Assembly (NCBI RefSeq): GCF_000378305.1
Contig: NZ_KB899539.1
Coordinates: forward strand, 157,854-221,853
Direction of reading: 5' to 3'
Length of the DNA: 64,000 nt
Source of the DNA: Thioalkalivibrio sp. ALJ12
GTDB taxonomy: Bacteria; Pseudomonadota; Gammaproteobacteria; Ectothiorhodospirales; Ectothiorhodospiraceae
This document shows, in pieces, positions 1-64,000 of this stretch (positions are counted from its first letter, which is position 1; each line of letters opens with the position of its first letter). A program made the position numbers and the translations under genes. Under the pieces are notes generated by a model. The model did no database searches, was not told the origin of the DNA, and saw nothing but the letters and a program-made list of their open reading frames with translations.

Positions 1-91
1 TTGCTACTCTACCTTAACGGGGGGTTGGTTTCTTCAATGCGAGACGGCGGACACGCTTTAGGTCGAACGCCTCAATCGCCGCACCGTAGTG

Positions 92-119
92 GGCTCGTGC
101 CGCAAGGTCGGCACGAGCC
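92..119 (-). terminator. Hairpin downstream of doxX-like gene
   Basis: A perfect 11-bp inverted repeat (GGCTCGTGCCG at 92-102 and its complement at 109-119) with a 6-nt loop lies just past the stop codon of the minus-strand DoxX gene. No T-tract follows on either strand, so it is a candidate terminator or mRNA-end hairpin only. Nothing else is recognisable in bases 1-128. Confidence 0.35.
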
Positions 120-128
120 TTGGCGACT

Positions 129-521
129 CTAATAGCGGTTGATCGCGAGGCGACCCGGGCCGGTAAGGGCGAGAGCGATCGCCGAGAACAGGAACATGGC
201 CTGCAGTTCGATGGCCCAGCCGCCGTGCTGGGTCAGCTGGACGACCTCGTCGGCATGCGCCAGGCCAATGGCGAACAGCATGTTGACCGCGATGAGTACG
301 GCGCCAATCCTTGCATACAGGCCAATGATCAACAGGACGGGTGCCAGGACCTCCCCGATATACGCGCCATAGGCCAGCGCGCCGGGTAGCCCGGCCCCGG
401 CCAGCATCCCCTCGATATGTCCCACGCCTCCGGAGATCTTGTCGATCCCGTGCAGCAGGATCATGACGCCCAGCGCCAGTCGCAGGATCAGCTTCCCGGT
501 GTCGTCCAGCATGTTATCCAT
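129..521 (-). CDS. DoxX family membrane protein
   Basis: A small protein of about 130 residues with four predicted hydrophobic segments. It carries the DoxX/DoxD-family features: an LRLALGVMILLHG first helix, a central G-ALAYGAYIGEVLAPVLLIIG helix pair and a final helix ending in GPGRLAINRY. Family members are poorly characterised inner-membrane proteins, some linked to respiratory or redox systems. The ATG at 521 is chosen because AGGAGA lies 7 nt upstream; an upstream in-frame ATG at 578 has no comparable site. It lies 76 bp downstream of, and on the same strand as, the PhnD-like gene, so the two may be co-transcribed. The function cannot be stated more precisely. Confidence 0.82.
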   Translation of the reverse strand: MDNMLDDTGKLILRLALGVMILLHGIDKISGGVGHIEGMLAGAGLPGALAYGAYIGEVLAPVLLIIGLYARIGAVLIAVNMLFAIGLAHADEVVQLTQHGGWAIELQAMFLFSAIALALTGPGRLAINRY

Positions 522-596
522 ATCGTTTTCTCCTGGTTCCCTGGTCAAGGGGAGGGTGTAGTTGATCGGTGTGGCCAACCTGTCGAGCGATCACAT

Positions 597-1454
597 TCAT
601 AGGTCGTCCATGAGACTCTTGAAGGCCTGATAGTCCTCGGGGCTCGCCGGTTCAAAGCCACGGGGGTGGCCAAAGGTTCTGAGCTGTTGTTGCCCCTGAG
701 TGGTGTCGGAGAGCTGCAGGAACAGCGTCTCCAATTCTAGAACATCCCTCTGCGCGCGTTCGTGCAACACGATGGTCATGCCGGGGAAGGGGTCCGACTG
801 GGCCAGGATGCGGGCCAGGCTGCCATCGGCAAGGGCGATGGTGCGGGGTTCGTCCCGGAGCGGGCGAGGAGGGTCGAGGGCGCGGGCATCGATCACGAGC
901 ACGGCGGCTTCGGCAAGCCCCCGCTGCATGGCCGACACGGCGGCATTGTGGTGCGGGAACTCGAGGAATCGGACGGGTGGATCTTCACTGTCGAACACCG
1001 CGCCGACTCGCTCTCGAGCCAGCCGAGTGCCCAGACTGTGACGGGCGGGGGTTGCCAGCGTCGTGTCCTCCAGGTCCGCCAGTTGCCGGGGGGAGGTGTC
1101 CATGGGTACTACGATGATCATGGCCAGTTCGTCGCGTGAGCGTACGAGCGGTCGGTACGGGCTGCTCTCTCCAAGCGCGGGCACGACATGCGGGGCGACA
1201 ATCGCCACGTCGTAGCGCTCAGTCTGCAGGCGTTCGAGAAAATGCAGGAAGTCCCGTGAGGCCTCCAGACGAACGGGCGCTTGCCGTACCTCCGCGAACC
1301 AGTCGCGTAGTGGTGCGTATCGCTGAAAGAGGTCGTGAGGGCTCGCGAATGGCTGCAGCCCAAGCTCCCAGGTGTCGTCCGCGAGCGCATGCCCGGTGAG
1401 TAGGGCGAGAGCCAGTATCAGTCCCGGCCCCCATCGGCGGGGCCGGCGACTCAT
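597..1454 (-). CDS. PhnD/SsuA-like periplasmic substrate-binding protein
   Basis: A protein of about 285 residues with a clear Sec signal peptide (MSRRPRRW, a Leu/Ala-rich core, then cleavage after HALA). The mature part resembles the phosphate/phosphonate-binding PhnD family: a YDVAIVAPHVV segment, the ELAMIIVVPMDTSPRQLADL region and a late PFPGMTIVLHE stretch. No ABC permease or ATPase gene is adjacent, so it is either an orphan binding protein or one that feeds a sensor. Another ATG at 1493 is in frame, but 1454 places the signal peptide at the N-terminus; neither start has a strong ribosome-binding site. The ligand is unknown. Confidence 0.72.
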   Translation of the reverse strand: MSRRPRRWGPGLILALALLTGHALADDTWELGLQPFASPHDLFQRYAPLRDWFAEVRQAPVRLEASRDFLHFLERLQTERYDVAIVAPHVVPALGESSPYRPLVRSRDELAMIIVVPMDTSPRQLADLEDTTLATPARHSLGTRLARERVGAVFDSEDPPVRFLEFPHHNAAVSAMQRGLAEAAVLVIDARALDPPRPLRDEPRTIALADGSLARILAQSDPFPGMTIVLHERAQRDVLELETLFLQLSDTTQGQQQLRTFGHPRGFEPASPEDYQAFKSLMDDL

Positions 1455-1730
1455 GGCGGCTGGAGGGGGCGCTCCGGCACTGGCTTGGTCCATCGGGTGG
1501 GATCCCGGCGGCAGGGCTTACAGGTGTCTATAGTCAACCGCACTCGGTGTGTCCATGCGTCAATAAATCGGCGCCGCAGCCGGACGTTCGTTCGTGCTGC
1601 TGTCGGGAATCCGTTGAATCCGCCCGGGCGCGTCTCATCGGGCGGGTTGCGAGGGGGCTGGCGTCGAATTTGCATGAAGCGGTCTCGCATGCAGATGACC
1701 GCGTCGACGGGCGCGGCCGGAGGAATCAAT

Positions 1731-2792
1731 ATGACCATTTTCGACCGGGTAGCCGAGGCGTTGCTCGCCACTTTGCAGGGGCTGACCCCGCTCACCGTTA
1801 TCGGGGCCTTTTCGCTGTTGCTGTTCGCGCTCTTTCTGGTGGCCCTGATGGCGCTGACGCTTCGCCGGGCGAACGCGTTTCAGGGTGCCGCGCCGGCGCT
1901 GCTGACCACGCTCGGGGTTCTGGGTACGTTCCTCGGGGTGGCGATCGGCCTGATCGACTTCGATGCGGCGCGGGTAGAGGCGAGCATTCCGGCGTTGCTG
2001 GAGGGGCTGAAGCTCGCGTTCGTGACCAGCATCGTCGGCATCCTGCTGGCGTCGGTATTGCGCGTACTGCAGGTGATGATGCCGGCGCCGGTGATGGCAA
2101 CGGATGACGGGGGCGATCCCCAGGTCAGCGGTGATCCCGAGCGCGTGCTGGCCGAGCAGCGTGATGCGACGCGAGCCCTGCTGCAGGCGGTGCAGCAGAT
2201 GGACCGTCGCCTGGACCAGCGTCTCGAGACCCAGCACCACGAACTGAAGCAGAGCCTGGAGGGGCTGGCGGATCGTATGAGCGAGCTCAGCAGCGGGCAT
2301 CTAGTGGCCGCGCTGGAACAGGTCATTCGCGACTTCAATGATCGCCTGGGCGAACAGTTTGGCGAGAACTTTCGTCGGCTGGATGACTCGGTGGCGCGGC
2401 TGGTGGACTGGCAGGATCGCTATCGCGAGCAGATGGATACCCTGCACCGGGCGTTCGATCAGGCACGCGAGGGCGTCGAGCAGAGCGAGGGTGCCCTGGA
2501 GCGTCTGACCGGGCAGGCGCTGAAGATTACGCGGCATGTCGAGGAGCAGGATGCGACGCTGGCCAGTCTGCGCCGGGAGACGGTGGAGCTGGAAGCCCTG
2601 CTAAGTGCGATCGCCGCGCTGCGTGATCGAGCCACTGAGGCCTTCCCGGCCATGGATGCGCGGCTCGAGGCGATGCTGGAGAGCATCGAGAACGCCGTGC
2701 AGTCCGGGCGCGCGGCCGAGTCGCGCTGGCGGGGTGACGCGTTCGCGGTGGGAGTTGCGACGCCGGCGGATACCGTGGGAGCGCGGTCGTGA
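1731..2792 (+). CDS. ZorA-like MotA/TolQ/ExbB-family proton-channel protein
   Basis: A 353-residue inner-membrane protein. Hydrophobic segments lie at about residues 21-44, 56-75 and 94-116. Segments two and three carry the MotA/TolQ/ExbB signature (LLTTLGVLGTFLGVAIGL, then LKLAFVTSIVGILLAS). Residues about 140-330 are hydrophilic and heptad-rich (RLDQRLETQHHELKQSLEGL), a long cytoplasmic coiled coil as in ZorA. Known ZorA proteins are usually longer (600-700 residues). The ATG at 1731 is chosen for its GGAGG seven bases upstream; the reading frame is open further upstream but lacks a site. The stop overlaps the GTG start of the ZorB-like gene, so the two are translationally coupled. The 276 bp to the divergent binding-protein gene hold nothing clear. 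Confidence 0.75.
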   Translation: MTIFDRVAEALLATLQGLTPLTVIGAFSLLLFALFLVALMALTLRRANAFQGAAPALLTTLGVLGTFLGVAIGLIDFDAARVEASIPALLEGLKLAFVTSIVGILLASVLRVLQVMMPAPVMATDDGGDPQVSGDPERVLAEQRDATRALLQAVQQMDRRLDQRLETQHHELKQSLEGLADRMSELSSGHLVAALEQVIRDFNDRLGEQFGENFRRLDDSVARLVDWQDRYREQMDTLHRAFDQAREGVEQSEGALERLTGQALKITRHVEEQDATLASLRRETVELEALLSAIAALRDRATEAFPAMDARLEAMLESIENAVQSGRAAESRWRGDAFAVGVATPADTVGARS

Positions 2793-3550
2793 TCCTGCGC
2801 TGGTTGCTGCGACGCCGTGCACGCACCGGCGGCGCAGCGCACGAGGCGGATCAGGGGTCGCACTGGCTGGCAGTGGCGGACCTCATGGCCGCGTTGATGA
2901 TGATCTTCCTGTTCCTGGCGCTCTTGCATATGGTCCAGGTCGAACGCTCGAGCGCGGCGCATGTCGAGGTGCGTAACGAGGCCGCCGCGTTGCGGGCGGC
3001 AATCTACTCGGTGCTGGAGGAGGAGTTTCGCGAGGATCTGCCCCGCTGGAATGCGGAACTCGACCGCGACACCCTGACGCTGCGCTTTCGCGAGCCGGAG
3101 GTCCTGTTCGAGCGGAGTTCCGCGAGCATCCGCCCGCGCTTCGAGGCGATCCTGGACGATTTCATGCCGCGTTACGCCGAGCAGCTGCGCCCATTTGCGG
3201 ACGTGATACGCGAGGTGCGTATCGAGGGGCATACCTCCAGCGAGTGGGCCGGAAGCGACGATGCGATCGATGCCTATTTTGGCAACATGGACCTGAGCCA
3301 GCGCCGCACCCGAGCAGTGCTGGAGCATGCCTACCGGCTTGAGCCCCTGCAGGAGGACGACTGGTTCCGCTCGCGCGTGGCTGCGGTCGGCTTGTCCTCG
3401 TCGCGGCGGGTGCTGGATGCCGATGGGCAAGAGGACCGCGAGGCCTCGCGGCGAGTGGAGTTCAGCGTACTGACGGACTTCGAGGCGCGGCTGCTGGGCA
3501 ACGCCGAGGCCCGCCCGTCACCGGAACCGTTGGAGGCGCGTTCACCCTGA
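2789..3550 (+). CDS. ZorB-like MotB/OmpA-family stator protein
   Basis: A 253-residue protein: a short basic N-terminus, one transmembrane helix (about residues 28-49) with an Asp at its start (ADLMAALMMIF, D31) placed like the proton-carrying Asp of MotB/ZorB, then a periplasmic linker. The OmpA-like peptidoglycan-binding domain spans about 130-230 (VRIEGHTSSEW, LSQRRTRAVLEHA, SRRVEFSVLTD). The GTG start overlaps the end of the ZorA-like gene by 4 nt. In Zorya, ZorA5B2 is a proton-driven motor anchored in the wall. Here no ZorC, ZorD or ZorE lies nearby (glnD follows), so an anti-phage role is not supported by context. Other possibilities are a TolQR/MotAB-type energy transducer. Confidence 0.75.
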   Translation: MILRWLLRRRARTGGAAHEADQGSHWLAVADLMAALMMIFLFLALLHMVQVERSSAAHVEVRNEAAALRAAIYSVLEEEFREDLPRWNAELDRDTLTLRFREPEVLFERSSASIRPRFEAILDDFMPRYAEQLRPFADVIREVRIEGHTSSEWAGSDDAIDAYFGNMDLSQRRTRAVLEHAYRLEPLQEDDWFRSRVAAVGLSSSRRVLDADGQEDREASRRVEFSVLTDFEARLLGNAEARPSPEPLEARSP

Positions 3551-3586
3551 TCGATGCACTGCGGACTTTTGACGCCGGTGGCCGTT

Positions 3587-3614
3587 AGGGAAACGCTGAT
3601 TGTTCGGCGCTTCC
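3587..3614. repeat. AGGGAAACGCTGAT repeat end, possible bidirectional terminator
   Basis: AGGGAAACGCTGAT (3587-3600) is one copy of a repeat also found at 19973, at both ends of the MITE at 43134-43418, and as a palindrome at 55256. Together with GGCGCTTCC (3606-3614) it forms an imperfect hairpin between the convergent zorB-like and glnD genes, abutting the glnD stop codon. Confidence 0.5.
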
Positions 3615-6296
3615 TTAGATGCGTTCCAACAGGGCATCGCGCAGGCGGTCCTGCTGGTCTTCCGTGAGGGGGCCGCCGGCGTTGCATTCCAGCAGAAAGC
3701 TGTCTTCCACCTGCTCGCCGGCTGTGGCGATTCGGGCCGTGCGTACGTCGATGGCGTGCTCAGCCAGGATGTGGCCGATGGTCGACAGGAGTCCGGGGCG
3801 GTCGAGCGCGCGCAGCCGCATGCGTGTCGCCTGCCCACCGGAGGCGGGTTCGAATTCGATTCGCGTATCGACATCGAAGTGCTTCAGGCGGCGTGGTAAC
3901 TGGCGGCTTACCGGGGACTTTTCGCCATCGGTGCGGGTGAGTTCGTTGGCAAGGTACTGGCGAATCTCGTCGCTGCGGTAGCCGGCATCCACAGTCTGGC
4001 CGCCGCCGCTCTCCAGCACCATGAAGGTGTCCAGCGTACGTCCCCCCGCGGTGGTGATGATGCGGGCATCGACGATGTCGAGACCCAGCTGGGTCAACGC
4101 GCTGGTGATGCGGGCGAACAGGTAGGGGTGGTCTTCCGCATAGACGAAGATCTCGGTGCTGCCACGCGAGGTCTTGGGCCTCACGAGAATCAGCGGCAGT
4201 TCGTCAGCCTTCAGTGGCAGCAGGGCCTGTCCGTGCCAGGCGACCTCGTCGGCGGAGTGGCGCAGGAAGTACTCGTCGTCGAGTTCGTCCCACAGGGCCT
4301 CGGCGTCGTGGGCCCCAAAGCCGCGCCCCTGGAGCAATTGCAGGGCCTCGCCGCGGGTCTCGCGGATCTGTGTGTCCATATTCGGGGCCGCGTCGAGCCC
4401 GCGTTCGAGGAGGTTGCGCGTGGCGTGATAGAGCGTCTGCAGCAGCGAGTCCTTCCAGCTGTTCCATAGCTCCGGGTTGGTGCCGCGGATATCGGCGATG
4501 GTCAGCAGGTACAGGAAGTCGAGGCGTTCGCGGGTGCGCACCTCGCGGGTGAAGGCCAGCACGACATCGGGATCGGAGATGTCCTTGCGCTGGGCGGTCA
4601 GCGACATCAGCAGGTGGGAGCGCACCAGCCAGGCCACCAGGCCGGCGTCTTCGTCCGACAGGCCGTGCTGCTGGCAGAAGTGCAGGGCATCGTGGGCGCC
4701 CAGCTCCGAGTGGTCGCCGCCGCGACCCTTGGCGATGTCATGGAACAGGGCCCCCAGTACGAGCCGTTCCGGACGTTCCAGCTCGGTGTAGATGCGGTGA
4801 GCGAGCGGCTGTTCGTGGGCGAATTCGGGCAGGGCCAGCCGGCGCGCGTTGCGCACGACGTTGAGGGTGTGCTCGTCGACCGTGTAGGCATGGAACAGGT
4901 CGTACTGCATGCGCCCGATGATGCGCCCGAAGGCCGGCAGGTAGTTGCCCAGCACGCCGTAGCGGTTCATGCGGCGCAGCTGGCTGGTAATGCCGCGGGG
5001 CGCGCGCAGGATGTCCATGAACAGGGTGCGGCAGACGGGGTTGCGGCGGAAGTGGCCGTCGATCAGATGGCGGTGGGCGCGGATCAGGCGGATGGTCGAG
5101 GCGCGGATGCCCTGGATCTCCGGGTGCTCCTGCAACAGGCGAAAGACCTCCAGCAGGGCCGGCGGGTAGATCATGAAGACCTGGTCGTGTGCCACTTCCA
5201 GATAACCGCCGCGAACCTGGAAGCGCTGATGGATGCGCACTGGATCCTGCAGGGCCTCCGGGTCGTCGAGGATGGCCTCGTTGAAGTGCTGCAGCAGGAG
5301 TTCGTTGAGCCGCTCCAGATCGCTGATCGTGCGGAAATAGCGCTGCATGAACTGCTCGACCGCGCGATTGTGGTTCTGGTCCACGAAGCCGAATGTGTTG
5401 GCCAGCTGGCGCTGGAGGTCGAACAGCAACCGATCCTCGCGGCGCCCGGCGAGCATGTGCAGGGCGAAGCGCACGCGCCAGAGAAAGCTCTGGCCCTCCA
5501 GCATCTCGTGAAGCTCGCCCTCGCGAAGGAAGCCCAGCGAGACCAGCTCCTCGATACGTTCCGCGCCGTAGTGGCGCTTGGTCACCCAGCCGATCATCTG
5601 GATGTCGCGCAGCCCGCCGGGGCCTTCCTTCACGTTGGGTTCCAGGCGGTAGCCGGTCTCGCCGAAGCGGCGGTGCCGGGCCTGTTGTTCCGCGAGCTTG
5701 GCCGCGTAGAAGCTACGCGAGTCCCAGATGCGATCGGAGTCGATCGCGGATCGAAAATCGTTGAAAAGACTTAAATTGCCACTCAAATAGCGCGACTCGA
5801 TCAGGTTCGTCGCGACCGTGATGTCGTCGCGGGCCTCGCGGGTGCAGTCCTCGATGCTGCGCACGCTGTGCCCGACCTCGATCCCGATATCCCAGAGGAA
5901 GGTGACGAACGCGCTGATCCGGTCGAACACCTCTCGGTCCGCCGTGCCATCGATCACGATCTGGAGGTCGATGTCGGAGGCCGGGTGCAGCTCGCCGCGT
6001 CCGTAGCCGCCCACCGCGACCAGGCACAGGCGGTCGTCGTCGGCCAGGCCCTGCTGGGCCCAGATCAGCTTGAGCATTTCGTCGATGCGCCGGGCGTGAC
6101 CGAGGATCAGGTCCTCGATCGGCATGCCGTCGCGAAAGCCCTGGTATTGCTGTTCGAGGATCGCATGCCGACGGTCGCGGAACAGGGCGATATTCCCGGG
6201 ATTGCGGCTCAGACGCTGGTAGTCCTCGCCCCAGTCGGGCGAGAACGCGGGCGCGTCGGCCTCGCTGGGCGTGCCGCCGGCGGGCAGGGTGCTCAT
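3615..6296 (-). CDS. glnD: Bifunctional [protein-PII] uridylyltransferase/uridylyl-removing enzyme
   Basis: GlnD senses glutamine and uridylylates or deuridylylates PII proteins (GlnB/GlnK), setting glutamine synthetase activity and Ntr transcription. The 893-residue protein has the full family layout: the nucleotidyltransferase motif GGYGRGELHPASDIDL at about residues 96-111 with the catalytic Asp pair, a GlnE/GlnD helical domain, an HD domain (LGALFHDIAKGRGGDHSELG) near residue 510 for UMP removal, and two C-terminal ACT domains (ILVRPKTS...DIVDARIITT and ALDRPGLLSTIGHIL). The ATG at 6296 follows AGGAGG by 5 nt; a GTG at 6302 overlaps that site and is less likely. It lies 10 bp downstream of map, and both are minus-strand, as in many gammaproteobacteria. 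Confidence 0.97.
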   Translation of the reverse strand: MSTLPAGGTPSEADAPAFSPDWGEDYQRLSRNPGNIALFRDRRHAILEQQYQGFRDGMPIEDLILGHARRIDEMLKLIWAQQGLADDDRLCLVAVGGYGRGELHPASDIDLQIVIDGTADREVFDRISAFVTFLWDIGIEVGHSVRSIEDCTREARDDITVATNLIESRYLSGNLSLFNDFRSAIDSDRIWDSRSFYAAKLAEQQARHRRFGETGYRLEPNVKEGPGGLRDIQMIGWVTKRHYGAERIEELVSLGFLREGELHEMLEGQSFLWRVRFALHMLAGRREDRLLFDLQRQLANTFGFVDQNHNRAVEQFMQRYFRTISDLERLNELLLQHFNEAILDDPEALQDPVRIHQRFQVRGGYLEVAHDQVFMIYPPALLEVFRLLQEHPEIQGIRASTIRLIRAHRHLIDGHFRRNPVCRTLFMDILRAPRGITSQLRRMNRYGVLGNYLPAFGRIIGRMQYDLFHAYTVDEHTLNVVRNARRLALPEFAHEQPLAHRIYTELERPERLVLGALFHDIAKGRGGDHSELGAHDALHFCQQHGLSDEDAGLVAWLVRSHLLMSLTAQRKDISDPDVVLAFTREVRTRERLDFLYLLTIADIRGTNPELWNSWKDSLLQTLYHATRNLLERGLDAAPNMDTQIRETRGEALQLLQGRGFGAHDAEALWDELDDEYFLRHSADEVAWHGQALLPLKADELPLILVRPKTSRGSTEIFVYAEDHPYLFARITSALTQLGLDIVDARIITTAGGRTLDTFMVLESGGGQTVDAGYRSDEIRQYLANELTRTDGEKSPVSRQLPRRLKHFDVDTRIEFEPASGGQATRMRLRALDRPGLLSTIGHILAEHAIDVRTARIATAGEQVEDSFLLECNAGGPLTEDQQDRLRDALLERI

Positions 6297-6306
6297 GGGC
6301 ACCTCC

Positions 6307-7092
6307 TCAGGCCGCGAGTTCCTGGGGCGGTGTCTCGTCCTTGCGCAGGGTCAGGATCTCGTAGCCGTCGGCCGTGACCAGCAGGGTGTGCTCCCACTGT
6401 GCGGACGGACTGTGGTCCTTGGTGACGGCGGTCCAGCCGTCGGCGAGGATCCGGGTATGCCGGCGCCCGGCATTGATCATCGGCTCGATGGTGAAGCACA
6501 TGCCTTCCTCGAGCTTGAGGCCGGTACCCGGCTTGCCGTAGTGGAGCACCTGCGGGTCTTCGTGGAAGCCCCGCCCGATGCCGTGGCCGCAGAATTCGCG
6601 CACCACCGAGCAGCGCTGACCCTCGGCGTACTGCTGAATCGCGTGCCCGATGTCGCCGAGGGTCGCGCCGGGGCGTACCTGCTGGATGCCGAGATACATG
6701 CTGGTGCGCGCGACGTCGATCACGCGCTGGGCCTGGATGCTGGGCTTGCCGATCACGAACATGCGGCTGGTGTCGCCGTGAAAGCCGTTCTTGATCACGG
6801 TGATGTCGATATTGAGGATGTCGCCGTTCTTCAGCTTGCGATCGCCCGGGATGCCGTGACACACCTGATGGTTGACCGAGGTGCAGATCGACTTGGGGAA
6901 GCCGCGGTAGTTGAGCGGCGCGGGGATCGCGTCCTGGGTCTTCACGATGTAGTCGTGGCAGATGCGGTCCAGCTCGCCGGTGGTGACCCCGGCCTGCACA
7001 TGCGGCTCGATCATCTCCAGGACCTCGGCGGCCAGGCGGCCGGCGACGCGCATGTGTTCGATCTCTTCGGGGGTCTTGATGGTTACGGACAT
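6307..7092 (-). CDS. map: Methionine aminopeptidase, type I
   Basis: Removes the initiator Met from nascent proteins; cytoplasmic dinuclear metal enzyme. The 261-residue sequence matches E. coli MetAP with an offset of one residue: metal ligands D96 (ILNIDIT), D107 (FHGDTSR), H170 (FCGHGIGR), E203 (FTIEPM) and E234 (QWEHTL), with substrate His near residue 78 (NHQVCHGIPG). It is divergent from rpsB, the standard arrangement, and upstream of glnD on the same strand. The start ATG at 7092 gives the usual N-terminus (MSVTIKTPEEIEHMR). Confidence 0.98.
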   Translation of the reverse strand: MSVTIKTPEEIEHMRVAGRLAAEVLEMIEPHVQAGVTTGELDRICHDYIVKTQDAIPAPLNYRGFPKSICTSVNHQVCHGIPGDRKLKNGDILNIDITVIKNGFHGDTSRMFVIGKPSIQAQRVIDVARTSMYLGIQQVRPGATLGDIGHAIQQYAEGQRCSVVREFCGHGIGRGFHEDPQVLHYGKPGTGLKLEEGMCFTIEPMINAGRRHTRILADGWTAVTKDHSPSAQWEHTLLVTADGYEILTLRKDETPPQELAA

Positions 7093-7174
7093 GGGGGCTC
7101 CGGTCGAGACCTGTGATAGCTCGCGCGACGGGTTTCGGGAGCCCGCGACACGGCGCCAATCAGGGCCCGGATAG

Positions 7175-7204
7175 TTGGTTCAAGTCAGCGTCCTATGCTA
7201 TAAA
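7175..7204 (+). promoter_or_regulatory. Candidate sigma-70 promoter of rpsB-tsf
   Basis: TTGGTT (7175-7180) and TATAAA (7199-7204) are separated by 18 bp, about 180 bp upstream of rpsB. A GC-rich stretch follows the -10. The resulting leader of roughly 170 nt would leave room for autogenous control by ribosomal protein S2, as known for rpsB leaders in enterobacteria; the S2-binding structure itself was not verified here. Confidence 0.5.
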
Positions 7205-7384
7205 GCGCGCGCCTCGCTGGCAATTCGGCGGGGCCGGGAGGCGGCCAACAGCCGGCGGTCTCGCGAACTTAAATCCACACACGCATCGACACGGTCTGTC
7301 GGGTGCCCGCCAGGAGGCTACGGTCTCGTGCTCGGGTTTCAGATCGGGATGCGTGGAGGCTCAACCCGTTACAGGAGAAACCTC

Positions 7385-8167
7385 ATGTCCCTCGTGACTA
7401 TGCGACAGATGCTGGAAGCCGGTGTGCATTTCGGCCACCAGACGCGTTACTGGCATCCCAAAATGGCCCCGTACATCTTCGGGGAACGCAACAAGATTCA
7501 TATCATCAACCTCGAGAAGTCCCTGCCGATGTTCAACGACGCGTTGAACTTCCTCGGCAAGATTGCCGCGGACGGCGGCAAGATCATGTTCGTGGGCACC
7601 AAGCGCTCGGCGCGTGAAGTGGTGGGTGAAGAGGCGCGCCGTTGCGGCATGCCGTTCGTGTCCCATCGCTGGCTGGGCGGCATGCTGACCAACTTCAGCA
7701 CGGTCAAGCAGTCGATCAAGCGCCTGAAGGACCTGGAGACTATGGACGCCGATGGCAGCTTCGAGGTGCTGAACAAGCGCGAAGCGCTGACCCGCCGCCG
7801 CGAGAAGGACAAGCTCGAGCGCAGTCTGGGTGGCATCAAGGACATGAACCGCATGCCGGATGCGATGTTCGTGATCGATGTCGGCTACGAGAAGATCGCG
7901 GTGGCCGAGGCCAAGAAGCGCGGTATTCCGGTCGTGGCGGTGGTCGATTCCAACCACTCGCCGGAAGGCGTGGACTACGTGATCCCGGGCAACGATGACG
8001 CGATGCGTGCGATCCAGCTCTACGTGGCTGCGATCGCCGACACGATCATCGAGGCCAAGGGCGCGGTGACCACGGGCGGCGTGTCCGAGGACGAGTTCGC
8101 TGGTGCAGACGCCGCTGCTGGTGGCAGTGCCGAATCCAGCGAGGCGGCCCCGGCCAACCCGGCCTGA
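7385..8167 (+). CDS. rpsB: 30S ribosomal protein S2
   Basis: A 260-residue ribosomal protein with the canonical S2 N-terminus ([20 protein letters not shown]) and the internal [13 protein letters not shown] and [11 protein letters not shown] blocks. The C-terminal tail is Ala/Glu-rich ([15 protein letters not shown]), a common variable extension. The ATG at 7385 has AGGAGA 8 nt upstream and matches the family start; the reading frame is open to 7175 but that is leader. It is first in the rpsB-tsf-pyrH-frr cluster and is divergent from map. Confidence 0.98.
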
Positions 8168-8177
8168 GTCGGCATCG

Positions 8178-8250
8178 GGCCCGGTGCGCGATACCGCGCC
8201 CGGGCCACTTGAACCAAAGAGCCGGCCCCGGTTTGTTGCGTGGCCGGCTC
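8178..8250 (+). promoter_or_regulatory. Tandem hairpins between rpsB and tsf
   Basis: Two inverted repeats fill the 113-bp gap: GGCCCGG/CCGGGCC (8178-8184 with 8200-8206, with extra GCGCG pairing inside) and GAGCCGGCC/GGCCGGCTC (8219-8227 with 8242-8250). No T-run follows. They may attenuate or stabilise the transcript between the two genes; this is inferred from position and pairing only. Confidence 0.45.
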
Positions 8251-8280
8251 GATTGACGAAATTTTCAGGAGTACTTCCCG

Positions 8281-9150
8281 ATGCAGATTACTGCTGCCCA
8301 AGTGAAAGAACTGCGCGAGCGCACTGGCGCCGGCATGATGGAGTGCAAGAAGGCACTGACCGAGACCGGGGGCGACCTGGAAGCCGCCGTGGAGGCCATG
8401 CGCAAGTCCGGCATGGCCAAGGCCGACAAGAAGGCCGGTCGTGTGGCGGCCGAAGGTCGCGTCGAGATCGTCAGCGAGGGCAACAAGGCCGTGCTGGTCG
8501 AGATCAACTGCGAGACTGACTTTGTTGGTAACGACGACAACTTCCGTGCCTTTTCCGCGCAGTGCGCCCAGATTGCCCTGAGCTCCGGCGCGGGCGACGT
8601 GGAAGGCCTGATGGCCGAGACCGTTGATGGCCAGACCCTCGAGGAGCAACGCACCCAGCTGATCGCGAAGGTTGGCGAGAACGTGCAGGTCCGCCGCTTC
8701 GATCGTCTGCAGGCCGAAGACGCGCTGGGTTTCTACCAGCACGGCACGCGTATTGGCGTGGTGGTCAGCCTGAAGGGGGGCGACGAGGCCCTCGCGAAGG
8801 ACGTTGCCATGCATATCGCGGCTTCGAAGCCGGTATGCGTGGACGAGTCCGGCGTGCCGCAGGAGCTGCTCGACAAGGAGCGCGCGATCTTCAAGGCGCA
8901 GGCCGAGGAGTCCGGCAAGCCGGAGAACATCATCGAGAAGATGATCGAAGGCCGCATTCGCAAGTACCTCGCCGAGATCACCCTGGTGGGTCAGCCGTTT
9001 GTGAAGGACCCGGATCAGACCGTTGCCCAGCTGCTGGAAGCGAAGGGCGCCTCGGTCACGGGTTTCCTGCGCTACGAGGTGGGTGAAGGGATCGAGAAGA
9101 AAAAAGAGAACTTCGCCGAAGAAGTGATGGCCCAGGCCCGCGGGGCCTGA
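8281..9150 (+). CDS. tsf: Translation elongation factor Ts
   Basis: A guanine-nucleotide exchange factor that regenerates EF-Tu-GTP. The 289 residues carry the UBA-like N-terminus ([19 protein letters not shown]), the EF-Tu contact region with the conserved [16 protein letters not shown] segment, and the C-terminal module ([18 protein letters not shown]). It follows rpsB in the usual operon, with a CAGGAGTACTTCCCG ribosome-binding region before the ATG at 8281. Confidence 0.98.
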
Positions 9151-9179
9151 TTCGCCGAATCGCTTTGGCGTAGACTCCC

Positions 9180-9206
9180 GATGCGGGCGCAGGACGCGCC
9201 CGCATC
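9180..9206 (+). terminator. Strong hairpin between tsf and pyrH
   Basis: GATGCGGGCGC (9180-9190) pairs perfectly with 9196-9206 around the loop AGGAC. It starts 29 nt after the tsf stop. There is no T-tract, so it may be a leaky terminator, an attenuator or a 3'-end stabiliser rather than an intrinsic terminator. Confidence 0.45.
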
Positions 9207-9272
9207 GCTCGCCGGCCGGCATTCACGGCCATTGATGACAGGTGCAGGACCCGAGCCCGATAAAGGAGCCCA

Positions 9273-10010
9273 ATGAGTCAGGACAGGCAGCCCGCGTACA
9301 GGCGCATCCTTCTGAAGTTGAGTGGGGAGGCCCTGATGGGCCAGCAATCCTATGGGGTGGACCCGGATGTCCTGGCGCAGGTCGCCGAAGAGGTGTCGGA
9401 GCTTTCGAGCATGGGTGTCGAGGTCGGCATCGTGATCGGAGGGGGCAACATCTTTCGTGGCGCCGGTCTCGCCCAGGGTGGCATGGACCGGGTTACGGGC
9501 GACCACATGGGCATGCTGGCAACGGTCATCAATGCCCTGGCCATTCAGGATGCGATCGAACGCGCAGGCCGCTTCTCCCGCGTGATGTCGGCCATCCGCA
9601 TCAATCAGGTCTGCGAAGACTACATTCGCCGCCGCGCTGTGCGGCATCTGGAAAAGGGCCGGATCGTGGTGTTCGCCGCGGGAACCGGCAACCCATTCTT
9701 TACCACCGACTCCGCCGCCTCGCTGCGCGCCATCGAGATCAATGCCGAGTTGATGATCAAGGCCACAAAGGTGGACGGGGTCTATGATTCGGACCCGATG
9801 AAGAGCAAGGATGCCCGCCGTTATGAACGGCTGACGTTCGACGAGGCGCTGGAACGCCGTCTGGGTGTAATGGATACGACCGCGCTGGTGATGTGTCGTG
9901 ACAACGGCCTGCCAATCCGCGTGATGAACATGTTTGCAAAAGGGGACCTCCGCCGGCTGGTGATGGGCGAGCCGGTGGGAACCCTGGTCGAGGGATCCCG
10001 AGATGACTGA
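9273..10010 (+). CDS. pyrH: UMP kinase
   Basis: Phosphorylates UMP to UDP in pyrimidine nucleotide synthesis; a bacterial hexameric enzyme of the amino-acid-kinase fold. The 245 residues show the N-terminal nucleotide loop [11 protein letters not shown], the [12 protein letters not shown] loop, the [13 protein letters not shown] phosphate-binding segment and the [13 protein letters not shown] stretch typical of PyrH. AAGGAG precedes the ATG by about 6 nt. Its end overlaps the frr start by 8 nt. Confidence 0.98.
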
Positions 10011-10560
10011 CGCCACGATCAAGGACGCGCGCCAGCGCATGGACAAGAGCATCGAGGCCCTGCGCAACGAGCTGGCCAAGATTCGCACGGGTCGCGCGCA
10101 CCCCAGTCTGCTCGAGCATGTGCATGTCGACTACTACGGCATGGAAGTGCCGATCAATCAGGTCGCGAACATCAACGCAGAGGACTCGCGCACCCTGGCC
10201 GTGGTGCCGTACGAAAAGGACATGGTCGCGAAGGTAGAGAAGGCGATCATGACCTCGGATCTGGGGCTGAACCCGGCGAGCATGGGCACCGTGATCCGGG
10301 TGCCGCTGCCGGCGCTGACGGAAGAACGCCGCCGCGACCTGGTCAAGGTGGTTAGGGCGGAGGCCGAAAATGCGCGTGTTGCAGTGCGCAATATCCGGCG
10401 CGATGCCAACAATACCTTCAAGCAGGCGGTGAAGGACAAGGAGGTCTCGGAAGACGAAGAGCGCAAGGCACAGGAACAGGTGCAAAAGCTCACCGACGAC
10501 CACATCGCCAAGATCGATGCATTGCTCGAGGACAAGGAAGCCGAGTTGATGGAAGTCTGA
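10003..10560 (+). CDS. frr: Ribosome recycling factor
   Basis: Splits post-termination ribosomes together with EF-G. The 185-residue protein has the standard length and signatures ([20 protein letters not shown], the [14 protein letters not shown] turn, and the [20 protein letters not shown] helix). It overlaps the end of pyrH by 8 nt, implying translational coupling, and is followed 14 nt later by uppS. Confidence 0.98.
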
Positions 10561-10574
10561 CCGGCCACCCCTGT

Positions 10575-11327
10575 ATGCCGGTTTCCTCCGCCACCGACCC
10601 CGCGCTGCCCGGCCACGTTGCCATCATCATGGATGGCAACGGACGCTGGGCCCAGGCCCGTGGCTTGGAGCGCTCCGAAGGCCACCGCGAGGGTCTGGAG
10701 GCGACTCGCCGGGCTGTGCGTTTCTACGCCGAACACGGCATTCAGTCCCTCACGGTATTTGCCTTCAGCAGTGAGAACTGGGGGCGCCCCCGTTCCGAGG
10801 TCGAGGCGCTCTTTGAACTCTTCGTCACAGCCATCGAGGGAGAGCTCCCCGAGCTGGTCGAGCGCGGCATTCGCCTGAGATTCATCGGCGATCGCGCCAC
10901 TTTTCCCCCAACGCTACAAACCCGCATGTGCGAGGCCGAAGAGGCCACGGCCGGCAATGAGGGGATGTGCCTGGTGGTGGCGCTGGGGTATGGCGGCCGC
11001 TGGGACATCCTGCAGGCGGCCAGGAAGTGGGTGGCCAAGGGGGGTTCGGAGGCCGATGGTGATGCCGAGTCCGCCTTTGCGGCTGAGTTGAGTACGGCCG
11101 GTCTGGCCGACGTGGACCTGCTGATCCGCACCGGTGGCGAACAACGCATCAGCAACTTCCTGCTGTGGCAGGCGGCCTACGCCGAAATACTGTTCATCGA
11201 GACCTACTGGCCGGATGTTGGCGAGAAGGATTTCGAGCGCAGCCTGGCCTGGTATGCCCAGCGCCAGCGGCGTTTTGGGCGAGTGTCGGCCGGGGCCTAT
11301 GCAGCGACCGAGGTCCCCGGTGCTTAG
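10575..11327 (+). CDS. uppS: Undecaprenyl diphosphate synthase (di-trans,poly-cis)
   Basis: Makes C55 undecaprenyl diphosphate, the lipid carrier for peptidoglycan and O-antigen. The 250-residue cis-prenyltransferase shows the catalytic loop HVAIIMDGNGRWAQ with its essential Asp, the FAFSSENWGRP motif, the LIRTGGEQRISNFLLWQ pyrophosphate/IPP-binding region and the ETYWPDVGEKDF end motif. The C-terminus overlaps the GTG start of cdsA by 8 nt. Confidence 0.98.
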   Translation: MPVSSATDPALPGHVAIIMDGNGRWAQARGLERSEGHREGLEATRRAVRFYAEHGIQSLTVFAFSSENWGRPRSEVEALFELFVTAIEGELPELVERGIRLRFIGDRATFPPTLQTRMCEAEEATAGNEGMCLVVALGYGGRWDILQAARKWVAKGGSEADGDAESAFAAELSTAGLADVDLLIRTGGEQRISNFLLWQAAYAEILFIETYWPDVGEKDFERSLAWYAQRQRRFGRVSAGAYAATEVPGA

Positions 11328-12147
11328 AACCCGTGTAATGACCGCCGCGGTAATAGGGCTGCCCGCGCTGGCACTGATCGCGTTTGGGCCCAACTGGGCG
11401 GTGCTGGCGTTGATGGCATTGGGAATTGGGCTGGCCACCTGGGAGTGGGGCGAGCTGACCGGACTGCACGCGGCCTGGGAACGTGCGGTTCTGGTCGTGC
11501 TGGTGCTGGTGCCACTGGTGGCCCTGGGGCTGACGCTGGCGCAGCCCATGCATTTATTGGTTCTCCTGTTTGCGGTTGTCTGGTGGCTGCTGATTGTGCT
11601 GGCGCTACCGTTTTACCGCTCGGGGATCGATGGGCGTGGTCCGCGCCCCAAGCTGCTCACCGTCGCGGCGGTGTTGACGCTGGTGCCCGCGGGGATGGCC
11701 GTCGTCTGGCTGCATGCGCTAGCGCCCTGGCTCGTGGTGTACCTGATCGTTCTGGTGGGCTTTGCCGATACCGGTGCCTATTTCGCCGGAAAGGCCTTTG
11801 GGCGTACCGCACTGGCTCCGCATATCAGTCCGGGGAAGACCCGCGAAGGGCTGCTCGGCGGTCTGGGCGCGGTGTTCGCTCTGGCCGTAGTGGTGGCCGG
11901 TGTCTGGGGGCTGGCGCCCATGGATGCGCTGGTGTTCGTGCTGCTGTCGATCCTGATTGCGCTGGTGTCGGTGGTGGGCGATCTGTTCGAGAGCATCCTC
12001 AAGCGCCAGGCGGGAGCCAAGGACAGCGGTTCCTTGCTACCCGGTCACGGGGGTATTCTGGATCGCATCGACAGCCTGATCGCGGCGGCCCCGATCTTTC
12101 TGGCCGGCTTGCTCTGGCTGGCCTTGTTGCCCGTCCCCGGGGCATGA
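11320..12147 (+). CDS. cdsA: Phosphatidate cytidylyltransferase (CDP-diglyceride synthase)
   Basis: Converts phosphatidic acid and CTP to CDP-diacylglycerol, the branch point of phospholipid synthesis, in the inner membrane. The 275-residue polytopic protein ends with the CdsA signature SILKRQAGAKDSGSLLPGHG. A GTG at 11320 is taken as the start because GAGG lies 6 nt upstream and it overlaps the uppS stop; an ATG six codons downstream at 11338 is the alternative. The frame is open further upstream, but that part is the shadow of uppS. Confidence 0.95.
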   Translation: MLRTRVMTAAVIGLPALALIAFGPNWAVLALMALGIGLATWEWGELTGLHAAWERAVLVVLVLVPLVALGLTLAQPMHLLVLLFAVVWWLLIVLALPFYRSGIDGRGPRPKLLTVAAVLTLVPAGMAVVWLHALAPWLVVYLIVLVGFADTGAYFAGKAFGRTALAPHISPGKTREGLLGGLGAVFALAVVVAGVWGLAPMDALVFVLLSILIALVSVVGDLFESILKRQAGAKDSGSLLPGHGGILDRIDSLIAAAPIFLAGLLWLALLPVPGA

Positions 12148-12167
12148 GAATTCGCAGGTAACACGTT

Positions 12168-13373
12168 ATGAGCCCCACGCGGATCACCATACTCGGTTCC
12201 ACCGGCAGTATCGGCGTCAGCACGCTGGATGTGGTGTCGCGCCAGCCGGACCGCTTTCACGTCTATGCGCTGACCGCGCATCGCAATGTCGAACGTCTGA
12301 AGGCGCAATGTCTGCAGGTGCGACCGCGCGTGGCCGTCGTTGCCGAAGAGGACGCCGCGAGCGAGCTTCGGCGCGAGCTGGAGGCGGCCGGTTGTCCCAC
12401 GGAGGTGCGAGCGGGGCCGAAAGCGTTGGCCGAGGTGGCGGAGGCGCCGGAGGTGGATGCCGTGATGGCGGCCATTGTCGGTGCGGCCGGGCTCCTGCCG
12501 ACTCTGGCGGCGGCCGAGGCCGGCAAGCGTGTGCTCCTGGCCAACAAGGAGGCACTGGTCATGTCCGGGGCGCTATTGATTGATGCCGTGCGTCGTTCCG
12601 GGGCCTGCCTGTTGCCGATCGACAGCGAACACAACGCCATTTTCCAGTGTCTGCCGACGGGGTACGTCTGCGCGGACGAGGTGGCGCCGCATGGCGTCGA
12701 GCGCATCTGGCTGACCGCCTCGGGTGGCCCGTTCCGCGACCGGCCTCTCGATACCTTTGGCGACATCTCGCCGGACGAGGCCTGTGCCCACCCGAACTGG
12801 GACATGGGGCGCAAGATTTCGGTCGATTCCGCGACGATGATGAACAAGGGGCTGGAGGTGATCGAGGCCTGCTGGCTGTTCGCGGTGAAGCCCTCGGCCA
12901 TCCAGGTCGTTCTGCACCCGCAAAGCATCGTGCACTCGATGGTGGCGTACAACGACGGCTCGGTGCTTGCCCAGATGGGCAATCCCGATATGCGCACGCC
13001 GATCGCGCATGCGCTGGCCTGGCCCGACCGGGTGGCGTCCGGAGTGGCGCCACTGGATCTTCTGGGTGTGGGGCCGCTGGAGTTTCGCGAGCCGGAGGCC
13101 GAACGGTTCCCGGCGTTGGGGCTGGCCTATCGGGCCATGGACCAGGGCGGTACCGCTACCGCCGTGATGAACGCGGCGAACGAGGTCGCGGTGGAGGCGT
13201 TCCTCTCGGGTGGCCTGGCCTTCAGCGACATCGCGGTGGTTATCGAGCGGACGCTGGACGCTCTGCCGACGCAGGCCGCCGATTCCCTGGAGCGTGTGCT
13301 GGCGGCGGATGCCGAGGCACGCGCTCATGCCGGTAGCGAGATCGGGCGTCTGCAACGCCGGGCGGTGTCATGA
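12168..13373 (+). CDS. dxr: 1-deoxy-D-xylulose 5-phosphate reductoisomerase
   Basis: The committed step of the MEP isoprenoid pathway, making 2-C-methyl-D-erythritol 4-phosphate with NADPH. The 401 residues have the NADPH-binding ILGSTGSIG at residues 8-16, the [12 protein letters not shown] segment, the metal-binding [14 protein letters not shown] region, and the [19 protein letters not shown] motif. It fits the operon that also makes undecaprenyl diphosphate; ispD and ispF lie at 38.9-40.2 kb. The stop overlaps the rseP start (ATGA). Confidence 0.98.
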
Positions 13374-14731
13374 CGCTGTTGACCAGTCTGCTGGCGTTTG
13401 CCGTGGCCATCGGTGTGCTGGTGACGGTGCACGAGTACGGGCACTACCTCGCGGCGCGCGCGATGGGAGTCAAGGTTCTGCGGTTCTCGGTCGGGTTTGG
13501 GCGGCCGTTGCTGAGCCGCCGGATCGGGCGGGATCGGACGGAATTCGTCGTGGCGGCTCTGCCGCTTGGCGGGTACGTGAAGATGCTCGACGAGCGCGAG
13601 GGTGATGTCGCGCCTGAAGAACTGGATCGGGCCTTCAACAACAAGGGTCTGAAGGCGCGCACGTTCATCGTGTCCGCCGGCCCGCTCGCGAATTTCCTGT
13701 TCGCGATCGTCGCTTATGGTGCGATGTTCATGATTGGCGTTGGCGGGGTGCGACCGGTGGTGGGCGACATCACCGCGGACAGCCCGGCGGCGGTCGCGGG
13801 CCTGGAGCGTGGCGAAGAGATTCTTGCGGTGGACGGGCGGGCCGTACGGGACTGGGAGCAAACGAACCTTCGGCTCCTTGACCACGCCGTACGGGGTGAT
13901 ACGGTGCCGGTTCTCGTGCGCGACCGCGATGGCCGCGAGGTGGAGCGCACGCTGGATCTGCGCGATCGTCAGGCGATCCTGGGCCAGGGGCAATTCCTGG
14001 AGCAGGTGGGGCTCGCGCCTTATCGCCCGGCACTGGTGCCGCGCATCGGCCAGGTCGAGTCGGGCAGTCCCGCGGCGGCGGCCGGGCTTGAGCCTGGCGA
14101 CCGTGTTCTTGCCGTGGACGGTGATGCGATCGACGACTGGAACGACTGGGTCCGCCGCATTCAGGCGAGCCCGGAGCGTGAACAGGTCGTGCAGGTGGAA
14201 CGTGGTGACCAAACGGTCGAGCTGAGGGTTACGCCGGAGGCAATCGCCACCAATGGCGAGACCATCGGGCGCATCGGTGCCGGGGTGGATCCGGACCAGC
14301 CCGCGGCGCGCGAGATGGCGGTACTGGTGCGCCAGGGCCCCGTGGAGGCGCTGGTTTCCGGGGCGGCCCGTACCTGGGATGTCTCGATACTGACGGTCGG
14401 CATCCTCTGGCGCATGGTCACCGGCGAGGCCTCGGTCAAAAACATCAGCGGACCGGTTACCATAGCCGAGTTTGCGGGCACCACAGCGGTGATCGGGATC
14501 TCGGCCTTCCTCGGGTTCCTGGCGCTGGTGAGTGTGTCGCTGGGGATCATCAATCTGTTGCCGATCCCGCTGCTGGATGGTGGCCACCTGCTGTATTACG
14601 CGGTGGAGGCGGTTAAAGGGAGTCCGGTGTCCGAGCGCGCCCAGATCATCGGGCAGCAGTTCGGCATCCTCGCGATCGCCGGGTTGATGTTGCTGGCCCT
14701 CTACAACGATTTGACACGTCTGTTCGGGTAA
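13370..14731 (+). CDS. rseP: RseP site-2 zinc metalloprotease
   Basis: An inner-membrane protease that cleaves the anti-sigma factor RseA after DegS, releasing sigma-E. The 453-residue protein has the HEYGH zinc motif at residues 21-25 in the first helix, two PDZ domains (roughly 115-200 and 215-300, each with a GLE.G...AVDG core) and the third zinc-ligand motif [13 protein letters not shown] near the C-terminus. It sits directly before bamA, whose assembly defects it helps sense. Confidence 0.97.
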
Positions 14732-14764
14732 CCCCGAAACAGCCCTTCTGAATTGGCGGAAAGC

Positions 14765-17107
14765 ATGTCGCGAAACAGCTTGAGAGCAATAGCCCTGGTC
14801 GGTCTCCTGGGTCTGGCAGGTACGGCCTGGGGACAGACCTACCAGATCGAAGATATCGAGATCGAGGGGCTGGAACGGATTACCGCGGGTACGGCGCTCA
14901 GCTATCTGCCAGTTGAAGTGGGCGACACCTTCGACGAAAGCCAGAGCCCGGACATCATCCGCGAGATGTTCCAGACGGGGTTTTTCGACGACGTGGAGAT
15001 TGCCCGGCGCGGGAATGTGCTGGTGGTGATTGTCTCCGAGCGTCCGGCGATCAACGAGATCAATTTTTCCGGGAATCGTGACATCCCGGACGATGGCCTG
15101 CGCGAGGCCCTTCAAGCGGCCGGCCTGCGCAGCGGTCGCGTGTTCAACCGCACGATGCTCGACCGGATCGAGAGCGAACTGCGACAGCAGTACTTCGCTC
15201 GCGGCCGCTACAACGTCGAGGTGGATGTCGAGATTATCGACCTGCCGCGCAACCGCGTGGATATCGAGATCGATATCGCCGAAGGCCCTGTGGCGCGTAT
15301 CCAGCAGGTCAATGTGGTGGGCAACGAGACCTTCACCGACCGCGAACTGACCCGCCGGTTTGATTCGGGCGTACCCCGCTGGTGGGCCTTCTTCAGTCGG
15401 CGGGACCACTATTCCCGCGAGAAGCTGTCGGGCGACCTTGAGCAGTTGCGTTCGCACTACCTGGACGAGGGCTTTCTCGAGTTCGATATCGATTCCACCC
15501 AGGTGACCCTGACGCCGGACCGCCGCGATCTGTTCATCACGATTAACGTGGATGAGGGTGAGCGCTATACCGTCACCGGATTCGACCTGGCGGGTGATTT
15601 CGTGGTGTCGCGGGACGAGTTGGAAGAGCTGGTCGAGATTGATGTGGGCGAACCCTTCTCGCGCAGCCAGGTGACGCAATCCGCCGAGCGGATCACCAAT
15701 CGCCTGATGCAGGACGGCTATGCATTCGCCAACGTGAATCCCGTGCCGGATGTCGATGAGGACAGCCGCGAGGTCGATATCACCTTCTTTATCGACCCAG
15801 GCCCGCGTGTATACGTTCGGCGCATCCAGATCACTGGTAACGAGAATACGGAGGAGCGCGTCTATCGCCGCGAGCTGCGGCAGATGGAGAGCTCCTGGTA
15901 CAACGGGGCCCTGATCGAGCGTTCTCGCGTGCGGCTGCAGCGTCTGCCATTCGTGCAGAGCGTGAACGTGGAGACGCAGCGAGTCCCCGGTACTGACGAC
16001 GAGGTGGATCTGAACATCACGGTGACCGAGCAGCAATCCGGCGCGTTGACGCTTGGGGCGGGCTTCTCGCAGAACCAGGGGTTGTTGTTGACCGCGGGGT
16101 TGCAGCAGGACAACTTCCTGGGTACGGGTAACCGCTTTAATGCGGAGGTCAGTACCAGCCGAGTGAACCAGATCTTCCGCATGAGCGTGACCAACCCGCA
16201 CTACACCCCCGCCGGGGCCAGCCGTGGGTTCTCTGTCTTCTACCGCAAGATCGACGCCGAAGAGGCGAACATCTCGCGCTATTCCTCGAACCGCTATGGC
16301 TTTGACGTGAGCTACGGGATCCCGCTGTCGGAGTTCGACCGTGTTCGCATCGTACCCGGATTCGAACACATTGATATCGACACGGTCGAACGTGACGGCC
16401 GGCGGGGCAGCCCGGACGAGATCTTTGACGAGGTCGACGAGTTCGGTAGTTCGGCAAATTTCTACAAGATCGAGACGAGTTATATCCACGACACGCGCGA
16501 TCGCACGACCTTCGCCACCCAGGGGCGACGCCACCGCATTGGTCTGGAACTGGCCGTGCCCGGCAGTGATCGGGAGTTCTACAAGCTGACCTATTCGGGC
16601 GAGGAGATCTTCCGCCTGTCGGATCGTTATTCCTTCAGTATCTCGGGTGGGATTGCCTACGCGGATGGCTATGGCGGCTCCGAGCTGCCGTTCTATGAAC
16701 GGCTGTTTGCCGGTGGTATTCGTTCGGTGCGTGGTTACGAGGACAACCGCCTCGGGGATCAGCGCGAGCTGCGCGAATTCCGGGACGAGAATGTGCCTGC
16801 GACGCGCGACTCCAATGACGACCCGTATGGCGGCCGCTTCCGTACCACGATCTCAGGGGAGTTGTTCTACCCGCTGCCGTTCGCGGCTGACAACGACGCG
16901 GTGCGGATGAGCACCTTTGTCGATGCCGGTAATGTGTTCAACGATCCGGGCGACTGGGACGTCGGCGAGTTGCGGGCGTCCGCTGGCTTCGCGATAACCT
17001 GGTTCTCGCCGGTGGGGCCGCTGAGCTTTAGCGTGGCCGAGCCGCTGAACGACCAGCCGGAAGACGATATTCAGCGCTTCCAGTTCCTGCTGGGGGCGTC
17101 CTTCTGA
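14765..17107 (+). CDS. bamA: Outer membrane protein assembly factor BamA
   Basis: The core Omp85 protein that folds beta-barrels into the outer membrane. The 780-residue precursor has a signal peptide (cleavage around TAWG-QTYQ), five POTRA repeats (starting IEDIEIEGLERI, INEINFSGNRDI, IQQVNVVGNETF, YTVTGFDLAGDF and VRRIQITGNENT) and a C-terminal barrel ending in Phe (FLLGASF). The surface-gate motif is present as FAGGIRSVRGYE. The ATG at 14765 is preferred; the TTG at 14753 lacks a plausible site. The order rseP-bamA-skp-lpxD-fabZ-lpxA is the usual envelope cluster. Confidence 0.97.
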   Translation: MSRNSLRAIALVGLLGLAGTAWGQTYQIEDIEIEGLERITAGTALSYLPVEVGDTFDESQSPDIIREMFQTGFFDDVEIARRGNVLVVIVSERPAINEINFSGNRDIPDDGLREALQAAGLRSGRVFNRTMLDRIESELRQQYFARGRYNVEVDVEIIDLPRNRVDIEIDIAEGPVARIQQVNVVGNETFTDRELTRRFDSGVPRWWAFFSRRDHYSREKLSGDLEQLRSHYLDEGFLEFDIDSTQVTLTPDRRDLFITINVDEGERYTVTGFDLAGDFVVSRDELEELVEIDVGEPFSRSQVTQSAERITNRLMQDGYAFANVNPVPDVDEDSREVDITFFIDPGPRVYVRRIQITGNENTEERVYRRELRQMESSWYNGALIERSRVRLQRLPFVQSVNVETQRVPGTDDEVDLNITVTEQQSGALTLGAGFSQNQGLLLTAGLQQDNFLGTGNRFNAEVSTSRVNQIFRMSVTNPHYTPAGASRGFSVFYRKIDAEEANISRYSSNRYGFDVSYGIPLSEFDRVRIVPGFEHIDIDTVERDGRRGSPDEIFDEVDEFGSSANFYKIETSYIHDTRDRTTFATQGRRHRIGLELAVPGSDREFYKLTYSGEEIFRLSDRYSFSISGGIAYADGYGGSELPFYERLFAGGIRSVRGYEDNRLGDQRELREFRDENVPATRDSNDDPYGGRFRTTISGELFYPLPFAADNDAVRMSTFVDAGNVFNDPGDWDVGELRASAGFAITWFSPVGPLSFSVAEPLNDQPEDDIQRFQFLLGASF

Positions 17108-17124
17108 GCGCGAGGAGCAAGAAC

Positions 17125-17664
17125 ATGAGTCAGCGCAGTGGGACCATGAAGGGCGGCGTCTCCCTGGCGCTGTCCGCCGTGCTGTTGTTGGCGGGCTGGC
17201 TGGCCCTCCCGGCCCAGGCCGGGGCTCAGAACGTGGCATTCGTGACGATGAACCGCATCCTGGAGGACTCGCCGCAGGCCGAGCAGGCCATGCGCGAGCT
17301 GGAGCGTGAGTTCTCCCCGCGTGACGCCGAGCTGGTGGCCGAACGCGAAGAACTCCAGCGCATGCGTGACCGGCTGGAGCGCGACGGCGACATGATGAAT
17401 CCCTCCGAGCGGGCCGATCTGGAGCGGGAGTTTTCCCAGCGGTCGCGTGAGTTCCGGCGCGCCCAGGAGAGCTTTAGCGAGGACCTGAACGTTCGCCGTA
17501 ACGAAGAGCTGTCCCGGCTGCAGCGGAGGATCAACGACGCGATTGTGGAACTGGCGCGCGAACGCGAGATCGACGTCATCCTGACTGAACGCAACGTGCT
17601 CTACGCCAGCGACCGGGTCGACATCACGGACGATATCCTTGCCGCAATGCAGCGCGACGACTGA
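17125..17664 (+). CDS. skp: Periplasmic chaperone Skp/OmpH
   Basis: A trimeric periplasmic holdase that carries unfolded outer-membrane proteins to BamA. The 179-residue precursor has a signal peptide ending near AQAGAQ, then [15 protein letters not shown] (the Skp trimerisation strand), a long charged alpha-helical hairpin (about residues 55-145) and the closing [20 protein letters not shown] segment. It lies 17 nt after bamA and just before lpxD. Confidence 0.95.
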
Positions 17665-17668
17665 GCGG

Positions 17669-18670
17669 GTGATCACCGCCGGAGACCTCGCCGTACATCT
17701 GGGCGGCGAGCTCACCGGGCCGGCCGAGATCCCGTTGCGAGGGCTGGCGACGCTTGCCCGGGCCGGGCCGGCGGATGTGTCCTTTGTTACGAATCCCGAT
17801 CGCTATCGCGATGCCCTGGACTCTACCGAAGCGGGCTGTGTGTTGGTCCCCAGGGTGGGTGCCAAGTCGGTGAGCACGACAGCGCGTGCCTGGATTGCCG
17901 TCGATGATCCCTACCGCGCCTATGGGCAGGCGTCCCGCTGGTTTGGTGCCGGGCGCCGATGCGGTACTCCCGGTGTTGACCCAAGCGCGCGAGTGCATCC
18001 TGACGCACGCCTGGCCGCTGATGCGGAGGTTGGACCGGGCGTGGTGATTGGCGCCGGTTGCCGTATTGGTGCCGGTGTGGTGATTGGCGCACACAGCGTT
18101 CTGGGCGCGCGAGTTGAGGTAGGGGAGGAGAGCTATCTCTATCCTCGGGTCAGCCTGCTGAACGGAGTGCAAATCGGCAGACGTGCCATCATCCATAGTG
18201 GCGCGGTACTGGGTGCCGATGGGTTTGGATTCGCAAGCGGTCCGGATTCCACCTGGGAGAAGATCGAGCAGTTGGGGGATGTGCGCGTGGGCGATGATGT
18301 GGAGATTGGTGCCAACTCCACTATCGATCGCGGATCGCTGGAGTCCACGCGGATTGGCAACGGGGTCAAGATCGACAACCTCGTCCATGTTGCCCATAAC
18401 GTTCAGATTGGCGACCATACGGCCATAGCGGGTTGTGTGGGGATTGCGGGCAGCGCACGCATCGGGGCGCATTGCGCCATTGGGGGCGGGGTCGGGATTC
18501 TCGGCCACCTGGCGATAGCCGATCGGGTGACACTGCACGCGATGACGCTCGTCACGCGCTCGATTGATCAACCAGGGGAGTATGCGTCCGGTGTCCCTCA
18601 CCAGGAGGCCCGGTTGTGGAATCGCATGCTGGCACGGCTGCGTCGGCTCGCCCGGACACGGGATGCATGA
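17669..18670 (+). CDS. lpxD: UDP-3-O-(3-hydroxyacyl)glucosamine N-acyltransferase
   Basis: The third step of lipid A synthesis, adding the N-linked hydroxyacyl chain from acyl-ACP. The 333 residues have the N-terminal uridine-binding domain, a left-handed beta-helix of hexapeptide repeats (about 110-270) and catalytic H243 in [10 protein letters not shown]. The GTG at 17669 matches the family N-terminus ([14 protein letters not shown]); a TTG at 17639 would extend into skp and is less likely. The gene encodes the amide-forming acyltransferase; with GnnAB present downstream, all primary chains could be amide-linked. Confidence 0.95.
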
Positions 18671-18736
18671 AACCCGCTTGTGTTGGAGTCGTCCGTTGGT
18701 CTCGGCTCATCAGAATCAGCAAAAAAGGAATGCCGC

Positions 18737-19195
18737 GTGGATGACTTCAATGTCCAGGAGATCATGCGCTATCTGCCGCATCGATATCCGTTTCTCATGG
18801 TCGACCGGGTGCTGGAGTGGGAGGCCGGCGTCTACCTGACCGGGATCAAGAACGTCAGCATCAACGAGCCCTATTTTCAGGGGCATTTCCCGATCAAGCC
18901 GGTGATGCCCGGTGTCCTGATCCTCGAGGCGCTGGCGCAGGCCACGGGTCTCCTGGCGTTCAAAACCGAAGAGGCGCGTAACGAGAATCAGGACAAGCAG
19001 CAGCTGTACCTGTTTGTCGGCATCGACGAGGCACGTTTTCGCCGCCAGGTGGTACCCGGCGACCAGCTCCACCTGCGTGTGGATCTCAAGCGCACCATGC
19101 GCGGCATCTGGCGCTTTGACGCGGTCGCCCGTGTGGGCGACGACGTCTGTGCCACGGCGCAGCTGATGTGTTCCGGGCAGGAAATCCCCTCGTGA
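18737..19195 (+). CDS. fabZ: 3-hydroxyacyl-[ACP] dehydratase FabZ
   Basis: Dehydrates 3-hydroxyacyl-ACP in fatty-acid elongation and competes with LpxA/LpxD for hydroxyacyl-ACP. The 152-residue hot-dog protein has [13 protein letters not shown], the catalytic His in [14 protein letters not shown] and Glu in [10 protein letters not shown]. The GTG at 18737, preceded by AAGGAA, gives the family start; the open frame upstream is not conserved in character. Its stop overlaps the GTG of lpxA. Confidence 0.96.
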
Positions 19196-19974
19196 TCGAC
19201 CCTCGGGCTGACGTGCACCCGAGCGCGGAGCTGGACTCCTCGGTCGAGGTCGGGCCTTTCAGCGTGATCGGTCCGAATGTGCGAATCGGGGCCGGTACCC
19301 GCGTGGGTCCGCATGTGGTGATCCGCGGCCCTACCGAGATCGGTCGCGAGAACCGCATCTTCCAATTCTCCTCGATCGGCGAGGAACCCCAGGACACGAC
19401 CTACAAGGGCGAGCCGACGAGGCTGGTGATTGGGGATCGCAACGTGATCCGCGAATCGGTCACGCTGCACCGGGGAACGGAGAAAGGGCTCGGTGAGACC
19501 GTGATCGGTCACGACAACCTGATTATGGCCTACGTGCATATCGCGCACGACTGCACCATCGGCAACAAGATCATCTTCTCCAACGCGACTTCGCTGGCGG
19601 GTCACGTCGAGATTCAGGACAACGTGACCCTGGGTGGCTTTACCCTGGTACACCAGTTCTGTCGGGTGGGGACCTTTGCCTTTACCAGCATGGGCGCGGC
19701 GCTTAACCGTGACCTGCCGCCCTACTGCCTGGCCAGTGGCAACTACGCGCGGCTGATCGGGATCAACAAGGTCGGGCTGCGGCGCAATGGCTTCTCCAAC
19801 GAGGCGATCCAGGCGCTGCATCGGGTCTTTATCCTCGGCATGCGTGGTCGCGCCGGCCGCGAGCGCCATCTGGAGACGATGTTCGACGAGACCGAGGTCC
19901 CGGAAGTGCGCAACCTGATCGGGTTCGTGCGTAACAGCCAGCGCGGCATACTTCGTGGCGGGCGGCCGCACTAG
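19192..19974 (+). CDS. lpxA: Acyl-ACP-UDP-GlcNAc (or GlcNAc3N) O/N-acyltransferase LpxA
   Basis: The first step of lipid A synthesis. The 260 residues form a left-handed beta-helix followed by a helical C-terminal domain. Catalytic H119 (YVHIAHDC) aligns with E. coli H125, an offset of six. By the same offset, E. coli G173, the acyl-chain ruler, corresponds to M167 ([15 protein letters not shown]). A Met there occurs in Pseudomonas aeruginosa LpxA, which uses C10 chains. The GTG start overlaps the fabZ stop, and AGGAAA lies about 9 nt upstream. Because gnnA and gnnB homologues lie close by, the acceptor may be UDP-GlcNAc3N, giving an amide; this is inference from context. Confidence 0.95.
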
Positions 19975-19986
19975 GGAAACGCTGAT
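19973..19986. repeat. AGGGAAACGCTGAT repeat at lpxA/lpxB junction
   Basis: A 14-bp copy identical to that at 3587-3600. It overlaps the last bases of the lpxA stop codon and lies in the 26-bp gap between convergent lpxA and lpxB. A related inverted pair lies at 23387-23413 on the other side of the lpxB-gnnB-gnnA block. Confidence 0.5.
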
Positions 19987-20000
19987 CCCCGAGGCCGGAT

Positions 20001-21155
20001 TCAACCTTGGGACAGATGCCCCTGGCTGAGCAGTTCCTGCGCCATCTCGGCGATACGGCGGTCGGCCCCGCCGTCTCCCAGACGTTCACGGATCGAGGCC
20101 AGGGACTCCCGCATCGCGCCGAGCCGCTCCGGGTGTCGCAGCAGGTCGAGCGCGTCCGACGCGAGGCGTTCGGGGTTCGCCTGGCGCTGAAGGTATTCGG
20201 GGACCAGTCGTTCGCCCGCGACGATGTTGACCAGGGCGATATTCTCCAGGCGGACCAGGCGGGAAAAGACCGCGTGGCTAAGCCCTCCCATTCGGTAGAA
20301 CACCAGCATCGGCGCCTGGAGCAGTCCGGCCTCGAGCGTGGCCGTGCCCGAGGCAATCAACAGCAGATCGGCACCCGCCATCAGCGCGTGCGTGCCATCC
20401 TCGCCCGAGACAAACGAGATCGGCAGGCCGTCGCGCGGCGCCAGTGCGTCCAGGCGCGACGGGTCCACTCCCGGGGCCAGCGCGACCACGAAGCGCAGTG
20501 CGGGCTCCTCCCCGTGCATCCGTCGCGCGGCCTCGACCAGGAGCGGCCAGTGGCGCTTGAGCTCTCCGCTGCGGCTGCCGGGCAAGAGCCCGATCACGCG
20601 TTCATCTTCGGCGACGGCGATCTGTTCCGCTAACGGTACGGTGGGTTCCTGGACCCGGTCCACCAGTGGATTGCCCACGTAGCGCACCGGGACGCCGGCA
20701 CGTTCGTAAATCTCGGTTTCGAACGGAAACAGCACCGCCATCGCATCGACGCACTGCTGAATCCGGCGGATTCGCCCGGATCGCCAGGCCCACAACTGGG
20801 GGCTGACATAGAACAGGACCGGGATACCCAGGCGTCGTGCATGTGCCGCCAGGCGCAGATTGAATTCGACGTAGTCGACCAGGACCAGCAGGTCCGGACG
20901 GTTGTGCTCCAGGTGGGTACCCATGCGCCGGAACAGTCGGCGCAGGCGCGGGTAGTTCACCAGGACGTCGACGAGCCCGACGACCGCGAGTTCCTCGACA
21001 TCAATTAGCGTCTCGACACCCGCATCGCGCATCTGGGCGCCGCCCATGCCGGAGTATCGGACTTCGGGCTCCAGGATCGCGAGTTCGCGTACCAGCCCGG
21101 CCCCCAGGGCATCGCCGGAGCTCTCTCCGGCGCAGATGACCACGTGGCGTCGCAT
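20001..21155 (-). CDS. lpxB: Lipid-A-disaccharide synthase
   Basis: A glycosyltransferase that joins UDP-diacylglucosamine and lipid X at the inner-membrane face. The 384 residues have the N-terminal CAGESSGDALGAGLVREL motif, YSGMGGAQM, the YVSPQLWAWR segment and the nucleotide-binding LLPGSRSGELKRHWP region. Unusually it is convergent with lpxA instead of following it on the same strand; gnnB lies 22 bp upstream on the minus strand. Confidence 0.97.
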   Translation of the reverse strand: MRRHVVICAGESSGDALGAGLVRELAILEPEVRYSGMGGAQMRDAGVETLIDVEELAVVGLVDVLVNYPRLRRLFRRMGTHLEHNRPDLLVLVDYVEFNLRLAAHARRLGIPVLFYVSPQLWAWRSGRIRRIQQCVDAMAVLFPFETEIYERAGVPVRYVGNPLVDRVQEPTVPLAEQIAVAEDERVIGLLPGSRSGELKRHWPLLVEAARRMHGEEPALRFVVALAPGVDPSRLDALAPRDGLPISFVSGEDGTHALMAGADLLLIASGTATLEAGLLQAPMLVFYRMGGLSHAVFSRLVRLENIALVNIVAGERLVPEYLQRQANPERLASDALDLLRHPERLGAMRESLASIRERLGDGGADRRIAEMAQELLSQGHLSQG

Positions 21156-21177
21156 GGGGCCGGGTCTGTCTCGGCGC

Positions 21178-22275
21178 TTAGGCGAGGGCGCGCCGGATGG
21201 TGTCGCAGATCATCTCGATCTGGCCGTCCTCGAGCTCGGGGAACACCGGAAGGGACAGGCAGCGTGCGGTGACGGATTCGGTGACCGGAAGACTCGCAGG
21301 CAGGTTCGGCAGATCCGCGAAGGCTTTTTGCTGGTGCAGCGGGACCGGGTAGTAGATCGCGTGCGCGATCTCGGCCTCTTTCAGGGCTTGCATGATCGCG
21401 TCACGGTGATCGGTCAGAAGCGTGTACTGGTGGTAGACATGCGTACCGATACCGTCTTCGTGCGGGGTCTGAACTGGCAGGCCCTCCAAGCCCTTGCGGT
21501 AGCTGGCGGCGACGCGCCGGCGCTGGGCGTTGTACGCGTCGATGTGCGGCAGTTTCACCCGCAGGATTGCCGCCTGCATCTCGTCCAGGCGGCTGTTGTA
21601 GCCCACCTCGTCGTGGTAGTAGCGCTCGCTGGACCCGTGGTTGCGCAGTCGCTTCAGGGCCTCGGCCGAGGTCGGGCAGCTGGTGGTGACCAGACCGCCG
21701 TCGCCGAAGGCCCCGAGGTTCTTCGAGGGGAAGAACGAGAAGCAGCCAAAGGCATTGGCGGACCCGGTCTGCGCGCCATCGATGGCGGCGCCAAAGGACT
21801 GGGCGCAATCCTCGACGATCAGGAGCTTGTGGCGTTCGGCGATGGCCTGCAGGCGTGGCAGGTCGGCCGGCTGTCCGAACAGGTGCACGGGAATGATTGC
21901 CTTGGTGCGTTCGGTGACCGCCGCTTCGACCCGCTCCGGGTCGATGTTGAAGGTATCGGGATCGATGTCCACGAACACCGGATCGGCCCCCACATAGCGA
22001 ATTGCCTCGGCGGTGGCGATGAAGGTGAATGGCGTGGTGATCACCTCGTCGCCCGGGCCGATGCCTGCGGCGGCCAGGGCCAGATGCAGCGCATCCGTCC
22101 CCGAGGCGCAGGTAATCGCATGTTCCACACCGAGATAGCGCGCCAGCTCGTCTTCCAGCGCCTGGACATTGGGGCCCAGGACGTAGCGGGCCCCGGCCAG
22201 GACCTCCTGCAGCGCGGCATCGATTTCGGGACGCAGGCTCTGGTACTGGCGCTGCAGGTCGACCATCGGGATCAC
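21178..22275 (-). CDS. gnnB: DegT/DnrJ/EryC1 aminotransferase, GnnB-like
   Basis: A PLP-dependent sugar aminotransferase of 365 residues: SGTDALHLALAAAGI phosphate-binding segment, D156 in VEDCAQSFGA and the PLP lysine K185 in FFPSKNLGAFGDGG. The ATGA overlap with the oxidoreductase gene shows coupled expression. In Acidithiobacillus ferrooxidans GnnA (oxidoreductase) and GnnB (transaminase), encoded between lpxA and lpxB, turn UDP-GlcNAc into UDP-GlcNAc3N for LpxA. The same families in the same neighbourhood make GnnB the best call; a WbpE-like O-antigen enzyme is the alternative. Confidence 0.8.
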   Translation of the reverse strand: MIPMVDLQRQYQSLRPEIDAALQEVLAGARYVLGPNVQALEDELARYLGVEHAITCASGTDALHLALAAAGIGPGDEVITTPFTFIATAEAIRYVGADPVFVDIDPDTFNIDPERVEAAVTERTKAIIPVHLFGQPADLPRLQAIAERHKLLIVEDCAQSFGAAIDGAQTGSANAFGCFSFFPSKNLGAFGDGGLVTTSCPTSAEALKRLRNHGSSERYYHDEVGYNSRLDEMQAAILRVKLPHIDAYNAQRRRVAASYRKGLEGLPVQTPHEDGIGTHVYHQYTLLTDHRDAIMQALKEAEIAHAIYYPVPLHQQKAFADLPNLPASLPVTESVTARCLSLPVFPELEDGQIEMICDTIRRALA

Positions 22276-23285
22276 GGCTTGACTCCTGTGCGAGTGTTTT
22301 CGAGGTGGCTGTGGGGGCCGTCGGCCTGGCCCATCACGTTGAGGTTCTGATAGACGAGCTTCGTGATTTGCTCGGCGGTGGCCAGCGCGCGCTGGCCGTC
22401 GCGGCCGCTGACCACGACCGGGCCTTCGCCGCGTACGGCGGCCACGAAGGCGCGGATCTCGGCGAGCAGGGCATCGGCCTCGTCGAAGACGCTCTCGTCC
22501 CGGTGGATCTCCGGGGCACCGGTCTCCGGATCGGGCGCGCCGATGTGGTTGAGCGACAGGATGCGGTTCTGAAAGTCCACCGAGGCATAGGCATGCGACT
22601 GGAAGATGCGCATGCGCCGCTCGGACTTGTTGCTGACGCGCGAGGAGGTGACGTTCGCCACACAGCCGTTGGCGAACTCCAGGCGGGCGTTGGCAATGTC
22701 GATGTCCTGCGTGAGCACACGGGCGCCAGAGGCACGGACCTCGGTTAGCGGTGAGTCCGTCAGGGACAGGATGATATCGATGTCGTGGATCATCAGATCC
22801 AGCACGACCGAGACGTCAGTCGCGCGGGGCTTGTAGGGCGCCAGACGGTGCGATTCGATAAAGCGCGGATGCAGCGGATCGTCGGTCAGTCGGCGCAGGG
22901 CGGCATTGAAGCGTTCCAGGTGCCCGACCTGCAGCACGACCCCTTTGGCCTCGGCCAGCTGGTTCAGGGCCTCGGCCTGTTCCAGCGTCGCGGTAATCGG
23001 TTTTTCCACCAGCACATGGCACCCGGCGTCGAGAAAGTCCCGGGCGATGTCGTAGTGCAGGGTGGTCGGCGCGGCGATCGAGACCGCATCGACCTGCCCG
23101 AGTAGTTCGCGGTGATCGGTGACCGCGGCGCAGCCATGTTCGGCGGCGACACGCTCGGCGGTGGCGGCATCGGCATCGGCTACGGCGACCAGTTCGGTCT
23201 CGGGCAGGGCGGCGTATTTGGCGGCATGCCATTTGCCAAGGTGACCGACGCCGATCGCGGCGCAGCGCAGGGGATTCTGAGACAT
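22272..23285 (-). CDS. gnnA: Gfo/Idh/MocA oxidoreductase, GnnA-like
   Basis: A 337-residue NAD(P)-dependent sugar dehydrogenase: Rossmann motif [26 protein letters not shown] after the second strand, and the family motif HVLVEKPIT with its lysine. In the Gnn pathway the enzyme oxidises C3 of UDP-GlcNAc before GnnB transaminates it. The ATG at 23285 gives a normal family start; the frame is open to 23729 but that part has no family similarity. The two genes sit upstream of lpxB on the same strand, forming a gnnA-gnnB-lpxB operon. Confidence 0.8.
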
Positions 23286-23386
23286 GGGCGGGCTCGAGGT
23301 TCGTGGGGCGTGTGCTAGGATTTCCGGCGCTATTGTAACGGATCGCCCGGACTGCGCATGTCCGCGATCCATTCCCGCTATTGTCC

Positions 23387-23413
23387 AGGGAAACACGGGT
23401 TTCAGTGTTCCCT
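23387..23413. repeat. Inverted repeat AGGGAAACAC/GTGTTCCCT
   Basis: AGGGAAACAC (23387-23396) faces GTGTTCCCT (23405-23413) across 8 nt, between gnnA and rnhB. It resembles the start of the AGGGAAAC[G/A]CTGAT repeat but lacks the CTGAT part, so membership of the family is tentative. Confidence 0.4.
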
Positions 23414-23440
23414 TGGTGTCCAGGCCCGATCGGGGGTTCG

Positions 23441-24046
23441 ATGTCCGCAAACAGGGTGGCAAACGCTTGGGTCGCGGGCGTCGACGAGGTGGGACGTGGC
23501 CCACTGGCGGGGCCTGTGGTGGCGGCCGCGGTGATCCTGCCGGAAGGTTTTGAGGCACCGGGACTGACCGATTCCAAGAAGCTCTCGGCGCGTCGCAGGC
23601 AGGCGCTGGATGTCGAGATTCGCGAACGCGCGGTGGCCTGGGCGCTGGGGCGAGCCGAGGCGGCCGAGATCGACGCATTGAACATCCATCGCGCGACCCT
23701 GCTGGCGATGCAGCGCGCGGTGGCCGCATTGTCGCAGGTGCCCGATCACCTGCTGGTCGATGGGCGCTTTACGCCAGAGGGCCCCTGGAGCGCCGAGGCG
23801 ATCGTCGGCGGGGATGGCTCCGTAGCAGCAATCAGCGCGGCCTCGGTCATCGCCAAGGTGGCGCGCGACGCGGAGATGACGGCCCTGCACGAACGCTATC
23901 CCGACTACGGCTTTGATCGCCATGCAGGCTACCCGACGGCCTACCACCGAGACGCGCTGGCGCGCCTCGGGCCGTGCGTGGAGCACCGTCGCAGCTTTGG
24001 GCCGGTGGCGCGGGCGCTGGCCGCTGTTACGGGGGAAGGGGCATGA
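23441..24046 (+). CDS. rnhB: Ribonuclease HII
   Basis: Removes ribonucleotides from RNA-DNA hybrids and embedded in DNA. The 201 residues show the N-terminal catalytic motif [20 protein letters not shown] (Asp-Glu pair), [11 protein letters not shown], the LLVDGRF Asp and the [12 protein letters not shown] segment. The ATG at 23441 gives the family start. Its end overlaps dnaE by 4 nt (ATGA). The order rnhB-dnaE-accA is conserved in gammaproteobacteria; normally lpxB lies directly upstream on the same strand. Confidence 0.97.
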
Positions 24047-27000
24047 GCAGCGAATGGCACAACCCCGGCTTTGTGCACCTGCGGGTGCACTCCGAGTATT
24101 CGCTGATCGACGGACTGGTGCGCCTGAAGCCGCTGGTCGCGGCGGTCGCGGAGAAGGGCATGCCCGCCGTCGCGGTGACCGATCACTGCAACCTGTTCGG
24201 GCTGGTGAAGTTCTATCGGGCGGCCATTGCCCAGGGTGTGCAACCGATCATCGGGGCTGATCTGCTGGTGCGGGACGCCCGTGCCGACGGGAGCGTGGCG
24301 CGCATAACCCTGCTGGCGCAGAACGACCCCGGCTACCGCAACCTCACCCGACTGATTTCGCGTGCCTGGCAGGAAGGGCAGGAAAAGGGCATCCCCAGGA
24401 TCGACGCCGAATGGCTGGACAGCGCGGCCGAGGGCCTGATCGCCCTGTCGGGTGGCATCGATGGTCTGTTCGTGAGCGGCTCCGGGGTGGCGCGCGCACT
24501 GACCCAGGATGAGCTTGGCCCCTGGCTGAAGCGTTTTCCCGGGCGCTTCTATCTGGAGCTGACGCGCACCGAGCGCCCGGGCGAGGAGGCCTGGATCGAG
24601 CAGGCCCTGACAGCGGCGGAGCAGTTCGATCTGCCGGTGGTGGCGACCAACGACGTGCGCTTTCTCAAGGCCGAGGATTTCGAGGCCCACGAGGCGCGTG
24701 TCTGCATTCATGACGGCACCACGCTGGATGACCCCTCGCGTCCGCGGCGCTACTCGGAAAACCAGTACCTTGCCAGCCCGGAGGAGATGGCGGAACGCTT
24801 CTCGGATATCCCCGAGGCCCTGGCAAACTCGGTGGCAATCGCGCGGCGCTGCAGCGTGAGCCTGACGCTTGGGGAGTCAGTGTTGCCGGATTTCCCGGTG
24901 CCGGAGGGATACACCGTCGAGGATCACCTGCGGGAGACCTCCGCGAAGGGGCTCGCGGCACGGCTGGAGCGTTTCCAGTTCGCCGAGCGTTCGGAGTACG
25001 ACGAACGCCTGAAGCTCGAACTGGACGTGATTTGCCAGATGGGTTTCCCCGGCTACTTCCTGATCGTGGCCGACTTTATCCAGTGGGCCAAGGACAACGG
25101 CATCCCGGTGGGCCCGGGGCGTGGCTCGGGCGCGGGTTCGCTGGTCGCCTATGTGCTGGGTATTACGGACCTGGATCCATTGCGTTATGAGCTTCTCTTT
25201 GAGCGCTTTCTTAACCCCGAGCGCGTCTCCATGCCCGACTTCGATGTCGATTTCTGCATGGAGAAACGCGACGACGTGATCGACTACGTGGCCGAGCGCT
25301 ACGGCCGCGACAAGGTCTCGCAGATCATCACCCACGGCACTATGGCCGCGAAGGCGGTCGTGCGCGACTGTGGCCGCGTACTGGGCTATGGCTACGGCTT
25401 TGTCGACCGTATCGCCAAGCTGATCCCGTTCGAGCTGGGCATGACCCTGGGCAAGGCCCTGGCCGAGAGCGAGGACCTGAAGGCGCAGTACGATCAGGAC
25501 GAGGAGGTGCGCGGGATCATCGATCTGGCGCTCAAGCTCGAGGGGCTTACGCGCAACGCGGGCAAGCACGCCGGTGGCGTGGTGATCGCCCCCTCGGCGC
25601 TGACCGACTTCTCGCCGCTGTACTGCGAAGACGATGGCGGCTCGCTGGTGACCCACTTCGACAAGGACGACGTCGAGGCCGTGGGCCTGGTGAAGTTTGA
25701 CTTCCTCGGGCTGCGCACGCTGACGATCATCGACTGGGCGGTCGAGAACGTGCGCAAGATGGACCCGGAGGCCCGCATCGACCTGGATGCGGTCCCGCTG
25801 GATGACCCCGACACCTTCAAGCTGCTGAAGGCCTACCAGACCACGGCGGTGTTCCAGCTGGAATCGGGCGGGATGAAGGATCTGATTCGGCGCCTCCAGC
25901 CGGACAGCTTCGAGGACATCATCGCGCTGGTGGCCCTGTACCGGCCGGGCCCGTTGCAGTCGGGGATGGTGGACGACTTCATCGACCGCAAGCACGGTCG
26001 CGCGCAGGTGGAGTACCCGCATCCGGATCTGGAGCCGATCCTGCAGCCGACCTACGGCGTCATCCTGTACCAGGAGCAGGTCATGCAGATCGCCCAGGTC
26101 CTGGCGAACTACACCCTGGGCGGCGCCGACCTGCTGCGCCGTGCGATGGGCAAGAAAAAGCCCGAGGAGATGGCCAAACAGCGCCAGATCTTCATGGAGG
26201 GCGCGCTGGGGCGTGGGGTCGAGGAGGGGACCGCGACCTACATCTTCGACTTGATGGAGAAATTCGCCGGCTACGGCTTCAACAAGTCGCACTCGGCCGC
26301 CTACGCCCTGGTCGCCTATCAGACCGCCTGGCTGAAGGCGCATTATCCGGCGCCGTTCATGGCGGCGGTGCTGTCCGCGGATATGGACAACACCGACAAG
26401 GTCGTGGGCCTGATCGAGGAATGCCGGAACATGGGCCTGAAGGTCCTGCCGCCGGACGTGAACCAGTCGGACTACCGCTTTACCTGCCTCGATGCGCAGA
26501 CGGTGGTCTATGGCCTCGGGGCGATCAAGGGCGTGGGTGAGTCTGCGATCGACACGCTGTTGAAGGCACGCTCGGCGGACGGGTCCTTCCACGGGCTGAT
26601 CGACCTGTGCCAGCGCGTGGACCTGTCCAAGCTCAACAAGCGGGTGCTGGAGACGCTGGTGCGCGCGGGTGCGCTGGATGCGATCGGTGCGAACCGCGCG
26701 ACGCTGCTGAACGACATCCCCACGGCCGTGGCCGCGGCGGAACAGACCGAGCGCAATGCGAGCCTGGGTGTGGTGGACCTGTTTGGCGATCCGGCGGCTG
26801 CGGTGGTCCCGGAGAGCGAGACCCTCCCGGAGATGGAGGACGACGATCGTCTGCGCGGGGAGAAAGAGACGCTCGGCCTGTACCTGACCGGACACCCGGT
26901 CGAGCGCTATCGCGCCGAGCTCAAGCGGTTGACGGGCAGTACGTTCGCGGATCTGGAGGCGAAGCTGGAGCAGCGGCCCGATGACAGCGGCCAGCAGGGG

Positions 27001-27522
27001 CGGCGTGGGCGCCAGGAGACTGTGCGCATTGCCGGCCTGGTCGTGGGGGTGCGGGTGCGTAATACGCAGAACGGGCGCATGGGCATCGCGACCCTGGATG
27101 ACCGCAGCGGGCGTGCCGAGATCGTACTGTTCAACGACGACTTCACCACCTACCGCGATCGGCTGGAGCCGGACACCCTTCTGGTGGCCGAGGGGACGGT
27201 GGCGCTGGATGACTATGCCGGCGGCATCCGCATGCGGGCCCGGGCCGTGTACACCCTGGACGAGGCGCGGGCGCAGTGGGCGCGCGCCCTGCACCTGTGC
27301 CTGGAGGGGGTGCACGCCGAGCAGGTGCAGAACCTGCGCGGCCTGATGGAGGAATATCGCGATGGTCAGTGCCGAGTCCACCTGTGCTACCGGCGGGATG
27401 GTTTCGAGGCCGAGCTGAGCCTGCCCGAGGCCTGGGCCATTCGTCCGGACGAGCGGCTATTGCGCAATCTGCAGCAGAGCCTGGGCCCGGGCTGCGAGGC
27501 CCAGGTCCTGTACGGCCGTTGA
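24043..27522 (+). CDS. dnaE: DNA polymerase III subunit alpha
   Basis: The replicative polymerase. The 1159-residue protein, near the E. coli length, begins with a PHP domain ([26 protein letters not shown]). The palm has catalytic D401 and D403 in [13 protein letters not shown], at E. coli numbering, and D553 in LVKFDFLGL (E. coli D555). [15 protein letters not shown]-like tandem HhH and the C-terminal OB domain ([19 protein letters not shown]) follow. The ATG at 24043 overlaps the rnhB stop. The intergenic 160 bp after it hold a possible -10 element (TACAAT at 27638) for accA. Confidence 0.98.
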
Positions 27523-27682
27523 TTCTGTCGGCATCTACGCAATTAGGCGTTGTGATCAACAGCCCTGAGCCACCGCATGTCGCTGCACATCCGCCTCGGC
27601 CGGTCTCGAACGGGCAGCGAAGTGCGGGGTAATTGGTTACAATTCCGCGCCTGACGCCCATCTTTCCGACGCGGGACCCTGC

Positions 27683-28648
27683 ATGAATCCGGATTTTCTC
27701 GACTTCGAACAGCCCATTGCCGAACTGGAAGCCAAGATTCGGGATCTGCGCTATGTGGGTGACGATGCCGAGGTCAACATCCAGGAAGAGATCCAGCGGC
27801 TGGAGGAGAAGTGCCGTTCGCTGACGGAGAGCATCTTCGCCAAGCTCACCCCCTGGCAGGTGGCGCAGATGTCGCGTCATCCCAAGCGCCCGTACACGCT
27901 GGACTACATCCCGCAGTTGTTCGACGAGTTCGAGGAGCTGCACGGTGACCGGACCTACGCGGATGATCCGGCCATCGTGGGGGGCGTGGCCCGCCTCGAC
28001 GGGCGCCCGGTAATGATCATCGGCCATCAGAAAGGTCGCCAGACGCGCGAGAAGGTCTACCGCAACTTCGGGATGCCGCGCCCGGAGGGCTACCGCAAGG
28101 CCCTGCGGCTGATGGAGACGGCCGAGCGTTTTCGCCTGCCGGTCCTTACGTTCATCGACACCCCGGGTGCCTATCCGGGCGTGGGTGCCGAGGAGCGCGG
28201 CCAGAGCGAGGCGATCGCCCGCAACCTGATGGTGATGGCGCGGCTGGATACCCCGATCATCGCGACCGTGATCGGCGAGGGCGGCTCCGGCGGCGCGCTG
28301 GCGATCGGGGTCGGGGATGCCACGCTGATGCTGCAGTACTCGACCTACTCGGTCATCTCGCCGGAAGGCTGTGCCTCCATTCTCTGGAAGAGTGCCGAAC
28401 GCGCGTCCGAGGCAGCGGAGGCGCTGGGCATTACCTCGCAACGGCTGCACGATCTGGGGCTGGTCGATCGCATCGTCTCCGAGCCACTGGGCGGGGCCCA
28501 TCGCGATCCGGAGACGATGTCGGCACACCTGCGCTCGGCGCTGCTGGAAACCCTTGATGGCCTGGAGGCGCTGGACCCGGCCAAGCGGCTGGATCGGCGT
28601 TACCGCCGCCTGATGGACTACGGTGCCTTCCAGGAAGCCACTTCCTGA
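27683..28648 (+). CDS. accA: Acetyl-CoA carboxylase carboxyltransferase subunit alpha
   Basis: With AccD forms the carboxyltransferase half of acetyl-CoA carboxylase, the first step of fatty-acid synthesis. The 321 residues match AccA throughout: [15 protein letters not shown] start, [37 protein letters not shown] and the oxyanion-hole glycines in [17 protein letters not shown]. It follows dnaE, as in E. coli, and precedes tilS. Confidence 0.98.
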
Positions 28649-28685
28649 GACACCGGGCCGGGTGGGGGATCACACCCACCCGGTG

Positions 28686-29918
28686 ATGGTCGCCATGCGG
28701 GCCTTTTTGCAGGACCACCCGGACTTCGCTTCTTTGCGCGTCGCCTTTAGCGGCGGCCGCGACTCCTCTGTATTGCTGCACGCGCTCGCGCGACTGCGCC
28801 CTCAAGGGCTTGAGGCCTGGCATGTGAATCACGGTCTGCGACCGGATGCCGATGCGCAGGCGGCGTTCTGTGTACGCGTTGCCGAGGCGCTGGATGTAGC
28901 GCTGACCGTACGCAAGGTGACCGTTCTTGATGATGCCTCCGAGGGGCCGGAGGCCGCAGCGCGCCGTTCACGCTACACGGCCCTGCGCGAGGGCCTCGGG
29001 GGGCGGGACCTGATCCTGACCGCCCAGCATGCCGACGACCAGGCCGAGACTTTTCTGCTCGCCGCGCTGCGCGGGAGCGGTCCGGAGGGCCTTCAGGGCA
29101 TGCGGGTACTGCGTCGCGAAGGGGACACCTGGTTGGGGAGACCGTTGCTGGAGGTCCCGGGCGAGGCCATCGCGGACTACGCAGAAGCGGCGGGGCTCGG
29201 TTGGTACGACGACCCAAGCAATGACGACACCCGGTTCGATCGCAATTTCCTGCGCCGCGAGATCCTCCCGCGTCTGGCGGAGCGCTTCCCTGTTCATGCC
29301 TCCCTGGCGCGCAGCGCCCGCTGGCAGCGCGAGGCCGTCGACCGCCTGGAGAGCCTGGAGGATGAACGCATTCCGGATGAGGCCTCGCTCGAGCTGGCCT
29401 CGCTGGCCGAGCTGGACCGGCCCGCTCGACGCGCGCGATTGCGGGCCTGGCTGCGCGCGCAGGGCCTGCGACCGCCGGGCCATGCGCGGCTGGAGGAGTT
29501 CTGTCGGCAACTGGAGGTCCACGCGCCGGACCGGACTCCGGAGCTGCGCTGGGCGGATGGCTGGATGGGCGTTTATCGCGGAACGATTTGTGCCGAAGCC
29601 CCGGATGCAAAGTCGGCCGTGCCAGGTGACGTGATCCCCTGGCCGCCGGGGCATGCGCGCCTGACGCTCCCGGATGGTCGGGTACTGGAGCGCGCAGCGC
29701 TGGTGGCCCTGGGTGTGGACGCGCAGGAGGCGCTGGAGGTCGGTTTTCGCCGGGGTGGGGAAACCGTGGTGACGCCAGCGGGTCGCCGACCCTTGAAGAA
29801 GCGGCTTCAGGAGCGGGGGATCCCGCCATGGGAACGCGAACATCTGCCGTTGGTCAGGCGGCAGTCGGATGGGCTTGTCGTCGCCATTCTCTGGTCGCAT
29901 GGAGACCTGGGTCCCTGA
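28686..29918 (+). CDS. tilS: tRNA(Ile)-lysidine synthase
   Basis: Modifies C34 of tRNA-Ile (CAU) to lysidine so that AUA is read as Ile. The roughly 410-residue protein has the PP-loop VAFSGGRDSSVLLHAL, VNHGLRPDADAQ, LTAQHADDQAET, the YDDPSNDDTRFDRNFLRREI motif and a C-terminal substrate-binding domain (VTPAGRRPLKKRLQERGIPPWER). The start is uncertain: ATG 28686 is given, but a GTG at 28623, inside accA, is also in frame. The order accA-tilS is common. Confidence 0.94.
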   Translation: MVAMRAFLQDHPDFASLRVAFSGGRDSSVLLHALARLRPQGLEAWHVNHGLRPDADAQAAFCVRVAEALDVALTVRKVTVLDDASEGPEAAARRSRYTALREGLGGRDLILTAQHADDQAETFLLAALRGSGPEGLQGMRVLRREGDTWLGRPLLEVPGEAIADYAEAAGLGWYDDPSNDDTRFDRNFLRREILPRLAERFPVHASLARSARWQREAVDRLESLEDERIPDEASLELASLAELDRPARRARLRAWLRAQGLRPPGHARLEEFCRQLEVHAPDRTPELRWADGWMGVYRGTICAEAPDAKSAVPGDVIPWPPGHARLTLPDGRVLERAALVALGVDAQEALEVGFRRGGETVVTPAGRRPLKKRLQERGIPPWEREHLPLVRRQSDGLVVAILWSHGDLGP

Positions 29919-30033
29919 AGGCGGCACGTCCGGTGGATGGTGATCCGTCCAGAACCTGTAGTCCCCTTGCAGTTGACGGGGCGAGCGGAAAAGCCAATGC
30001 TTGAACTTCGTCATACTTTTGAGGGGCCGGGGT

Positions 30034-30798
30034 GTGAGAACCATCAGCCGGCAGACCAGGGCATATGTCCGGGGTATCGCTTGTGTGTTCGCGTTGCTGG
30101 GTATGGCAACGGCACAGGGCGGAACCCTCAGCCTGGCCACCGAGAGTTATCCGCCATTTAACTTCGAGACGCCGGAAGGCGGGCTTGACGGTATCTCTGT
30201 GCGCGTGATGAACCAGCTGCTCGAGGAAACCGGGATCGAGGCCGAGATCCGTTTGTTGCCCTGGAGTCGTGCTTACGCCGAGGCGCAGTCGAACCCCGAT
30301 ACCTGTGTGTTCTCGACGACGCGGACTCCGCAACGCGAAGAGCTCTTCGAGTGGGTAGGCCCGCTGGTGGAGAATCAGTGGCATGCCTATGCCCTTGAGG
30401 GCTCCGACGTCGCAGCGCAGTCGCTCGATGACCTTCACGACTATCGAGTGGGTGGTTATCGCGACGACGCCGTTGCGTTGTATGTCGAGGCCCGGGGGAT
30501 TGAGATCGATACCGCCCCCAATGACCGCCTGAACGCGCGCAAGCTCGCGGCCGACCGGATTGACGTCTGGGTCAGTGGCGAGCACCTCGCACCCTGGTAC
30601 GCGCGCCTGGAAGAGATCGGCGAACTGCGCTCGCTGTTTGCCTTCAACGACACGGTGATGTCGCTCGCCTGCCACCCGGATACCGATCGCGATCGGCTGG
30701 ACCGCCTCCAGGCCGCGCTGGATGCCATGCGCGAGGATGGCCGCTACGCAGCGATCGTCAGCGAAGTACTCGAACGTAACGGAGACGCGAATGACTGA
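30034..30798 (+). CDS. Periplasmic amino-acid-type substrate-binding protein (SBP_bac_3)
   Basis: A 254-residue precursor: basic N-terminus, hydrophobic core and a signal cleavage near ATAQGG, then a PBPb fold (LSLATESYPPFNFETPEGGL, MNQLLEETGIEAEIRLLPW, CVFSTTRTPQREELFEWVGP). The GTG at 30034 has GAGGGG upstream; a TTG at 30001 is an alternative. No ABC transporter genes lie near. The stop overlaps siaB by 8 nt, so it is co-translated with the Sia genes and may feed a signal to SiaA. A weak promoter candidate (TTGACG at 29973, AATGCT at 29996, 17-bp spacing) lies upstream. Confidence 0.8.
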   Translation: MRTISRQTRAYVRGIACVFALLGMATAQGGTLSLATESYPPFNFETPEGGLDGISVRVMNQLLEETGIEAEIRLLPWSRAYAEAQSNPDTCVFSTTRTPQREELFEWVGPLVENQWHAYALEGSDVAAQSLDDLHDYRVGGYRDDAVALYVEARGIEIDTAPNDRLNARKLAADRIDVWVSGEHLAPWYARLEEIGELRSLFAFNDTVMSLACHPDTDRDRLDRLQAALDAMREDGRYAAIVSEVLERNGDAND

Positions 30799-31384
30799 GT
30801 TCGCCACGCAGCGCGAAGCGGATCGCGGTGGCCTGATCGCCGAGGAGGTGCTGGATTTTCAGCGCAACATGACCCGGCGCGGCATTATCTTTTCGTTCAC
30901 CGGCTATATCTCCGAAGGCATCCTGAAGGCGCTGGGCGACGCCCTGCGTCAGAAGATCCGGCTGGAGTCGACAGACAACAAGACCGTAAACCGAGTGTTC
31001 TCGGTGTTCGTCGAGCAGGTGCAGAACATCATTCGCTACTCGGCCGAACGGATCGAGCACGCGGCGGAACCCCCGGTGGAGCTGAGCTCCGGCATGATTA
31101 CGGTCGGCTCCGAAAAAGGCCGATTCTTCGTGATCTGCGGCAATATCATCGCCCGCGAAGACGCGGATACTCTGGGCAGCCGGCTGAGCGAGCTTCAGGG
31201 GATGGACAACGAGGCCCTGCGGCGCTTCTACAAGGAAAAGCTGCGCGAGCCGCCGGACGAGGGCAGCAAGGGGGGCAGCATCGGGCTGATCGAGATCGCA
31301 CGCCGAGCCAGCGAGCCGATCCAGTTCGACTTCGAGCACCTCTCCGACGCGTATTCCTACTTTGTACTGAAGGCCTACATCTGA
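30791..31384 (+). CDS. siaB: SiaB-family protein kinase (DUF6272)
   Basis: A 197-residue cytoplasmic protein resembling Pseudomonas aeruginosa SiaB, a kinase that phosphorylates a Thr of SiaC. Visible features are the GIIFSFTGYISEGILKALGDAL segment split by family-type spacing, VFSVFVEQVQNIIRYSAER as an N-box-like helix with Asn, and the late GSKGGSIGLIEIARRAS glycine-rich region, consistent with a GHKL-like fold. The ATG at 30791 overlaps the preceding gene by 8 nt, and its stop overlaps siaC (TGATG type). Identification rests on these features plus the siaC, siaD and siaA neighbours. Confidence 0.85.
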   Translation: MTEFATQREADRGGLIAEEVLDFQRNMTRRGIIFSFTGYISEGILKALGDALRQKIRLESTDNKTVNRVFSVFVEQVQNIIRYSAERIEHAAEPPVELSSGMITVGSEKGRFFVICGNIIAREDADTLGSRLSELQGMDNEALRRFYKEKLREPPDEGSKGGSIGLIEIARRASEPIQFDFEHLSDAYSYFVLKAYI

Positions 31385-31776
31385 TGGCAGCACTGGACCC
31401 CATTCGACACGAGGCAACGGACCGCACCCCGGAGGTCCTGTTCGATTTCGCGGCGGGGCATTACCGCATTTCCGGCGAGTCCTACCCGGAAGACGCTGCG
31501 AGCTTCTATGGACCCCTGACCCAGGGCCTGCGACAGGCGGTCCAGGAGCGGGCCAGCGAGTCGCTGGAGTTCAGCGTCGAGATGATCTACTTCAACAGCT
31601 CGACCGCGAAGGCGCTGATGAACCTCTTTCAGATCCTCGAAGACGCCGCCGAGGCCGGCATCAACGTGCGCATCAACTGGTGCTACCACGAAGACGACGA
31701 GACGATGGAAGAATTCGGCGAGGACTTTTCCGAGGACTTTGCCCACGCGGACTACCGCATGTGCCCGACATCATGA
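31384..31776 (+). CDS. siaC: SiaC-family regulatory phosphoprotein (DUF1987)
   Basis: A 130-residue protein related to P. aeruginosa SiaC, which in unphosphorylated form binds and activates the diguanylate cyclase SiaD. Family features are TPEVLFDFAAGHYRISGESYPED, the FSVEMIYFNSSTAKALMNLF strand-helix and the INVRINWCYHEDDETMEEFGEDF end. The likely phosphoacceptor lies in NSST (residues 71-74, T74), corresponding by motif to the phosphorylated Thr of SiaC; this is inference. It overlaps both siaB and siaD by a few nt. Confidence 0.88.
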   Translation: MAALDPIRHEATDRTPEVLFDFAAGHYRISGESYPEDAASFYGPLTQGLRQAVQERASESLEFSVEMIYFNSSTAKALMNLFQILEDAAEAGINVRINWCYHEDDETMEEFGEDFSEDFAHADYRMCPTS

Positions 31777-32645
31777 ACGCCTCTCACGACCCCAAGCAGC
31801 CAGTGCCGGTGCCAGCGACCGCACGCGACGGCGACGATCCGGAAGCGCTTGCCGACTTCTCTCTGTTCGAGCAGGAGAAGCAGATCATGCAGCGCTCCGA
31901 GCAGATGCTGGAGGCGCTGGACGATGTGGCCGAGGGCGTGCGCATGCTCGCCAAGGCCTATTCAGAGAGTTATCGCGTTCAGCGCCGCATGATGCGCATG
32001 AGTGATCGGATGCAGCTGGACCTGCAGGCCGCCAACCGTCAGCTGCGCGAGCAGGCCACCCACCTGGAGCAGCTCAACGGTGCACTGTCCGACGAGGTGC
32101 GCGAGCGCGAGCGCCTGACGGCCGAGCTCGAGCGCCTGGCGCTGGAGGATGCCCTGACCGGGCTGTTCTCGCGGCGCCGGGTAATGGACTGTGTCGAGGG
32201 GCTGGCCGAAACGGTGGGCGATCAGGCCCGCTCGCTCACTGTGATGATGCTCGACCTAGACGACTTCAAAGCCCTGAATGACACCCATGGCCATGCCGCC
32301 GGGGATTACGCCCTGCAGAGCTTCGCCGAGATCCTCCGCGGCGAGCTCGGCGCCGATCAGTACGCCGGGCGCATGGGGGGCGAGGAGTTCCTGGTGGTGG
32401 CCGCGGACCTCGAGCTTGATGCGGCCATGAGCTTGGCGGAGCGCATCCGCACCACTGTCGAGCAGACGATCCCGCGCTGGAAGGGCGAACCGCTGCATCT
32501 GGAGGTCTCGATCGGTCTCGTCGTGACGACCGAACGCTGGCCGGATGCCGGGGCGCTGGTCGCGGCGGCGGATGATCTGCTTTACCGCGCGAAAAACGAA
32601 GGCCGTAATCGCGTCGAGGTCCAGTTCCACGGCGAGTCGGTATGA
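31773..32645 (+). CDS. siaD: SiaD-like GGDEF diguanylate cyclase
   Basis: A 290-residue cytoplasmic protein: N-terminal part and coiled coil (about 25-120, with repeated QRSEQMLEALDDVAEGVRML and LREQATHLEQLNGAL heptads), then a GGDEF domain (about 120-285) with LEDALTGLFSRRR, MLDLDDFKALNDTHGH and the active-site variant GGEEF (RMGGEEFLVVA). An RxxD product-inhibition site is not present at the usual place before GGEEF. SiaC is expected to bind the N-terminal coiled coil. The ATG at 31773 overlaps the siaC stop; its own stop overlaps siaA. Confidence 0.9.
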   Translation: MNASHDPKQPVPVPATARDGDDPEALADFSLFEQEKQIMQRSEQMLEALDDVAEGVRMLAKAYSESYRVQRRMMRMSDRMQLDLQAANRQLREQATHLEQLNGALSDEVRERERLTAELERLALEDALTGLFSRRRVMDCVEGLAETVGDQARSLTVMMLDLDDFKALNDTHGHAAGDYALQSFAEILRGELGADQYAGRMGGEEFLVVAADLELDAAMSLAERIRTTVEQTIPRWKGEPLHLEVSIGLVVTTERWPDAGALVAAADDLLYRAKNEGRNRVEVQFHGESV

Positions 32646-34318
32646 CAGAGCCCGGCCCGGCGCGCAGCCGCAGCCTGGTCGCGAAGCTGGCGCTCGCGAC
32701 CCTGCTGGTTGCACTGGCGCTCAGCCTGCTGGCGAGCGCCTATGTGATCGCGGCCGACTCGCGTGCCTTTCGCGCGGACACCCTGGAACAGATCGAACGG
32801 CTGCAACGGCTGGTGGCCCCTCCCGCGGCCGAGGCGGCCTATCAGCTGAATGCCGATCAGGCGGAATCACTTGTGGCGGGCCTGCAGGCCTTTGACGAGA
32901 TCCACCGCGCCGAGATACTCGACGACTTCGGGCGCACCTTGGCCGAGGTGGAACGCGAAGGTGGCGGCGCCTCCTGGCTTGGGGAACGCCTGTTCGGGGC
33001 GGATCGCCAGCACGAGCGCGAACTGCTCCACCCGGACCTGCGCGAAACCAATGGTGCAGTGGGGATGCTGCGTGTGGAGCTCGCCCCCGATGTGCTGGCT
33101 GCAGCCCTGATCGAGCGTCTCCGCAATAGCGTGATCACCAGCGTGGTGCAGGCGGTGATCGTCTCGCTGGTCGTCGTACTGCTGTTCTACGGCCTCATGC
33201 TGCGCCCGATGCTGCGCATCTCCCGAGCCGTGGCGGGTACCGATCCCGACCATCCGGCCCAGTGGCCGCGCCCCCGCATGGGCCACCATGTGGATGACGA
33301 GCTCGGTGCCCTGGACCGCTCGCTCGACCGCCTCCTGAATGCCTTTCAGCAGGGCCTTGATGCGCGGGATGGTGCGCGGGGCGAGCTGAAGGCCCTGAAC
33401 GAGGACCTGGAGCGCCGCGTGGTCGAGCGTACCCGCGAGCTGGAGGCCGAGAAGCTGGAGACTGAACGTGCGCTTGCGCGGGTCGACGAGGCCAACCGCG
33501 AACTCGAGCGCAGCAACCGCCTTGTGGTGGAGAGCATCCGCTATGCGCGGCGCATCCAGACCGCGATGCTCCCGGACAAGCACGCCCTGGACGGACACCT
33601 GGACGAGGTGCAGGTCTACTGGGAGCCGCTGCACCTGGTTGGTGGCGACTACTTCTGGCTGGAGGCCATCGACGGGCGCAGCGTGCTGGTGGCCGCGGAC
33701 TGTACCGGGCATGGCGTCCCCGGGGCATTCATTACCCTGGTGCTGGCCTCGGCGCTGGATCGCATCCTGCATGAACACCGGCTCCTGGAACCGTCGGCAA
33801 TCCTGCGCGAGATGGATCGGCTGGTGCGCTCGCGCCTGCGCCAGGACGGTCATGACTCGGATTCCGACGACGGATTGGAGGCGGCGGTGTGCGTCTATGA
33901 CCCGGATGCCCGGACCCTGACCTTTGCCGGCGTAGGGCTGCCGCTGATCATGGATCGTGCGGGACAGGTGGAAGAGATTCGCGGCGTCCGCGGTGGGCTG
34001 GGGTATCGCAGCCTGGAGCCCGCGCAGCCGGTGGATCATGTGGTGGCGGTCGAGCCGGGCATGGAGTTCTTCCTGATTACCGACGGAGCCCACGACCATG
34101 TGGGTGGCGAGCCGCCCCGACTGTTCGGGCGCCGTCGCCTGCGCCACGTGCTGGCGGAAAAGTCCCCGCGTGACCTGGCCGCCAAGATCGATTCCGTGGT
34201 CCGCGTACTGGAGGATTATCGCGGCGGCGAGCCACGGCGTGACGACATGACGCTGGTGGCCTTCCGGCCGCTCGCGGCGGACGCGCAAAACATGCCGCGT
34301 GGTGCGGCGGCCGATTGA
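32642..34318 (+). CDS. siaA: SiaA-like membrane PP2C/SpoIIE phosphatase
   Basis: A 558-residue inner-membrane sensor phosphatase: first transmembrane helix about residues 13-38, periplasmic domain about 40-155, second helix about 160-188, HAMP region, coiled coil (about 240-310) and a C-terminal SpoIIE/PP2C domain. Metal-binding motifs are visible: LVGGDYFWLEA, VAADCTGHGVPGAF, LITDGAHDH and PRRDDMTLVAF. In P. aeruginosa SiaA dephosphorylates SiaC and so turns on SiaD. Here it is the last gene of the operon, whereas it is first in P. aeruginosa. Confidence 0.9.
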   Translation: MTEPGPARSRSLVAKLALATLLVALALSLLASAYVIAADSRAFRADTLEQIERLQRLVAPPAAEAAYQLNADQAESLVAGLQAFDEIHRAEILDDFGRTLAEVEREGGGASWLGERLFGADRQHERELLHPDLRETNGAVGMLRVELAPDVLAAALIERLRNSVITSVVQAVIVSLVVVLLFYGLMLRPMLRISRAVAGTDPDHPAQWPRPRMGHHVDDELGALDRSLDRLLNAFQQGLDARDGARGELKALNEDLERRVVERTRELEAEKLETERALARVDEANRELERSNRLVVESIRYARRIQTAMLPDKHALDGHLDEVQVYWEPLHLVGGDYFWLEAIDGRSVLVAADCTGHGVPGAFITLVLASALDRILHEHRLLEPSAILREMDRLVRSRLRQDGHDSDSDDGLEAAVCVYDPDARTLTFAGVGLPLIMDRAGQVEEIRGVRGGLGYRSLEPAQPVDHVVAVEPGMEFFLITDGAHDHVGGEPPRLFGRRRLRHVLAEKSPRDLAAKIDSVVRVLEDYRGGEPRRDDMTLVAFRPLAADAQNMPRGAAAD

Positions 34319-34343
34319 GCCGTCAGGGGCTCTCTGGTAGCAT
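34315..34343 (+). promoter_or_regulatory. Candidate sigma-70 promoter of pyrG-kdsA
   Basis: TTGAGC (34315-34320) and TAGCAT (34338-34343) are 17 bp apart. The -35 overlaps the siaA stop codon, and pyrG begins about 65 nt downstream of the expected start. No terminator was seen between siaA and pyrG. Confidence 0.5.
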
Positions 34344-34392
34344 TTCGGCCGATCTGAGCCGCCCGTGAGCCGTATGAGCGGGGCTACCGTAA

Positions 34393-36081
<1,689 letters not shown>

Positions 36082-36156
36082 TGTTTGCCTAACGCGCCGT
36101 ATGACGGCGCTTTGCGGCCGTGCCCGGAGGGTGGCGTCCGCCAGACAGGACATTGC

Positions 36157-36999
36157 ATGCAGCTTTGCGGTTTTGAAGTCGGCCTCGACCGGCCATTTTT
36201 TCTGATTGCCGGCCCCTGCGTGATCGAATCCGAGGCGATGGCCCTGGAGACCGCGGGTGCGCTCAAGACGATCACCGACGAACTGGGCATCCCGTTTATC
36301 TACAAGTCCTCGTTCGACAAGGCCAATCGCTCGTCGACGAAGAGTTTCCGTGGTCCGGGCATCGAAGAGGGCCTGCGCATCCTGGAACAGGTGAAGCAGC
36401 AGTTGGGAGTCCCGGTGCTGACCGATGTCCACGAGGACACCCCGCTGGACGAGGTCGCGGCCGTGGTGGACGTGCTGCAAACGCCCGCGTTCCTGTGCCG
36501 GCAGACGAACTTCATCCAGAATGTCGCGCGCCAGGGGCGCCCGGTGAACATCAAGAAGGGCCAGTTCCTGGCGCCCTGGGATATGGGCAATGTCGTGGAC
36601 AAGGCGCGCGAGGCCGGCAACGACCAGATCATGGTCTGTGAACGCGGCGTCTCCTTCGGCTACAACACGCTGATCTCGGACATGCGGGGTCTGGCCCAGA
36701 TGCGCCAGACCGGTTGCCCGGTGGTGTTCGACGCCACGCACTCGGTCCAGCAGCCGGGCGGGCAGGGCGCGACCTCTGGTGGGCAGCGCGAGTATGTCCC
36801 CGTGCTGGCGCGGGCGGCCGTCGCCTCCGGGGTGTCGGGTCTGTTCATGGAGACCCATCCGGATCCCGAGCGCGCCCTCTCGGATGGGCCCAACGCCTGG
36901 CCGCTGCCGCGCATGGCGGAGCTGCTGACCACGCTCAAGGCGCTGGATACGGCCGCCAAGGCGCAGCCGTTTGCCGAGGCCGAGTACGGGCTGGGTTGA
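36157..36999 (+). CDS. kdsA: 3-deoxy-8-phosphooctulonate synthase
   Basis: Condenses arabinose 5-phosphate with PEP to Kdo-8-phosphate for the LPS inner core. The 280 residues carry [35 protein letters not shown] and the [13 protein letters not shown] block. The ATG at 36157 has AGGA 8 nt upstream and gives the family N-terminus; a frame opening at 36085 adds residues not typical of KdsA. Confidence 0.97.
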
Positions 37000-37031
37000 T
37001 TCGCGCAGGATTATTTAAGAGTTTCATTTAA

Positions 37032-38360
<1,329 letters not shown>

Positions 38361-38509
38361 TCCGCGATTGTTGCGTTTGTCGCGGGTTGGGTTCTCAGCC
38401 TGCAGAGCGTCTCCTGTGCCCGGCGGCCAAGGGGCCGTAGAATGCCGGGCATGGAAGCTCGACTCTCTCCCTGGCGGCTGGCCGTGGCGACCGGCCGCGG
38501 GAATCGCTG

Positions 38510-38917
38510 ATGCGCTGGTTGCTGATCGGTCTGGCGGTGCTGCTACTGCTGTTGCAGTGGCCGCTGTGGCTGGGAGAGGGCAGCTGGCGCGATGTACGCG
38601 ACCTGCGCGAGCAGGTAGAGGAGCAGCGTGCGGCCAACGCCGAGCTGGAGCAACGCAATCAGGCGCTGGAGGCCGAGGTACACGACCTGCGTACCGGTAC
38701 CGATGCGGTGGAAGAACGCGCCCGCCGCGACCTGGGCATGATCCGCGAAGACGAGATCTTCTTCTTTGTGGTCGGCGAGGACGACGACCGGCGTCCAGTG
38801 CCGGAGCCGTTGCCAGACCCGGCGCGGGATGTGTCCCCGGGGCCCGCCGAGATCCCGGACCGCGAACGCGAGCCGGCAACCGATACGCTGCCACCCGAGG
38901 ATCCGTTTGATGGCTGA
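38510..38917 (+). CDS. ftsB: Cell division protein FtsB
   Basis: A bitopic divisome protein that works with FtsL and FtsQ. The 135-residue protein begins with a transmembrane helix (MRWLLIGLAVLLLLLQWPLW), then a leucine-zipper-like coiled coil (about 27-65) and the family motif DAVEERARRDLGMIREDEIFF. The tail from about residue 95 is unusually long, acidic and Pro-rich compared with E. coli FtsB (103 residues). Its stop overlaps ispD by 8 nt. Confidence 0.93.
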   Translation: MRWLLIGLAVLLLLLQWPLWLGEGSWRDVRDLREQVEEQRAANAELEQRNQALEAEVHDLRTGTDAVEERARRDLGMIREDEIFFFVVGEDDDRRPVPEPLPDPARDVSPGPAEIPDREREPATDTLPPEDPFDG

Positions 38918-39659
38918 TCCCGACACCAACAACCCCTCCGCGGAACCCGCCTACTGGGCCCTGATCCCGGCGGCCGGCGTGGGCCGGCGCATGGGCTCCG
39001 ATCGACCCAAGCAGTTCCTGACGCTGGGGTCACGCACCATCCTCTCGCATACCCTGTCGATCTTTCTTGAGCACCCGCGCATTCGCGGTGTGGTCCTGGT
39101 GCTCGGGCCGGATGTGGACCCGGACGCGCTGGATCTTCCAACGGCGGGCGGGCGCCTGTTTCGTGTGGCCGGCGGGGCCGAGCGGGCGGATTCGGTCCAG
39201 AACGGACTCGACTTCCTGCAGGAACGCGCGGCCCCCGATGACTGGGTGCTGGTGCACGATGCCGCGCGCCCCTGTCTGCCACGCGCGGATCTGGACCACC
39301 TTCTGAACGCGCTGCGGGACGATCCGGTGGGCGGTCTGCTGGCCACGCCCAGCACGGATACGGTCAAGTGGAGTGACGAGGACGGGCGCGTCGAGCGCAC
39401 GCTGGAACGCGCGCGCGTCTGGCGCGCGCTGACACCACAGATGTTCCGCCTCGGCATGCTGCGGGAGGCCAATCGGGCCGCCCGCGAGGCCGGTCATGCG
39501 GTTACCGACGAGGCCAGCGCGATCGAATGGCATGGCGCCCGTCCGCGTCTGATCGAGGGCTCGATGATGAACATCAAGATCACCCGGGCGGAGGATCTGG
39601 AACTGGCCCAGCTATACCTGATGCAGCAGGGGCGCCTGGACGGCGGGTTCCGGCCATGA
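38910..39659 (+). CDS. ispD: 2-C-methyl-D-erythritol 4-phosphate cytidylyltransferase
   Basis: The third MEP-pathway step, forming CDP-methylerythritol. The 249 residues show the nucleotidyltransferase motif [44 protein letters not shown] and the [19 protein letters not shown] end. The ATG at 38910 lies within the end of ftsB, and the stop overlaps ispF (ATGA). Confidence 0.97.
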
Positions 39660-40152
39660 GCGGCATGCGCGTGGGGCAGGGCTTCGACGTGCATGCCTTC
39701 GGACCCGGCGATCACCTGATCCTGGGCGGTGTGCGCATCCCGTTCGATCACGGCTTTGTCGCGCATTCCGATGGCGACGTCTTGTTGCACGCGATCTGTG
39801 ATGCCCTGTTCGGGGCGGCGGGGCAGGGGGATATCGGCCGCCACTTTCCCGATACCGACGAGCGCTTTCGTGGGGCGAACAGCCGCGACCTTCTGCGCGA
39901 GACCCTGCGCCGGGTCCAGGAGGCCGGGTGGCGCCCGGTAAATGTGGATGCGACCGTGATCGCCCAGGCACCGAAGATGGCCCCGCATGTGGCGGCGATG
40001 GAGGACCACATCGCTGCGGACCTGGGGCTGATGGCGGGTGCGGTGAATGTGAAGGCGACAACCACCGAGCGTCTGGGCTTTACAGGGCGCGGAGAAGGCG
40101 TGGCGGCCCAGGCGGTGGTGCTGCTGGAGCCTTCTTCGGGGCTGATGCACGT

Positions 40153-40156
<4 letters not shown>
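39656..40156 (+). CDS. ispF: 2-C-methyl-D-erythritol 2,4-cyclodiphosphate synthase
   Basis: The fifth MEP-pathway step; a trimeric zinc enzyme. The 166 residues carry the metal ligands D11 and H13 ([10 protein letters not shown]) and H45 ([11 protein letters not shown]), the [13 protein letters not shown] motif and [20 protein letters not shown]. The start overlaps ispD, and the stop overlaps the VOC gene. Confidence 0.98.
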
Positions 40157-42106
<1,950 letters not shown>

Positions 42107-42142
42107 CGGGCGGGTGGTCCGGGGGAGCTGGCTGGCGTGGGC

Positions 42143-42252
42143 AGGGGCTTCGCCGCCAAGGCGGCTCCCACAGGGGGCAGTGGGTAGAGCGATGACTCTT
42201 ACCCGGCGCTACCCTGAAGTCTGTGGGAGCGGGCTTGCCCGCGAAAGCCCCT
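42143..42252. repeat. Inverted pair of Pseudomonas-like REP sequences (BIME)
   Basis: One copy reads CTGTGGGAGCGGGCTTGCCC (followed by GCGAAAGCCCCT) on the plus strand at 42221-42252; the other, on the minus strand, spans 42143-42173 (CTGTGGGAGCCGCCTTGGCG, then GCGAAGCCCCT). The pair lies between convergent glpK and pirin. The sequence resembles the GTGGGAGCGGGCTTGCCCGC repeats known from Pseudomonas. The remaining intergenic bases show no gene. Confidence 0.75.
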
Positions 42253-42274
42253 GTCAGAGTCAGACCCTGCCGGG

Positions 42275-43123
42275 TCAGTCGATGCTGGCCGGTTCGGCCG
42301 CGAGCTGGCCGGACTGATAGTCGCTGATCGCCTGCTCGATCTCGTCGGAGGTGTTCATCACGAACGGGCCGTAGTGGGCGATCGGTTCGCCCAGCGGGCG
42401 GCCCTTGAACAGCAGCACTCGCGCATCCTGCTGGGCGATCAGGTGGATCTGCGTCTGTCCGCTCCAGGTGCCCAGTTCGCCCGTCTTCAACCCGGTCAGC
42501 TCGCCGTCATAGACATAGGCGAGCACCCGGTCGTCCAGCTGGACGGCCAGCGACAGGCGGTAGCCTGCCGGCAGGCTCAGATCCGCCATCGCCGCACCTT
42601 CTCCGATCTGTTCCAGCGGGCCTTCGGTATCCCCGGCGCTGGTCTGCCAGGAGCCGGCGATCGCCTTGAAGTGCAGTGGGCCGTCGTCTTCCGGCAGGTG
42701 GCGCATCGCGTCGGCGCGCACGTCGCGGTAACGCGGCGGGTCCATCTTGCGCCGAGCCGGCAGGTTTACCCATAGCTGGAAGCCGTGCAGCCCGTCCGAG
42801 TCCAGCAGGGGCATCTCGGAGTGGATGACCCCGCGCCCGGCGCTCATCCACTGCGCCTCGCCTGCCTCCACACGACCCTGGTTGCCCATCGAATCTTCGT
42901 GGGTCAGGCCGCCATGGACGAGGTAGGTCAGCGTCTCGAACCCGCGATGCGGGTGGGAGGGGAAACCACCGATGTAGTCCTCCTTCGCACTGGCCTTCAG
43001 CTCGTCCAGCATCAGGAAGGGATCCAGGCCGCCGCGAAAGTCATGGATGCGGCGAATCTTCACACCCGCGCCGTCCTGGGTCGGGTGGGCTGTGCGTACG
43101 CTGTCCGGCGGTGTGGGGGTCAT
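42275..43123 (-). CDS. Pirin family protein
   Basis: A 282-residue bicupin. The N-terminal cupin has the pirin metal-binding pattern (FPSHPHRGFETLTYLVHGGL with HxH, HEDSMGNQG and WMSAGRGVIHSEMP); the C-terminal cupin begins near residue 170 and ends with LGEPIAHYGPFVMNTSDEIEQAI. Some pirins act as quercetinases or redox-linked regulators; the role here is unknown. The ATG at 43123 is chosen because AGGAGA (43128-43133) lies 5 nt upstream. The frame is open further upstream only through the MITE, which begins at base 43134, right at the edge of the ribosome-binding site. Confidence 0.9.
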   Translation of the reverse strand: MTPTPPDSVRTAHPTQDGAGVKIRRIHDFRGGLDPFLMLDELKASAKEDYIGGFPSHPHRGFETLTYLVHGGLTHEDSMGNQGRVEAGEAQWMSAGRGVIHSEMPLLDSDGLHGFQLWVNLPARRKMDPPRYRDVRADAMRHLPEDDGPLHFKAIAGSWQTSAGDTEGPLEQIGEGAAMADLSLPAGYRLSLAVQLDDRVLAYVYDGELTGLKTGELGTWSGQTQIHLIAQQDARVLLFKGRPLGEPIAHYGPFVMNTSDEIEQAISDYQSGQLAAEPASID

Positions 43124-43133
43124 GACTTCTCCT

Positions 43134-43418
43134 AGGGAAACACTGATAAATGTACACGCTCGCGCTCGAGTTGCTTTTGCGTGCGAACAAGGCGCGGTGA
43201 CCGCCGTGCAGTCATTCTGCACAAGGGAGCCGCAACGCCGTGCGCGCGCAAAAGCGACTCGAGCCCTTGCATTCAATGGCTTGTGGGGTTGGCACCCCAG
43301 GTTCCCCGATCCTGCGTTGCGGCCCTTGCCGGTAGAACCACTACCGGCTGCGCACCGCGCCTTGTCTCGGAGAACCTGGGGTGCCAACGCGAGTGTGTAC
43401 ATTCATCAGTGTTTCCCT
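43134..43418. mobile_element. 285-bp MITE-like element with 31-bp terminal inverted repeats
   Basis: The ends, AGGGAAACACTGATAAATGT... at 43134-43164 and its inverted partner at 43388-43418, match in 29 of 31 positions. The interior holds no credible gene but a series of nested hairpins: CTCGAG... arms at 43165-43183 and 43245-43263 enclosing GTGCAG/CTGCAC (43206-43222), and 21-nt arms at 43288-43308 and 43368-43388 enclosing GCCGGTAG/CTACCGGC (43328-43348). Single ends of the same kind occur at 3587, 19973 and 55256. No target duplication is obvious. The 49 bp after it, to the next gene, are AT-rich and empty. Confidence 0.8.
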
Positions 43419-43467
43419 TGATTAACCCTGCAACCATACCGACCATAAAAGCAAAAGAAAATTGCAG

Positions 43468-43857
43468 TCAGGGCCTGTCATGGGGCGGTTGCAGCGATGT
43501 CAGCTCCAGCCAGCTATCGGCAAAGAATTCAAGACTCTCCACGAAATCCGGGTCGTGTTCCTGGCGGTTGATGGTCAGGTGCAGCATGACCGCCTCCGGC
43601 TTCGGCGGATGCCCGGTCGTCAGGGTCCAGGCGAGGGCGTTCGGGCAGCTCGGCAGGGTGAAGCGCACACCGCCATTGATGCACTCGCGCCGGACACGAA
43701 ACTCGCCCCACAGGCAGTAGACGACGCCGGCATCGGGCCCGGTCTCTTCAACAAGGGCGTCAATGGCGGGGCAAAGCCGGGGCAGGGCCGGTACGGTCAG
43801 CTCGGCCTGCAGGGAATCGGCGACAGCTTGCAGGGGCAGGGTGCGAAAGAATTCCAC
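43468..43857 (-). CDS. Hypothetical protein linked to cobalamin uptake operon
   Basis: Not recognised. The 129 residues appear soluble, without signal peptide or membrane helix. Four Cys are visible (CPAIDALVEE, YCLWGEF, RRECINGG, PSCPNAL), as well as several His. The region FRVRRECINGGVRFTLPSCP looks like a compact beta-rich core and VMLHLTINRQEHDPDFVESL a later strand-helix. It begins 13 nt downstream of the ATPase gene on the same strand and so is probably the fourth gene of the uptake operon. A role in corrinoid or metal handling is suggested by position alone. Confidence 0.6.
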   Translation of the reverse strand: MEFFRTLPLQAVADSLQAELTVPALPRLCPAIDALVEETGPDAGVVYCLWGEFRVRRECINGGVRFTLPSCPNALAWTLTTGHPPKPEAVMLHLTINRQEHDPDFVESLEFFADSWLELTSLQPPHDRP

Positions 43858-43869
43858 CGGGATTCCTCG

Positions 43870-44724
43870 TTACGGGATGGTCGGCATGAAGACCGGCTGG
43901 CCGTCGATCTCGCCGGTGCTCAGTGGCTGGTTGTACAGCCGTTCCAGCGCGGAGGGCACCAGCATGGTTCGGGTGGGGCCCCAGCAGGCCTTTCCGTCGG
44001 GGAACATCAGCAGCAGGTGATCGCAGTAGCGTACCGCCAGGTTCACGTCGTGCAGCACCAGGATCGCGGCGCGGTTGTCCCGGGCGATGCCCCGTATATG
44101 GTCCAGCACCGCCACCTGGTGGTGCAGGTCGAGCTGGCTGGTGGGCTCGTCCAGCAGCAGGAGCCGCGGGTTCTGGGTGAGTACGGTGGCGATGGCCAGG
44201 CGCTGGCGCTCGCCACCGGACAGGGTATCGACCAGGCGGTGCTCCAGTTCCGCCAGATCCATGCGGGCCAGGGCGGCGCGGGCCTGGGCGTAGTCCTCGG
44301 CGGACTCGATGTCCCAGGGCCGCAGGTACGGGTGGCGGCCGATCAGAGCCGTCTCCAGTACTGTTGCAGGGAAGCCGTCGTGGTGCTTCTGGAATACCAG
44401 ACCCAGTTCGCGCGCCAGGCGGGCACGCGAGTAGTCGGGGAGTGGGCGGCCGCGTACATGGACCTCTCCTGCGCGGGCGGCGCGCAGCCCGCCCAGTGTG
44501 TGCAGCAGGGTGCTCTTGCCCGCGCCGTTCGGGCCGAGGATGCCCCAGCACTGTCCCGGGTTGATGGTCAGGTCCAGGGGTGAGCCGCTGGCGCGTTCCG
44601 GAATATCGATGACCAGATCGTGGGTGGCCAGCAGGGTGTCCGGCCCCGGCGCCTCGTGCACGCTCTCGGCACCCGGCGCATGGGGGTCGCCGTGACGTTG
44701 GGGGTCGGCAGTGTGCGGAGGCAT
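43870..44724 (-). CDS. btuD: Corrinoid-type ABC transporter ATP-binding protein
   Basis: A 284-residue ATPase: Walker A ILGPNGAGKSTLLHTLGG, Q-loop VFQKHHDG, signature LSGGERQRLAIA, Walker B RLLLLDEPTSQLD and H-loop VLHDVNLAVRYC. An N-terminal extension of about 30 His/Pro-rich residues precedes the domain. The FecCD/BtuCD class is clear; cobalamin as substrate is inferred from the divergent riboswitch-controlled cobalamin operon. Haem or siderophore is the alternative. The ATG at 44724 overlaps the permease stop. Confidence 0.9.
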   Translation of the reverse strand: MPPHTADPQRHGDPHAPGAESVHEAPGPDTLLATHDLVIDIPERASGSPLDLTINPGQCWGILGPNGAGKSTLLHTLGGLRAARAGEVHVRGRPLPDYSRARLARELGLVFQKHHDGFPATVLETALIGRHPYLRPWDIESAEDYAQARAALARMDLAELEHRLVDTLSGGERQRLAIATVLTQNPRLLLLDEPTSQLDLHHQVAVLDHIRGIARDNRAAILVLHDVNLAVRYCDHLLLMFPDGKACWGPTRTMLVPSALERLYNQPLSTGEIDGQPVFMPTIP

Positions 44725-45695
44725 CAGCGGCTCCGGTACAGCAGGAACAGGAATACGGGGACGCCCAGCATCGCGGTGATCACGCCGACGGGCAACTGCT
44801 CCGGGGCGATCATCGTACGGGCGAGGGTGTCGGCCAGCGTCAGCAGGATGCCGCCGCCGAGTGCCGAGGCCGGCAGGATCACGCGCTGGTCGTTGCCGAA
44901 GATCAGCCGGAGCATGTGCGGCACGATTAGTCCGACGAAGCCCACCGCACCGACCTGCATGACCGCCGTGGCGGTGATCAGTGCCGCCGCGACGTAGATC
45001 GTCCATTCCACCGGCCGCACGGCCACGCCCAGTGCGGCCGCCTGCATCGGGCCGCGCGCCAGCACGTTCAGCGTCCGTCCCAGCGGCAGGGCCAGCAACA
45101 CGACCAGCACCAGCACACCCCAGGCGGGGTAGGGGTTGCGGGCGTGGGAGACATCGCCCATCAGCCAGTACAGCATCCCGGGCAGCTCCGCGGTCGGGCT
45201 CACGGCGAGCAGGAAGCTGATCACGGCGCCCCAGCCGGCCGCCACGACTACGCCGGTCAGCAGCAATCGGGTCGGCGTCCAGCTGCCGGTGCCGTGCGCC
45301 AGGCCGAACACGATCACCGTGGACAGCAGCGCGCCTGCGAATGCGGCGACCGAGACCGAGAACATCGACAGCCCCGCGAGCATGGCCAGCAGGGCACCCA
45401 CCGAAGCCCCGCCGGAGAGGCCCAGCACATAGGGATCGGCCAGCGGATTGCGCAGCAACACCTGCATCAGGGCACCGGCGACGCCCAGCAGCCCGCCGGC
45501 GGCGAATGCGGCCAGGGCGCGTGGCAGGCGCAGTTCCAGTACCAGCGTGTTGTGCAGGCGGCTCCCTTCGCCCTGAATCACCGCGAGCAGGTCGCCGGGG
45601 GCAATGGCGACGCTGCCATAGGCCAGCGCGATCAGGATCGCAAGCAGCGACGCCGGGAGCAGGACCCCCGTGGCGAGGAGGAAGGAGCGCGTCAC
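44724..45695 (-). CDS. btuC: BtuC/FecCD-family ABC transporter permease
   Basis: A 323-residue protein with about ten hydrophobic segments. It has the FecCD motifs LRLPRALAAFAAGGLLGVAG, QVLLRNPLADPYVLGLSGGA, GVAVRPVEWTIYVAAALI, VGFVGLIVPHMLRLIFGNDQ and LPVGVITAMLGVPVFLFLL. It is flanked by the binding protein (6 nt away) and the ATPase (overlap), completing a BtuFCD-type importer. Confidence 0.92.
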   Translation of the reverse strand: MTRSFLLATGVLLPASLLAILIALAYGSVAIAPGDLLAVIQGEGSRLHNTLVLELRLPRALAAFAAGGLLGVAGALMQVLLRNPLADPYVLGLSGGASVGALLAMLAGLSMFSVSVAAFAGALLSTVIVFGLAHGTGSWTPTRLLLTGVVVAAGWGAVISFLLAVSPTAELPGMLYWLMGDVSHARNPYPAWGVLVLVVLLALPLGRTLNVLARGPMQAAALGVAVRPVEWTIYVAAALITATAVMQVGAVGFVGLIVPHMLRLIFGNDQRVILPASALGGGILLTLADTLARTMIAPEQLPVGVITAMLGVPVFLFLLYRSR

Positions 45696-45701
45696 GGCTG
45701 G

Positions 45702-46604
45702 TCAGTCGTCCCGGCGTGAACGGGCCCGTTCCAGCTCTTCGCACATCAGCCGGGTCCCTTCGGCAATCCGCGGGGTGTGACGCTGGAGCAGCGACGGCGG
45801 GATAAAGAACAGGTTGTCGCGCTGCACCGCAGTCATGTCCTCCCATTGTTCCCAGGCAATTACCCAGTCCGGCCGGTCTTCGCCCATGCCGCCACCGATG
45901 ATCACCTCCGGGTCGGCCTCGATCACGGCCTCGCGGTCCATGCGCGGCACCAGGCGGTCCAGGTGACCGAACACGTTCTTGCCCCCGCACAGGCGGATGG
46001 CCTCGCCGATCAGGTGATCGTCGTTGACCGTCATCAGGGGCTGTTCCCAGACCTGGTAGAACAGCGGGACCGGGTCACGGTCGGAATAGTCCAGCCGCAA
46101 CGTCTCGATCTCGTCGAGAAAGGCCTGCACCGCCTCCTCGCCGCGTTCCTCGGTACCGGCCAGCTGCGCCATGCGACGCATGCTGGAGGCCACGCCCTCG
46201 AAACTGCGCGGTTCCGAGACATAGACGTTCAGCCCCAGATCGCGCAGGCGCTCGATCTGCGAGATGGAGTTGCCACTGCGCCAGGCGACCACCAGGTCCG
46301 GGTCCATCTCGACCACGCGTTCCAGGTCGATGCGGCTGTAGCCACCGACTCGCGGGATCATCTCCGCCTCCGGCGGGAAGTCGCTGTGCTGCGTGACGCC
46401 GACCAGCTGCTCTCCGGCGCCGACGGCGAACAGGACTTCCGTGATGTGCGGGGCCAGGCTGACGATACGTTCGGCGGGCCGGTCGAGCGTGACCTCGCGA
46501 TCGTCATCGTCGGTCACCGTGACCGGTTCGGCCAGTGTCGGCCCCGCGCACAGGAGTAGCGCGGCAAGGGCCGTTAACTGGCGTTTGAGGGAAGTGAAAG
46601 TCAT
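45702..46604 (-). CDS. btuF: Periplasmic corrinoid-type binding protein
   Basis: A 300-residue class-III binding protein: signal peptide (LTALAALLLCAGPTLAEP), then VTLDRPAERIVSLAPHITEVLFAVGAG-type start, VGGYSRIDLERVVEMDPDLV and the helical linker region. It is the first gene of the minus-strand uptake operon. The ATG at 46604 gives the signal peptide; the frame is open upstream to 46949 through the regulatory region. Substrate assignment (cobalamin or cobinamide) follows from the genes across the divergent region, not from residues. Confidence 0.88.
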   Translation of the reverse strand: MTFTSLKRQLTALAALLLCAGPTLAEPVTVTDDDDREVTLDRPAERIVSLAPHITEVLFAVGAGEQLVGVTQHSDFPPEAEMIPRVGGYSRIDLERVVEMDPDLVVAWRSGNSISQIERLRDLGLNVYVSEPRSFEGVASSMRRMAQLAGTEERGEEAVQAFLDEIETLRLDYSDRDPVPLFYQVWEQPLMTVNDDHLIGEAIRLCGGKNVFGHLDRLVPRMDREAVIEADPEVIIGGGMGEDRPDWVIAWEQWEDMTAVQRDNLFFIPPSLLQRHTPRIAEGTRLMCEELERARSRRDD

Positions 46605-46624
46605 TAAAAATCCGACTGTTGTGG

Positions 46625-46645
46625 ATTGTTCGTAACGTAAACAAT
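46625..46645. promoter_or_regulatory. Inverted repeat ATTGTT-N9-AACAAT before btuF
   Basis: ATTGTT (46625-46630) and AACAAT (46640-46645) form a 21-bp dyad between the btuF candidate -10 and its start codon. It could be an operator or a small leader hairpin; no regulator can be named. Confidence 0.3.
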
Positions 46646-46686
46646 ACTGTGTTTTCGGGGCGCCGCACGGGCAGCGAAAGCGCCTC

Positions 46687-46695
46687 ATCATAGCA
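46687..46695 (-). promoter_or_regulatory. Candidate extended -10 promoter of btuFCD
   Basis: On the minus strand the sequence TGCTATGAT (TGn plus TATGAT) lies about 83 nt upstream of the btuF start. No good -35 is present, as expected for extended -10 promoters. No second riboswitch was found on this strand. Confidence 0.4.
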
Positions 46696-46723
46696 GCAAG
46701 GGCAAGATGGTTTGGTGCCCAAA

Positions 46724-46753
46724 TTGGTCGGGGGCACCCTGAGCGCGTATCAT
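46724..46753 (+). promoter_or_regulatory. Candidate sigma-70 promoter of the cobalamin riboswitch operon
   Basis: TTGGTC (46724-46729) and TATCAT (46748-46753) are 18 bp apart. Transcription would begin near 46760, right at the first conserved bases of the riboswitch. The -35 lies inside an inverted repeat GGTGCCC/GGGCACC (46714-46738). Confidence 0.55.
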
Positions 46754-46764
46754 GCTCCGCTTTC

Positions 46765-46955
46765 GTCAGGTGCCTGCAGTTGGCAGGTGAAACGGGAAGC
46801 TGGTGCAAGTCCGGCGCTGCCCCCGCAACGGTAAGCGAGCGGTAAATCGCTCGGCAGACTGGCCACTGGGTCCTGTGCCCGGGAAGGCGTCTGCCGGTCG
46901 GCATCCTCCGACGCTCGCAAGCCCGGAGACCGGCCTGGCGGTGATTCATCCTGCG
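46765..46955 (+). ncRNA. Cobalamin riboswitch aptamer
   Basis: The conserved pieces occur in order: GGTGCC...TGGCAGGTGAAACGGGAAGC opening (46768-46800), GGTGCAAGTCCGGCGCTGCC, CCCGCAACGGTAA (about 46822-46834), the B12-box-like GACTGGCCACTGG (46858-46870), CCCGGGAAGGCG (about 46878-46889) and the late GCAAGCCCGGAGACCGGCC (46917-46935). This is the class that binds adenosyl- or methylcobalamin and turns expression off. It precedes bluB and the whole plus-strand cobalamin operon. Confidence 0.93.
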
Positions 46956-47026
46956 ACCGTGCGGCGGGCAACGGTCGAGGGCGCAGGTGCGTTCCTAAAA
47001 GCCTGTTCCTTCGTGTCTTCGCCGCG

Positions 47027-47041
47027 CCGTCGCCTCGACGG
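47027..47041 (+). promoter_or_regulatory. Riboswitch expression-platform hairpin at the bluB start
   Basis: CCGTCG (47027-47032) pairs with CGACGG (47036-47041) around a 3-nt loop, ending 6 nt before the bluB ATG and taking in the GG of its GACGGAA ribosome-binding site. GTCGAGG at 46974-46980 is perfectly complementary to CCTCGAC at 47033-47039, offering an alternative pairing. This looks like translational control; no T-tract terminator is seen between aptamer and gene. Confidence 0.55.
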
Positions 47042-47047
47042 AACCTC

Positions 47048-47758
47048 ATGACGGCCCCAGCTCCCAACCAGTCAGAAGAGAATCCGAACGCGTTCGCCTC
47101 GGCGGAGCGCGCAGCGGTCTATCGCGTGATCGGCGAGCGCCGGGACATGCGGCATTTCCGCCCGGACCCGGTGGACCCCGATACCCTGCGGCGCCTGCTG
47201 GAGGCCGCGCACCAGGCGCCCAGCGTGGGCTACATGCAGCCCTGGCGCTTTCTGCGGGTGACCGACGCGCGGCTGCGCGATGCGTTGCACGGGCATGTGG
47301 CGGCGGAGCAGACACGCACGGCCGAGGCCTGCGGCGAGCGTGCCGCCGAGGTGCACCGGCTGAAGCTCGAAGGTATCCGCGATGCGGGCGAGCTGCTGGT
47401 GGTCGCGTTGACCGATGGGCGCGAGCGCTACGTGCTGGGTCGGCGCACCATCCCGGAGATGGACCTGTGCTCCGCCGCGTGTGCGATCCAGAACCTGTGG
47501 CTCGCGGCCCGGGCCGAGGGCCTGGGCATGGGCTGGGTGTCGCTGTTCGACCCGGACTGGCTGGCCGGGGAGCTGGGGATGCCGAAAGGGGCCTGGCCGA
47601 TCGCGATCCTTTGTCTGGGTCATGTGGATGCGTTCTACGAGCGGCCGATGCTGGAAACCGAGGGCTGGGATCAGCGACGGTCGCTGGACGAACTGGTGTT
47701 CGAGAATCGCTGGGGCAGCCGTACCGACGCACCCGGCGGTTCCTCAGCGAGTGGATGA
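47048..47758 (+). CDS. bluB: 5,6-dimethylbenzimidazole synthase
   Basis: BluB cleaves reduced FMN with oxygen to make dimethylbenzimidazole, the lower ligand of B12. The 236-residue flavin-destructase belongs to the nitroreductase fold: [37 protein letters not shown] with the FMN-binding region, and [18 protein letters not shown]. It is first in the riboswitch-controlled operon, and CobT downstream uses its product. Confidence 0.95.
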
Positions 47759-47762
47759 CCCG

Positions 47763-48665
47763 ATGCTGATCGCGTTCCTCACGCTGCTTGGTGCGCTGGT
47801 GCTGGATCGCCTGATCGGCGATCCGCGCCGCTGGCACCCGCTGGCCGGGTTCGGGCTGCTGGTCCAGCGCCTGGAGGCCCGGTTCTACCGCGATGGTCGG
47901 GCCCGCGGCGCGCTGCTTCTGGCCGTCCTGGTGGTGCCCTTTGTGCTGCTGACGGTCTGGTTGCAGCAGCTCCTGCCGGTCTGGCTGGTAGGGCTGCTGG
48001 TACTGGCGTTGGCGCTGGGCTGGCGCAGCCTCGACGAGCACGCCGAGCGCGTGGCCCGGGCGCTGGAGGCCGGCGATCTGGGCCAGGCGCGGCAGCAGGT
48101 GCAGATGCTGGTCAGCCGCGACAGCGAGGCCCTGGATGTGGCCGGGGTCAGCGGCGCGGCGGTGGAGTCGGTACTGGAGAACGGCAACGATGCCTTGTTC
48201 GGCACCATTTTCTGGTTCCTGGTGGCCGGTGCGCCGGGGGTGGTGCTGTATCGCCTGGTGAATACGCTGGATGCGATGTGGGGCTACCGCAATGCGCGTT
48301 ACACGCGCTTTGGCTGGACCGCGGCGCGGCTGGATGACCTGCTGAACTGGATCCCGGCGCGCATGACCGCGCTGGCCTATGCCCTGGCCGGGCGCACTCG
48401 CGATGCCCTGCAGTGCTGGGGCGAGCAGGCCGCGGCCTGGAAGAGCCCGAACGCTGGGCCGGTAATGGCCGCTGGGGCGGGCGCACTGGGGCTGGTGCTG
48501 GGCGGTGCCAGCCAATATCACGGCGAGCGTCAGTGGCGTCCGCGCCTGGGGATGGGCGCGGCACCGGATGCCGCCGGCATCCGTGCGGCGATGGGGCTGG
48601 TGGATCGGGCGCTGGCGCTGTGGATGGGCGTGCTTGTCATCGGGGTGAGCCTTGCGATCTTCTGA
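47763..48665 (+). CDS. cbiB: Adenosylcobinamide-phosphate synthase
   Basis: A polytopic inner-membrane enzyme that joins the aminopropanol arm to adenosylcobyric acid (named CbiB or CobD). The 300 residues have the family start [20 protein letters not shown], the [23 protein letters not shown] block, [18 protein letters not shown] and an end motif [15 protein letters not shown]. It begins 5 nt after bluB; its stop overlaps the next gene if that starts at the TTG. Confidence 0.95.
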
Positions 48666-49716
48666 GCTGAACAGAGCGCGGCCGGCACCGACCGGGGCCG
48701 TGCTAACCCAGGTGCATGGTGGCGGACTGCGCGCAGCTGCCAGGCATTACGGGGTGGCGCCGGAGCAATGGCTGGACCTGTCTACCGGCATCAACCCGCA
48801 CGGCTATCCGCTGCCCATGCCCCCGGCGGACGTCTGGGCGCGCCTGCCGGAGCCCGACGACGGTCTGGAGGCGGCCGCGGCGCGGTACTACGGCTGCAAA
48901 GGGCTGTTGCCCCTGGCGGGCTCGCAGGCGGCCATCCAGCTGCTGCCACAGCTTCGCCCAGCGGCTGCTCGGGTTGGCCTCCTCGCGCCCAGTTACAACG
49001 AACACGCGCGGGCCTGGCGCATGGCCGGGCATCGGGTCGAGGCGCTTCCTGCGCTTGGCGACGCGGCGCCGGCCGCGATCGAGGCACGCCTGCCGCAGCT
49101 GGATGTGCTGGTACTGGTCAACCCGAACAACCCGACTGGACTGCGCGTGACCGTGGAGACGCTGCTGCGCTGGCATAAGGGGCTCGCGGCACGCGGCGGC
49201 TGGCTGGTGGTGGACGAGGCCTTCATGGATACCAGCCCCCGGCACAGCCTGTTGGCGGCCGACCCGGGCACGGACCTGGGCCCGGGGCTGCTGGTGCTGC
49301 GGTCGCTGGGCAAGTTCTTCGGTCTGGCCGGGGCGCGGGTCGGATTCCTGGCGGCGGAGCCGGCGCTGCGGGCGGCGCTGGCGGAGCGGCTGGGTCCGTG
49401 GGCGCTGTCTGGCCCGGCGCGCTGGGCGGCCACCCGAGCGCTGGAGGATCGCGCCTGGCAGGAGCAGACGCGCGCGAACCTGACCGCGGCGGGTGCGCGG
49501 TTGGAAGAGCTGCTGCGGCGGTACGGAATCGCTACCGAAGGTGGCACCGCACTGTTTCGCTGGGGGCGCCGCGATGATGCGGTCGCGGTTCAGGATGCGC
49601 TGGCGCGACAGGCGATCCTGGTGCGGCGTTTCGACGACCCCGCCAGCCTGCGTTTCGGGCTGCCGGGCGACGAGGCCCAATGGCACCGCCTGGAACAGGG
49701 ACTGGAGGCGTTGTGA
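48652..49716 (+). CDS. cobD: L-threonine-O-3-phosphate decarboxylase
   Basis: A PLP enzyme making aminopropanol phosphate for the nucleotide loop (Salmonella name CobD; CobC in the Pseudomonas scheme). It shows [43 protein letters not shown] and the PLP lysine in [16 protein letters not shown]. The start is uncertain: the TTG at 48652 gives 354 residues and overlaps cbiB; a GTG at 48700 with GGGG upstream is also good and begins just before the conserved HGG motif. Confidence 0.92.
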
Positions 49717-51200
49717 GCGCGACCACGCTGATGGTGCAGGGGACCACCTCGGATGCCGGCAAGAGCGTGCTGGTGGCCGGGCTGGCGCGGGTGCTGCATC
49801 GCCGTCGGCTGTCGGTGGTGCCGTTCAAGCCGCAGAACATGGCGCTGAACAGCGCGGTCACGTTGGACGGCGGCGAGATCGGGCGCGCCCAGGCCCTGCA
49901 GGCCGCCGCCTGCGGCCTGGAGCCGCATACCGACATGAATCCGGTGCTGCTCAAGCCCAGCTCCGATCAGGGGGCGCAGGTGATCATCCACGGCCGTCCT
50001 GCGGCCGAGCTGGATGCTCGTGCCTACCATGACTACAAGCCCGTCGCCCGCGAGGCCGTGCTGGCCTCGCATCGACGGCTGACCGCGCAGTATGCGCACG
50101 TGCTGGTGGAAGGGGCGGGCTCGCCGGCAGAGATCAACCTGCGCGCAGGCGATATTGCCAACATGGGGTTTGCCGAGGCGGTGGACTGTCCGGTGATCCT
50201 GGTCGCAGATATCGACCGTGGCGGCGTGTTCGCGCATCTGGTCGGTACGCTGGCGTTGCTGAGCGCGACGGAGCGCGCGCGGGTGCAGGGCTTCGTGATC
50301 AACCGCTTTCGCGGCGATATCTCGCTCCTGCAGCCTGGACTGGACTGGCTGGAGCAGGAGACCGGCAAGCCGGTGCTGGGCGTGATCCCGTATCTCCACG
50401 GGCTGTACCTGGATGCTGAGGACGCCCTGCCGCGCGAGGCGGTGCCGGAAAAGGCGGTGGATGCCCTGAAGGTCGTCGTGCCGGCCCTGCCGCGCATCTC
50501 CAACCATACCGATTTCGACCCGCTGCGCCTGCACCCGGGTGTGGACCTTCGCTTCGCCGGCCCGGGCGAGTCGCTGCAGCCGGCGGATCTGGTCATCCTG
50601 CCGGGGTCCAAGGCCGTTCGCGACGACCTCGCCTGGTTGCGGGAACAGGGCTGGGAAGACGAGCTGCAGCGCCATGTGCGTTATGGCGGCAAGGTGCTCG
50701 GGATCTGTGGCGGCTTCCAGATGCTGGGCCGGGTCGTGCACGACCCCGACGGTGTCGAGGGGCGGCCCGGCTCCACGCCGGGGCTCGGCTGGCTGGACAT
50801 CGAGACGCGTCTTGCTCCCGAAAAGCGTCTGGAACGTGTTCACGGGGACCGTGTGCTGGGCCGGGAGGCGCGCGTGGAGGGCTACGAGATCCATGCAGGA
50901 GTGACGACAGGGCCCGGGCAGGATCGCCCGCTGCTGGAGCTGCAGCATGGCCCGGACGGCGCGCGCAGCGAGGACGAGGCCGTGGCGGGGACCTATGTCC
51001 ACGGGGTATTCGATACCTCCGCTGCCGCCGAGGCTTTGCTGCACTGGGCTGGCATGCGCAATGGGAAGGAGCACGGCGAAGACCTGGCGACCGCACGCGA
51101 GCGCGGCCTGGAACGCCTGGCCGATACCCTGGAGGCGCATCTGGACCTGGGGCGCATCCTCGCGCTGCTGCGCGCAGGGAACACGGAGACCGTGACATGA
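49713..51200 (+). CDS. cbiP: Adenosylcobyric acid synthase (glutamine-hydrolysing)
   Basis: Amidates four side chains of adenosylcobyrinate a,c-diamide (CbiP/CobQ). The 495 residues have an ATP-binding domain ([54 protein letters not shown]) and a class-I-like amidotransferase domain with the nucleophile in [12 protein letters not shown] and the His in GTYVHGVFD. The GTG at 49713 has GGAGG 5 nt upstream and overlaps the cobD stop. Confidence 0.96.
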
Positions 51201-51721
51201 AGACGCTGGTGCTCGGCGGAGTGCGTTCCGGCAAGAGCCGACTGGCGGAGCAACTGGCCGATGCCAGCGGCCTGCACGTGACCTATGTCGCCACCGCGCG
51301 TGCCGACGACGCCGAGATGGCACGCCGCATCGAACGCCACCGCGCCGACCGTCCCGGAGACTGGGGACTGATCGAGGCGGGTATCGGCCTGGCCGCCGCG
51401 CTGGAAGAGGCCGCAAGGCCAGGTGAATGCTTGCTGGTCGATTGCCTGACGCTGTGGCTGACCCAGCTCCTTTGCACCGAGGACGAGGCCCTGATCGAAC
51501 GCGAGCGGGAGGCCCTGATCGCCACCGTGCCGCGCCTGCCGGGCACCCTGGTGTTCGTCTCCAACGAGACGGGCATGGGCATTACCCCGATGGACGCGCT
51601 GTCCCGCCGCTTCGCCGACGAGGCGGGCTGGCTGCACCAGCGCCTGGCCCCCACGATGGACCGCGTCGTGCTGACCGTCGCCGGCCTTCCGCATGTGCTC
51701 AAGGGTGAACCGCTGGAATGA
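51197..51721 (+). CDS. cobU: Bifunctional adenosylcobinamide kinase/guanylyltransferase
   Basis: Phosphorylates adenosylcobinamide and transfers GMP to it. The 174 residues carry the P-loop [16 protein letters not shown], the [19 protein letters not shown] segment with the guanylylated His region, [14 protein letters not shown] and [18 protein letters not shown]. The ATG overlaps the cbiP stop. A palindromic repeat then separates it from cobT. Confidence 0.97.
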
Positions 51722-51747
51722 ATAGACCAACGCGCGAAACAGGCACC

Positions 51748-51832
51748 GTCATTGCGAGGCGCGCAGCGTCGAAGCAATCGGCCCGGGGTGAACTGACGGA
51801 TTGCCACGTCGCCTTCGGCTCCTCGCAATGAC
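51748..51832. repeat. GTCATTGCGAGG palindromic repeat (family C)
   Basis: GTCATTGCGAGG (51748-51759) and its exact complement (51821-51832) bound an 85-bp imperfect palindrome; the inner arms AGCAATCGG and GGATTGCCACGTC also pair partly. A longer copy lies at 56161-56273. It fills the gap between cobU and cobT. Confidence 0.75.
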
Positions 51833-51877
51833 GGGCGTCATTGATGAAGGGTGTTGGTTTCAACATCGGAGGAACAC

Positions 51878-52939
51878 GTGACCGAAGACTGTGACTGGCT
51901 GCAGGTGCCGCCGGCACCCCTGAGCGCCGAGGCGCGTCGTGCGGCAACAGAGCGGCAGGCCCAGCTGACCAAGCCGCCGGGTTCGCTCGGGCGACTGGAG
52001 GCGATCGCCGAGCGCCTGGCCGCCATGCAGGGCGTGGGCCAGCCCACGCTGGAGCGGGTTCATGTCGCGGTGTTCGCCGGCGATCACGGTGTGGTGGCGG
52101 AAGGCATTTCGCGTTTCCCGCAGGCCGTGACCGCGCAGATGGTCGCGAACTTCGCGAACGGCGGTGCGGCGATCTCGGTGCTGGCGCGGCACCTGGGCGC
52201 GTCCATCGAGGTGATCAACCTCGGTACCGTGGCCCAGCCTCCGGCCGTCGCCGGTGTGCAGCAGCTGAACCTGGGCCCCGGCACCGCAAACCTGGCCCGC
52301 GAACCCGCGATGACGTCGGCGCAGCTGGAACGCGCGCTGAACGCCGGCCGCCAGTGTGCCGAGCGCGCGCGGCGGGGCGGCACACAACTGTTCATCGGTG
52401 GCGAGATGGGCATCGGCAACACGACGGCTGCCGCCGCAGTCGCCTGTTCGCTGCTGGGTCTGCCGCCGGTGGACCTGGCCGGGCCTGGCACGGGTCTGGA
52501 TGCGAATGGCGTGCGCCACAAGGCCGAGGTGATCGAGCAGGCCCTGCGCACCCACGCCGCGGTGCGCGGCGAGGCACTGGGTAGCCTGCGTTGTCTGGGG
52601 GGCTTCGAGATTGCGGGGCTGGCCGGCGCTTACATCGCCGCGGCGCAGATCGGGCTGCCGGTGCTGGTGGATGGTTTCATCAGCACCTCGGCGGCGTTGG
52701 TGGCCGAACGGCTGTGCCCGGGCACGGCAGACTGGTTCTTCTACGCCCACAGCTCGGCGGAGCCGGGGCACCGGCGACTGCTGGAATCGCTGGCGGCCGA
52801 GCCGCTGCTGGATCTCGGCATGCGCCTGGGCGAGGGCAGTGGGGCGGCCACGGCCGTGCCCCTGCTGCGCCTGGCCTGCGAGCTTCACGCCGGCATGGCG
52901 ACCTTCGCCGAGGCTGGCGTGTCGGGCGATACCCCATGA
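51878..52939 (+). CDS. cobT: Nicotinate-nucleotide-dimethylbenzimidazole phosphoribosyltransferase
   Basis: Activates the lower ligand to alpha-ribazole phosphate. The 353 residues show [49 protein letters not shown] and the catalytic Glu in [15 protein letters not shown]. The GTG at 51878 has GGAGG about 5 nt upstream; the frame opens at 51851 but without a site. It uses the BluB product and is overlapped at its end by cobC. Confidence 0.96.
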
Positions 52940-53508
52940 CCAAATCGGTCCGTATCGGTCTGCTGCGCCACGGCGAGACGACGGGTGCCGGCTTTCGCGG
53001 GCGCGGCTGCGATGATCCGCTGACCCCGGAAGGCGAGCGGGCGATGCGTGCGGCGTTCGAGTCCTCCGGCGAGTGGGATCGCGTCGTGTGCTCGCCACTG
53101 CAGCGCTGTCGACTCCCGGCCGAAGGCTTCGCCCGCGCGGCCGGGCTCCCCGTCCAGTGTGATCCCCGCCTGCAGGAGCTACATTTTGGGGACTGGGAGG
53201 GGCAAACGGCCGAGGCCCTGATGCAGACGGACGCCGAGGCGCTGGGTCGGTTCTGGGAAGACCCGTTCGGCTACCCTCCACCCAACGGCGAAGACCTCGG
53301 AAGCTTCCGCGACCGGGTGCTGGCCGGCTGGGAACAGAGCGTAGTGGCGCCGGGCGGTCGTGTCCTCGTCGTTACCCACGGCGGGGTGATTCGCCTGCTG
53401 CGCGCACAACTGGAGGGCTGGCCGTTGGAGAAGCTATTGTCGATCGAAGTGCCGTTGGCCTCTTTGCACGTTGTCGAGCCGGGCCAGCGCGAGGAGATGC
53501 CCTCGTGA
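52936..53508 (+). CDS. cobC: Alpha-ribazole phosphatase-type histidine phosphatase
   Basis: A 190-residue histidine phosphatase: the phospho-acceptor motif [33 protein letters not shown], the Glu in [17 protein letters not shown] and the second His in [10 protein letters not shown]. Position between cobT and cobS supports removal of the 5'-phosphate of alpha-ribazole phosphate (or of adenosylcobalamin phosphate). The ATG overlaps the cobT stop. Confidence 0.9.
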
Positions 53509-53522
53509 TCAAGCAAAACAAA

Positions 53523-53594
53523 TGTAGGAGGCCAGCCCTCTGGCCGATCGGGAATATGCCAACGCCCCATCGGCCAGGGGGCTGGCCTCCTACA
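53523..53594. repeat. TGTAGGAGGCCAGCCCTCTGG inverted repeat (family A)
   Basis: A 26-nt arm beginning TGTAGGAGGCCAGCCCTCTG (53523-53548) and its near-perfect complement (53569-53594) enclose 20 nt. The pair lies between cobC and cobS within the same direction of transcription. Other family members are at 55119-55188 and 61359-61426. Confidence 0.8.
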
Positions 53595-53617
53595 GCAGGA
53601 ATGGAAGGGGGGGCGCA

Positions 53618-54388
53618 ATGAACTCCGTATTTGCGCCCTTCTGGCTGGCCCTGCAGTTCCTGACCCGCGTGCCGACGCCGGCACAGGAGCCACGGCCCGA
53701 GGACCTCGGCCGTTCGGTCCTGGCCTATCCGCTGGTGGGGCTGATCCTGGGTCTGGTTCTGGTGTTGGTGGGGATCGGTCTGTCCGCGATCCCCGGGGCG
53801 CCGGTGTTGCTGGTCGCGGCGCTGGTGCTGACATTCTGGGTTGCGCTGACCGGCGCGCTGCACCTGGACGGCCTGGCAGACACTGTGGACGCCTGGGTGG
53901 GCGGCCAGCGGCACCCGGAGCGGGCCCAGGCCATCATGAAGGACCCGGCCTGTGGCCCGATGGCGGTCGCGGCGCTGATCCTGATCCTGTTGCTGAAAGG
54001 CACGGCGCTGGTGGCGGTGGTCGAGACCGGCGCCTGGGTCGCGCTGCTGCTTGCGGTGCTGCTGGGGCGCGTGGTGCCGCCGGTGCTGTTTCTGACCACT
54101 CCCTACGTAAACCCCGTCGGATTGGGCGCGGACATGGCCAGGCACCTTCCACGCAGCGCCGCCATCGGCGTTGTCGCAGTCTCGGCCGCAGTGGTGCTGG
54201 TGCTGGGCCTGCTCTCCGGCCTTTGGGGGGTGATACCGGCCCTGCTCGCCGCCGGGCTGACGCTGTGGATTGCAACGCGCGTACTGCGACACTGGCTGGG
54301 AGGCTTCACCGGCGACACGGCCGGGGCCACGCTGGAGCTGGTAGAGACCCTGACCCTCGTGATTCTGGTGCTGACGCTCGCGGGCTGA
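53618..54388 (+). CDS. cobS: Adenosylcobinamide-GDP ribazoletransferase (cobalamin synthase)
   Basis: The last step of nucleotide-loop assembly, in the inner membrane. The 256-residue polytopic protein has FWLALQFLTRVPTPAQ, LTGALHLDGLADTVDAW (acidic active-site motif), RAQAIMKDPACGPMAVAAL and RHWLGGFTGDTAGATLELVE. Probably the last gene of the cobalamin operon, although the repeat upstream may separate it. Confidence 0.96.
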   Translation: MNSVFAPFWLALQFLTRVPTPAQEPRPEDLGRSVLAYPLVGLILGLVLVLVGIGLSAIPGAPVLLVAALVLTFWVALTGALHLDGLADTVDAWVGGQRHPERAQAIMKDPACGPMAVAALILILLLKGTALVAVVETGAWVALLLAVLLGRVVPPVLFLTTPYVNPVGLGADMARHLPRSAAIGVVAVSAAVVLVLGLLSGLWGVIPALLAAGLTLWIATRVLRHWLGGFTGDTAGATLELVETLTLVILVLTLAG

Positions 54389-54462
54389 GCCCGGGTCGAT
54401 CAGGCCAGGGTCAAGGCAAGCGTTGTCACGAAACCGTCACGGGATTGCCACATACTGACGGG

Positions 54463-55092
54463 ATGAGCTCATTCCCCTCTCGCCTGAACCCGGGCCTTCT
54501 GGTCCTGCGCACGCTGACGAACCCCCTGCGGGCGGTGCGGGAGGTGGGCGAACTGGAGGCGATACCCCCCTGGTGGCAAACCTTTCTGCGTCTGGCGCTC
54601 CCGGTGCTGCTGCTCAGCGTGATTGCCAGCCAGTGGCTGTACCAGGTCATCCCGACCGGGCTGCCGCCGGAGGCGATGCCGGGGGCCTGGGGCTTCGGCG
54701 TCTACAGCGTGCTGGCGATGAGCATCGGGGTGCTGGGTCTGGCCTGGTCCGCGCACTACCTGACCGAGCTGTTCCAGGGCTACTCCCATCCGGACCGGGC
54801 GATGCTGGCGGTGACCATCGGCCTGCTGCCCGCCTGGGTAGGCAAGGTGGCCGCCGCCTTTCCCTGGCCCTGGGGCAACACCGTCGGCCTGCTGCTGATC
54901 TTCTACAGCCTGTGGCTGCTCTACTGGTCGCTGCGCGGCATCCTCGGCCTGAAGCGCGGCAACCGCATCGGCCTGTTCGTGGCCACCGTCTTCTGTGGCG
55001 CCTTCATCACCCTCATCTTCGGCTGGCTGCTGATGGACCTGATCCCCGGCGCCACCCCCGAGACCCGCATCGGCACCACCTGGCTGATCTGA
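54463..55092 (+). CDS. YIP1-like polytopic membrane protein
   Basis: A 209-residue protein with five likely transmembrane segments after a cytoplasmic N-terminus (NPLRAVREVGELEAIPPWWQ). The arrangement (LALPVLLLSVIASQWLY, YSVLAMSIGVLGLAWSAHYL, AMLAVTIGLLPAWVGKVAAA, a fourth and a fifth helix ending GATPETRIG) resembles YIP1/Yip1-domain proteins of unknown bacterial function. The ATG at 54463 is preceded by only GACGGG; it lies 74 bp after cobS with no link in function seen. Confidence 0.7.
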   Translation: MSSFPSRLNPGLLVLRTLTNPLRAVREVGELEAIPPWWQTFLRLALPVLLLSVIASQWLYQVIPTGLPPEAMPGAWGFGVYSVLAMSIGVLGLAWSAHYLTELFQGYSHPDRAMLAVTIGLLPAWVGKVAAAFPWPWGNTVGLLLIFYSLWLLYWSLRGILGLKRGNRIGLFVATVFCGAFITLIFGWLLMDLIPGATPETRIGTTWLI

Positions 55093-55118
55093 GACCCCTC
55101 GTTCGCGGGATAACACTC

Positions 55119-55188
55119 GTAGGAGCCCAGCCCTCTGGGCGATGGGGGGTTGGCCAGCCCCAATCGGCGAGAGGGCTCGCCTCCTACA
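55119..55188. repeat. Family A inverted repeat after the YIP1-like gene
   Basis: GTAGGAGCCCAGCCCTCTGG (55119-55138, continuing GCGAT) faces ATCGGCGAGAGGGCTCGCCT (55163-55182, continuing CCTACAG). The arms pair imperfectly. This belongs to the family seen at 53523 and 61359. The following 60 bp are not recognisable. Confidence 0.7.
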
Positions 55189-55255
55189 GTAGCGGGATCA
55201 CACCTGGGGGAGATGCTGATCTAATCGCCCGATGGGCAGGGGCTTGTGACGCCTC

Positions 55256-55281
55256 AAGGAAACATTGATCAGTGTTTCCTT
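55256..55281. repeat. 26-bp palindrome made of two abutting MITE-like ends
   Basis: AAGGAAACATTGATCAGTGT (then TTCCTT) is a palindrome with one mismatched pair. Each half resembles the AGGGAAACACTGAT terminus of the element at 43134-43418, as if the interior had been lost. It overlaps the stop codon of the HepT-like gene and may terminate its transcript. Confidence 0.5.
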
Positions 55282-55777
55282 AATGGCTGGCGGGCCCGAT
55301 CCTCAGGTGCTCCTGCGCGTAGGTGCGCAGGGTCTGGTAGTCGGTGTGCATCTGGTCGGTGAAGTGGCAGGCGCGCTGCAGGGCCGGGGCCAGGTCGGCC
55401 GGCTTTTCCATGTATTCGTGGACCAGGCGGTTGCGCAACTGGCGCATCTGCAGCCATGCGTCGGCGTTCTGGATGAGGCCGAGCTTTTCCAGGCGGGATA
55501 GGTTGTCGATAGCCGGACCCGCGTTCTCCCCGGCGCTGGCGAGAAATGCAGGAATGAACTTGTCCATGATGGTGTCCTGCATACGGCCGAACTTTGCGCC
55601 AAAGGATTCGAGCCGGTCCACCCCGGTGTCGGTGGCGAGCAGCGCCTGAACGCGGTCGGGATCGACGGTGCAATCGCCTTCAAGCAAGCGTTCTCTCACC
55701 GCCAGCAGGTGCTTGTCCTCGCGATCCACCAAATCAATCAGCCGCGCGAGCCGCTGCGGTGGCGTCGCGACGGTCAC
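55280..55777 (-). CDS. hepT: HepT-like HEPN-domain toxin
   Basis: A 165-residue helical protein with the HEPN active-site motif Rx4HxY (R115-N-R-L-V-H120-E-Y122) in QMRQLRNRLVHEYMEKP. HepT toxins of type VII toxin-antitoxin systems are RNases; the paired MNT protein neutralises HepT by AMPylating the Tyr of the motif. It overlaps the mntA-like gene upstream by 4 nt. RNase activity is expected from the family and is not shown by sequence alone. Confidence 0.83.
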   Translation of the reverse strand: MTVATPPQRLARLIDLVDREDKHLLAVRERLLEGDCTVDPDRVQALLATDTGVDRLESFGAKFGRMQDTIMDKFIPAFLASAGENAGPAIDNLSRLEKLGLIQNADAWLQMRQLRNRLVHEYMEKPADLAPALQRACHFTDQMHTDYQTLRTYAQEHLRIGPASH

Positions 55778-56073
55778 AGGGCGACACCCGTGCGGTCGGC
55801 ATGCGCATCGATGGGGCGGTGCGGCGTCCCTCGCGGATGCACCACGATGTCCACACGGCGTTCGCCCAAGCGGCGTTGCAATGCCGCAGACAGCCGAAGT
55901 TCCCGGTCCAGCAGGTCATTCGGGGTGCCGTCTGCCTCGATGTAGAGGTCGATGTCGCCACCGCGCGCGGTATCATCCACGCGCGAGCCGAACAGCTTCA
56001 CGTGTGCATCCGGCCCGAATGCACGGGCCACTTCCTCGCGGATAATCGTCTGTTGTTCGTCGCTCAGGCGCAT
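55774..56073 (-). CDS. mntA: MntA-like minimal nucleotidyltransferase antitoxin
   Basis: A 99-residue minimal nucleotidyltransferase: KLFGSRVDDTARGGDIDLYI gives the GSx9DxD motif (G29, S30, D40, D42) with a third Asp at D75 (RRVDIVVHP). In known HepT/MntA pairs this enzyme AMPylates the toxin. It is the upstream gene of the pair. The gene is followed upstream by a repeat-rich spacer, and a TATACT sequence just 7 nt before its ATG might drive a nearly leaderless transcript. Confidence 0.85.
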   Translation of the reverse strand: MRLSDEQQTIIREEVARAFGPDAHVKLFGSRVDDTARGGDIDLYIEADGTPNDLLDRELRLSAALQRRLGERRVDIVVHPRGTPHRPIDAHADRTGVAL

Positions 56074-56160
56074 CGCTCAAGTATATCAAGGCCCTGGGCA
56101 CATACCCGAACCGTCTCGCCTTCAACCACCACCGTCATCCCGCGCACCCACCACACCCCT

Positions 56161-56273
56161 GTCATTGCGAGGAGCGCAGCGACGAAGCAATCGGTCGGGA
56201 GCAGCAAGGTGCTGGAATCAAGCGGCTTGCCACATGCAGCCGATTGCCACGTCGCTGCGCTCCTCGCAATGAC
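56161..56273. repeat. GTCATTGCGAGG palindromic repeat (family C), long copy
   Basis: GTCATTGCGAGGAGCGCAGC (continuing GACGAAGCAATCGG) at 56161-56194 faces its complement CCGATTGCCACGTCGCTGCG (continuing CTCCTCGCAATGAC) at 56240-56273. A 45-nt centre separates the arms, which carry a single change. It lies in the 648-bp spacer between mntA and fliC. Confidence 0.8.
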
Positions 56274-56380
56274 GGGGTGAAATCGCCACCCTTGAGGGGC
56301 CGGGGCGCGGCGCCCGTTTCCGTACCATCCTGCCACCCGAGTCATCTCGGAAGCCGCGCAGCCACCACTCCCACAGCACA

Positions 56381-56496
56381 GTCATTCCGGAAACCGCGCA
56401 GCGGTTATCCGGGATCTCTGCAGTGCGGGCTGCCCGGCGGTTGCGGGATGGTCCGGCGTGTGGAGATCCCGGCCGCAGCGCTGCGGCCGGGATGAC
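56381..56496. repeat. GTCATTCCGG/ATCCCGG repeats (family D), inverted pair
   Basis: Plus-oriented copy GTCATTCCGGAAACCGCGCA (continuing GCGGTTATCCGGGATCTC) at 56381-56418, and a minus-oriented copy at 56463-56496 (GAGATCCCGGCCGCAGCGCT, continuing to GATGAC). Each copy is itself a hairpin around the CCGCGCAGCGG or CCGCAGCGCTGCGG core. A degenerate piece lies at 56341. The family recurs at 58748-58866. Confidence 0.7.
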
Positions 56497-56563
56497 GGGG
56501 GGTGTCTGGTGCGGATGATGGTGTGGCTGTGGCGCGTGGTGTGGCGCGTTGGAGGGCGCATGT

Positions 56564-56595
56564 GCCGCAGGCGGCAACGATTTGCCGCCCGCGGC
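56564..56595. repeat. 14-bp-stem hairpin upstream of fliC promoter
   Basis: GCCGC-A-GGCGGCAA (56564-56577) pairs with TTGCCGCC-C-GCGGC (56582-56595) around the loop CGAT, with a single mismatch. It ends 22 nt upstream of the sigma-28 promoter. An A-rich run follows on the plus strand, so it is not a plus-strand terminator; it could insulate the flagellar promoter. The rest of this spacer holds no gene. Confidence 0.5.
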
Positions 56596-56617
56596 GAAAA
56601 AAATTTGGTGGATGGGC

Positions 56618-56644
56618 TAAAGGTTCTGTGGGGGAGGTCGTTAA
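56618..56644 (+). promoter_or_regulatory. Sigma-28 (FliA) promoter of fliC
   Basis: TAAA (56618-56621), exactly 15 nt, then GTCGTTAA (56637-56644), close to the flagellar consensus TAAA-N15-GCCGATAA. Transcription would begin near 56651, leaving a leader of about 70 nt before the fliC ATG. Confidence 0.75.
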
Positions 56645-56721
56645 GGGTCCTGAGAGCGGGGATTGGCCCGTTCACCAGAACCGCCCGAGGCGGTGACGAA
56701 CGACTCTACAGGAGAGCGATC

Positions 56722-58098
56722 ATGTCCCAAGTAATTAACACCAACGTTCTTTCCCTGAACGCGCAGCGCAATCTGGGCAACTCCCAGGGCGCGCTGGCTC
56801 AGAGCCTGGAGCGTCTGTCCTCGGGCCTGCGTATCAACAGCGCCAAGGACGACGCGGCCGGCCTGGCCATTTCCGAGCGTTTCACCTCCCAGATCCGCGG
56901 CCTGAATCAGGCCGCGCGCAACGCGAATGACGGGATTTCCTTTGCCCAGTCTGCAGAAGGTGCGCTGGGTACGATTGGGGATGCAATGCAGCGAATTCGC
57001 GAGCTTGCTGTGCAGGCCGCTAACGACACCAACTCCTCTTCCGATCGTCAGGCACTGAATAATGAAGTTCAGCAACTGGTAGAGGAAATCAACCGGGTTG
57101 CGAACTCCACTGAGTTCAACGGCGAAAACATCCTTAATGGAGAACTGGAGGATTTGGTATTCCAAGTGGGTGCCAACCAGAACCAGACCATTTCCGTTGA
57201 CGGTGTGGATGCACGTGGTTCCCAGTTGGGCACCGCCAGCCTTGGCGGGGACAGCTTGCTTCTCTCTGAGCTTCCAGAGGACGACGGTGATTTGAACTTG
57301 ACGGACATCGAGATCAATGACCGCACGATCAGCCTTGGCTCAGCAGAAGACCTTGACGACGTCGTTGCTGCAATCAATGCCGCGACGGATGATACCGGCG
57401 TGACTGCGGCTCGGGCCGATGAAGTAGTTCACACGATCGAGACACTTAATACCGATGGCGGCGGCACTGTAACGATCAATGGTGCTGAGATCACGATCGC
57501 TGATGGCGCCTCTGACCAGGAAGTGCTTGACGCCATCAATGCCGAAAGTGCTCAAACCAACGTTACGGCTTCGTTTGATAGTGATGGTGATCTTGTCCTC
57601 ACCGGAACTGGTGATGATATCGAAATCAGTGCTACGGATGCTGGCGATTTCGACTTCGGTGGTTTGGATAGCGACGGTGAAACCTACCTTCGTGCGATCG
57701 AATTGATGGCTTCGCCGGCCGACGGTATTGATGTTAGCGGGACCGATGCAGCAGATTTGGGTCTCGATGGTGATGTGGATGTGAACACCTTGGATGGTGT
57801 CAGCGTCGAGACCCGAGAAGATGCAACCGAAACCATCGGTACGATCGATGCTGCTCTTCAGCAGATTAGCGGGCTGCGTTCCGAACTGGGTGCGGTGCAA
57901 ATCCGATTCGAGAACACCATCGCCAACCTGGAGATCTCCTCGGAGAATCTGTCGGCCGCCCGTTCGCGCATCATGGATGCCGACTTTGCATCCGAGACCG
58001 CAGAGCTGACCCGTGCCCAGGTGCTGCAGCAGGCGGGTACCTCGGTGCTGTCGCAGGCGAACGCCGTTCCGCAGAACGTGCTGGCTCTGCTCCAGTAA
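56722..58098 (+). CDS. fliC: Flagellin
   Basis: The filament protein, 458 residues. The N-terminal D0/D1 part (MSQVINTNVLSLNAQRNLG, SSGLRINSAKDDAAGLAI, FNGENILNG) and the C-terminal D1/D0 part (ISGLRSELGAVQIRFENTI, LTRAQVLQQAGTSVLSQANA, VLALLQ) are typical. The centre (about 165-370) is very rich in Asp and uses many A/T-ending codons unlike its neighbours, suggesting a variable, possibly exchanged domain. The ATG at 56722 has AGGAG about 8 nt upstream. It is expressed from the sigma-28-type promoter upstream. Confidence 0.97.
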   Translation: MSQVINTNVLSLNAQRNLGNSQGALAQSLERLSSGLRINSAKDDAAGLAISERFTSQIRGLNQAARNANDGISFAQSAEGALGTIGDAMQRIRELAVQAANDTNSSSDRQALNNEVQQLVEEINRVANSTEFNGENILNGELEDLVFQVGANQNQTISVDGVDARGSQLGTASLGGDSLLLSELPEDDGDLNLTDIEINDRTISLGSAEDLDDVVAAINAATDDTGVTAARADEVVHTIETLNTDGGGTVTINGAEITIADGASDQEVLDAINAESAQTNVTASFDSDGDLVLTGTGDDIEISATDAGDFDFGGLDSDGETYLRAIELMASPADGIDVSGTDAADLGLDGDVDVNTLDGVSVETREDATETIGTIDAALQQISGLRSELGAVQIRFENTIANLEISSENLSAARSRIMDADFASETAELTRAQVLQQAGTSVLSQANAVPQNVLALLQ

Positions 58099-58125
58099 GC
58101 TCGATCACTCGAGCTTCCGAGTTGA

Positions 58126-58153
58126 GGCTGGATGGCGGTAACGCCATCCAGCC
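58126..58153 (+). terminator. 12-bp perfect hairpin between fliC and flaG
   Basis: GGCTGGATGGCG (58126-58137) pairs perfectly with 58142-58153 around the loop GTAA, 27 nt after the fliC stop. It is followed only by CTTCTG, so it may partially terminate or protect the abundant fliC message. An in-frame ATG at 58132 lies inside the stem, arguing for the later flaG start. Confidence 0.65.
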
Positions 58154-58173
58154 CTTCTGACGAGGACAGTGTC

Positions 58174-58608
58174 ATGAGTGATGGTATTGGAAGTATCAGC
58201 TCGCCACTGGTGGCTGTGAATGTCCGGGGTGCCCAGGGTGGAGAACGTATGGCCACCGGTCTGGGGCAAATAGCCAAGGAAGGTAGCTCGGCGGTGTCGG
58301 CCAGCAGTGGGTCTAGTGCTTCGCGGGTGGCCGAGCAGGCCATAGCGGAGCGGACCAAGCCGGCTGAACCGGTCGAGGCCTCGGACATGGATCGTGTCGT
58401 GGAATCGATCAATGCCTATCTGCAGTCGACTAAGCGGGCGCTGGAGTTCAGCGTGGATGATGTTAGTGGCCGGACCGTGATCACCGTGATGGATGCGGAT
58501 CGGGAGAACGTCATTCGGCAGATCCCGCCGGAGCAGATGTTGGCCCTGGCTGAACAGCTGCGCGACGAGCAGGTACTGGAGGGAACCGGGCTAGTGGACC
58601 GGGCCTGA
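58174..58608 (+). CDS. flaG: Flagellar protein FlaG
   Basis: A 144-residue FlaG protein that influences filament length in related bacteria. The first half is low-complexity Ser/Ala/Gly; the conserved C-terminal half has VVESINAYLQSTKRALEFSV, GRTVITVMDADRENVIRQIP and PEQMLALAEQL. The ATG at 58174 has GAGGA 7 nt upstream; the ATG at 58132 would be inside the hairpin. It lies between fliC and fliD, the usual place. Confidence 0.92.
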   Translation: MSDGIGSISSPLVAVNVRGAQGGERMATGLGQIAKEGSSAVSASSGSSASRVAEQAIAERTKPAEPVEASDMDRVVESINAYLQSTKRALEFSVDDVSGRTVITVMDADRENVIRQIPPEQMLALAEQLRDEQVLEGTGLVDRA

Positions 58609-58646
58609 GGGCCGTGGGTTTACCCGCACGTTTGATGTGTTGTTGA

Positions 58647-58676
58647 GCCGGACCCGGCAACGGGTCCGGCTTTTTT
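58647..58676 (+). terminator. Rho-independent terminator after flaG
   Basis: GCCGGACCCG (58647-58656), loop GCAA, CGGGTCCGGC (58661-58670), then TTTTTT (58671-58676). It is the clearest intrinsic terminator in the window and separates fliC-flaG from fliD, which has its own promoter. Confidence 0.95.
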
Positions 58677-58747
58677 CGTTCCAGGACCCGGGTGTTCTTG
58701 CCTGGCAGGTCCTCGGCCTCTCTTTTCCTGCGCGGTACGCCCAGGCC

Positions 58748-58866
58748 GTCATCCCGGCCGGAGCGCAGCGCAGAGCCGGGATCTCGGGGGCTGGTGCCAC
58801 CCCGGCAGTGTGGGTTGGTCACGCGCCGGAGATCCCGGATAACCGCTGCGCGGTTTCCGGGGTGAC
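58748..58866. repeat. Family D repeats, inverted pair between flaG and fliD
   Basis: GTCATCCCGGCCGGAGCGCA (58748-58785 with its tail AGCCGGGATCTC) and, inverted, GAGATCCCGGATAACCGCTG (58829-58866 with its tail CGGTTTCCGGGGTGAC). The second copy is nearly the complement of the copy at 56381. The rest of the 495-bp gap (58867-59017) is G-rich without a gene. Confidence 0.7.
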
Positions 58867-59017
58867 GGTAGTGGCGGTGTGGTGTGATCGGGGGATGGTT
58901 GTGCCGGTGGCGGTGGTGGGTGCTGGCTTATGGTTGTTCGCAATGACCGGTAAGGCCTGCGGCTGGAGGTTGGGCCTTGGGTGTGGGGGATGCCAGCGGG
59001 TTTTTTCTGCGCGGGGC

Positions 59018-59044
59018 TCAAGATTTGGGCTAGGCTGCCGTAAT
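59018..59044 (+). promoter_or_regulatory. Sigma-28-like promoter of fliD-fliS-fliT
   Basis: TCAA (59018-59021), 15 nt, then GCCGTAAT (59037-59044). The spacing equals that of the fliC promoter; two positions differ from the consensus in each half-site region. It would start transcription near 59051, about 53 nt before fliD. Confidence 0.6.
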
Positions 59045-59103
59045 AGCAAGTACAAGCACGTGCATGGGGCCCGAGACGTCGGGTGCCGAGGAGCGGAAAG
59101 ACG

Positions 59104-60453
59104 ATGGCAATCAGTTCACTGGGTGTGGGTTCCGGGCTGGATCTCAATCAGATCGTCGGGGACCTGGTCAACGCGGAGCGCGCACCGCGCGAGGAGCGTC
59201 TGGACCGCCGCGAGCAGAAGGTCGAGTCACAGATTTCGGCATTCGGGGAACTGACCAGCAGCGTTGACCAGCTCGGCTCATCGCTGTCTTCGCTCGCGGG
59301 CTTCGAGCCGCAGCAGGTGGTATCAGTCGGTGACGAGAGCGTCGCCCGCGTAACCACGGATGGCACTGCCGAGAACCGCAGTTTTTCGCTGGAGGTGGAG
59401 CAACTGGCGCAGGCGGAGATTCGTGCGACGGCTTCAGGCGCGTTTGCCGATGGTGACGAAGAAGTGGGCGCCGGCCAGCTCACGATTCAGGTGGGCGGTA
59501 ACGACGTAACGCTGGATATCGAGGAGGGCATGACCCTTCGCGACGTGCGTGATGCGATCAACGAATCCGGCGCGGGTGTTGCCGCGTCCATCGTGAACGA
59601 CGAGAACGGCGCTCGGTTGGTTTTTGAATCGGACGAGACCGGCGCCGCCAATTCCATTGGGATTTCGGTAACCGGTGGCACGCCCGAGGGGCTGGGACGA
59701 CTGGAAAATACTGAGGTGGCGCGCGAGGCGCAGGATGCCAGGGCGTTCATCAATGGTCTGGAGATCAACAGCGCCAGTAACACCCTGGACAACGCGATCG
59801 ATGGGGTGGAAATCGAGCTGACCGGCACCTCGGGGGGCGCACCGACGACCGTCTCGATCGACGAGGACCGCGACGAGCTCCAGCAGCTGCTGGAGGGCTT
59901 TGTCGAGAACTACAACGCATTGGTCGGACAGACCAGCCAGCTGACCCGGTTCGATCCGGAATCGGAAGAAGGCTCGGTACTGACCGGCGACAGTACGGTA
60001 CGCAACATCCGCAGCCGACTGGGCAATGCGCTGATGGGGAACGCACAGGTGCCGGAAGCGACGGCCTCGACGTTTGCGGAACTGGGCATTGTCTCCAACC
60101 GGGACGGGACGCTCAGCTTTGATTCCAGCCGTTTCAACGAGGCACTGGACCGGGATGGATTCGACACGGTGGCTGACGTGGTGCGCGACATCAGTGGTCA
60201 GGCGGAGGGTATCGCGAACAGCTTTACCGGGCGTGATGGCTTGATTGCGGCGCGCACCGATGGCCTGCAAGGAGAGCTGCGCCGCATCGGGTCGCAACGT
60301 GAAGACCTGGACATGCGTATGGAGCAACTGGAGCAGCGACTGGTGCGGCAATTCTCGCGGATGGACCAGATGGTGGCCCAGATGCAGAGCACTGGCGATT
60401 ACCTCACCAACCAGCTGGCGAACATGCCGCTGGCCAACAACAACTCTCGTTGA
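59104..60453 (+). CDS. fliD: Flagellar filament capping protein FliD
   Basis: Forms the cap under which flagellin polymerises. The 449 residues show the N-terminal ISSLGVGSGLDLNQIVGDLV motif, the central FliD domains with the EVEQLAQAEIRA and ARLVFESDETGAANSIGI blocks, and a C-terminal coiled coil (LQGELRRIGSQREDLDMRME, MDQMVAQMQSTGDYLTNQL). The ATG at 59104 gives the conserved start. Confidence 0.95.
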   Translation: MAISSLGVGSGLDLNQIVGDLVNAERAPREERLDRREQKVESQISAFGELTSSVDQLGSSLSSLAGFEPQQVVSVGDESVARVTTDGTAENRSFSLEVEQLAQAEIRATASGAFADGDEEVGAGQLTIQVGGNDVTLDIEEGMTLRDVRDAINESGAGVAASIVNDENGARLVFESDETGAANSIGISVTGGTPEGLGRLENTEVAREAQDARAFINGLEINSASNTLDNAIDGVEIELTGTSGGAPTTVSIDEDRDELQQLLEGFVENYNALVGQTSQLTRFDPESEEGSVLTGDSTVRNIRSRLGNALMGNAQVPEATASTFAELGIVSNRDGTLSFDSSRFNEALDRDGFDTVADVVRDISGQAEGIANSFTGRDGLIAARTDGLQGELRRIGSQREDLDMRMEQLEQRLVRQFSRMDQMVAQMQSTGDYLTNQLANMPLANNNSR

Positions 60454-60494
60454 TGACCGCCGCCACGCGGTGAATAGATAACGGAGACACGCAG

Positions 60495-60908
60495 ATGTAT
60501 GGACCGGGGATGAATCGCGGCGTGAATCAGTACCGCCAGTCGGGGGCGTTGGCCGAGGCGCAAGTGGCCGACCCGCACCGGTTGATTCAGATGCTGTTTG
60601 AAGGTGCGCTGGAGCGGATTGCTGTAGCCAAGGGGGCAATGCAGCAGGGCAACGTGGGCCTCAAGGGCGAGAAGATCGGTAAGGCGATTGATATCGTCGA
60701 ATCGCTGCGGGCCGTGCTGGACCACAAGCACAGCCCCGAGCTGTCCGGCAATCTGGATGCGCTATACGAATACATGAGCCGCCGTCTGCTGGAAGGCAAC
60801 GCCCAGAACGACCCGGCGGCGCTGGACGAGGTCGCCAAGCTTCTGCGCGAGATAAAGGCTGGCTGGGACGAGATTCCGCCCGAGGAACGTCAGCGCAAGG
60901 CCGGTTGA
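60495..60908 (+). CDS. fliS: Flagellin-specific chaperone FliS
   Basis: A 137-residue helical chaperone that binds the flagellin C-terminus before export. Typical features: NQYRQSGALAEAQVADPHRL start, IQMLFEGALERIAVAKGAM, GEKIGKAIDIVESLRAVLD and YEYMSRRLLEGNAQND. It lies 41 nt after fliD and is followed by a fliT-like gene. Confidence 0.95.
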   Translation: MYGPGMNRGVNQYRQSGALAEAQVADPHRLIQMLFEGALERIAVAKGAMQQGNVGLKGEKIGKAIDIVESLRAVLDHKHSPELSGNLDALYEYMSRRLLEGNAQNDPAALDEVAKLLREIKAGWDEIPPEERQRKAG

Positions 60909-60957
60909 GGCGTCCGATCTTGACCGCGGGGTTGCCGCGTGCTGTCGTTCGCCGATC

Positions 60958-61341
60958 ATGACGACAAACGATGCGGGTACAGAGGACTCCGGTGCAACGC
61001 TGGAGGATGCGGTGGAGGCCGTACGCGGCCTGATGGACCAGGCCATCCGCGAAGAAGACTGGGACCGCCTGGAAGAGCTGGATCTGAAGGCGCGTGTGCT
61101 GGTCGAGCGCGCCTTTGGCGAAGAGCCCGTACCGTTGCGCGATGACACAGGCGAGGCACTGCGCAGCGCACTGGAACGCCTGTCGGCGTTCTACGAAGAA
61201 ACTGTCCCGATCCTGGCCGAACGCCGCGGCGATGCCAGCCGCCAGTTGCGCGAACTGCGCGCGGGGCGGAAAGGCACCAACGCCTACGAGAACACCCGCC
61301 GCAACTCCATGCGCTCCGGGCCGATGAAGCCCGGCGGTTAG
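60958..61341 (+). CDS. fliT: FliT-like flagellar export chaperone
   Basis: A 127-residue, helix-rich acidic protein directly after fliS, the usual place of fliT, whose product binds FliD and in some species modulates FlhDC. Sequence conservation in FliT is weak; visible are an amphipathic helix pair (EDAVEAVRGLMDQAIREEDW, LEELDLKARVLVERAF) and a basic C-terminal tail (RRNSMRSGPMKPGG). The assignment relies mainly on position, size and helical character. Confidence 0.7.
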   Translation: MTTNDAGTEDSGATLEDAVEAVRGLMDQAIREEDWDRLEELDLKARVLVERAFGEEPVPLRDDTGEALRSALERLSAFYEETVPILAERRGDASRQLRELRAGRKGTNAYENTRRNSMRSGPMKPGG

Positions 61342-61358
61342 GGGCCTGTTCTACGTTG

Positions 61359-61426
61359 GATCGCGCAGAGGGCTGCGCTCCTACAGGTGGCCGTGTTGGC
61401 GTAGGAGGCCAGCCCTCTGGCCGATG
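61359..61426. repeat. Family A inverted pair between fliT and relA
   Basis: A minus-oriented copy (61359-61386, reading CTGTAGGAGCGCAGCCCTCT on the minus strand) and a plus-oriented copy (61401-61426, GTAGGAGGCCAGCCCTCTGG plus CCGATG) lie back to back between convergent fliT and relA. Confidence 0.75.
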
Positions 61427-61451
61427 CAGTAGTGCTTACGCAGCCGGAAGC

Positions 61452-63743
61452 TCAGGCTGATGGATTGGGGATGCGGCGCACGGACTGGACGCTGCCGAGG
61501 GATTGCAGGCGGTCGAACAGGGCGCTGAGTTCGCCGAGGTCGGTGATCTCGGCTTCGAGTTCCATGTGGACGCTGCGGTCGTAGGGGTCGGTGCGGGTGT
61601 TCACGCGCAGCAGGTTGATGCCGCTGGCGGAGAAGGCATTGCCGACTTCGCCGAGCAGGCCGGCGCGGTCGTGGGCCTCGAGTTCGAGGGTGATGGGTTC
61701 GCGTTCGGGTTCGTCGCCCCAGGAGACGGGGATCAGGCGGCCGCGCTTCTCCTCCGGCATACGCAGGATGTTGATGCAGTCGCTGCGGTGGACGGATACG
61801 CCGGCGCCGCGCGTGATGAAGCCGACGATCGGGTCGCCCGTTTGCGGGTTGCAGCAGCGCGCGCGGGAGGTCAGCAGGCCGCCGACGCCGCGGATGCGGA
61901 TCTCGTCGTCCTGGATGCGTTCTTCCCGGCGCGGTTCGGTGGGCTGGGGCGGGGCCGCCTCTTCGGCACGGGCCTTTTCCGCCTGGCGCTGCTCGCGCAG
62001 TTGCTGGGAGATGCGCCCGGCGATCTGGCTAGTGGTGATATCCCCGGCGCCGAGCGCGATCAGCAGCTCGTCGAAGGTCTGGAACTTCATGGCCTCGGCG
62101 AGCGCGGTGCGATCCAGGTTCGAGCCGCAGCCCAGACGCTGACATTCCCGGTCGATCAGGTGTTTGCCGGTGGCCAGGTGTTCGTCCTGGTGCTGCTGGC
62201 GGAACCAGGTGCGTACCTTGGAGCGGGCGCGGGCGGTGTTCAGGTAGCCGAGATTGGGGTTGAGCCAGTCGCGGCTGGGGCCGCCCTCGCGGGTGGTCAG
62301 CACCTCGACGCGTTCGCCGGATTTCAGCTTGTAGGTCAGCGGGACGATATGCCCGTCCACCTTGGCCCCCCGGCAGCGGTGGCCGACCTCGGTGTGCACG
62401 GCGTAGGCGAAGTCCAGTGGCGTGGCGCCCTGGGTCAGGTCCATTACCTCGCCCTGGGGTGTGAGCACGAATACGCGCTGGTGTAGCGGCTCGCTCTGGA
62501 TCTCGTCGAGCAGGTTCTGGTCGGAGTTGTCGGCGGCCTCCAGCAACTGGCGCAGACTGCTGATCGCTCGGTTCAGCGCCTGATCCTCGCGCCCACCTTC
62601 CTTGTAGCGCCAGTGCGCGGCGACCCCGAGTTCGGCGAAGTCGTCCATCTCGCGGGTGCGGATCTGCACCTCGACGACCTTGCCCTCGGGGCCGACCACC
62701 GCGGTGTGCAACGACTGGTAGCCGTTGTCCTTGGGATTGGCGATGTAGTCATCGAACTCGCTGGGCAGGTGGCGCCAGTCGTTGTGCACGATGCCGAGCA
62801 CGGTGTAGCAGGTGGCGAGCTCATCGACGATCACGCGGGTGGCGCGCAGGTCGTAGAGCTCGTCCAGCGAGGTCTGCTTGCGCTGCATCTTCTTCCAGAT
62901 GCTGTAGATGTGCTTGGGCCGCCCGAACACGCGCGCCTGGATGCCGGCTTCGGCCAGCCGGTCGCGCAGGGTATGGGCGAAGCGCTCTACATACGTCTCG
63001 CGCTCAGTGCGGTTCTCCTCCAGCCCCTTGGCGATCTCGCGGTAGGTCTCGGGTTCGAGGATGCGCAGCGCGAGGTCTTCCATCTCCCATTTCAGCTGGC
63101 CCACGCCCAGACGGTTCGCCAGCGGGGCGATCACGTCCAGGGTCTCCTGGGCGAGCACGCGCGCGCCGTCGTCCGGCTCCTTCACGGTCAGGCGCAGGTG
63201 CTGCACCCGGTAGGCGAGCTTGATCAGCACCGCGCGCACGTCGTCGACCATCGCCATCAGCATGCGGCGCAGGCGTTCGGCCTGTTCCGGTCGTCCGACC
63301 GGGGCCTCGAAGCGACGGCTGACCAGGGCCGCGACGTTGACGGTCAAGCGCGCAATCGAGTCGCCAAAGCGCTCCTTGAGGGCGCGCTCGTCGATCTGTC
63401 GGGCCAGATAGGCGCTGACCAGGAGCGCGGCGGTGATGGTCTGCCGGTCCACGTTCAGATGGCGCAGGACCTCGGCCACGTCCAGCGGATGAGACTCCAG
63501 GCCGGAGGCATCCACCGAAGCCAGCGCCAGGTCCAGCGCATCCGCCAGCGCGGTTGCCGACGCGGCATCGCCGTTGGGCCCGGCAAAGCGCGCGACCAGC
63601 TGGTCGCGGTCCAGGCCCTGCAGCTCGGTGTTGGTGAGTAGCGAATGGCGCATGATCGCTAGGTATTGTACGTCAGCCGTCCGCCGGGCAAAGGCTTTGT
63701 CTGAAGGGGATTCATACGACGGCCTACCGCTTTGGCTTGCCAT
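61452..63743 (-). CDS. relA: GTP pyrophosphokinase RelA
   Basis: Synthesises (p)ppGpp when uncharged tRNA enters the ribosome. The 763-residue protein has an inactive HD-like N-domain (no HDxxED motif; it reads MLMAMVDDVRAVLIKLAYR), a synthetase domain with the monofunctional EXDD motif (SEFDDYIANPKDNGYQSLHT), then TGS (VFVLTPQGEVMDLTQGATPL), helical, zinc-finger (RARCCNPQTGDPIVGFITRG) and C-terminal ACT domains. The lack of HD residues and the EFDD motif point to RelA, not SpoT. The ATG at 63743 has AGGGG 5 nt upstream; an internal ATG at 63653 is an alternative. Confidence 0.94.
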   Translation of the reverse strand: MASQSGRPSYESPSDKAFARRTADVQYLAIMRHSLLTNTELQGLDRDQLVARFAGPNGDAASATALADALDLALASVDASGLESHPLDVAEVLRHLNVDRQTITAALLVSAYLARQIDERALKERFGDSIARLTVNVAALVSRRFEAPVGRPEQAERLRRMLMAMVDDVRAVLIKLAYRVQHLRLTVKEPDDGARVLAQETLDVIAPLANRLGVGQLKWEMEDLALRILEPETYREIAKGLEENRTERETYVERFAHTLRDRLAEAGIQARVFGRPKHIYSIWKKMQRKQTSLDELYDLRATRVIVDELATCYTVLGIVHNDWRHLPSEFDDYIANPKDNGYQSLHTAVVGPEGKVVEVQIRTREMDDFAELGVAAHWRYKEGGREDQALNRAISSLRQLLEAADNSDQNLLDEIQSEPLHQRVFVLTPQGEVMDLTQGATPLDFAYAVHTEVGHRCRGAKVDGHIVPLTYKLKSGERVEVLTTREGGPSRDWLNPNLGYLNTARARSKVRTWFRQQHQDEHLATGKHLIDRECQRLGCGSNLDRTALAEAMKFQTFDELLIALGAGDITTSQIAGRISQQLREQRQAEKARAEEAAPPQPTEPRREERIQDDEIRIRGVGGLLTSRARCCNPQTGDPIVGFITRGAGVSVHRSDCINILRMPEEKRGRLIPVSWGDEPEREPITLELEAHDRAGLLGEVGNAFSASGINLLRVNTRTDPYDRSVHMELEAEITDLGELSALFDRLQSLGSVQSVRRIPNPSA

Positions 63744-63771
63744 CGGACCCCTGCCGGGTCACGATCGGATC

Positions 63772-64000
63772 ATGCTGAACCTGTTCAAACTGGCGCTGAT
63801 TCTGGCGGTTGGGTACGCCCTGTTCGTGGGGCTGATCTACCTGACGCAGGACCGGCTGATCTACATGCCCAGCAGCAATGTGGTCGGCAGTCCCGCGAAC
63901 ATCGGGCTGGAATACGAGGATGTGGCGCTCGAGACCGAAGACGGCGTGCGGCTGCACGGGTGGTACCTGCCGGGTCCGGAGGATGATGCGCCGGTCTTGC
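63772..64000 (+). CDS. Alpha/beta hydrolase, N-terminal part (runs off the window)
   Basis: The first 76 codons are present: an N-terminal membrane anchor (MLNLFKLALILAVGYALFVG, then LIYLTQDRLIYMP), then GLEYEDVALETEDGVRLHGW and YLPGPEDDAPVL. The anchor followed by LIY-P and a TEDG-LHGW strand is typical of BEM46/YfhR-like serine hydrolases; the catalytic residues lie beyond the window. The gene is divergent from relA, 28 bp away. Confidence 0.75.
   Translation, partial: MLNLFKLALILAVGYALFVGLIYLTQDRLIYMPSSNVVGSPANIGLEYEDVALETEDGVRLHGWYLPGPEDDAPVL

Follow-up and report, generated by a model that had tools for sequence, protein, structure and literature searches.

What does a periplasmic solute-binding protein (SBP) do at the head of an operon that encodes SiaABCD, a partner switch of biofilm signalling? 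The question is raised by five overlapping genes on the + strand, at positions 30034-34318 of a 64,000-nucleotide stretch of DNA (the window) from the soda-lake sulfur bacterium Thioalkalivibrio. In order, they encode an SBP_bac_3 family binding protein of 254 aa with a hydrophobic signal-like N-terminal helix (30034..30798), a SiaB-family kinase of 197 aa (30791..31384), the phosphoprotein SiaC of 130 aa (31384..31776), the diguanylate cyclase SiaD (31773..32645) and the membrane PP2C/SpoIIE phosphatase SiaA of 558 aa (32642..34318). The SBP gene starts with GTG, with an in-frame TTG further out at 30001. Its stop and the siaB start overlap by 8 nt (30791..30798), siaB and siaC by 1 nt, and siaC/siaD and siaD/siaA by 4 nt each. 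The operon is flanked by tilS and pyrG, and the promoter-like sites found between 29700 and 34700 all lie inside siaA and pyrG, with none ahead of the SBP gene. A preliminary description of this DNA had reported four Sia components in overlapping genes and a rearranged order, with an SBP_bac_3 gene overlapping siaB by 8 nt. The coordinates and the Pfam and PDB matches agree on the former, the overlap was confirmed, and, as also described, no transporter genes lie within the operon.

Sequence matches in the PDB include solved SiaA, SiaB, SiaC and SiaD chains. SiaB scores 210.8 bits against a cut-off of 85 for the NCBIfam model SiaB_fam_kinase (1e-62; DUF6272, 2.8e-43), which places it in the kinase family, and its N-box-like Glu is conserved in the alignment to 6kko. 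SiaC (Pfam SiaC, 1.1e-40; 6k4f/6kko, E ~5e-16) carries the acceptor motif N-(S/T)-S as Y-F-N-S-S-T, with Ser at the acceptor position; among the 67 loci whose SiaC fitted the motif pattern of our script, 56 have Ser here and 11 have Thr. SiaD has a GGEEF motif (GGDEF, 3.8e-36) and aligns with 7e6g (7.6e-20) from residue 65 onward; its stalk, searched alone, matched neither 7e6g nor any other SiaD structure. SiaA (SpoIIE, 2e-24) aligns with 6k4e (7.2e-43) over residues 256-542, where the PP2C/SpoIIE motifs GGD, DC.GHG, TDG and RDD, with their metal-binding acidic residues, are found. The four Sia proteins of the window score below the cut-offs of four stricter NCBIfam equivalog models for P. 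aeruginosa SiaA/B/C/D, and we therefore regard the genes as a homologous system rather than a strict orthologue set.

As in P. aeruginosa, the system comprises a SiaB kinase, a SiaC phosphoprotein, a SiaD cyclase and a PP2C phosphatase SiaA, all four with solved homologues; in the alignments, SiaA keeps its active-site motifs and SiaB its N-box-like Glu. The sia gene order in P. aeruginosa is A-B-C-D, as in the homologue L028, whereas the window has B-C-D-A. The window further differs in a SiaC acceptor Ser instead of Thr, in a SiaD from which the RxxD inhibitory site is absent, in the SBP gene at the operon head, and in a SiaA sensor of ~130 aa without detectable similarity to the dCache-containing SiaA of L028. 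For P. aeruginosa SiaA, recent work points to sensing of membrane perturbation (PMC12834913).

When the five-gene arrangement, as described for the window, was sought in other genomes, 12 of 13 fetched orthologous loci had the order SBP-B-C-D-A; the remaining one, L023, shows SBP-B-C-D on a 4-kb contig that breaks off inside siaA. The siaB ATG lies exactly 8 nt within the SBP stop in all 13, as in the window. Since the order recurs across these loci, the arrangement is not due to chance. B-C-D-A also occurs in L121, L140 and L151, none with a detected SBP, and is not in itself unique. Absence of the SBP from related sia operons, which the preliminary description had named as grounds for doubt, did not hold for the orthologous set, all 14 operons (13 fetched plus the window) keeping the gene. 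It did hold more widely, as other sia loci mostly seem to be without an SBP: in first-round and domain-trimmed profile searches, only 8 of 73 gave an SBP_bac_3 match above the Pfam cut-off. This is nevertheless more than the 2.3 loci expected (P 0.002). An SBP_bac_3 domain is fused to PAS-SpoIIE beside SiaB-SiaC in 5/73, and a free SBP overlaps siaB in L138. Left out of the eight are two trimmed-profile matches, L104, to which Pfam assigns no family, and L130, whose PF00497 match is below the cut-off, as well as L153, a kinase with a partial match. A second-round SBP profile with 90 matches was discarded because of SpoIIE contamination from untrimmed fused proteins. An SBP gene and siaD stand tail to tail next to each other in Janthinobacterium; since this gene is convergent and SiaA there has no predicted TM segment, the adjacency was dropped as support.

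The window SBP matches Pfam SBP_bac_3 at 7.8e-15 (55.2 bits, cut-off 26.4), and its structural model and fold matches predict a type II PBP fold, in keeping with family 3. SBP_bac_3 proteins commonly serve polar amino acid transporters, and the predicted fold resembles that of transporter SBPs, so that the protein might be a co-transcribed uptake component feeding an ABC transporter encoded elsewhere. However, a search for one type of permease, TIGR01726 (HEQRo-type polar-amino-acid), gave 0 matches in the 99.97% complete genome of the organism, while 11 of 14 control genomes were positive, and the SBP is linked to a sensor domain (see below), not to SiaC. For the expected transporter type, the earlier concern that the SBP belongs to an ABC system encoded elsewhere is not borne out, and we consider an uptake role highly improbable. 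The same fold might instead form a periplasmic enzyme of the cyclohexadienyl dehydratase type, as the SBP resembles ancestral CDT proteins in sequence (3e-6) and fold. Yet the better sequence match is the binding protein AncQR (3e-9), and the catalytic Glu of the CDT family presumably aligns with Ala in the SBP; an enzyme is, in our judgement, extremely unlikely. Where amino-acid binders have the Asp for the amino group, all 29 aligned relatives have Gly, Asn or Ser, which leaves the 'nutrient signal' proposed earlier unsupported.

Comparison of SiaA with other proteins revealed two halves of different affinity. The input half (residues 1-245, 32642..33376) consists of a TM segment, a sensor, a second TM segment and a HAMP-like region; two TM segments are likewise seen by hydropathy in the orthologues L018 and L020. 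Over residues 1-243, identity to five sensor-GGDEF proteins, the cyclase receptors compared from family f156, is 38-45%. The periplasmic sensor domain (residues 35-165, 32744..33136) is common to SBP-linked cyclases, as judged by matches to profile A4 and a comparison of sensors with phosphatases. Of the 75 rows compared with the window sensor, those that matched were two genus orthologues and five SpoIIE rows linked to an SBP (4 distinct; 34-40%, z 18-26); none of the other 68 exceeded z 2.6. The output half (residues 246-558, 33377..34318), a coiled coil and phosphatase, is closest to SiaC-linked SiaAs without an SBP: residues 247-543 match SiaC-linked phosphatases, with 47-48% identity to those of L140 and L151, which have a short periplasmic loop. 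Three SiaC-linked SiaA alignments begin earlier, at residues 182-211, so that some similarity extends into the HAMP-like part. SiaA is a chimera of an SBP-linked cyclase-receptor input half and a SiaC-linked phosphatase output half, and the sensor-HAMP cassette forms a natural chimera whose joint can be seen near residue 245. Both GGDEF and SpoIIE outputs are found joined to the cassette, and a more distant form of it to a histidine kinase (L216). The sensor tree gives no firm sister group for the window, and the sensor has no clear match among PDB sequences. A CHASE8 identity was not adopted, the Pfam E values of 0.03 (window) and 0.05 (L058) both being below the cut-off.

Family f156, probably Halomonadaceae, shows the pairing of SBP and sensor with another output. 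Of its 72 sensor loci, 41 were read; an SBP orthologue (40-49%) directly precedes the sensor-GGDEF gene in 31/31 strong-match loci, 30 of which have two SBP domains, and the genes overlap. Seven of the 41, all with a weak sensor, have no SBP. In a quick tree the clade of the window SBP and the f156 SBPs come out as sister groups (SH-aLRT 91). These SBP2-SBP-sensor-GGDEF operons thus resemble the window in an orthologous SBP, a homologous sensor half and overlapping genes, and differ in a direct diguanylate cyclase output and the second SBP domain; our literature search on such operons returned no paper joining all three terms. Thioalkalivibrio operons of the type DGC - DUF6272-like - STAS - SpoIIE - SBP2 (L056-L059, L086-L088) also combine this sensor with a SpoIIE phosphatase, next to a paralogous SBP, but a STAS protein replaces SiaC and the phosphatase domain is only 26-30% identical.

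In a set of 58 related genomes, the 18 with an SBP homologue (E <= 2e-27) are also the 18 matched by the sensor profile, an association (Fisher 2e-15) uncorrected for kinship, its counts inflated by common descent. SiaC is present in 15 of the 58, and SBP plus sensor without it in four. We discarded the notion that the SBP goes with SiaC, since it tracks the sensor. Weak matches at the phylum level are G460 and G547. At three of five class-level matches outside the genus the SBP is missing, and SBP homologues without a linked receptor in view occur in Undibacterium (L075, L076, L078) and in L080; M16 peptidases are the checked neighbours in L076 and L080. The SBP might sense its ligand and act on another receptor, its operon position serving co-expression only: the genome holds six further SBP_bac_3 matches, five of them within open frames of 505-977 aa, possibly further receptors. 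Against this, the SiaA sensor half is of the type that sits behind SBP orthologues in f156, and the sensor profile has just one match in the genome. We judge action on another receptor very unlikely. That the SBP works through the periplasmic domain of SiaA, as suggested earlier, is strongly supported by comparative genomics, because sensor and SBP stay together whether or not SiaC is present and SBP_bac_3-phosphatase fusions exist elsewhere.

Altogether, the SBP is very likely the dedicated periplasmic signal receptor of SiaA, in a SiaABCD partner switch with a transplanted input module, which the SBP appears to have accompanied. It is encoded in linkage with a receptor whose periplasmic domain lies between two TM segments, as in pairs of the ScrBC/NspS-MbaA type. 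NspS-MbaA of Vibrio cholerae is likewise an SBP with a membrane c-di-GMP enzyme but, unlike the window, with a polyamine ligand and a bifunctional c-di-GMP output; NspS belongs to a different SBP family. In ScrB-ScrC of Vibrio parahaemolyticus, too, a periplasmic binding protein controls a membrane c-di-GMP enzyme (PMC11315295). There, ScrA makes the ligand and ScrC combines cyclase and phosphodiesterase in one protein, whereas in the window a phosphatase that would act on a partner switch forms the output.

By this analogy and the gene linkage, the secreted SBP would bind a small ligand in the periplasm and dock on SiaA at its short periplasmic domain, and TM2 and then the HAMP-like helices would relay the signal to the phosphatase. 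If the proteins act as in P. aeruginosa, SiaA would then dephosphorylate SiaC at Ser (Thr68 in P. aeruginosa), opposing SiaB, and unphosphorylated SiaC would activate SiaD to make c-di-GMP. With the SBP dedicated to SiaA, the best reading is that its ligand sets SiaC phosphorylation and SiaD c-di-GMP output. The sign might be reversed within the same partnership. YfiR restrains YfiN, and by that model a ligand-free SBP would restrain SiaA and the ligand relieve it; alternatively, the loaded SBP would turn SiaA off. The SiaA N-terminus has sub-cut-off likeness to YfiR-associated kinases (NCBIfam, 1e-5, far under the cut-off) and, as noted, to CHASE8. In ScrBC, loaded SBP triggers phosphodiesterase activity and ScrC without signal works as a cyclase (PMC11315295). 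We give the reversed sign somewhat less than even weight.

SBPs probably gate Ser/Thr phosphatases generally, through a cyclase-driving SBP-sensor cassette grafted onto SiaA here and through SBP_bac_3 domains fused into SiaA-type phosphatases elsewhere. The SBP-driven receptor classes given in the available part of a survey (PMC9602780) do not include phosphatases. As the window SiaA input has a soluble, expressible receptor, its signal can be sought by ligand screening. If our reading is true, SBP signalling extends to protein phosphatases, and the SBP-driven receptors, so far chemoreceptors, sensor kinases, cyclases/phosphodiesterases and Ser/Thr kinases, would gain PP2C/SpoIIE phosphatases as a further class.

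The window's SBP_bac_3-family solute-binding protein (SBP) belongs to a conserved operon. A search of 58 related genomes found SiaC in 15. Fourteen of the 15, a number that includes the window's genome, have an SBP orthologue (68-100% identity) as the first gene of the operon; one such operon (L023) ends inside siaA at a contig end. The window's siaB starts at an ATG 8 nt before the SBP gene ends, and so does siaB in all 13 fetched orthologues. The fifteenth genome (G035) has an A-B-C-D operon with no SBP and a SiaA without predicted transmembrane segments, and G026 carries a second, canonical sia operon that is also without SBP. SiaD (31773-32645) lacks the RxxD product-inhibition site in the window and in 13/13 fetched genus orthologues, which have a Gly-Ala-Asp/Glu-Gln type instead; of 32 further GGDEF ORFs chosen at sia loci, 20 have R..D.

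Across the related genomes, the SBP tracks the SiaA sensor rather than SiaC. It was found at E <= 2e-27 in 18 of the 58, with five further genomes left out of the count as their best matches were weak (7e-8 to 8e-10). A profile (A4) of the periplasmic sensor domain of SiaA matched the same 18 genomes (Fisher's test 2e-15 for 58 genomes that are kin, so that truly independent events are few). Four of them (G012, G031, G034 and G036) have SBP and sensor while SiaC is absent. There, the sensor is carried by another SpoIIE phosphatase, in an operon encoding a GGDEF protein, a DUF6272-like protein (score below cut-off), a STAS protein, the sensor-SpoIIE phosphatase and an SBP. At locus L088, two tandem genes of a second, paralogous SBP class (SBP2; 4744-6561) lie downstream of a sensor-SpoIIE gene.

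Sequence comparison shows that SiaA is a chimera of an SBP-linked sensor half and a SiaC-linked phosphatase half. We compared window SiaA with 75 rows, comprising all SiaA-type ORFs longer than 379 aa in the chosen loci and one chemoreceptor. Matches to the sensor (residues 35-165) came from two orthologues of the genus and from five SpoIIE rows with a linked SBP (34-40%, z 18-26), the latter being four distinct rows since L058 and L087, on contigs of equal length, are probably one genome; against the remaining 68 rows z was at most 2.6. The phosphatase half gave 53-54% to the SiaAs of L140 and L151, loci in neither of which an SBP was detected, and 26-30% to the SBP-linked SpoIIE rows. Over residues 1-243, SiaA shares 38-45% identity with five sensor-GGDEF proteins; its identity to L140 is 47% over residues 228-552, and to L151 48% over residues 247-543. 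The identity profile switches between residues 250 and 300. Alignments to the SiaC-linked SiaAs of L101, L028 and L104 begin at residues 182, 185 and 211, respectively, so weak similarity reaches into the HAMP-like part of SiaA.

Of 369 genomes sampled across the class, 7 matched the sensor profile, five of them outside the genus. G352 has an SBP2-SBP-sensor-GGDEF arrangement, and in G354 an SBP_bac_3 gene is convergent with the adjoining sensor-GGDEF-EAL gene; SBP_bac_3 was not detected at the sensor loci of G182, G305 and G288. In the family of G352 (f156), the profile, built without any sequence from that family, matched 72 of 250 genomes, and 41 of the 72 sensor loci were examined. All 31 strong-sensor loci have a GGEEF motif in the sensor ORF and, immediately before that ORF and in the same orientation, an SBP gene whose product shares 40-49% identity with the window SBP. 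SBP and sensor ORFs (taken from the first start) overlap by 4 nt in 22 of the 31, two SBP domains are present in 30, as two genes or a single fused gene, and Pfam confirmed GGDEF in all four strong loci checked. The fused two-domain protein occurs in several genomes among L186-L214, L225 and L181. The loci with weaker sensors were grouped by architecture, and the sensor E-values of the two groups meet near 5e-14. In L215-L217 an SBP_bac_3 gene overlaps the sensor ORF, which has a HATPase output by Pfam in L216, the one locus of the three checked; the seven loci L218-L224 have no SBP_bac_3 gene, with Pfam outputs of GGDEF-EAL (L218) and GGDEF (L224). One family member, G712, holds both systems separately, as a canonical SiaABCD (L158) and an SBP2-SBP-sensor-GGDEF operon (L198). 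The family is probably Halomonadaceae, since the single record with the SBP and sensor gene pair in a plasmid collection was Halomonas sp. PA16-9. Among the matches listed for Halomonas SBP_bac_3, no report of these SBP-sensor-GGDEF operons was found.

In a quick SBP tree with some very long branches, the window SBP clade and the membrane-proximal SBPs of f156 were sister groups (SH-aLRT 91), and both fell inside a 32-row group (SH-aLRT 99) separate from the SBP2 class. The sensor tree left the sister group of the window sensor without resolution. With these trees unrooted, a transplant of the input half from sensor-GGDEF receptors to SiaA is the likely direction.

With zero TIGR01726 permeases in the window's genome (2.78 Mb, 99.97% complete), the SBP probably does not belong to an ABC transporter for polar amino acids. 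Arg101, the usual carboxylate grip, is invariant in 29/29 aligned relatives. The position of the Asp that holds the amino group in amino-acid binders is Gly, Asn or Ser in all 29. The ligand is unlikely to be gripped in the manner of a standard alpha-amino acid. Cys91 (29/29) and Cys213 (28/29) may form a disulfide.

In P. aeruginosa, SiaB is reported to phosphorylate SiaC at Thr68, with SiaA as the opposing phosphatase, and unphosphorylated SiaC to activate SiaD (PMC7647112, PMC8457831); SiaA has been reported there as a sensor of membrane perturbation (PMC12834913). In V. parahaemolyticus, the signal is reportedly bound by ScrB, which acts on ScrC (PMC11315295). By analogy, the SBP would act on SiaA as its receptor. 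The SBP-driven receptors listed in one survey are chemoreceptors, sensor kinases, cyclases/phosphodiesterases and Ser/Thr kinases (PMC9602780). A c-di-GMP review states that, of the PBP-clan domains, SBP_bac_3 alone had been studied in such networks, as the RmcA domain (PMC8846402). Titles and abstract openings among the matches listed for Sia and for SBP-SpoIIE/PP2C contained no report of an SBP-SiaABCD arrangement, nor did those listed for SBP with SiaC/DUF1987 or partner switching, Thioalkalivibrio c-di-GMP and Halomonas SBP_bac_3.

SiaC was present in 12 of the 370 genomes sampled at class level and in 54 of the 397 at phylum level, and 73 sia loci outside the genus were examined. SBP_bac_3 exceeded the Pfam cut-off in eight of the 73, against a chance expectation of 2.3 from genome densities (P 0.002 for at least 8), with a detection profile seeded by SBPs of the window kind, which others may escape. 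It is fused with PAS and SpoIIE in L094, L110, L113, L146 and L150; L092, L124 and L138 carry it as a gene of its own. The fused loci hold six SiaA-type proteins of 1142-1915 aa adjoining SiaB-SiaC, with one to three SBP_bac_3 domains, PAS, SpoIIE and, in some, NMT1 or hemerythrin. L138 reads SBP-SiaB-SiaC-SiaA with a 1-nt overlap, and its SBP is presumably the sole PF00497 protein of its genome (G530), where a single match was found.

Several further neighbours were seen. In Janthinobacterium (L083, L084, L089 and L090), a same-family SBP ends 3-10 nt from the siaD end, tail to tail, and SiaA has no predicted transmembrane segment despite the SBP adjoining siaD. SBP homologues in L075, L076, L078 and L080 (39-44%) have no linked receptor in view, the neighbours checked by Pfam, in L076 and L080, being M16 peptidases. 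At L077:6199-9156, another homologue (42%) is followed after 27 nt by a hybrid histidine kinase. A secreted-looking 125-aa protein of no Pfam family adjoins the SiaA gene in L134 (5369-5746). An ABC_sub_bind (PF04392) protein is encoded upstream of the SiaA gene in L099 (6610-8384) and L154 (10375-11289), and L099 also has a phosphonate-binding-type protein there; other binding-protein families are thus possible SiaA partners. Taken with the eight SBP_bac_3 loci, these two loci indicate that SiaA-type phosphatases have an SBP as their input in a minority of cases, and that the pairing occurs in several unrelated forms.
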